DNA of 27,226 nucleotides from IMG/VR virus record IMGVR_UViG_3300007516_000109, positions 1 through 27,226 of that record; one strand, given 5' to 3'. Source of the DNA: a virus. The position numbers and the translations under genes are program-made. The stretch's first letter is position 1; the number at the start of each line of letters is the position of its first letter. Below, in pieces: positions 1 to 27,226 of this stretch. Under the pieces are notes generated by a model. It was not told the origin of the DNA, ran no database searches, and saw only the letters and a program-made list of their open reading frames with translations.

Positions 1-25
1 CGAGATCTATCATAAGGTCTGCCAT
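1..25 (-). CDS. Start of an unidentified gene, cut by the left window edge
   Basis: An ATG whose complement lies at 23-25 opens a frame reading MADLMIDL before the window ends. It follows the stop of the small basic protein gene by about 32 nt, on the same strand, where the next gene of the neck/tail unit is expected. No clear Shine-Dalgarno sequence is visible. Eight residues are too few to assign a family. Confidence 0.35.
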
Positions 26-57
26 ACGTATAGTATAACAGCTTTAATAGTGTTTGT

Positions 58-336
58 CTAGCGTTTTTTATTCAAACGGCTGACCAATCGACTTGCTGGA
101 TTGATCTTTTTTGTTTTTTTAGCTCTACGTGCTTGTATGATTTTTGTTTTGGCTCGAGTTTTTTTCATACGTTCTTTTGCAGCTATGTCCGGAGCATCGC
201 CACATTTGGATGCTGTAGGCACTACACGGCCTTTGCGTGGACCGCTGGTGCAACGCCATTTCATAACAGGCGTACCACTGCCTTTTTTACGTGCCCAGAC
301 CAGTGTGTGTTCGGTTATAAATTCGCTTGCTCTCAT
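58..336 (-). CDS. Small basic protein of unknown function, coupled to the gp13-like gene
   Basis: This is a 92-residue, strongly Lys/Arg-rich protein. It begins MRASEFITE and has a poly-basic C-terminal half (KKTRAKTKIIQARRAKKTKK). The start at 336 is preferred over an in-frame ATG at 351 because it shares one base with the stop of the upstream gene (TAATG), the usual sign of translational coupling. The central stretch RCTSGPRKGRVVPTASKCG has two Cys and may bind nucleic acid or metal, but I recognise no named family. Its position directly behind a neck-protein gene suggests a late, possibly virion or DNA-associated role. That is inference from context only. Confidence 0.7.
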   Translation of the reverse strand: MRASEFITEHTLVWARKKGSGTPVMKWRCTSGPRKGRVVPTASKCGDAPDIAAKERMKKTRAKTKIIQARRAKKTKKINPASRLVSRLNKKR

Positions 337-1106
337 TATCCAATTACCCAATACAACGGCTCTGACCCATCAACATAGTTCTTGAGATCCTGCACCAAGA
401 TATCCATTTGTGTTTGTGCTTCGGATTTCATTGCAGAACCGTTTAGCGTAGAACCTCCTTGTGGACCAGCAATTGACGCAAACTTTTCACGAGCTTCTCC
501 GATGATCATTTTACAGTTAGCAACCATAAAATCACGCACCCATTGTGATATTTGAAAATCGCGCAACAAATTAAATTCTGGCTTTAGGTTATATGTCCAT
601 AGCAATACATTTTCGCCGGAGCCATTTGGATCACGTATCAATTGTAGTTTTTTAGTAACCGGATTCCATGTAAAGTTCATGTAGCCACCAAACATTCTTG
701 CGGCTAGTTCAACGTATTGACTGTAGAAATCATATGTAGCAAGTCCACCTGATACGTTGAAGTTCATCAGGTAAACACTCATCTGCGCCTGAGCAAATGG
801 ATCAAAGTTTGATGCAAACGGCCCTTGGGAATTTCCAAATGTTCTACGGAAGATTTGCTTGACTTGAATAACTTCCTGTGGCAGATCATAAAGAGCAACA
901 CCGTCTACCAGTTCCAAAAAGCTATAGCTTTCTTCGTAAGCGTTTTGGGCACGTTGGCGATAAACGCCTAGTGTACGTTGATAAGCAGCTTCGTAATGTT
1001 CAGCATCTAGTTCAAGATCAATGATCTGAGCACCCAGTTGTAGGCGCACATACTCAATTAGATCTTGTTTTAATGTATTAAGACTTGTTTCAACTTCAAT
1101 AGCCAT
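336..1106 (-). CDS. 13: Neck (head-completion) protein, gp13-like
   Basis: A 256-residue protein that I match to the T4-like neck/head-completion family by memory of aquatic T4-like phages. It has an N-terminal helical segment (LKQDLIEYVRLQLG), a central motif EVIQVKQIFRR, then ARMFGGYMNFTWNPVTKKL at about residues 140-170, and a conserved C-terminal end (GEAREKFASIAGPQGG, LKNYVDGSEPLYWVIG). In T4, gp13 and gp14 close the portal after DNA packaging so the tail can dock. A TAAATA box overlaps the stop of the upstream gene and a GGAG Shine-Dalgarno lies 7 nt before the ATG. gp14- and gp15-like genes lie nearby but on the opposite strand. Whether this is the strict gp13 orthologue or another neck component is uncertain. 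Confidence 0.65.
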   Translation of the reverse strand: MAIEVETSLNTLKQDLIEYVRLQLGAQIIDLELDAEHYEAAYQRTLGVYRQRAQNAYEESYSFLELVDGVALYDLPQEVIQVKQIFRRTFGNSQGPFASNFDPFAQAQMSVYLMNFNVSGGLATYDFYSQYVELAARMFGGYMNFTWNPVTKKLQLIRDPNGSGENVLLWTYNLKPEFNLLRDFQISQWVRDFMVANCKMIIGEAREKFASIAGPQGGSTLNGSAMKSEAQTQMDILVQDLKNYVDGSEPLYWVIG

Positions 1107-1107
1107 G

Positions 1108-1124
1108 TAGGAACTCCGTTCCTA
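1108..1124 (-). other. Perfect 7-bp hairpin covering the ribosome-binding site of the gp13-like gene
   Basis: TAGGAAC and GTTCCTA are perfect inverted repeats separated by 3 nt, directly before the ATG at 1106. The loop and arm contain the GGAG Shine-Dalgarno. If transcription starts 6 nt after the TAAATA box, only a shortened 4-bp stem remains in the mRNA. Confidence 0.55.
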
Positions 1125-1126
1125 CT

Positions 1127-1132
1127 TATTTA
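1127..1132 (-). promoter_or_regulatory. Late-promoter-like TAAATA box for the gp13-like gene
   Basis: The sequence reads GTAAATAAG on the minus strand, about 20 nt before the ATG at 1106. It contains the TAA stop of the upstream 381-residue gene. It resembles the 3' part of the T4 late consensus TATAAATA. The evidence is position and recurrence of the box across the window. Confidence 0.5.
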
Positions 1133-2275
1133 CCACGATTTCAGTATGATCAAGTTCTCTGTGCCGCGACCGTTGAACACAGTTTCTGTTGTGGTTAGGT
1201 CTTTGTAGATTTTCCTGGCAGCAGGCTTGCCTGCTGCGCTCATTGCTTTTATAACTTCAGCAGGTTTGCGCACAGTTCGTTGCTGACTTTCCACTGTTGA
1301 GAACCCAATGATACTGTTGCTTTTTACAGTAAACGACCCCACATGTGTGTCCGCTACCACATGGATAAGTTTACGCTTTTTACTATCGTACAACCAGGCT
1401 TCGCTCTTGTCCACCAAACTGGAAGCAGGCAAACTTTTGATTTTAAGATCCGCAAACTCAGTTTGATACTTGAACTTTGCTGCACGTTTTTCAGGACTGG
1501 CAACTTTTGTCTGGCGTGGCTTGCGTTCAACTTTCTTGATTTGAACGTATGCACCGCAGTCGTTGATCACTGTTTCACAAAACTTAACTATGTTGCGCAA
1601 TTGAATTTTAGTAAACTGACTGTATGCTTCGTTTAGATCTTTGTCCTTTCCGGCAAGCGCTTCTTCAAACTCTGGAAGTTTTTCTTGCCAAATATTAGCA
1701 ATGTCCTTGATCATTTGCGGTGCCACGTTCATGCCACGGATAGTAGAAATAGGTTTGTAGCTTGCACTCATCTTGGCGCCGTCGGCAATGAACTCGTCAA
1801 ACATACCGTCAAGTTCGCCGGCACATTCGCTTACTTTTACACGCAAGCGATCTTGAATAGTGATCTTGACAACAGCCGCTGCATTTGGATCTACTGCTGC
1901 TGCTGCTTCTTGTTGTTTTGAGTCAAGTGTTTCATTGAGCATTGTGTCAAGTTTTTCTTGCTCATGCTCGGTAAGTTGCAGTCCTACCATACTCATGCGG
2001 CACAACCAAGCAGTGGTTGTGCGCAAAGTACTATCACTTACTCCGCGAAAGCGTTTGACGTCTGCCTTACGACCGTGGTGTTCTAAATATGCAACAACCA
2101 TATCACGGGCATCTTTTTTACTGTAAAAGTAATTGTACCAATTGAATGCAGCTGATATCACCCCAACTCGGCGTTGAGGGATGGGCTGGGTTGTCCATGT
2201 GGGTTCGTCGCCTAGAACTTTGGTGTCAGGGCTACGTGGGTTCAGTGCTTTGATACGGGCGGGTGTTGCATTCAT
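1130..2275 (-). CDS. Unknown 381-residue protein, probably early-expressed
   Basis: The start at 2275 (MNATPARIKALN) is chosen over an upstream in-frame ATG at 2341 because GGAGA lies 5 nt before it and the sigma70-type promoter at 2306-2334 lies between the two candidates. The protein has no signal peptide or membrane segment. It is largely helical and charged, with an Ala/Gln-rich stretch around residues 125-140 (DSKQQEAAAAVDPNAAA) and basic segments around 250-275. Its C-terminal part (KLIHVVADTHVGSFTVKSNS) looks like beta strands. I recognise no family. Because it has a host-type promoter and interrupts an otherwise late, structural block, a role during infection (host takeover or regulation) is more likely than a virion role, but nothing in the sequence proves this. 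Confidence 0.75.
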   Translation of the reverse strand: MNATPARIKALNPRSPDTKVLGDEPTWTTQPIPQRRVGVISAAFNWYNYFYSKKDARDMVVAYLEHHGRKADVKRFRGVSDSTLRTTTAWLCRMSMVGLQLTEHEQEKLDTMLNETLDSKQQEAAAAVDPNAAAVVKITIQDRLRVKVSECAGELDGMFDEFIADGAKMSASYKPISTIRGMNVAPQMIKDIANIWQEKLPEFEEALAGKDKDLNEAYSQFTKIQLRNIVKFCETVINDCGAYVQIKKVERKPRQTKVASPEKRAAKFKYQTEFADLKIKSLPASSLVDKSEAWLYDSKKRKLIHVVADTHVGSFTVKSNSIIGFSTVESQQRTVRKPAEVIKAMSAAGKPAARKIYKDLTTTETVFNGRGTENLIILKSW

Positions 2276-2280
2276 ATGGT

Positions 2281-2285
2281 TCTCC
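2281..2285 (-). promoter_or_regulatory. Shine-Dalgarno GGAGA deciding the start at 2275
   Basis: GGAGA, a 5-nt spacer (ACCAT), then ATG. It supports the downstream start of the unknown early-type gene. Confidence 0.75.
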
Positions 2286-2305
2286 AAACTGCTAATTATG
2301 CTGTT

Positions 2306-2334
2306 ATTATAGCACAAGCTGTTTTTCAGGTCAA
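2306..2334 (-). promoter_or_regulatory. Sigma70-type promoter with extended -10
   Basis: On the minus strand, TTGACC (2334-2329) is followed by a 17-nt spacer and TATAAT (2311-2306). TGC directly precedes the -10, giving an extended -10 (TGCTATAAT). This is a near-perfect host housekeeping promoter, 30 nt before the start codon at 2275. It is the only such promoter I noticed among late-type elements. Confidence 0.8.
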
Positions 2335-2351
2335 GTGCCAAAAAGAATAGC

Positions 2352-2357
2352 TAAATA
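2352..2357 (+). promoter_or_regulatory. Late-promoter-like box (CTAAATA) for the gp14-like gene
   Basis: CTAAATA ends 7 nt before the ATG at 2365 (AATAGACTATG). With T4 spacing the transcript would begin about 2 nt before the ATG. No Shine-Dalgarno is visible. Confidence 0.5.
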
Positions 2358-2364
2358 ATAGACT

Positions 2365-3690
2365 ATGCCCCGTTTAAGTTTATATAGACCAAATAAAACC
2401 TCCGATTATAAATTTTTGGATAGAACTATATCCGAAATGTACACCATAGGCGGGCTTGACATATATATCCACAAATACATTGGACCATCCACAGGTGATC
2501 CCGGCAATGCAGATGCTACATTGCCTGTTTATGATACTGCAAATCCTCTTTTTATTGAAGATTTATTATTGTTAGAAAATAGGGATCGCCAATACGATCC
2601 AGATGTATATGTTCAACGCGGCGTTTATCGTGTATCGGATATTGATTTTGATCTGACACAATTTGGATTATTTCTAAACAATGATACATTGTTTATTACA
2701 TTCCATTATAATGATATGATGGACACAATTGGCCGTAAACTTATGAGCGGAGATGTAATTGAAGTTCCTAACTTGAAAGATTATCATCCACTGGATACCA
2801 GCATTGTAAAAGCATTGCCCAAATGGTATGTGGTTCAAGATGCATCATTTGCAGCAGAAGGCTTTAGTCAAACTTGGCTGCCGCACTTGTGGCGCGTCAA
2901 AGTTACCCCAATGGTCAATGCCCAAGAATACAACAGTATTACTAAACAAGCATTTGAACCAGACAATATCTGGGATCCGGGTAATTTATATCCTGCTGGT
3001 ACTGTTGTCAACAACGGCGATACATTTTACACTGCCAGTAGAGAAGTTCCGCCTGGAACACCTGTCACTGATGCAACTTACTGGACAGTAAAAACTCCAG
3101 ATACAATTGCTGGCAAAACTTCTACACGCACAAAAGATTTACAAATAAACGATGCTATACTAACACAAGCAGCAGTAGAGGTTCCATTGACAGGGTACGA
3201 TACTGTTAAGTTTTATATTCTTCCTAGCGCAGAAGACGGACAACCTGCTCAAGAAGGACTCACTGCCGATGATTCATCGCCGACGGTGGATGGTACACAA
3301 GGCGGCCAAGGTATCACACCACGCGCTGACGGTTACACAGTTGGTTATTTAACAGGAGACGGTGTTGCTCCCAACGGCTTGCCAATTACAGCCGGTGTTG
3401 GATTTCCGTCTAATCCAGCTGCCGGTGACTATGCATTGCGCTTGGATTACTTTCCAAATCGTTTGTTCCGATTCAATGGCGGATCATGGATCAAAATTGA
3501 AGACAGTGTGCGTACTGCACCTGTATTTGAACCAGCAACCGGTTACAACGAAACCACATACAAAAATTCTTCACTAAGAGCAGGCTTTGTCAACAATAGA
3601 GAAACTGTGCAAACCACTGATCGTGGTGCTATTCCAAGTCGTCAAAGTTTAAGTGACATACTCAAACCAGACGCAGACAACGGCGGTTAA
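2365..3690 (+). CDS. 14: Neck protein, gp14-like, with an inserted carbohydrate-binding-like module
   Basis: A 441-residue protein. The core at about residues 85-190 (GLFLNNDTLFITFHYNDM, GRKLMSGDVIEVPNLKDYHP, EGFSQTWLPHLWRVKVTP) and the end (RAGFVNNRETVQ, SRQSLSDILKPDADN) match the gp14-like neck family of aquatic T4-like phages as I know it. It is longer than T4 gp14 (about 256 residues). In T4, gp14 works with gp13 to close the head and join the tail. Residues 201-242 look like an inserted CBM5/12-type module (IWDPGNLYPAGTVVNNGDTF, ending ATYW). The gene is the first of a plus-strand unit with the tail terminator and a Nudix gene. It has a late box but no clear Shine-Dalgarno. Confidence 0.7.
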   Translation: MPRLSLYRPNKTSDYKFLDRTISEMYTIGGLDIYIHKYIGPSTGDPGNADATLPVYDTANPLFIEDLLLLENRDRQYDPDVYVQRGVYRVSDIDFDLTQFGLFLNNDTLFITFHYNDMMDTIGRKLMSGDVIEVPNLKDYHPLDTSIVKALPKWYVVQDASFAAEGFSQTWLPHLWRVKVTPMVNAQEYNSITKQAFEPDNIWDPGNLYPAGTVVNNGDTFYTASREVPPGTPVTDATYWTVKTPDTIAGKTSTRTKDLQINDAILTQAAVEVPLTGYDTVKFYILPSAEDGQPAQEGLTADDSSPTVDGTQGGQGITPRADGYTVGYLTGDGVAPNGLPITAGVGFPSNPAAGDYALRLDYFPNRLFRFNGGSWIKIEDSVRTAPVFEPATGYNETTYKNSSLRAGFVNNRETVQTTDRGAIPSRQSLSDILKPDADNGG

Positions 3691-3696
3691 TAAACA

Positions 3697-5109
3697 ATGG
3701 CAACTGTACCTTCAACTTCTAACCCAATGTTCTTTTATGATGAACAAATACGTCGTTTCCTTTTACAATTCACACGTATTTTTTCAAACTTTCAAGTAGA
3801 ATACGGACGTAACGAAGCAGGAACTGCACACACATTGGTTCGTGTTCCAATTCGTTACGGTGATTCAAGCCGTCAAGTACAAACTATTATACAAAATAAT
3901 TCAGCAAACTTCATGACATCTGTTCCGATAATGTCGTTTTACATTTCAGGATTTGATTACGATCGTCCGCGGATGCAAGAACCATATTTTGTAAGCAAGA
4001 CTTCGGTACGCCAACGCACATACGACGAGAATACCCAGACATACGAAACCACACAAGGCAATGCATTTACACTTGAACGATTGATGCCTGTGCCGTACAA
4101 GTTGACATTGAAACTGGATGTATGGACGTCCAATACAAATCAAAAGTTTCAATTGTTAGAACAAATAGCAGTGTTGTTTAACCCTGCATTGGAAATACAA
4201 AGCACAGACAATTACATTGACTGGACCAGTTTGAGTATTGTTCAGTTGGAATCTTCGCAATGGACTTCTAGATCAGTGCCTGTTGGCACAGACGACAACA
4301 TTGATGTAGCAACATTGACATTCACGTTGCCAATTTGGATCACAAGTCCGGCCAAGGTCAAGAAGTTAGGTGTAGTTGAACGTATTATTGCCAACATACA
4401 CGACGCCAATGGCGATGCATCCAACGCTGTGCTAGATAATGATTTGTTGATGGGCACACGGATTGTGATCACTCCGTGGGATTACCAAACATTGTTGATT
4501 GGTAATAAATTGCAAGCACTGCGTCCTAGTGCTGTGGTTGATCAACCAAATTCAAGTTTGGCACCTGCCGACTCTCCGGCCAGCAACTTGTTATGGACAG
4601 GCTTGGTGGGTGCGTATGGCGTGTTACGTCCTGGCATTAGTCAAATATTCTTAGAACAAGAAGACGGCACTGAAGTTGCTGGTACTGTTGCATATGATCC
4701 AAGCGATGATCGCTTTATGTTGTTTACAATTGACGAAGATTCAAAGCCACAAAATACATTATCACCAGTGAGGTCTGTCATTGACCCATTGCGCAGTGGC
4801 CCGGGCAATGGGTTACCAGCTGCGGCTGTTGGACAACGTTACTTGTTGACCGAAGCCACAGGCAGCAACACAGGCAATGCGGCTGACTGGGAAGGTACAG
4901 TGGGACAACCCTTGGTTGCCAAAGCCAATGACATTATTGAATACATTGACAGTCGCTGGCAAGTGTTGTTTGACAATACATCAAGCCCAGATAATTTACA
5001 GTATGTAACAAACATCACCACTGCATTACAATACAAGTGGACAGGCACAACTTGGGTCAAGAGTTACCAAGGATTATATCCTGGTGGGCAATGGAGAATA
5101 GTACTTTGA
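3697..5109 (+). CDS. 15: Tail sheath stabilizer/terminator, gp15-like
   Basis: A 470-residue protein. Its N-terminal half resembles T4 gp15: FFYDEQIRRFLLQFTRIFSN at 12-31, LVRVPIRYG at 47-55, IMSFYISGFDYDRP at 78-91, and PVPYKLTLKLDVWTSNTNQK at 131-150 followed by FQLLEQIAVLFNP at 151-163. gp15 caps the finished tail tube and sheath and makes the interface to the neck. T4 gp15 has 272 residues. The extra 200 or so C-terminal residues (from about 266) include GQRYLLTEATGSNTGNAADW and IIEYIDSRWQVLFD, which look like a surface-exposed beta-rich add-on. The gene starts 6 nt after the gp14-like stop, with a weak GGCGG upstream. Its end overlaps the Nudix start by 19 nt. Confidence 0.8.
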   Translation: MATVPSTSNPMFFYDEQIRRFLLQFTRIFSNFQVEYGRNEAGTAHTLVRVPIRYGDSSRQVQTIIQNNSANFMTSVPIMSFYISGFDYDRPRMQEPYFVSKTSVRQRTYDENTQTYETTQGNAFTLERLMPVPYKLTLKLDVWTSNTNQKFQLLEQIAVLFNPALEIQSTDNYIDWTSLSIVQLESSQWTSRSVPVGTDDNIDVATLTFTLPIWITSPAKVKKLGVVERIIANIHDANGDASNAVLDNDLLMGTRIVITPWDYQTLLIGNKLQALRPSAVVDQPNSSLAPADSPASNLLWTGLVGAYGVLRPGISQIFLEQEDGTEVAGTVAYDPSDDRFMLFTIDEDSKPQNTLSPVRSVIDPLRSGPGNGLPAAAVGQRYLLTEATGSNTGNAADWEGTVGQPLVAKANDIIEYIDSRWQVLFDNTSSPDNLQYVTNITTALQYKWTGTTWVKSYQGLYPGGQWRIVL

Positions 5110-5522
5110 ACGCAGTTGGTGTTTGGTTTTTTAGCGTCAGCACACAGCGGTATCTTTATTTGTTGCGCAACGATACAAGACATCCAGACTCCTGGGGGCT
5201 ACCCGGAGGTAAAGTAGAAGCAGACGAAACACTGATGGCAGCAATGGTTAGAGAGTGCGAAGAAGAATTGGGTTCAATGCCTTACTATTTAAAGTTGGTA
5301 CCAATAGAAAAGTTTACCAGTGCAGATGGCGGATTTTTTTATCACACATTCTTTTGTAGTGTTGCTAACGAGTTTGCTCCAGTATTGAACGAAGAGCACA
5401 TTGGGTGGGCGTGGATTGCCAGTGGCACTTGGCCTAGGCCCATGCACCCTGGGTTATGGTCAACTGTGAATTTTGATGCTGTTCGTGGTAAAATGTCCAC
5501 TATCGAAAACAGTATTACCTGA
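5091..5522 (+). CDS. Nudix hydrolase
   Basis: A 143-residue protein with a perfect Nudix box (Gx5Ex7REUxEExGU) at residues 40-62: G40, E46, R54-E55, E58-E59 and G61, with C56 and S62 at the hydrophobic positions. Proteins with this box hydrolyse nucleoside diphosphates linked to another group, using a metal held by the Glu residues. The real substrate cannot be read from the box. The start at 5091 (MENSTLNAVGVWFF) is preferred because GGTGGG lies just upstream and the earlier ATG at 5037 lies deep inside the gp15-like gene. T4 carries a Nudix gene (nudE), but outside its tail genes. Here it is translationally tied to the tail terminator. Its end overlaps the convergent next gene by 8 nt. Confidence 0.92.
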   Translation: MENSTLNAVGVWFFSVSTQRYLYLLRNDTRHPDSWGLPGGKVEADETLMAAMVRECEEELGSMPYYLKLVPIEKFTSADGGFFYHTFFCSVANEFAPVLNEEHIGWAWIASGTWPRPMHPGLWSTVNFDAVRGKMSTIENSIT

Positions 5523-6183
5523 CATCGCAGTATGTGACAAAACTGCGGTAGTCTATACAATCAACATTGGCGTTTTTGCGCCATGCTATTGGCATAGAAG
5601 TTTCTTCGCCAACCAACGTAAATTTAACAGATTGAAACACACCGATAACTGTGTTCACATGTGACATCCATTCGCTGGTTGTGCCATTTGTTAAATTGTT
5701 GTATCCTATCATAAAGATTTCTTTATGTCCGTCAAACGCTGCCAACCAAAGCATAAGTGCTTCCATTGCCATAAGTGTATTGTACGGAATCAAATAAAAC
5801 TCTCCTGGATTTACCAAACAGTTTCTGGTAGTGGTGTACACAATATTGTCAGTTGAGTATTTGCGATCTAATATATCCTGTAGTATTGGTCTATTGATTT
5901 CAACAGCAAAATCCAAACGCATTTCTTTGGTGATAGACCCAGTGCCATATGTTTGTAATTTTTTAGAGCTTAGTAGTCCGCCTTTATGGCGTTGCAGTCG
6001 TGTGTAGTCAAAACGTTCTTTGTCAATGTTGCCAACAATACAAGCAGCGCGGCCACTGACGTGTTGGTTGTTGATTGGGTTTTCTACCCATTCTCTATTT
6101 TGACTTTTTTTGCCTGCAGACCATTTGCTTTCGGTGATTACAAATTCACCTTCATAATCACTACGGTATTGTTCTCTGATCAT
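5515..6183 (-). CDS. Rossmann-like enzyme of the fibre cassette, glycosyltransferase-like (family uncertain)
   Basis: A 222-residue protein with a likely nucleotide-binding start (AACIVGN at about 47-53), an acidic strand (LDFAVEIN), and a second core strand with motif IFMIGYNNLTN near residue 160. The layout, VGN early and I-x-M-I-G-Y-N late, matches the gene at 16968-17555, so the two are probably distant relatives. Such proteins in aquatic phages resemble sugar-phosphate/DUF115-type or sialyltransferase-like enzymes, but no catalytic motif can be named here. It starts in a 4-nt ATGA overlap with the upstream fibre gene, so it is co-translated with it. That supports a role in making or modifying the fibre. 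The protein has no signal peptide or membrane segment. Confidence 0.6.
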   Translation of the reverse strand: MIREQYRSDYEGEFVITESKWSAGKKSQNREWVENPINNQHVSGRAACIVGNIDKERFDYTRLQRHKGGLLSSKKLQTYGTGSITKEMRLDFAVEINRPILQDILDRKYSTDNIVYTTTRNCLVNPGEFYLIPYNTLMAMEALMLWLAAFDGHKEIFMIGYNNLTNGTTSEWMSHVNTVIGVFQSVKFTLVGEETSMPIAWRKNANVDCIDYRSFVTYCDVR

Positions 6184-7256
6184 AATCTTCCCACCGCCAC
6201 TTCGATAGTTTTTACATCAACAGAATCAATCAATTCCAATGCTTTGCCCACTACACAACCAGGTTGAAATATTAAATTATCAATAGCCATAGCTGTTCCG
6301 GGTATTGTTCCAGCAACTAGCACAGTTCCTTTTTTCACAGGACCTTGTACCACACACGGAACACGCCCTGTTAATGCAACAGCAACAACATGTTCACCTA
6401 CTAAATGAGAGTTCATTAAGTAAGCAGGGTCAGTGCTGACAATACCAGCAACCGCGGTGCTATGACTTGTGGAAGAAATAGTAACTTCTGCGCTGCCGCC
6501 AAATTCAACAACTGTGCCTGCGTTGTAAGAATAGTCTGCAAGGTAATTTTCTGCCAAGTCAGCGTATTGAGCCGATGTTGCAACACCAACAAATGACGAA
6601 CCTGTAACTGTACCAGTGGCACTGATTGTTGCAGTTGTCTTGATATCAGTGCTGACCGTACCACTGGTCAAGTATGCAGCAACATCTGAGTCAGCATACC
6701 CTGCTGGCAAGCCAGTCAACTGACTACCATCGCCTAATATATATGTCCCAGCAACGTTGCCTGTAACTGAAAGAACATTTGTTATTTTATCAAACACAAA
6801 GTTGCCAAATCCACTTAATGTGCCAGCATCATTTATTTGTACTTGTGTATTGGCACCGCCCACGCTGCTTAAAATATTGATTACAAAAGTTAAACTGGTC
6901 ACTCCCAGTTCAATAGGGTCGTTGGTTGTTAGTTTCCACTGAGTGTCTTGGTAAACAGAGCCTTCGGTAACCATAATAATCATGCCGCCAGAAATCTCAT
7001 CATCTTCGTTGGCATCATTTGTACGAGCCCATGTTCCGTCTGACCCTACGCCAACTACTGTTACTACATAAATTCCGTTTTGGCTGCCGGTACTTTGACC
7101 AGTCACTAGAACACGATCGCCTGCGTTCAACGACACTCCGTCAACCACCAACGGAGCACCACTACTTAGTGTTACATCAGCAACAGTTATCACACGGGTT
7201 GCTTGTTTGTAATCTAAATCAAGAATTTGCGATGCACGAGGTTTGGTTAATCCCAT
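6180..7256 (-). CDS. Short tail fibre/adhesin protein
   Basis: A 358-residue protein built from two modules. Residues 13-130 form a fibre domain (VVDGVSLNAGDRVLVTGQ, NGIYVVT, WARTNDANEDDEISGG, TQWKLTTNDP). The same domain occurs in the middle of the giant fibre gene next door. After a short linker with QVQINDAG and a GDGSQLTGLPAGYADSDVAA motif, residues from about 205 form a C-terminal domain (SAQYADLAENYLADYSYNAG, AGIVSTDPAYLMNSH, TIEVAVGRL) shared with the giant fibre. It is most likely a virion adhesin or accessory fibre. It has its own GCTAAATA box and a weak purine-rich Shine-Dalgarno (TGGAAAA). Its stop overlaps the start of the following Rossmann-like gene. Confidence 0.8.
   Translation of the reverse strand: MGLTKPRASQILDLDYKQATRVITVADVTLSSGAPLVVDGVSLNAGDRVLVTGQSTGSQNGIYVVTVVGVGSDGTWARTNDANEDDEISGGMIIMVTEGSVYQDTQWKLTTNDPIELGVTSLTFVINILSSVGGANTQVQINDAGTLSGFGNFVFDKITNVLSVTGNVAGTYILGDGSQLTGLPAGYADSDVAAYLTSGTVSTDIKTTATISATGTVTGSSFVGVATSAQYADLAENYLADYSYNAGTVVEFGGSAEVTISSTSHSTAVAGIVSTDPAYLMNSHLVGEHVVAVALTGRVPCVVQGPVKKGTVLVAGTIPGTAMAIDNLIFQPGCVVGKALELIDSVDVKTIEVAVGRL
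6551..6761 (-). repeat. Direct repeat copy A (fibre C-terminal module)
   Basis: This 211-nt stretch aligns without gaps to 7713-7923. Long identical runs include CTGCCAAGTCAGCGTATTGA (plus strand) and GCACTGATTGTTGCAGTTGT. It encodes the QLTGLPAGY to AQYADLAE region. Confidence 0.75.
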
Positions 7257-7278
7257 TTGTTTTCCATTTTGTTATCTA

Positions 7279-7284
7279 TATTTA
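7279..7284 (-). promoter_or_regulatory. Late-promoter-like box (GCTAAATATA) for the short fibre gene
   Basis: GGCTAAATA lies 22 nt before the ATG at 7256 and directly after the U-tract of the upstream terminator. The flanking GGCTAAATA is the same as that before the gene at 17618-18412. Confidence 0.6.
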
Positions 7285-7286
7285 GC

Positions 7287-7316
7287 CAAAAGAATAGGAC
7301 CGTTGGGTCCTATTCT
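7287..7316 (-). terminator. Intrinsic terminator of the giant fibre gene
   Basis: A perfect 11-bp stem (7291-7301 with 7306-7316) carries a 4-nt loop and is followed on the minus strand by TTTT running into GGCTAAATA. The T tract is short, but the stem is strong and the position, 41 nt after the stop, is right. Confidence 0.75.
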
Positions 7317-7326
7317 CGGTAGGTAA

Positions 7327-7348
7327 TACCAGCAGTTGCCTGCTAGTA
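7327..7348 (-). other. GNRA-capped hairpin after the giant fibre stop
   Basis: A 9-bp stem with one G-U wobble (7327-7335 with 7340-7348) closes a GCAA loop on the minus strand, just after the stop and before the stronger terminator stem. It may protect the mRNA 3' end or assist termination. Confidence 0.5.
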
Positions 7349-7356
7349 TAAACCTT

Positions 7357-10300
7357 TTAGAAGCGTCCGACTACAACTTCGATTGTACCTTCGGCACCAT
7401 CATGGTTAGCAAGAGCTTTACCAATGATTGTTCCTGGTGCAGGATTTGATTCGGCGCGGGCCAAACCATTTCCAGCAGATACCATCAAATCACCTTTGCG
7501 TACAGTTCCAGCAACACGACATGGTACACGACCAGTAAATGCCACAGTGACCACATGATCAGCAACCAAGTTGTTGTTCATGGTAAACGCAGGGTTTGTA
7601 GAAACAACACCTGCAACACGAGTGTCGGCATCTGTACTTGCAGTAACTTCGGCATCACCACCAAACGATACCACTGTACCCGGAGCATACTCAGCGTCAG
7701 CTGTGTATTTTTCTGCCAAGTCAGCGTATTGAGCTGATGTTGCAACACCAATAAACGATGTACCTGTAACTGTGCCAGCAGCACTGATTGTTGCAGTTGT
7801 CTTGATATCAGTACTTACAGTACCACCGGCCAAGTATGCAGCAACGTCAGAATTGGCATAACCTGCTGGCAAACCAGTTAGTTGTGAACCATTACCAATG
7901 ATAAACGCACCAGTTACATTGCCAGTGGCACTTACTGTAGTACCTGTGGTAATTGAGCCGCCTGTGAGTACACCAGTTGCACTCATAGTACCACCTGTTG
8001 CAACGTTTCCGCCAGTGATTGTGCCAGTTGCACTTATTGCACCAGTGATATTTTCACCACCTGGATGGTACACAGCAATGTCAGTACCGCCAACTTCTAT
8101 TACAACGTTTCCGCCGCTGCCGTCAATGTCAATACTACTTGTACCATCGGTAATACCGGTAACAGTGGTGGTAGTGGTCAAGATACGACAGTCAATCACG
8201 TCGCCTGTAGCAGGAGCTTCAGTAAACGTCAATGTTGTGCCAGCTACAGAGTAAGCACTGGTTGGGACCTGTTGAATACCGTTGATTGCAACAATTGTAC
8301 CTGATGTAGTTGATTCTTCAGTTAGCGTAAAGGCAACAGTAACATCATCACCAGCAAACTGATCATCGGTAATAACTGTAATTTCTTGCACACCAACTGC
8401 TACCCATTCAGTGTTGTTGTAAACTTCTACACTGTTTACTTGACTGTTGAAACGCAACATACCTGTTACACCGGTAGCTGGACGCTGTGCTGTGTTACCA
8501 ACTGGTTGCAGGAATGATGTTGTAGAATTCATTGCCAATATAACGCCAGTTGTCTGTGTTGAACTACCAATACTGACTGTTTCTGTTCCGGCATCAACAA
8601 ACAACACGTTGGCAGTTGTATCACCGTTTACAGCAAAGTCAACATTGTCAAGTGCTTGGTTAATATTAACAATTCCGCCGCCTACATCAGTAATGTCGTC
8701 GCTGCTGATACGAATGTTACCCAGACTAGATGTACCAGCCGTTGTAACATTACCGCCTGTGATTGTGCCTGTAGCACTCACAGTACCACCTGTGGCAACA
8801 TTGCCCAAAGTAGCTGTTCCGGTTGAACTGATTGTTCCGCCTGTTGCAACATTACCTAGTGTGGCTGTTCCAGTTGAACTTACAGTTCCACCAGTTGCAA
8901 CATTACCACCTGTGATAGTGCCAGCAGCACTCACTGTGGTGCCTGTAGCAATACTTCCACCTGTAACTGAACCTGTAGCACTTACCGTACCACCTGTTGC
9001 AACATTACCCAGTGTGGCTGTTCCAGTTGAACTGATTGTTCCACCAGTTGCCAGGTTGCCACCAGTGATTGTGTCATCGCTTGTGATTGTACCAACAGCA
9101 CTGATTGTTCCACCTGTTGCAACGTTGCCCAAAGTAGCTGTACCAGTTGAATCAATTGTTCCACCTGTTGCAACGTTGCCCAAAGTAGCTGTTCCGGTTG
9201 AACTTACAGTACCACCTGTTGCAACATTACCCAGTGTGGCTGTTCCAGTTGAACTGATTGTTCCACCTGTGGCAACATTGCCCAAAGTAGCTGTACCAGT
9301 TGAACTTACTGTTCCGCCTGTGGCAATATTACCACCTGTGATAGTAGCATCACTTGTGATAGTGCTGGTAGCACTGATTGTTCCACCAGTTAGTACGTTA
9401 CCGCCGGTAATTGTACCTGTAGCACTTACAGTACCGCCGGTGGCAACGTTGCCCAAAGTAGCTGTACCAGTTGAACTTACTGTTCCGCCTGTGGCAATAT
9501 TACCACCTGTGATTGTGCCCGTTGCACTTACTGTGCCACTTGTAGCAACACTTCCGCCTGTGATAGAACTAGTAGCAATGATTGTTCCACCAGTTGCAAC
9601 GTTACCAACAGTAGCTGTTCCAGTAACACTCAATGTGCCGCCTGTTACCAAATTACCAGCAGTAGCAGTTCCAGTTGAGCTGATTGTTCCACCTGTTGCA
9701 ACATTACCAACTGTAGCAGTTCCTGTTGAACTGATTGTTCCACCTGTTGCAACATTACCACCTGTGATTGTAGCATCAGCAGTAACAGCACCAGTTGCAC
9801 TTAAACTTGCACCTGTAGCAGCACCAATATTTGGTGTTACAAACTGAGCACTTGCTTTAACCACAACAGCATCGCCTGTGATTGTAGTTGTAGTTTCGTC
9901 AACGTTGACACTGAATATCACACCAGTTAGGTCTAAACCAGCACCAGCAGTGTATTGACCTGCACCAGAGAACTGACTCCATGTAACTGCTGTTACGCCA
10001 AGTGTGCCGCCTGCATCAGATGTACATACCCAACCTGTATCGGCGTAGTCAGTACCAGTTGTAACAAAAGTAAACGCACCAGGAAATTCTGCCCATACGT
10101 CCATGTCAGTAGAACGGGCCCATGCTCCGGCAGCGGCAACATAGATACCATTTTCAGCAGGAGCAGTTTGGTCTTTGACCAAAACACGATTGCCAGCAAC
10201 AATACTGATACCATCAATTGTTTGAGCACCACTCAATGTGATGTTGCCGTCTGTTGCGGCAATTACTGCTGCTTTAACGTTTAGACCTTCAGCAACTGAA

Positions 10301-12054
10301 TCAACATATTGCTTGTTGGCAGCATCGCCGCCGCTGGTTGGGTCAGCCAAGTTGAGAATTTTTGTACTATTGGCGTTGATTTCTGTACCAGCCAATGAAA
10401 TAGCACCAGCAGATGTGACAGTAACTGTTGCGCCAACAATGTCAGATGTATTGACATTTCCAGCACTTACGTTACCGGTTGTGGAAATAAATCCAGAACT
10501 TGCAACATTGCCCAAAGTAGCTGTGCCTGTAGAACTTATAGTTCCACCTGTGGCAACATTGCCCAAAGTAGCTGTACCAGTTGAACTGATTGCTCCACCA
10601 GTTGCAATGTTACCACCTGTGATTGTATCAGCACTTGTGATAGTGCTGGTAGCACTGATTGTTCCACCAGTTAGTACGTTACCACCTGTGATTGTGCTTG
10701 CTGCACTGATTGTTCCACCTGTGGCAACATTGCCCAAAGTAGCTGTACCAGTCGAACTTACTGTTCCACCAGTTGCCAAGTTGCCACCGCTGATTGTAGC
10801 ATCACTTGTGATTGTGCCAACAGCACTTACAGTACCACCAGTTGCAACGTTGCCCAATGTGGCTGTGCCAGTTGAACTTACAGTACCACCTGTTGCAACA
10901 TTACCCAGTGTGGCTGTTCCAGTTGAACTGATTGTTCCACCAGTTGCAACGTTTCCACCAGTGATTGTACCTGCTGCGCTTACTGTAGTGCCAGAAGCAA
11001 TACTTCCACCTGTGATAGAACCAACAGAACTTACGGTTCCACCAGTTGCAACGTTGCCCAATGTAGCTGTACCAGTTGAACTGATTGCGCCAGCTGTGTC
11101 AACATTGCCTAATGTGGCTGTGCCAGTTGAACTGATTGTACCACCTGTGGCAATATTACCACCTGTGATTGTACCAACAGAACTTACGGTTCCACCTGTT
11201 GCAATGTTGCCCAGTGTGGCTGTTCCAGTTGAACTGATTGTTCCACCTGTGGCAACATTGCCCAAAGTAGCTGTTCCAGTTGAACTTACAGTGCCACCTG
11301 TTGCCAAGTTGCCGCCTGTGATTGTGCCAGAAAGAGTAATACTGTTGTTCAATACAACAGCAACATTACTTTCTGTACCAGAAACTTGGTCAACAGTGAC
11401 AGTGATGTTGGTGTCGCCTTCAAACTCGATTGTGTCGCCGCCTACTACTGCTTCGGTTGTGACACCGTCGGTGATACTGAATCCTGATGCACTTAATTCG
11501 CTGTCAACATATGCTTTTGTAGCAGCGTCTGTTGCAGCAACAGGCGTTCCAATGTTTCCAATAACACTTGTGTTAAAGTCAATAGTTGATGCAGCAGCAA
11601 CGTTCATGCTGGCAATGTTACTTGCGCCTGTGACACGTAGATCACCAGTTACTTCTGAATTCAATACTTTGGTACTGGCATACGCAGTGATGTTGATGGT
11701 TGTTTCAGTTTCAGCTGTGTTTGTAAACGCTGTTACAAACAAGCCTTGACTTTCGTCCCATACAAACGCAATGTTTGTGCTTGATCCACGTTGCCCTAGA
11801 AAACCAATGTCAACTGAAGGTGCACCTGTTGCTGTTGATGCCAACAAAATAACCGGATCTTCAATTGTTGTTATGTTGGTGTCAATTGCAGTGGTGTTTC
11901 CGGAAACTGTTAGGTTTCCAGAAACTGTTAGGTTTGATCCATAAACTAAGTTGTTAGCAATTTTTCCTGCGCTGATTGAATAATCAGTTAACTTTGAACT
12001 TGCAACAATTGTTGCGTCAGTTATCTGATTATTCTTAATTCTGGTTACAGCCAT
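7357..12054 (-). CDS. Giant repeat-rich tail fibre/adhesin (1565 residues)
   Basis: Residues 1-237 resemble fibre attachment modules (TRIKNNQITDATIVASSKLT, NLTVSGNTTAIDTN, AATKAYVDSELSASGFS). Residues 238-538 and 749-1107 are tandem 17-residue repeats (typical unit TVSSTGTATLGNVATGG), about 17 and 20 copies, with two more units near the C-terminus. A few units carry a 6-residue insert (SDATIT-like). Residues 539-748 form a globular fibre domain (VAGNRVLVKDQ, NGIYVAAAGAWARSTD) shared with the gene at 6180. Around 1180-1290 is an RPATGVTGMLRFNSQVNSVE plus DQFAGDDVTVAFTL module shared with other genes here. The last 180 or so residues match the end of the short fibre. The repeats predict a long beta-structured shaft. 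Shine-Dalgarno AGGAG lies 7 nt before the ATG. The protein probably sets host range. Confidence 0.88.
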   Translation of the reverse strand: MAVTRIKNNQITDATIVASSKLTDYSISAGKIANNLVYGSNLTVSGNLTVSGNTTAIDTNITTIEDPVILLASTATGAPSVDIGFLGQRGSSTNIAFVWDESQGLFVTAFTNTAETETTINITAYASTKVLNSEVTGDLRVTGASNIASMNVAAASTIDFNTSVIGNIGTPVAATDAATKAYVDSELSASGFSITDGVTTEAVVGGDTIEFEGDTNITVTVDQVSGTESNVAVVLNNSITLSGTITGGNLATGGTVSSTGTATLGNVATGGTISSTGTATLGNIATGGTVSSVGTITGGNIATGGTISSTGTATLGNVDTAGAISSTGTATLGNVATGGTVSSVGSITGGSIASGTTVSAAGTITGGNVATGGTISSTGTATLGNVATGGTVSSTGTATLGNVATGGTVSAVGTITSDATISGGNLATGGTVSSTGTATLGNVATGGTISAASTITGGNVLTGGTISATSTITSADTITGGNIATGGAISSTGTATLGNVATGGTISSTGTATLGNVASSGFISTTGNVSAGNVNTSDIVGATVTVTSAGAISLAGTEINANSTKILNLADPTSGGDAANKQYVDSVAEGLNVKAAVIAATDGNITLSGAQTIDGISIVAGNRVLVKDQTAPAENGIYVAAAGAWARSTDMDVWAEFPGAFTFVTTGTDYADTGWVCTSDAGGTLGVTAVTWSQFSGAGQYTAGAGLDLTGVIFSVNVDETTTTITGDAVVVKASAQFVTPNIGAATGASLSATGAVTADATITGGNVATGGTISSTGTATVGNVATGGTISSTGTATAGNLVTGGTLSVTGTATVGNVATGGTIIATSSITGGSVATSGTVSATGTITGGNIATGGTVSSTGTATLGNVATGGTVSATGTITGGNVLTGGTISATSTITSDATITGGNIATGGTVSSTGTATLGNVATGGTISSTGTATLGNVATGGTVSSTGTATLGNVATGGTIDSTGTATLGNVATGGTISAVGTITSDDTITGGNLATGGTISSTGTATLGNVATGGTVSATGSVTGGSIATGTTVSAAGTITGGNVATGGTVSSTGTATLGNVATGGTISSTGTATLGNVATGGTVSATGTITGGNVTTAGTSSLGNIRISSDDITDVGGGIVNINQALDNVDFAVNGDTTANVLFVDAGTETVSIGSSTQTTGVILAMNSTTSFLQPVGNTAQRPATGVTGMLRFNSQVNSVEVYNNTEWVAVGVQEITVITDDQFAGDDVTVAFTLTEESTTSGTIVAINGIQQVPTSAYSVAGTTLTFTEAPATGDVIDCRILTTTTTVTGITDGTSSIDIDGSGGNVVIEVGGTDIAVYHPGGENITGAISATGTITGGNVATGGTMSATGVLTGGSITTGTTVSATGNVTGAFIIGNGSQLTGLPAGYANSDVAAYLAGGTVSTDIKTTATISAAGTVTGTSFIGVATSAQYADLAEKYTADAEYAPGTVVSFGGDAEVTASTDADTRVAGVVSTNPAFTMNNNLVADHVVTVAFTGRVPCRVAGTVRKGDLMVSAGNGLARAESNPAPGTIIGKALANHDGAEGTIEVVVGRF
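7713..7923 (-). repeat. Direct repeat copy B (fibre C-terminal module)
   Basis: The partner of 6551-6761, with the same length and frame, located in the C-terminal part of the giant fibre gene. It is a possible substrate for recombination that would swap or delete fibre ends. Confidence 0.75.
8734..9810 (-). repeat. In-frame tandem repeat block 2 of the giant fibre (about 20 units of 51 bp)
   Basis: This encodes residues 749-1107 of the giant fibre. Each unit is 17 codons, and three units are extended by 6 codons. The DNA is degenerate at third positions, so the protein repeat is better conserved than the DNA. Confidence 0.85.
10441..11343 (-). repeat. In-frame tandem repeat block 1 of the giant fibre (about 17 units of 51 bp)
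   Basis: This encodes residues 238-538. Units alternate between ending STGTATLGN and GTITGGN, and two units carry the 6-residue insert. It is separated from block 2 by a globular domain. Confidence 0.85.
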
Positions 12055-12122
12055 TTTAAGACTCCTATTTTATATTTGTTCCTGCACAATGCCCATCACT
12101 ATGCGTTCAATACTACTGAATA

Positions 12123-12128
12123 TATTTA
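12123..12128 (-). promoter_or_regulatory. Late-promoter-like box (GGTAAATATA) for the giant fibre gene
   Basis: It lies 69 nt before the ATG at 12054 and directly after the terminator hairpin of the upstream gene. It would give a leader of about 60 nt. Confidence 0.55.
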
Positions 12129-12130
12129 CC

Positions 12131-12151
12131 AAAATCGTGAGGAAACCTCAC
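12131..12151 (-). terminator. Probable intrinsic terminator of the 12182-13504 gene
   Basis: A 6-bp stem (GTGAGG/CCTCAC, 12137-12142 with 12146-12151) with a 3-nt loop is followed after GA by TTTT on the minus strand. The stem is short, so strength is moderate. Confidence 0.55.
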
Positions 12152-12181
12152 TGGGTAGTTAATTTCCAGTGCAGGAAAAAG

Positions 12182-13504
12182 TTAGGTTGTAATAGCGCTG
12201 CCGATTGCAATTTGCTTCCAACCACCGACGCTGTATACTGCCAGACATGGTGATCCAGAAGCTCCGTCCGAAACATAAATTACCTGTCCCGTTGCTACGT
12301 TGCTTAACCCACTGGCCTGGCTTACTGTGTATGTAGGCAATCGAAGGCTGTGGGCTGCACTGATATCCAAAATACTGGCATTGGTTATCTGTGCTACTGT
12401 CAAACTATTTATTTCAAAATTGATATTTCCGCTTGCAGTGGTTGCAACTGTGGTATTTCCACTGGTGTTTGTCAATGCAGAAATTGTAGTGGTCACTGTG
12501 ATAAATCGAACTTGCACAGTGTCTGACACAATTGGAGTTGTTGTAAATGTTATTTGATCACCACTGGATACATCGTAATCCGCACCAGGTGTTTGATTAA
12601 CACCGTTGATAGTGACCAGTATGCCGGCTGCTGTGGCGTCTTGATTCAGTGTAAACGTATCAGTAACTCCGTCGCCTTCGATAGTTTGGTTACTGATAAC
12701 TGACAATCCTTCGCCGGCACTTTTCCAAACAGATCCTGTGTATACTTCTACAATATTTGTATCAGTGTTAAGGCGCAACGTTCCTGCAATTGCTGGATTT
12801 GGGCGATCCCCGGTATCACCAGTCGGAATGGAAACACCGGCAGTTCCTGTAATTTGCACAATTGCATTACCGGTTGCATCAAGTGTTATGTTGCCATCAG
12901 CAAGCGATGTTGATATAGTAGTGTTGGCTATTGTTAAATTGCCAATTGTTACGTTGCCTGTGTTGTTGTTTACACCAATTGACCCAACATATTCATAACC
13001 CGAAATGTAAACTACATTTCCTGATGTGAGAACACTTGGAATAGTTTCGCCGATAAAATTCAGCACTCCGGCTTGTGTGTCAAAAAAGTACTCACCAACT
13101 CCTCCAATACCAGCAGCAAATATTTGTGTTCCTGTTGCTTGTATATTGGCTTCCCCGGACGGGGCTACAAAAACTTTTGGTAACCATGTGGGTCCAAATT
13201 CTTGAGGGATCCAATATTGTACATTGGACAACCACGTAGGACGTATACCACCAATGGGCGACACTGTGATATCCGCAACACATTCGACAGAAGTTCCATT
13301 TATGCTGGCGTTGGCAATGCCAGAAATTGCGCCAGCAGTTGCTGTAATTTGATCTGCTTCCATCCAAACAACATCGCCGCGAATAAATGCCGGGCTAGCA
13401 ATGCTTTCGTTCGAAGCGCCTTTGGATATGCTGTTGGCAGTTTTTGCTACGCCTTGCAGCTTCTTGAACAGTAAATCAACATATTGTGTTATTGAGACTG
13501 CCAT
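12182..13504 (-). CDS. Fibre or baseplate-associated virion protein (440 residues)
   Basis: The N-terminal region (ITQYVDLLFKKLQGVAKTAN, ASNESIASPAFIRGDVVWME) resembles an attachment domain known from virion proteins of aquatic T4-like phages. The middle has beta-rich segments (GEYFFDTQAGVLNFIGETIP, TSGNVVYISGYEYVG) and DRPNPAIAGTLRLNTDTN with VEVYTGSVW. That motif pair and the following EGDGVTDTFTLNQD, ILVTINGVNQTPGADY module are shared with the giant fibre and with the protein at 15629. The end is LAVYSVGGWKQIAIGSAI. It is probably an adsorption-apparatus component. Its start overlaps the stop of the upstream gene by one base (TAATG), so the two are coupled. Confidence 0.75.
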   Translation of the reverse strand: MAVSITQYVDLLFKKLQGVAKTANSISKGASNESIASPAFIRGDVVWMEADQITATAGAISGIANASINGTSVECVADITVSPIGGIRPTWLSNVQYWIPQEFGPTWLPKVFVAPSGEANIQATGTQIFAAGIGGVGEYFFDTQAGVLNFIGETIPSVLTSGNVVYISGYEYVGSIGVNNNTGNVTIGNLTIANTTISTSLADGNITLDATGNAIVQITGTAGVSIPTGDTGDRPNPAIAGTLRLNTDTNIVEVYTGSVWKSAGEGLSVISNQTIEGDGVTDTFTLNQDATAAGILVTINGVNQTPGADYDVSSGDQITFTTTPIVSDTVQVRFITVTTTISALTNTSGNTTVATTASGNINFEINSLTVAQITNASILDISAAHSLRLPTYTVSQASGLSNVATGQVIYVSDGASGSPCLAVYSVGGWKQIAIGSAITT

Positions 13505-15597
13505 TAGTTACTCGCTGCTTTTAAAGAAAGGCCGGTCATTGATTGACCAGATGTAAGAGCTAGTCTTACATAAATTTCGTTTGTGCCAGTGCTTGAACTT
13601 GACACAGTACCAAACGTACAAGTTTTGCTGGTGCTGCCTGTGTTTGAGTTGGCAACAACTACACCACCAAGACTACATCCATCAGACCCGTTGCCTGGTG
13701 CGTTGACGCCTGGATATCCAGCGCCTGCATAAGACACTGTCATGTCAATCCACCCGTTTGCACTGGAACTTGAATCTATTGCGCTGCCAGGCAATGCTAC
13801 CCACATACCAGCTACATTGCCTGCATACGTGATGTCAAATTTACTTACATCTGATCTTACAAATTTAAATGTAAAATACTGTGTTCCTGTACGTCCAGCA
13901 CTTAAATCAGGACCAGTTGGCAAGTAGCCAGTCGTGTAATCTGTTTGATCGTGTTTGAGTACACCTTGCGATCCTGTGCCAACAACCACTGCATCGTATG
14001 TTTCTAACGTAGATGACTGACTGTTGAAGGTTGCTGCGTTAATTGTGTATGTTGGAGTGCTGCTGTTTCCCGAGTTTATAATGCGAACAGCATTGCCGCT
14101 GCCGGTGCCAACACTGGTCACAACAATATTGCTTTCGTCAACTGCTGTCGAAGTACCTGTTTTTCGTAATACAACATTGGCCAAAGCTGATGTCAGTGTC
14201 AGTGTGCCTGAACTATAACTGTTGTTTACGCTCATTAACGGACCAGATGAACTGGAGCCAAAGCCTGATGCTATCGATGCAGTTGTTGAAAATGATGCTG
14301 ATGCAAAAGAGCCAAGAACATTACTTCCAATGTTGCTGGCGCTGTAAGTGACTGACGCAGGGGTTGAAAAACTACCCGCGGCGGATCCAGATGTCAGTGT
14401 ATTTGATGTTGGATATGTATTGCCACTTATGTTGGCCACATCCGATGTTATTGTAAATTGAGTAGCAGTGGTATAATGCGGAATAGTACTGCTGTACAAC
14501 AACGTAGGTGATCCGGTTGTGGCAATTGTGCTGTTGCTAAAACTTGGAGCAGGTGGACTACTATTGTCATAATACCAAACTGGGGTATTTGTGGTGCTTG
14601 CAGTTGCTGTATCAGAAATATAAACTTCGTTCCATCCTGCCGGTGCTGCGCTGCCTGAAATTGCAGACGAAAACACATACCAAAAACCGGCTGCAATGTT
14701 TGCGTTGGCTGTGTTGTAATCAAAGTTGTTGGAAATAACAAGATTACCGCCGTAAGTTCCGTTGGCAGATGGGTTAGCCGATGTGTTTAAAGTAACTGAC
14801 CCAACATCAACTCCATTGAGCACAGCAGCAATTGTGCCAGAGTCACCCGGTCCAACTGTTGAAATAGTATTTGTAGAGTATGTAGCGGCTCTACGAACAG
14901 TTGATACAACTGTTCCTGCGGCTACTGATTTATTGGTCTCTGGGGTATTGTCAACTTGAGTAATGTTGGTCATTCTGTAAGTTGATACACTAGAGATCGA
15001 AAGTGGTTGGCTATCCGGAAAGTTTCCAGGTGACGGTGGAACCAATTTACCTAGAACTGAGTTTAATTGTGTTATACCATCTGTTACAGTTGTGCTGGTT
15101 GTTAACGTAACTGCGTTACTTACAAGATTGCCCAGTGTGTTGGTACCCATTGCAATACTATTACCAATTACACCAACTGATCCAAATGATGACCATGATA
15201 AATTTCCAGTGCCGTCTGTTGACAGTATGAAATTGAGTAATCCACCTGTGATCGAAATATTGGCAACAGACCCTAGTTCTAGAATGCCCGAATCTGCTGA
15301 TATTGAATTTCCTATAATATTAACGCCGCCAATATTGGCAGAGGTTGCGACTGCAAGTGTATTAGATATTAACAGGTCTGACTCAATATCAACTGTTGTG
15401 TAGATACCTGTTGCAAGAATATTGCCTGCAATGTCTAAGCTAACAGTTGGTGTGGCTGTGTTAATACCAATTCTGGCATTGGTAACATCAACTAAGAATA
15501 TAGGAGTATCGGCTATAGTGTCGGAAATTGCCAGATTAGCACCATCTCTTTCGAGATTGTCTTTCAACATCTGTCCTGCAATTTTACTAATGGCCAT
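13504..15597 (-). CDS. Ser/Thr-rich fibre-type virion protein with a receptor-tip-like C-terminus (697 residues)
   Basis: The N-terminus (MAISKIAGQMLKDNLERDGA, ARIGINTATPTVSLDIAG) is the phage fibre/structural start seen in several aquatic phages. The middle is strongly Ser/Thr/Gly/Asn-rich and beta-prone (for example SNIGSNVLGSFASASFSTTA). The C-terminal 130 or so residues form a distinct domain (TGTQYFTFKFVRSDVSKFDI, AGMWVALPGSAID, NGSDGCSLGGVV, KTCTFGTVSSSSTGTNEIYV) with two Cys that could pair. This pattern recurs at the ends of phage tail-tip proteins. The gene has a CTAAATAC box and an AAGGG Shine-Dalgarno, and couples to the next gene. It is probably an adhesin, but the exact place on the virion is unknown. 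Confidence 0.75.
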   Translation of the reverse strand: MAISKIAGQMLKDNLERDGANLAISDTIADTPIFLVDVTNARIGINTATPTVSLDIAGNILATGIYTTVDIESDLLISNTLAVATSANIGGVNIIGNSISADSGILELGSVANISITGGLLNFILSTDGTGNLSWSSFGSVGVIGNSIAMGTNTLGNLVSNAVTLTTSTTVTDGITQLNSVLGKLVPPSPGNFPDSQPLSISSVSTYRMTNITQVDNTPETNKSVAAGTVVSTVRRAATYSTNTISTVGPGDSGTIAAVLNGVDVGSVTLNTSANPSANGTYGGNLVISNNFDYNTANANIAAGFWYVFSSAISGSAAPAGWNEVYISDTATASTTNTPVWYYDNSSPPAPSFSNSTIATTGSPTLLYSSTIPHYTTATQFTITSDVANISGNTYPTSNTLTSGSAAGSFSTPASVTYSASNIGSNVLGSFASASFSTTASIASGFGSSSSGPLMSVNNSYSSGTLTLTSALANVVLRKTGTSTAVDESNIVVTSVGTGSGNAVRIINSGNSSTPTYTINAATFNSQSSTLETYDAVVVGTGSQGVLKHDQTDYTTGYLPTGPDLSAGRTGTQYFTFKFVRSDVSKFDITYAGNVAGMWVALPGSAIDSSSSANGWIDMTVSYAGAGYPGVNAPGNGSDGCSLGGVVVANSNTGSTSKTCTFGTVSSSSTGTNEIYVRLALTSGQSMTGLSLKAASN

Positions 15598-15617
15598 TGA
15601 TTTTTTCCCTTACAGGG

Positions 15618-15623
15618 TATTTA
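15618..15623 (-). promoter_or_regulatory. Late-promoter-like box (CTAAATACC) for the 697-residue gene
   Basis: It lies 20 nt before the ATG at 15597, with the Shine-Dalgarno AAGGG in between. It stands 5 nt after the stop of the upstream gene. Confidence 0.6.
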
Positions 15624-15628
15624 GTTTG

Positions 15629-16027
15629 TTAACTGTTACTGTGAATTACGTTTATAGGCATTGTGTTCGGCGGCGGGCTGGCAAACACAATGTCAAATCC
15701 GCCGTCGACGGTATAGTTTGTAATGGGTATCTGATAAACACTTCCTACAAACACAATAATTTGTTGTGCTAAACTTTCAACTTCTGACATAGTAAATATG
15801 ATAGTAGAACCATCACCAACAAAACTGTCAACCGTGTAGGAAATGCCGCCGTCAGCTGCAACAGTAACCCAAATTGATCCGTTGTAGAATTCAATTTGAG
15901 CAACATCGGTATTGAATCTAAACTGACCAAAAACGGGGCCAACAGGGCGAGTTGCTGAATTGCCAGAAGGCATAACAACCGAAGTGCTGCCTGATTCTAA
16001 TCTGCGGTTTTTTGTCCAGTTGCCCAT
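15629..16027 (-). CDS. Small virion protein with the shared fibre module (132 residues)
   Basis: This is almost only the shared module: ATRPVGPVFGQFRFNTDVAQ with EFYNGSIWVTV (about residues 25-58), then DSFVGDGSTIIFTMSE and IIVFVGSVYQIPITNYTVDG (about 66-115). The same two pieces occur in the giant fibre and in the 440-residue protein. This gene may be a free-standing version of it, or the reservoir from which it was copied. It begins 1 nt after the stop of the upstream gene, without a clear Shine-Dalgarno, so coupling is likely. A structural role is inferred from content and neighbours. Confidence 0.7.
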   Translation of the reverse strand: MGNWTKNRRLESGSTSVVMPSGNSATRPVGPVFGQFRFNTDVAQIEFYNGSIWVTVAADGGISYTVDSFVGDGSTIIFTMSEVESLAQQIIVFVGSVYQIPITNYTVDGGFDIVFASPPPNTMPINVIHSNS

Positions 16028-16028
16028 G

Positions 16029-16346
16029 TTATACAGATATTGAGCTGACTGTTACTGTGATGCAATCTGCTATGTTGGCTTCGACTTCAACTAAGTCGTT
16101 GTCGTTGAGTATGAGTTTTTCTGTTGATATCACATAAGTTTCGTTTGCTGTGAGTTCCAGCTGTGAATATACCATATTTGTATCAGCAGACGATGTACTG
16201 TCGCTGCTGTTGATTACAAACACATTTGCTGTGCAAGTGGTTGCAGTTGTATTACAAAGATACAGCACTGTGATAGCTTGTTGTCCCACTGCATCAAATA
16301 CTGTGGTTGGATTAGTGCTGTCTAATCGAGTGTTGGTGATTGCCAT
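16029..16346 (-). CDS. Small beta-rich virion protein (105 residues)
   Basis: A short Thr/Ser/Asn-rich protein with beta-strand-like segments (QQAITVLYLCNTTATTCTAN, NETYVISTEKLILNDNDLVE, ADCITVTVSSISV). It resembles small virion or minor tail components that sit in fibre operons, but I cannot name a family. AAGGA lies 7 nt before the ATG and supports the start. It contains three Cys, unusual for its size here. It is probably co-transcribed with its neighbours on both sides. Confidence 0.65.
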   Translation of the reverse strand: MAITNTRLDSTNPTTVFDAVGQQAITVLYLCNTTATTCTANVFVINSSDSTSSADTNMVYSQLELTANETYVISTEKLILNDNDLVEVEANIADCITVTVSSISV

Positions 16347-16355
16347 GTTGATTCC

Positions 16356-16967
16356 TTAAAATATAATGCCAAATACAATTGCTTTGGTTTTACTAACCAA
16401 TTCATCGTTGACAGTTGGGCTTATGACATAAACGCCAGTGCCACCTGAACCTTCGGCTTTGTTGTATAGTGCTGCCACGTTTGGCGTAGCAGCAGGTGTT
16501 GATACAATATTTGCCAACACCATTTGTCCTGTTATGTTTACTTTGGCGTTGCCAGCATCAAACGTAAATGCTGCATCGCCTGCAAAGCTGCCTGCTCCGT
16601 TGTACTGCACTGAATTAACAGGTGCTCCTGGCAGGATGCGTAGGCCAGCTGTTGATATAGTTGAGTATGGTGTTATTGGTCCGCCATCTGCATCAACCGC
16701 AGGACTAACTTCCCACTCACCGGACACTGTGTTAAATCGCAGACCGGCAAATGTTGTTGTTGATTTTTGAGCCACCAAGCCCATGCTTTGTATTGTGCCG
16801 TTATTGTCATATGCAACTGTTATAAACGGGTCAGAGACTCTTAGCTCAGTTGAGTCAATGTAGGTGATATTACCAAATACATCAAGATTGGCATTAATGG
16901 TCAGCGTACCAAGGCCATCCGCCACTGTGATAGTGTAGTCGTCGCTGGTGTTTTTTACTGTAGCCAT
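16356..16967 (-). CDS. Fibre-like virion protein (203 residues)
   Basis: Residues 1-80 resemble the N-terminal part of the giant fibre: NLDVFGNITYIDSTELRVSD against its NLTVSGNTTAIDTN, then DPFITVAY, GLVAQKSTTTFAGLRFNTVS and GEWEVSP. The C-terminal half has NSVQYNGAGSFAGDAAFTFD, also typical of fibre modules. It is probably a small fibre or fibre-connector protein. The ATG follows directly on the stop of the upstream gene (TAAATG), with AAGGATC upstream as a usable Shine-Dalgarno. Confidence 0.7.
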   Translation of the reverse strand: MATVKNTSDDYTITVADGLGTLTINANLDVFGNITYIDSTELRVSDPFITVAYDNNGTIQSMGLVAQKSTTTFAGLRFNTVSGEWEVSPAVDADGGPITPYSTISTAGLRILPGAPVNSVQYNGAGSFAGDAAFTFDAGNAKVNITGQMVLANIVSTPAATPNVAALYNKAEGSGGTGVYVISPTVNDELVSKTKAIVFGIIF

Positions 16968-17555
16968 TTATAGATCCTTTTGATTATTTATCCGCATTAC
17001 AAAGGTTGACAAATCCTCGTGTGTCAGATTTGTAATATTATCTAGTGCCGGTAGACGGGCCGTGGTGTTGCCGCATACACGAATAAACTGCGTTTTAGGA
17101 AAATCTTTTGTTATTTTTGTCAACTGTTTTGCCCAATTTCCGGTATAAGTAGGTGCTGACCCTGATGGTTTGTAGAACTCTGTGCCTTCGTACAAGTTGT
17201 TGAATTGATTATGTACACTGGGACCCATGTCAAACCCTATAATATAAATTTTAGTATGTTGATCAGTTGCCGCTATGCCCACAGCATTTGGCCCAGAACT
17301 GTATCCGTAATATTCTTGCGGTACACGGTGTGCGCCAAGACCTTCGATGGGCTTGCGAGTATAAAATTTATTTTTAACAGGATACCCAGTTTCTTGTATC
17401 CTTTGTGATATTGCACGGTCTGTGGCCACAAGAACATCCGGTGTGAACTCTCTATAAAGAGCATTGCACCCGTAAATTTTTCCTAGTTTTTGAATATGTT
17501 CCAACGGTAAGCCAGACCTGCTAACGCCGTTTCCAAGCACAAATGCCACAGTCAT
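16968..17555 (-). CDS. Rossmann-like enzyme, glycosyltransferase- or DUF115-like (family uncertain)
   Basis: A 195-residue protein starting MTVAFVLGNGVSRSGL, a classic beta-strand followed by a GNG-x-S loop for binding a nucleotide or sugar nucleotide. It continues LGKIYGCNALYREFTPDVLV and ATD, then KIYIIGFDMG near residue 120, and FIRVCGNTTARLPALDNITN. The pattern resembles sialyltransferase-like/DUF115 proteins. No catalytic residue can be assigned. The start at 17555 is chosen over an ATG at 17591 because GGGGA lies 7 nt before it. The earlier start would put the terminator hairpin inside the coding region. The gene sits between an isolated virion gene and the fibre genes and has a distant relative at 5515-6183. 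Confidence 0.65.
   Translation of the reverse strand: MTVAFVLGNGVSRSGLPLEHIQKLGKIYGCNALYREFTPDVLVATDRAISQRIQETGYPVKNKFYTRKPIEGLGAHRVPQEYYGYSSGPNAVGIAATDQHTKIYIIGFDMGPSVHNQFNNLYEGTEFYKPSGSAPTYTGNWAKQLTKITKDFPKTQFIRVCGNTTARLPALDNITNLTHEDLSTFVMRINNQKDL
16985..16990 (-). promoter_or_regulatory. Possible internal late box (GATAAATAA) for the 203-residue gene
   Basis: It lies inside the last codons of the Rossmann-like gene, 18 nt before the next ATG at 16967, with AAGGATC following. The box also occurs by chance inside coding regions of this window, so this is weak. Confidence 0.3.
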
Positions 17556-17562
17556 AAAAAAA

Positions 17563-17567
17563 TCCCC
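17563..17567 (-). promoter_or_regulatory. Shine-Dalgarno GGGGA buried in the terminator stem
   Basis: GGGGA, seven T, then ATG at 17555. In a read-through transcript it would be paired in the stem. In a transcript begun at the loop box it would be free. Confidence 0.6.
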
Positions 17568-17571
17568 ACGG

Positions 17572-17577
17572 TATTTA
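17572..17577 (-). promoter_or_regulatory. Late-promoter-like box inside the terminator loop
   Basis: GTTAAATACC lies in the 11-nt loop of the terminator, 16 nt before the ATG at 17555. Transcription from it would begin around the second stem arm. Confidence 0.5.
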
Positions 17578-17617
17578 ACTGCGGGGATCAAGTGTTGAAA
17601 ATTAAGTAACTAACGTA

Positions 17618-18412
17618 TTAGGTTGTACTGTCAACTTGTGCTAGGCCCAATGTGCCATTGCTGTTTTGCTGGGTTCCGGCCCATGTAGAAACTTCTGCGC
17701 CTGACTTGGCAAATGTTGACGAATCAGTGAAGAAGTTGGCTGCGTAGTCAATGTTGTCAACTGTAGCAGCGTAATCCCATACATCGCCAGTACTAGCAAC
17801 ACCGCCGGCGCCGCCACCGTTGAAGTCTTGCACAAACTTGTTGGTCAACTTGCTGATGAAAACGTTGGTACTGTCGTCAGCAACTGCCATAGCAATGTTC
17901 ATATTGCCAGCAGTTGGAATCGCAGCGGCTGCCAACACGCACTGACCAACTTCGAATGCTGTACCAGTTGAACCACCTGCAGAGGCCACTGTTGGGGTAA
18001 ACAGTGTACCAATTGCAGCACCGTATGGCGCGCCCATTGCTTGCCAGTCTGTGTTGCCAACCGCTGCAATTTGAAGAGCAACACCCACTACTGCGTTTGC
18101 AGGATCAATAGGAGTTGTGGTTGCCACTAGATACTTACGAGCACCTTTCTGACGAATAATTGCGCCTGCGGCTGCACCAGAGAAGCTGTTTACAATATTC
18201 ACTGTTACAGAAACAATAGGATATGTAGCGCTGACGCCTGCACTGTCAATGCCGCCGACTACTCCACTGAATGGAAACGGTAGTGTAATTGGTTGTGGAA
18301 GTACAACAGTACTTGTGTCCATTGAAGTGGGAGCACCAAATGGAGCATAGCCTTGATCAATTGGTGTTGATGTGACTACGTTGTATTTTTGAATTTTTAG
18401 AGGACGTCCCAT
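17618..18412 (-). CDS. Probable abundant virion protein (264 residues), apparently monocistronic
   Basis: The start MGRPLKIQKYNVV and the central GAIIRQKGARKYLVATTT match a family of virion proteins in aquatic T4-like phages known to me only as structural. Residues 100-170 are Ala/Gly-rich (AVGNTDWQAMGAPYGAAIGT, GSTGTAFEVGQCVLAAAAIP). There are no repeats or membrane segments. AAGGAG lies 7 nt before the ATG, one of the best Shine-Dalgarno sites in the window. A GGCTAAATAC box lies 88 nt upstream and a strong terminator follows 30 nt after the stop. This unit layout suggests high expression, as for a decoration or other high-copy protein, but the place on the virion is not shown. Confidence 0.75.
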   Translation of the reverse strand: MGRPLKIQKYNVVTSTPIDQGYAPFGAPTSMDTSTVVLPQPITLPFPFSGVVGGIDSAGVSATYPIVSVTVNIVNSFSGAAAGAIIRQKGARKYLVATTTPIDPANAVVGVALQIAAVGNTDWQAMGAPYGAAIGTLFTPTVASAGGSTGTAFEVGQCVLAAAAIPTAGNMNIAMAVADDSTNVFISKLTNKFVQDFNGGGAGGVASTGDVWDYAATVDNIDYAANFFTDSSTFAKSGAEVSTWAGTQQNSNGTLGLAQVDSTT

Positions 18413-18499
18413 GTTGTTTTCTCCTTAAAGAAGTCCGATGTAGGTTCTAGCTACTACGCGGCTGGTGTGCCGCATAAAACACCGTATTGTGTTGACAAG

Positions 18500-18505
18500 T
18501 ATTTA
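18500..18505 (-). promoter_or_regulatory. Late-promoter-like box (GGCTAAATAC) for the 264-residue virion gene
   Basis: It lies 88 nt before the ATG at 18412. The leader contains a small GC-rich hairpin (GCGGC, 6 nt, GCCGC) at 18459-18474. Confidence 0.6.
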
Positions 18506-18542
18506 GCCACAATAGTATTTTTAACCTGGCTAAAAAGCTGTG

Positions 18543-18548
18543 TAAATA
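18543..18548 (+). promoter_or_regulatory. Late-promoter-like box 5 nt before the TPR-glycosyltransferase ATG
   Basis: TAAATATTGTCATG: with T4 spacing the first transcribed base is the A of the ATG. There is no Shine-Dalgarno. Confidence 0.5.
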
Positions 18549-18553
18549 TTGTC

Positions 18554-19714
18554 ATGCAAAATACAGAATTCCTTATTGCCCAAGGCAACACTTTTAGAGA
18601 ACAACATCAACCCGAGCTAGCATTACAGCAGTACATGCATGCCATGGTCCGAGACAGATACTCTGCCAGTGCATTCAACAACTACGGCAATGTGTTGAGA
18701 GAACTGGGAGACCCTGCGGGTGCTATTCCGTTCAACCAGCGTGCTGTACAACTTGATAGCAATACTGTGACCAACCACTTTAATCTTGCTGTTGCGTATT
18801 TAATGAGCGGTGACTACGCACGTGGATGGCCTGCATACGAAGCACGACACAACTTTGAACACATGAAAGGCACACTGCCAGAATATCCTTGGCCAGTTTG
18901 GAACAGCGAGGACTTGCAAGGCAAACGTATTTTTGTACGTGGAGAACAAGGACATGGCGATATTATTCAGTTTGTGCGCTTTGTGCAGAATTTGAAGAAC
19001 ATTGGTGCTGCTGTGACCATACAAGTTACTGACGCCATGGTATCGTTGATACAGTCAAGTGGCGTGGGGCAAGGAGTCCAAGTACTGACCTATAACCAAG
19101 ATCCAGGTGAACACTTTGATTATTGGATTCCTTTGATGAGTATTCCTGGAAAAATAAACGTACGGGTTGAAAACTTGCCCACAACTATTCAATATTTGGA
19201 TCCGGGACGACAATTGGTTGACGAATGGCGTAGAAATCTAGGTGCCAAAACAAAGCTGCGTGTGGGTTTTGCATGGAGTGGCAGACGCGACAGTTGGATC
19301 AACCAACACAAAGCAATGCCGTTTGAGAAAATGATTGAACTGGTTGAATCAAATCCCAATTATGACTGGTACAACTTGCAATCTGATTGCACAGCAGAAG
19401 AACAACAAAAACTTGTCAGCGCGGGTGTTCATTGCTTCCCGGGCGGCACATCTGCATTTGCCGACACAGCCGGATTGATTGCAAATCTTGACGTGGTTGT
19501 CAGTGTGGACACTGCCACAGCACACTTGAGTGCGTCACTGGGCAAACCCACTTGGATCATGTTGAACAACTATGCACCGTGTTGGCGCTGGTTGCTGAAT
19601 AGAGACGACACTCCTTGGTATGCCACAGCCAGATTGTTCCGCCAACCCACAATGGGTGACTGGGCGTCAGTTGTGACGAAAATCAACTTGCACTTGAAGC
19701 TGTTTAAGATTTAA
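18554..19714 (+). CDS. TPR protein with a GT9-like glycosyltransferase domain
   Basis: A 386-residue protein. Residues 4-105 are about three tetratricopeptide repeats (for example SASAFNNYGNVLRELGDPAG, then NHFNLAVAYLMSGDYARGW). From about residue 120 it has the features of bacterial TPR-linked glycosyltransferases of the heptosyltransferase (GT9) type: GEQGHGDIIQFVRF at 130-143, a second Rossmann half starting LRVGFAWSGRRDSW, and the donor-site region ADTAGLIANLDVVVSVDTAT followed by AHLSASLGKPTWIML. Such enzymes move a sugar to a protein or lipid-linked acceptor. The acceptor here is unknown. The start at 18554 is preferred over one at 18467, which would run through the late boxes. It is a lone plus-strand gene between minus-strand virion genes, as expected for an acquired morphon. 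Confidence 0.85.
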   Translation: MQNTEFLIAQGNTFREQHQPELALQQYMHAMVRDRYSASAFNNYGNVLRELGDPAGAIPFNQRAVQLDSNTVTNHFNLAVAYLMSGDYARGWPAYEARHNFEHMKGTLPEYPWPVWNSEDLQGKRIFVRGEQGHGDIIQFVRFVQNLKNIGAAVTIQVTDAMVSLIQSSGVGQGVQVLTYNQDPGEHFDYWIPLMSIPGKINVRVENLPTTIQYLDPGRQLVDEWRRNLGAKTKLRVGFAWSGRRDSWINQHKAMPFEKMIELVESNPNYDWYNLQSDCTAEEQQKLVSAGVHCFPGGTSAFADTAGLIANLDVVVSVDTATAHLSASLGKPTWIMLNNYAPCWRWLLNRDDTPWYATARLFRQPTMGDWASVVTKINLHLKLFKI

Positions 19715-19841
19715 CTGGCTGTTGCACAACCGGAACCGGTGGCACCGGTGTGGATTTTGGTTGATTGAGACCCTGCGTTGTGCCCACAGGGCTGGGGTGT
19801 GGCTCTGGAAACAATCCTGAGTATTTTATTTGCGTGATCAT
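19704..19841 (-). CDS. Possible 45-residue Pro-rich protein
   Basis: The open frame starts MITQIKYSGLFPEPHPSPVG and ends PVVQQPVKS, with a run of Pro/Val in the second half. Its ATG is 8 nt after the stop of the 99-residue gene, and its stop overlaps the end of the convergent glycosyltransferase gene by 11 nt. It fills an otherwise empty gap. No Shine-Dalgarno is visible and no family is recognised. Confidence 0.4.
   Translation of the reverse strand: MITQIKYSGLFPEPHPSPVGTTQGLNQPKSTPVPPVPVVQQPVKS
19735..19758 (+). terminator. Weak terminator-like hairpin after the glycosyltransferase gene
   Basis: Two ACCGGT hexamers (19735-19740, 19744-19749) can pair across a 3-nt loop. TTTT follows only after GTGGA, so termination on the plus strand is uncertain. 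Confidence 0.3.
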
Positions 19842-19849
19842 GAGATATT

Positions 19850-20149
19850 TCAAATGTTGTGGTACACAAGTTCGCCGGTCACAGGATCAATGTACACTTG
19901 TTTTAGCCCGGTCACATCTGTGACTGATCGCACATTGCCTAAAAATACACCTGCTCCGGTGACTTGCATGACCTGTGTCAAGCTGCCGCTGGCATTGCCC
20001 ACATAGATGGTTTGATCCGTTTGACTGACCACCAGCTCGCTGGGTCGAGCCGAGCCGTTGTAGTCAGTGATGTTGACCTGTGCATTGTCTTTCATCACAG
20101 CACGACTTATGCCGGTGATGTCAGTGTAGGGTGGTGGTGGATTGGACAT
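19850..20149 (-). CDS. Small virion protein (99 residues)
   Basis: The sequence PPPPYTDITGISRAVMKDNA, ARPSELVVSQTDQTIYVGNA and GNVRSVTDVTGLKQVYIDPV matches a short family found among fibre-type genes of aquatic T4-like phages (ARPGELVVD...YVGN pattern). The second half looks like beta hairpins with a GxL-x-Y-x-N end. It is likely a minor structural protein. The only upstream signal is a TAAATA box ending 4 nt before the ATG. No Shine-Dalgarno is seen, so its mRNA may be leaderless. Confidence 0.7.
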   Translation of the reverse strand: MSNPPPPYTDITGISRAVMKDNAQVNITDYNGSARPSELVVSQTDQTIYVGNASGSLTQVMQVTGAGVFLGNVRSVTDVTGLKQVYIDPVTGELVYHNI

Positions 20150-20153
20150 GCGG

Positions 20154-20159
20154 TATTTA
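20154..20159 (-). promoter_or_regulatory. Late-promoter-like box 4 nt before the 99-residue gene
   Basis: AATAAATACCGCATG: the box ends 4 nt before the ATG at 20149. Confidence 0.45.
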
Positions 20160-20164
20160 TTATT

Positions 20165-20890
20165 TCATGTGCAGTTGGGTCCGTGCCCGTATTGTTTGAA
20201 GTTGGATTGACGCATAGTTTTGCCACATACTTCACAGGTTAGCATAACTTTATTTTTTTCTTTAGTAGCGGCTATTTTGTCTTTTTGTGCTTGTGTCATT
20301 GGAATATCTTTATTATAGGCTGTTAAGTTTTGCGCTTTTTTAGCGGCACTGATGTTTGCAGCTCTTTCTTCCGAACAGGGTTTTCCGTACATAGCATTGC
20401 CTGGGCCGGATTTTAGTTTAGACATGTTTCTTCGATAGTCTTCACTTTGATACACTGTTGATTTTTTGGGTTTACCTTTTTGAGAAGTACTTAAATTTTT
20501 TTTATGTTCTTCTGACTTAGGCTTATCCTTGTGAATTTTGCTGATTATTTTAGCACCGGCTTTTGTAAGTTCTTTTTTACTAGCTAGATTTGCATTTAAC
20601 CAGATATCATTTTCTAATACCCGGCAACGACGCAACACTCTGTTCTCCCACAGCCCGGTAGTATTGACGTCGTCAAAGGTTCTGCGTACTTCCCACTCAA
20701 AGTTTTCTATCCCGTGATGTTGTATCATGTTCTTAACAAGTTTACTACTTGTTTGATAGTACAGCATCAAGTCCTCTGCAGGGGTTCTTTTGAGTTTTAC
20801 ATTCTTGGTTCTGCTTCCATAATATACTTCTCCGGTTACTTTGCACCGGATCAAGTATGTGTATGGTTTTATTTCGTGTATTAGTTTCAT
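20165..20890 (-). CDS. Free-standing GIY-YIG-type homing endonuclease
   Basis: A 241-residue protein. The N-terminal domain shows a variant GIY-YIG signature: YTYLIRC at 10-16 and EVYYGSR at 21-27, with R27 and E82 (WENRVLRR) as candidate catalytic residues. Two NUMOD3-like DNA-binding segments follow (PKSEEHKKNLSTSQKGKPKK at 124-143 and NAMYGKPCSEERAANISAAK at 165-184). A C-terminal Cys/His knuckle is present (C219, C222, H236, C240). Such enzymes cut a recipient genome and spread their own gene by repair. It lies beside the capsid gene, a known type of site for T4-like homing endonucleases. The late box CTAAATACTATT ends right at the ATG, and no Shine-Dalgarno is visible. A 14-nt gap separates it from the next gene. 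Confidence 0.85.
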   Translation of the reverse strand: MKLIHEIKPYTYLIRCKVTGEVYYGSRTKNVKLKRTPAEDLMLYYQTSSKLVKNMIQHHGIENFEWEVRRTFDDVNTTGLWENRVLRRCRVLENDIWLNANLASKKELTKAGAKIISKIHKDKPKSEEHKKNLSTSQKGKPKKSTVYQSEDYRRNMSKLKSGPGNAMYGKPCSEERAANISAAKKAQNLTAYNKDIPMTQAQKDKIAATKEKNKVMLTCEVCGKTMRQSNFKQYGHGPNCT

Positions 20891-20895
20891 AATAG

Positions 20896-20901
20896 TATTT
20901 A
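20896..20901 (-). promoter_or_regulatory. Late-promoter-like box (CTAAATACTATT) directly before the endonuclease ATG
   Basis: CTAAATACTATTATG: it matches the T4 late consensus TATAAATACTATT at all but the second of the 13 positions if the preceding base is ignored. The ATG falls at the expected start of transcription. Confidence 0.6.
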
Positions 20902-20956
20902 GTCCTGTACCGCAACTTCACCTACTATACTAACACCAATAGATATTTTGGTCAAC

Positions 20957-20981
20957 AAAAAACCCACCGAAGTGGGTTTTT
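20957..20981 (-). terminator. Intrinsic terminator after the major capsid gene, UUCG-capped
   Basis: A 10-bp stem (20958-20967 with 20972-20981), whose ACCCAC/GTGGGT core has a C(UUCG)G loop on the minus strand, is followed by a T tract. It stands 24 nt after the gp23 stop. The A/T-rich outer pairs make it potentially active on both strands. Confidence 0.9.
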
Positions 20982-21004
20982 GTAATACGAACAAACTTTC
21001 TGGA

Positions 21005-22213
21005 TTAAGAGAAAGACAAGTTTTGAACGGCAATTTCCCCGACATAATCGGCAGCATTACCAAACGAACTTGCAGTATTTGTCAATTCCACGAAGCCATA
21101 ACGAGTCATAAAACTCACGACTGGTTCGAACGTTGATGGATCCAACACAACTCCACTGCTCATCAATGGAATGTATGGGCAATAGAACGCAGCTGCATCA
21201 GCTTCACTAGAACCCTTGTATCCAACTAGAACTGGACTTGAGTCTGTAGCGTAGCTGTTGACAAACACACGCATTGCACCGTTCAATGTACCAACAAACT
21301 TGGTGTTTGTAGGTGCTTCGAATGTGCCTTCTGTAGTACGAGCAAACGCACTAGTTGTAGCACTTTGTAGCACTGTCAAACTAGCTGGACTAACTACAGC
21401 CCAGTTACCAGCACCACGACGTGTGCGTTGTGCAATCAAGTTGGCAACACGGTTGATTAGAACAGCCAAAGCAGCGTGCTCGTCACCAACAAATGTAGCT
21501 GTACCTGATACAGTAGCTTGGTTGTATGTGTACTCAGTGGCAGCCAAACTGCTCAAGCTCAAGAGAATCTCTTGGTCAATTTCAGCTGTAATTTCTTGTG
21601 CTAGTGCAGCCATAATCTCTGCTTCAACGTCAATACCATGCATGGCTTGTGCGTCTTGTGCAGATTCAAATGTCCAACGAGCTTGCAATTTACGTGTCTT
21701 GGCTTCAACTGCTTGCTTCAAGATTTGTACTGAAACTGTCTTACCGCCATTACCTTCCATGCTAGCTGTACTAGCACCTTGGTAGTTAGCGGTTGTTGTG
21801 GTACCATTGTTTGCAGCAGCTGGGCTTGATGAATAAGCTGTAGCAATTGTGAATGGGCTCAACGCTTCTTGTCCGGCAGCAACTGAAGTACCGGCTGCTG
21901 AGTTGTCTGTCAAGCCAGCAGCGTAACGTACACGCAGTGTGTGGATTTGTCCAACTGGACCTGTCATTGGCTGAACACCAACCAACTCGTTAGCAATAAC
22001 TGTTGGCATGACACGTCGGATAACTGGAAGAATCACACGGTTTAATGTAGCGATGTTACCAGCTGCTGTACTACCAGCACTTGCATTTTCTTTCAAGTAC
22101 TTGCGTGTATTCTCAAGAATAACGTTCATACTACTGCGCTTGGAACCGTTTAGACCTTCAAGTAGTGCTTCCTTGGTCTCGTCCCAGCGACCTTCTAATA
22201 ATTGTTGTGACAT
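21005..22213 (-). CDS. 23: Major capsid protein gp23
   Basis: A 402-residue protein with the gp23 layout of T4-like phages: a removable N-terminal segment, then LNRVILPVIRRVMPTVIANE and LVGVQPMTGPVGQIHTLRVR at about 57-96. Later come HGIDVEAEIMAALAQEITAE and the C-terminal FYCPYIPLMSSGVVLDPSTF. It forms the hexamers of the head. It is shorter than T4 gp23 (521 residues), as in many aquatic relatives. A likely prohead protease site is L40-K41-E42, giving a mature start at N43. AAAGGAGA lies before the ATG. It follows the scaffold gene by 18 nt and ends at a strong terminator. No internal TAAATA box was found just upstream, so it may rely on read-through or an unseen promoter. Confidence 0.96.
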   Translation of the reverse strand: MSQQLLEGRWDETKEALLEGLNGSKRSSMNVILENTRKYLKENASAGSTAAGNIATLNRVILPVIRRVMPTVIANELVGVQPMTGPVGQIHTLRVRYAAGLTDNSAAGTSVAAGQEALSPFTIATAYSSSPAAANNGTTTTANYQGASTASMEGNGGKTVSVQILKQAVEAKTRKLQARWTFESAQDAQAMHGIDVEAEIMAALAQEITAEIDQEILLSLSSLAATEYTYNQATVSGTATFVGDEHAALAVLINRVANLIAQRTRRGAGNWAVVSPASLTVLQSATTSAFARTTEGTFEAPTNTKFVGTLNGAMRVFVNSYATDSSPVLVGYKGSSEADAAAFYCPYIPLMSSGVVLDPSTFEPVVSFMTRYGFVELTNTASSFGNAADYVGEIAVQNLSFS

Positions 22214-22231
22214 TTAATGTCTCCTTTAAAA

Positions 22232-23332
22232 TTAATTCAACCCTGCCAACCGCTTGATGTCAATTACATTGCTGTTGTCAGCAACTTCATCTACATATTG
22301 GCTACGGGCAGATTTATCGCCAGTGACTTCGGACACGGATTCTGTAATTACTTTGTTAGCTTTTACAGAGCGGTCTGTTAGAACAGCTGGAAGATACTTT
22401 TCAAACGCGCTTTTCAAACGTGATGTTTGTACGCTTTCGAGTAAATTACTCATGACTTCGGCTTTTTCCTTGTTCAAAGGGGCCAGCAAATTATCCAATG
22501 TAGCTTGACGCTCATTTGACTCTTTGATCATGCGTATTTCACGCTCTTTACTCTCATTAAGAACTTTTGCAGTCTTAATAAGTTTGATGGCTTCAGACAA
22601 CTTGGCATCTTTGTTTGCAATTGTGTCGTGCAACTTGCGTACTTCTGCTTTCTCATTGAGATGGGTAGCACCAAATTCACTTGCATATGCTTCAAAGATA
22701 CGACGACCAAAATTGTTCTCACGAGCAACTTTGATGTCTTCTTGTAATTGACTGAGTTCTGCCTTTAGATGACGGCTTACAGATTGACTCATTTTCTGTG
22801 CTGATTCTTTTACAAAACGGCGCTTCAATGATTCTAATTGGCCACGTGCTTCGCGAACTAAACGAACTTTTGTTTCTACAACTTCACGTTTGTCAGTTGC
22901 AAATTCTTGAATTTCACGGGCTAATGCATGCACAATAAATCCTTCCAATTTCTGGAGACCTTCATTGTGCTGCTTACGATCTTTGCGCAACTCGCCAATT
23001 TCTTCGGCTAATTTAGAAACCATGAAGCTGTTGAACTTCGTTGCGGATTCCTTCATTTTGCCATTGAATTTGACACGATCTTCTGTAATTGCTTGCTTTT
23101 CAGCTGCAATTGCTCGGATCTCAGTTGTAAGACCTTCTGTTACCATACGATCTAGGGCTTCCACCATCACTGTTTTGTCATGCTCGTAGCGTTGTGCGAA
23201 CTCTTCACGTAGTTCTGCACGAACTTGTTCACGAGCTTCTGTCATCTTGGCTTCCCAAGCTTCAGAGATCTCCTGGCGAGTTTCCTCGGTGATCAAGTCG
23301 CTATCTAGTAACGGTTTAATAGCATCTAACAT
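22232..23332 (-). CDS. 22: Prohead core scaffold protein gp22
   Basis: A 366-residue, highly charged and almost wholly helical protein with long coiled-coil-like stretches (for example MTEAREQVRAELREEFAQRY, ESLKRRFVKESAQKMSQSVS). It occupies the gp22 place between protease and capsid. gp22 forms the inner core that shapes the prohead and is later cut to peptides by gp21. Several L/I-x-E sites suit that. Conserved-looking parts are NNFGRRIFEAYASEFGATHL at about 205-225 and the C-terminal VIDIKRLAGLN. GGGAGGA precedes the ATG, which lies 2 nt from the stop of the protease gene. T4 gp22 has 269 residues, so this version is longer. Confidence 0.88.
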   Translation of the reverse strand: MLDAIKPLLDSDLITEETRQEISEAWEAKMTEAREQVRAELREEFAQRYEHDKTVMVEALDRMVTEGLTTEIRAIAAEKQAITEDRVKFNGKMKESATKFNSFMVSKLAEEIGELRKDRKQHNEGLQKLEGFIVHALAREIQEFATDKREVVETKVRLVREARGQLESLKRRFVKESAQKMSQSVSRHLKAELSQLQEDIKVARENNFGRRIFEAYASEFGATHLNEKAEVRKLHDTIANKDAKLSEAIKLIKTAKVLNESKEREIRMIKESNERQATLDNLLAPLNKEKAEVMSNLLESVQTSRLKSAFEKYLPAVLTDRSVKANKVITESVSEVTGDKSARSQYVDEVADNSNVIDIKRLAGLN

Positions 23333-23334
23333 GC

Positions 23335-23982
23335 TTATTCCTCCCTAATTTTAAGATCTTTGATCAGCTTTACTATTCCGCTTTTCAAATATCTTTGTAC
23401 CTTGTTGTCCGACCCAGCTTCTTTTGCCACTTCTAATAATCTATGTCCGTACTTCATATTCATGAGTCCTTCGTAAATTGCTGTTGGGTATGCATTTGGA
23501 GCACTGGGTTGTGCAACTACATCTACAGTGACTATTTCAAAGTCACTAACATGTCCTGTTCGGTCGTCGACATTTCCTGATCCACGACTTGAAACACCTA
23601 ATTTAACACCGCTGTCCAACATGGTTTTAACCAGTTGTCCCATTGGCGTTGGTAATATTTTTAATTTTCCATAACCTATTGAGCCGTCGCACCACATTTT
23701 ATCTATCATGTGGCTGACACGGTCTAAGTTAATTTTGAGATCATCGGGATGATCTACTTCGCCTAATACCGAATTGCCATTTTCAAGTTGTTCATTGATA
23801 GTGCCAACTGCTTTGCGGATCTCATGAGCCGGGTATATTCTTTCGTTGGCGTTACGTTTGTCACCTTCAATACAAATACCTTGCATGTAAAGGGTCTTAC
23901 CAGAGCCATCGGCGGCGTCCTCGCTCAGCAGTTTTACCTGCGCTTGCGAGAAGCTAAGATGCTCTTGTAGATAACGAGCCAT
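23335..23982 (-). CDS. 21: Prohead protease gp21
   Basis: A 215-residue serine protease of the T4 prohead family (S77). Visible motifs are GICIEGDKRNANERIYP at 35-51, NSVLGEVDHPDDLKINLDRV at 70-89 with candidate catalytic H78, GVKLGVSSRGSGNVDD at 125-140 with the candidate nucleophile S131 or S132, and DFEIVTVDVVAQPSAPNAYP at 147-166 with D154. It cleaves the scaffold, core proteins and capsid protein after L/I-x-E sites during head maturation. T4 gp21 has a similar size. It lies 6 nt after the core-protein gene, with no clear Shine-Dalgarno, and is followed 2 nt later by the scaffold gene, so the head genes probably form one unit. Confidence 0.95.
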   Translation of the reverse strand: MARYLQEHLSFSQAQVKLLSEDAADGSGKTLYMQGICIEGDKRNANERIYPAHEIRKAVGTINEQLENGNSVLGEVDHPDDLKINLDRVSHMIDKMWCDGSIGYGKLKILPTPMGQLVKTMLDSGVKLGVSSRGSGNVDDRTGHVSDFEIVTVDVVAQPSAPNAYPTAIYEGLMNMKYGHRLLEVAKEAGSDNKVQRYLKSGIVKLIKDLKIREE

Positions 23983-23988
23983 AATCTA

Positions 23989-24708
23989 TTAAACCGGTGA
24001 CTTGGTGTTTACGCCAGCTGCTTGTGTTGACACAGGCTTTGGTGCAGCGCCTTGGGCGGGACTAGTTGTCATGCCCATGTCTTTAACAGCAGGGTTAGCA
24101 CGACCAGCAGTTGCGCCATCAGTTGTTCTAACTGGACGAGCTGCCATTCCTTTGGCACCACTATTGGCGGCTACTGTAGATCTGCTGTTTGTTCCAGCTG
24201 GTTCTGTAGTAACTGGCTTTGGAGCAGCTTTAAGATCAACGTTTTCCATCATGCCCATTTCCGGCATCATTTCTTCGTCGTCCATGTCCATGTCCATGTC
24301 GTCGTTGGCTTCTTCTTCTCCGCCCATCATGGCTTCAAATTCGGCCATTAGTTCGTCGAGTTTGTCTTCAAGGTCAACAACACGGTCTTCGATGTCTTCT
24401 TCTTCGCCTTCTTCTGCACCAACTTCGGCGCCAAAGTCTTCAGCGTCATCCATTTCGACATCAAATTCTTCGTCTTCGCTCATACCTTCTTCTTCAGTTT
24501 CAACGTCAGTGATTAAATCGTCAGCAGCATCGCCGTCGTTCATCATACCTTCTTCAACTGTTTCTTCTTCGTCTGAGTCTTCTTCGTCCATCAAATTTTC
24601 ATAAATTTCGCGAGATGTCTCAACTACAATTTCATGAAAAAGTGCTTGTGCTTCATTTTCTTCATCGTTAATCACGTGTTCAATTAACTTTTCAAATTTT
24701 GATGTCAT
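23989..24708 (-). CDS. 67: Acidic prohead core protein, gp67-like
   Basis: A 239-residue protein. Residues 1-40 (SKFEKLIEHVINDEENEAQA, LFHEIVVETSREIYENL) resemble the T4 gp67 N-terminus in layout. A very long Glu/Asp-rich stretch (about 40-155) follows, including DDMDMDMDDEEMMPEMGMM, as in the acidic tail of gp67. The remaining 80 or so residues are Ala/Thr/Pro-rich (KPVTTEPAGTNSRSTVAANS), with two similar KPV-T-x-AGxN segments. gp67 is an inner core component cut by gp21. T4 gp67 has only 80 residues, so the tail is an addition. GGAGG lies 6 nt before the ATG, a very strong Shine-Dalgarno. Identity with gp68 cannot be excluded, but the acidity argues for gp67. Confidence 0.7.
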   Translation of the reverse strand: MTSKFEKLIEHVINDEENEAQALFHEIVVETSREIYENLMDEEDSDEEETVEEGMMNDGDAADDLITDVETEEEGMSEDEEFDVEMDDAEDFGAEVGAEEGEEEDIEDRVVDLEDKLDELMAEFEAMMGGEEEANDDMDMDMDDEEMMPEMGMMENVDLKAAPKPVTTEPAGTNSRSTVAANSGAKGMAARPVRTTDGATAGRANPAVKDMGMTTSPAQGAAPKPVSTQAAGVNTKSPV

Positions 24709-24803
24709 AATTTTCCTCCAGTAGGTTATGGCTCATGTTTATTACTTACATAAAAATAATAAACTTGGTACTTTTAGCGGCCAAAACTGGTGTTTTTGAC
24801 GTA

Positions 24804-24811
24804 AATTTATA
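24804..24811 (-). promoter_or_regulatory. Possible late promoter (TATAAATT) for the core-protein gene
   Basis: TATAAATT overlaps the end of the 73-residue gene, 96 nt before the gp67-like ATG. It is the closest match to the full T4 octamer in this gap, but the final base differs. Confidence 0.35.
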
Positions 24812-25028
24812 GGCCAGGGGGCTGAGCAGGCGGAGCGTATTGTTTACGAATGTCCTTCAGTTTTTCACTGTATTCGTATTGTCTTACGTCCGACATTTGT
24901 CGTAGTTTAGATAGTTGCTTTAATGTCAAACGAGTTTTACGCAATTGGCCTTGCTCGGGCTGGCTGTTGTCCTGAGAAATATCTTGATATCCTTCAGGTT
25001 GCTTTTCGTACAGTTCGTTTAAAATCAT
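24807..25028 (-). CDS. Small basic protein between portal and core genes (73 residues)
   Basis: The N-terminal half is Gln/Glu/Asp-rich. The second half (LRKTRLTLKQLSKLRQMSDV, then RQYEYSEKLKDIRKQYAPP) is basic and helical, ending in Pro. Similar RLTLKxLxKLR proteins lie next to gp20 in aquatic T4-like phages. The function is not known to me. The position suggests a small core or portal-associated protein, roughly where T4 has its core genes. Its late box ends 5 nt before the ATG and no Shine-Dalgarno is visible. It starts 8 nt after the portal stop. Confidence 0.75.
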   Translation of the reverse strand: MILNELYEKQPEGYQDISQDNSQPEQGQLRKTRLTLKQLSKLRQMSDVRQYEYSEKLKDIRKQYAPPAQPPGL

Positions 25029-25033
25029 AAAAG

Positions 25034-25039
25034 TATTTA
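25034..25039 (-). promoter_or_regulatory. Late-promoter-like box 5 nt before the 73-residue gene
   Basis: ATAAATACTTTTATG: the box overlaps the stop codon of the portal gene, and the ATG is at the expected transcription start. Confidence 0.55.
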
Positions 25040-26851
25040 TGCAGTTGCCGGAGGAACAGCACTTGGCGCAGTGCCAGGACCAGCAGGTGCGCCCTGGACG
25101 GCACCCATGTCAGCACTGCCGTCTGGTGGCATTGCAGAAAATGCATCACCGGTTTCGATATCACCTTCCATGCCAGCAGGGGTAATACCGATACTACGCA
25201 AGTCTTGTCCTTGTGTGGTTCTGAGTTCTGGCTGGTCGCGTTCTTCAAGCCATAGCTTAGAGTTTTCTGCAATCTCTTCTTGACTCAATCCCAAGTAACG
25301 TTCCATCAAGAAACGCTTGCTCATATAAGGCAACTGCTCCAATGAAGCAAACGTACTAACTCTACTTGTGTCCATTTCTGCTTGACGGTAGCTGGCAAAG
25401 TTCTGTGGCGGTCCAAGAACAATATCAAAAATACTGTTGTCAATGTTGAATCCGCGCCACTTCATAAACATCTTAAATTCGTCATCCAGTTTTTGCATGA
25501 TCAAACGCTGCAAGCGTTCGCAGTACTGGTTGAAACGATATTCTTGAATCAATGCTGTTCCTACTTTTCCGTCATTCATAGCACGGTCAGAGTCGTCTGG
25601 TCCAGTAGGCAAGTAGCTGCTGGGCACACGCAAGCCGCGGGCCATTTTGTTGTTGAAATACTTCAAGTCATCAATTTCGCCAAGGCCCGAACCGCCCGGC
25701 AGTGTGTCTACACTGGATCCTCGGCCGTCTGCTGTTTGGGGGAAAAAGTAATCTTCATTAATGCTGAGTGGATTGTATGCAGCATCCATCATGTTGGCGC
25801 CACCTCCGTTTACAGTGGGGATTCTACGCTGATGCATTTCATTTTTAACACGCTCAACAAAAGCCATAGCCATATGACTTGGCATATTGCCCACGTCAAT
25901 TTTGAATACTCTACGTTCCGGAGCACGGCTTACACGATAGATAAGCACTGCGTCTTCTAACAATTCTTTTTGTTTATAAACTTTGTAAATGTTTTCTAAA
26001 ATGCTTTGTCCAAATGGCCAAAAGAAGTCAAGTCCTTCATTCAAACTCAAATGCACAACGTGTTTGGAATCCACAGTGGTTTCGTTCATTGCTTGTGTAA
26101 ACCTACTGCCACTGGCACCGCCTTGTCCTCCACCGCCACCGCCAGGTGTTGAATAACTGTTTTGTCCTGCAGATCCTGTGGCACGACTCACATAGTAATC
26201 GCTGGTGGTTTTGGGGGCAATGCTTAAATTTTCAAAGTTGGGATTGATGTCGCGAATAACATACTGTTCGGGACGCTTGCCCTCACTTTCATTTACAATC
26301 ACACGACTTACTTTGACCATGTCAACCCAGTACATTTCAAATGTTTCTGGATCACGCACAAACACTTGATCGCCGTACTTGATGGTGTTGCGGAACAGTT
26401 TGAACATGCGTTGGTCCAGTTTGTTCAACTTGGTCCATTGCTGCAATTGTTTTTTGATAATTTCTACTTCGTGATCAGTAGGCGTATCTTTGAATACAAT
26501 GTCAAACGGTGTGTTGTTGTCTTCGTTGTTTTGTGTACTGAACTCAGCAATAATGTCTAAACATGCATTGATTTCTGAATCCATGTCCATGCTTTCGTAT
26601 TGATTGTATCGCTCAACACGGTTGGGATGCCCTGAATACACTTCTGGTAGGCGGCTTGCATAATTTCTAAAAGCAAAATCGTTGGCAGAGCCAGTGTTGC
26701 CGCTGCCTGTTTGTCTGTTGTAGCCGGGTAATCCGTTGGCATTGTTTCCGGAAATAGGACTAAGTTGTCCGTTGGCATCACCGTCAGCAATTTTGAAGTA
26801 CTTGCGCCACCCTCCATTGCGTCCGTTTTTGCCATTGTTTGATTCAGCCAT
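25037..26851 (-). CDS. 20: Portal protein gp20
   Basis: A 604-residue protein with the hallmarks of T4-like portals: VERYNQYESMDMDSEINACL at about 79-98, FRNTIKYGDQVFVRDPETFE, SLNEGLDFFWPFGQSILENI, LEDAVLIYRVSRAPERRVFK followed by IDVGNMPSHMA, and LKYFNNKMARGLRVPSSYLP. It forms the dodecameric ring through which DNA enters and starts prohead assembly. T4 gp20 has 524 residues. The extra length comes from a Gly/Asn-rich start, a Gly-rich loop at about 236-246 (GGGGGGQGGASGS) and a Pro/Ala-rich tail. AAAGGAA stands before the MAESN start and a GGTAAATAC box lies upstream, so an earlier in-frame ATG at 26877 is not favoured. Confidence 0.96.
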   Translation of the reverse strand: MAESNNGKNGRNGGWRKYFKIADGDANGQLSPISGNNANGLPGYNRQTGSGNTGSANDFAFRNYASRLPEVYSGHPNRVERYNQYESMDMDSEINACLDIIAEFSTQNNEDNNTPFDIVFKDTPTDHEVEIIKKQLQQWTKLNKLDQRMFKLFRNTIKYGDQVFVRDPETFEMYWVDMVKVSRVIVNESEGKRPEQYVIRDINPNFENLSIAPKTTSDYYVSRATGSAGQNSYSTPGGGGGGQGGASGSRFTQAMNETTVDSKHVVHLSLNEGLDFFWPFGQSILENIYKVYKQKELLEDAVLIYRVSRAPERRVFKIDVGNMPSHMAMAFVERVKNEMHQRRIPTVNGGGANMMDAAYNPLSINEDYFFPQTADGRGSSVDTLPGGSGLGEIDDLKYFNNKMARGLRVPSSYLPTGPDDSDRAMNDGKVGTALIQEYRFNQYCERLQRLIMQKLDDEFKMFMKWRGFNIDNSIFDIVLGPPQNFASYRQAEMDTSRVSTFASLEQLPYMSKRFLMERYLGLSQEEIAENSKLWLEERDQPELRTTQGQDLRSIGITPAGMEGDIETGDAFSAMPPDGSADMGAVQGAPAGPGTAPSAVPPATA

Positions 26852-26878
26852 TGAGAAATTCCTTTAACATACAGCATG

Positions 26879-26884
26879 TATTTA
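26879..26884 (-). promoter_or_regulatory. Late-promoter-like box (GGTAAATAC) for the portal gene
   Basis: It lies 27 nt before the portal ATG, in the gap after the upstream gene, and is followed by the AAAGGAA Shine-Dalgarno. Confidence 0.6.
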
Positions 26885-26891
26885 CCGTATG

Positions 26892-27226
26892 TTACTGTGC
26901 GTACTGTAAAAGTTTCTGCGACACGCCCAGCTGGTTTTGCATCACACGCACAATATCGTCTAGTCTTGACAGTTGCGCCGACATCAATCCCATTTGTTCG
27001 CTGTTGCCTTGCATTTCAACCGGTATGCTATTGCCATTTGGCAACGGTACCACTGCTTCTGTGCCATGTAATGTAGTTTCATACCCGGAGTCTGGCCCAG
27101 TTGCAATGCCGCCAAACTTATAACCACCGCCACCCATTTTTTGGTCAGCCCAAGTTTTCAAATCTCCAACAGTTGACATTTTTTGCAAATTAGGGTTTGC
27201 ATCAATCTGCTTTTGATTCACAGCAG
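26892..27226 (-). CDS. C-terminal end of a tape-measure-like or other tail protein (cut by window edge)
   Basis: The frame is open to the window edge, and the first possible start codon is only a GTG at 27221, so this is probably the last 110 or so residues of a longer protein. GGIATGPDSGYETTLHGTEA followed by VVPLPNGNSIPVEM is a motif that I know from the C-terminal ends of tape-measure and related tail proteins. It is followed by a helical end (LSRLDDIVRVMQNQLGVSQK). In T4 the genes before the portal are tail tube and sheath, so a tape-measure protein would be a different arrangement. The motif also occurs in other large virion proteins. Confidence 0.6.
   Translation of the reverse strand, partial: AVNQKQIDANPNLQKMSTVGDLKTWADQKMGGGGYKFGGIATGPDSGYETTLHGTEAVVPLPNGNSIPVEMQGNSEQMGLMSAQLSRLDDIVRVMQNQLGVSQKLLQYAQ

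Follow-up and report, generated by a model that had tools for sequence, protein, structure and literature searches.

The window analysed here, a stretch of 27,226 nucleotides, is 27 kb of a T4-like phage in which portal gp20, head protease gp21 and major capsid gp23 were recognised. The junction under study lies on the minus strand between a gene of 264 aa (17618-18412) and a gene of 195 aa (16968-17555), whose ATG occupies positions 17553-17555. The 264-aa protein of the window gave no Pfam or PHROG match. Among the matches listed, the same gene lay upstream in 113 of 114 loci examined, the remaining locus being cut at its contig end, and its stop codon stood 44-62 nt ahead of the ATG of the 195-aa gene in the 114 loci listed. 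This distance disfavours translational coupling between the two genes.

Both neighbours of the 195-aa gene lie behind strict TAAATA boxes. The box of the upstream gene is at 18500-18505 (minus strand), and TAAATA was found within the 160 nt upstream of this gene in 59 of 59 cases. The box of the next gene is at 16985-16990 (minus strand), within the 3' end of the 195-aa gene; TAAATA was present in the 60 nt upstream of this downstream neighbour in all 65 cases. The upstream gene is headed by a freshwater-2 RNA (RF02980; Rfam match at 18410-18494, minus strand), which was matched in 18 of 20 related loci directly behind the TAAATA box, starting 5 nt after the box in nine of the 18 and 4-8 nt after it in 17. 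Of the two loci lacking a match, L100 is truncated on its upstream side, and in L159 nothing scored above the gathering threshold. Freshwater-2 belongs to the same gene unit as the junction hairpin described below but is a different RNA; no paper on it was found in the open-licence literature searched.

Other leaders of the window also contain possible structures. The leader of gene 336-1106 (1107-1132, minus strand) can form GTAGGAAC-GGA-GTTCCTAC with GGAG in the loop, and in its counterparts in genomes G009 and G013 the stems differ yet still pair. At 15598-15623 (minus strand), TAAATACCCTGTAAGGGAAAAAATCAATG contains a small CCCT/AGGG hairpin that directly follows the box and has similar counterparts in G004 and G009; it could hide a Shine-Dalgarno sequence only in read-through RNA. 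An inverted repeat, again similar in G004 and G009, lies within 24709-24838 (minus strand), in the leader of the gene that precedes the one for the head protease. Separately, a GIY-YIG endonuclease-like gene (20165-20890, minus strand) adjoins gp23 and has its own close TAAATA box, an arrangement resembling T4 segD beside gene 23.

Structure and conservation of the junction hairpin

Read 5' to 3' on the minus strand, the junction consists of ATCCCCGC (5' arm, 17581-17588), the 11-nt loop AGTTAAATACC (17570-17580), GTGGGGAT (3' arm, 17562-17569), a T7 tract (17556-17562) and the ATG. The loop holds the late-promoter-type box TAAATA (17572-17577), which is exact only in the window's clade, and the 3' arm holds the Shine-Dalgarno sequence GGGGA (17563-17567). 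As a 44-nt stretch the hairpin had a folding energy of -15.5 kcal/mol (z -4.87), and none of 200 shuffles was equally good. Folded in a 98-nt context the energy was unexceptional (z -0.80; 47 of 200 shuffles equally good), so that the weight of the case for the hairpin rests on its conservation. Folding energies of the leaders ranged from -14.9 to -23.3 kcal/mol (65 leader types). Values of -14.5 kcal/mol or lower were found at 21 of 910 ORF starts in ten genomes plus the window, counting ATG-started ORFs rather than curated genes, and 11 of these 21 were this hairpin.

Relatives were collected by three IMG/VR similarity searches with the downstream protein, which contributed 34 loci, the best 80 and the best 80. 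The contigs behind the resulting 194 locus rows partly recur, the third set overlapping the first two, and more distant relatives, beyond the best 80, may be without the layout. Three loci (L001, L002 and L008) share both enzyme and leader with the window, and genome G001 is such a record. Among the matches listed, all 95 distinct 38-nt leaders combine the hairpin and its G-rich 3' arm with a T-rich tract, the ATG and a loop that contains TAxxTA. Most relatives have a stem of ~10 bp and a loop of 7-8 nt, scarcely more than the box; in the window, two extra pairs can close inside the 11-nt loop.

We examined covariation in 49 of the 65 leader types known at that stage; the other 16, which have an atypical stem or small indels close to the loop, had been set aside before alignment. 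In this set 97.4 % of stem cells were paired, and seven of 11 pairs changed on both sides. Changes on both sides occurred in 59 cells, compared with a mean of 18.0 in shuffles (none of 500 reached 59) and with 2-12 in slid structures. A covariance model derived from the loci of searches one and two matched all 80 listed loci of the third on the coding strand, including 30 new leader types. These results support selection on an RNA hairpin at the junction. A chance hairpin was rejected on the basis of the 44-nt shuffles, the covariation and the retention of the structure across the leaders compared. The first-pass annotation had placed a 33-bp nested element at 17556-17588; the placement proved exact. 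It had also proposed asking whether relatives drop the nested layout, and none of the 95 leaders compared does; only distant pelagiphage homologues do.

The covariance model found one strong site in each of 26 records besides the window (six genomes or fragments and 20 further records), which indicates that the hairpin belongs to this single junction. Several strong copies per genome were rejected: further matches were weak (E 0.003 or worse), many being the same site on the opposite strand. The pelagiphages HTVC008M and Mosig encode homologues of the enzyme with about 30-35 % identity, in genes that follow or overlap the preceding gene, and the covariance model had no match in either stretch. 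The layout is thus not general to the whole enzyme family. A search of Rfam with the hairpin returned no family at E <= 1.

Terminator tract and Shine-Dalgarno sequence

The hairpin has the anatomy of an intrinsic terminator, in which a stable GC-rich stem is followed at once by a U tract, and the mRNA of the upstream gene would be the putative target. The tract is T6-T7 in 60 of 65 leader types and shorter or interrupted in five. A generic terminator scan had no entry for the site; the loop presumably exceeds the 8-nt limit of that scan. T5 before the ATG was found in 14 of 812 ORFs, ten of which carry this hairpin. Such a tract is therefore not the usual spacer, and it fits a terminator tract that would double as the spacer between Shine-Dalgarno sequence and ATG.

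The 3' arm reads GGGGA in the window's clade and GGAGGA or GAGGA in the others, and the 5' arm is C-rich. This orientation is demanded by a Shine-Dalgarno sequence, not by a terminator alone. In the long RNA, the predicted fold and the covariation both place the Shine-Dalgarno sequence in the paired state. Sequence comparison bears out two proposals of the first-pass annotation: a terminator-like T7 tail, and a Shine-Dalgarno sequence in the second arm (GGGGA, 17567-17563) with the ATG directly behind the tract, GGAGG taking its place in many relatives. Together, a predicted terminator and Shine-Dalgarno sequestration are well supported.

A plain compact terminator, which the ATG merely abuts and whose G-rich arm is incidental, would agree with the intrinsic-terminator anatomy and with the tight packing of the genes. 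It leaves unaccounted for the constant C-rich/G-rich orientation, the GGAGG form of many relatives and a box-to-ATG distance of 15-16 nt in 62 of 65 leader types; moreover, the T tract leaves no space for another Shine-Dalgarno sequence between hairpin and ATG. We regard this explanation, already disfavoured, as very improbable.

TAAATA as the late promoter box

Within 70 nt upstream of the window's ORFs, no hexamer was more strongly enriched than TAAATA, which occurred in ten of 24 upstream regions compared with 0.5 expected. It was also the top hexamer in four genomes (observed/expected: 15/1.1, 24/1.5, 14/1.9 and 18/1.2); the first pair of values is that of G001, a genome almost identical to the window. 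A gp55 annotation exists in the distant relative HTVC008M. Judged by this enrichment and by its spacing to start codons, TAAATA is the T4-type late box of the window phage.

Across ten genomes, which are partly related so that the counts are not independent, 468 TAAATA sites were recorded, of which 91 lay 4, 5 or 7 nt before an ATG, 103 at 15-27 nt and 11 at 8-14 nt; after this gap, spacings resumed at about 16 nt. The distribution suggests that transcription starts about 5 nt after the box, since an ATG at 4-7 nt would then be at or near the first base of the RNA, whereas with a spacing of 8-14 nt the leader could not accommodate a Shine-Dalgarno sequence. The position at which freshwater-2 RNA begins behind its box, mostly 5 nt and nearly always 4-8 nt, points to the same start. 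Applied to the loop, this spacing puts the predicted start at 17566 (box plus 5 nt, +/- 2; minus strand). RNA begun there would still contain the G-run but nothing of the 5' arm.

The 91 close sites also predict leaderless late mRNAs. In the window such sites are at 20159, 20901 and 25039 (minus strand) and at 2352 and 18543 (plus strand). TAAATA at leaderless spacing was scarce in stretches of T4 (one of 75), P-SSM2 (one of 42) and HTVC008M (three of 49). No description of leaderless late mRNAs of T4-like phages was found in the open-licence literature searched; in the accessible portion of PMC9004378, the word 'leaderless' occurs in the reference list only.

The box in the hairpin loop

The first-pass annotation had treated the loop TAAATA as a late promoter, a reading that is partly supported. 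In the window's own clade the loop has the consensus box. In 85 of the 95 leaders it departs from the consensus by a single base, and no clear use of the variants as promoters was seen elsewhere in ten genomes. Among the matches listed, TAAATA stood in the loop of ten leaders, and the remaining boxes were TACATA (41), TAAGTA (24), TAACTA (10), TATATA (5) and TAATTA (5). All variants are single-base changes at position 3 or 4; T1, A2, T5 and A6 were invariant in 95 of 95. In a protein tree of the 95, the TAAATA forms all fell into one clade, along with two TAAGTA rows. On this tree the loop box changed at least 21 times, and all six forms remained within one substitution of TAAATA. Double variants would be expected if nothing constrained positions 3 and 4.

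Before other ORFs of ten genomes the variant boxes were near background. TAAGTA was the sole variant clearly above its own reverse complement at Shine-Dalgarno spacing (20 vs 5), and TAATTA at leaderless spacing (9/282) did no better than the unrelated TACCTA (9/315). Variants as such have a precedent in T4, where, according to the part of PMC2988020 available, 32 of 50 listed late promoter sites are perfect and variant promoters are functional in vitro. The same part describes T4 late promoters as melting within an AT-rich stretch. The loop box lacks such downstream DNA: the GC content of the 10 nt after it averaged 0.60 (range 0.50-0.70; 65 leader types), compared with 0.38 at 98 other late promoters, 9 % of which reached 0.6. 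Because of this GC-rich downstream DNA, we describe the loop as working like a weak late promoter and do not class it as one. At most, the loop would be a late promoter of low strength. A sigma-70 promoter there was disfavoured, as a consensus scan gave none in the loop.

These observations bring in two other explanations. In the first, the hairpin would be a terminator and a lock on the ribosome-binding site with no promoter at all, and very little enzyme would come from rare read-through RNA, from thermal opening or from nuclease cleavage of the AU-rich loop, which would free the Shine-Dalgarno sequence. The off-consensus boxes of most leaders beside strict neighbouring promoters, the near-background behaviour of the variants elsewhere and the GC-rich downstream DNA all agree with it, and a cut in the loop would give a 3' fragment like the RNA from initiation there. 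It does not explain why the loop has stayed within one base of TAAATA through so many changes, nor the exact TAAATA of the window's clade, and with folds as stable as those of the leaders and an upstream stop so far from the ATG, a contribution of translational coupling is unlikely. We consider this explanation unlikely, though it is the one we would turn to next.

The second explanation would make the hairpin a protein-binding translational operator, with a phage or host protein reading the U-A-x-x-U-A loop and regulating the downstream gene. Four loop positions are identical in every leader while the stem drifts, and RNA operators are known in T4, where gp43 and gp32 recognise their own leaders (PMC3014915, in the sections available). 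Against it, the fixed and the allowed loop letters jointly form the neighbourhood of the phage's own promoter box, and we hold an operator to be improbable. The loop sequences are most simply read, in our view, as a late promoter that is weak but under selection.

The downstream gene

The window's 195-aa protein had no Pfam match. Its best PHROG was phrog_30607, of unknown function (E 8.8e-35), followed by phrog_4603, sialyltransferase (E 2.3e-4). Its homologues gave weak hits to PF01973 MptE-like (seven of 56, best E 0.0075) and CST-I (one of 56, E 0.018). An earlier model from nine sequences reached a pLDDT of 54.1 and its fold search was uninformative. An AlphaFold model based on 56 homologues reached 92.5; Foldseek returned no match for it at E <= 0.001. 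Structural alignment with VIA-align gave a Z of 13.2 to the Maf glycosyltransferase 5mu5 (3.6 A over 166 residues) and 10.9 to the sialyltransferase CstII (1ro7_A; 3.9 A over 172 residues), and the weaker sequence matches agree with this fold. We predict that the gene (16968-17555, minus strand) encodes a Maf/GT42-like glycosyltransferase, bearing in mind that a shared fold does not show activity. The earlier description of the product as a sugar enzyme is thus fair at the level of the modelled fold.

The conserved C-terminus of the protein, RINNxKDL, overlaps the TAAATA box and Shine-Dalgarno sequence of the next gene (16968-16995, minus strand, and in homologues). This peptide seems to be dictated by box and Shine-Dalgarno sequence, as the seven of 65 types without TAAATA there have a different C-terminal sequence.

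Discussion

We propose that the hairpin acts as a terminator, a lock on the Shine-Dalgarno sequence and a weak loop promoter between two late genes, an explanation to which, taken as a whole, we give a probability of roughly 0.55. The upstream late mRNA would start behind its strict TAAATA box and bear the freshwater-2 leader, and the hairpin, as an intrinsic terminator, would end it. In RNA that reads through, the hairpin would pair the Shine-Dalgarno sequence of the glycosyltransferase-like gene and leave that gene untranslated. The loop may act as a late promoter of low strength; its box matches the consensus in the window's clade and departs from it by a single base in most others. A low rate of initiation there would yield an mRNA beginning at about the G-run, without the 5' arm and with the Shine-Dalgarno sequence exposed, and output would be low. 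That the gene is translated only from its own promoter, as the first-pass annotation suggested, we infer, most strongly for the window's clade.

A more specific version is that one element unites terminator, translational lock and a deliberately sub-consensus promoter, whose box has been maintained at one base from TAAATA throughout a large clade. The loop would then set a low rate of enzyme production, and the enzyme would be insulated from the preceding gene with its freshwater-2 leader. We advance this version tentatively, at somewhat less than even odds.

If the proposed mechanism is right, the six loop boxes and the many compensated stems would form a natural series for how weak a gp55-type promoter may be. 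The analysis also assigns the freshwater-2 RNA to the leader of a T4-like gene that has a late box, and it suggests leaderless late mRNAs in the window's clade. No description of an element joining terminator, ribosome-binding site and late promoter was found in the open-licence literature searched.

The nearest parallels are in T4. In genes e (lysozyme), soc and 49, RNA structure hides the ribosome-binding site in long transcripts, and the transcripts from late promoters just upstream of gene e are short, lack the 5' strand and are translated well (PMC3014915, in the sections available). The principle would be the same here. However, the long transcripts of gene e are early, so that a late gene is delayed, whereas the upstream gene of our junction itself has a late box; the hairpin also adds a terminator-like T tract. 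I-TevI, and likewise I-TevII, I-TevIII, segB and Aeh1 mobE, have late promoters placed so that the late RNAs are too short to form the structure that hides the ribosome-binding site (PMC2988022, as far as its accessible text goes); with gene e and I-TevI, late transcripts initiated beside or within the structure leave the site open. A comparable placement of a late promoter is what we propose for our junction, but these are homing endonucleases and not glycosyltransferases, and that text describes no T tract between Shine-Dalgarno sequence and AUG. The same text reports intrinsic terminators within the 5' ends of segF and mobE that may limit the downstream endonuclease gene; as described there, these lie within the coding region and are not hairpins that hide a ribosome-binding site as here. 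By analogy, the junction would follow the principle of gene e and I-TevI with three differences: a terminator tract, a long RNA that is itself late, and a sub-consensus box in most relatives. If so, that principle would hold in a further, large group of T4-like phages, which we know from metagenomes only, and a terminator would have been added to the same hairpin that hides the ribosome-binding site.
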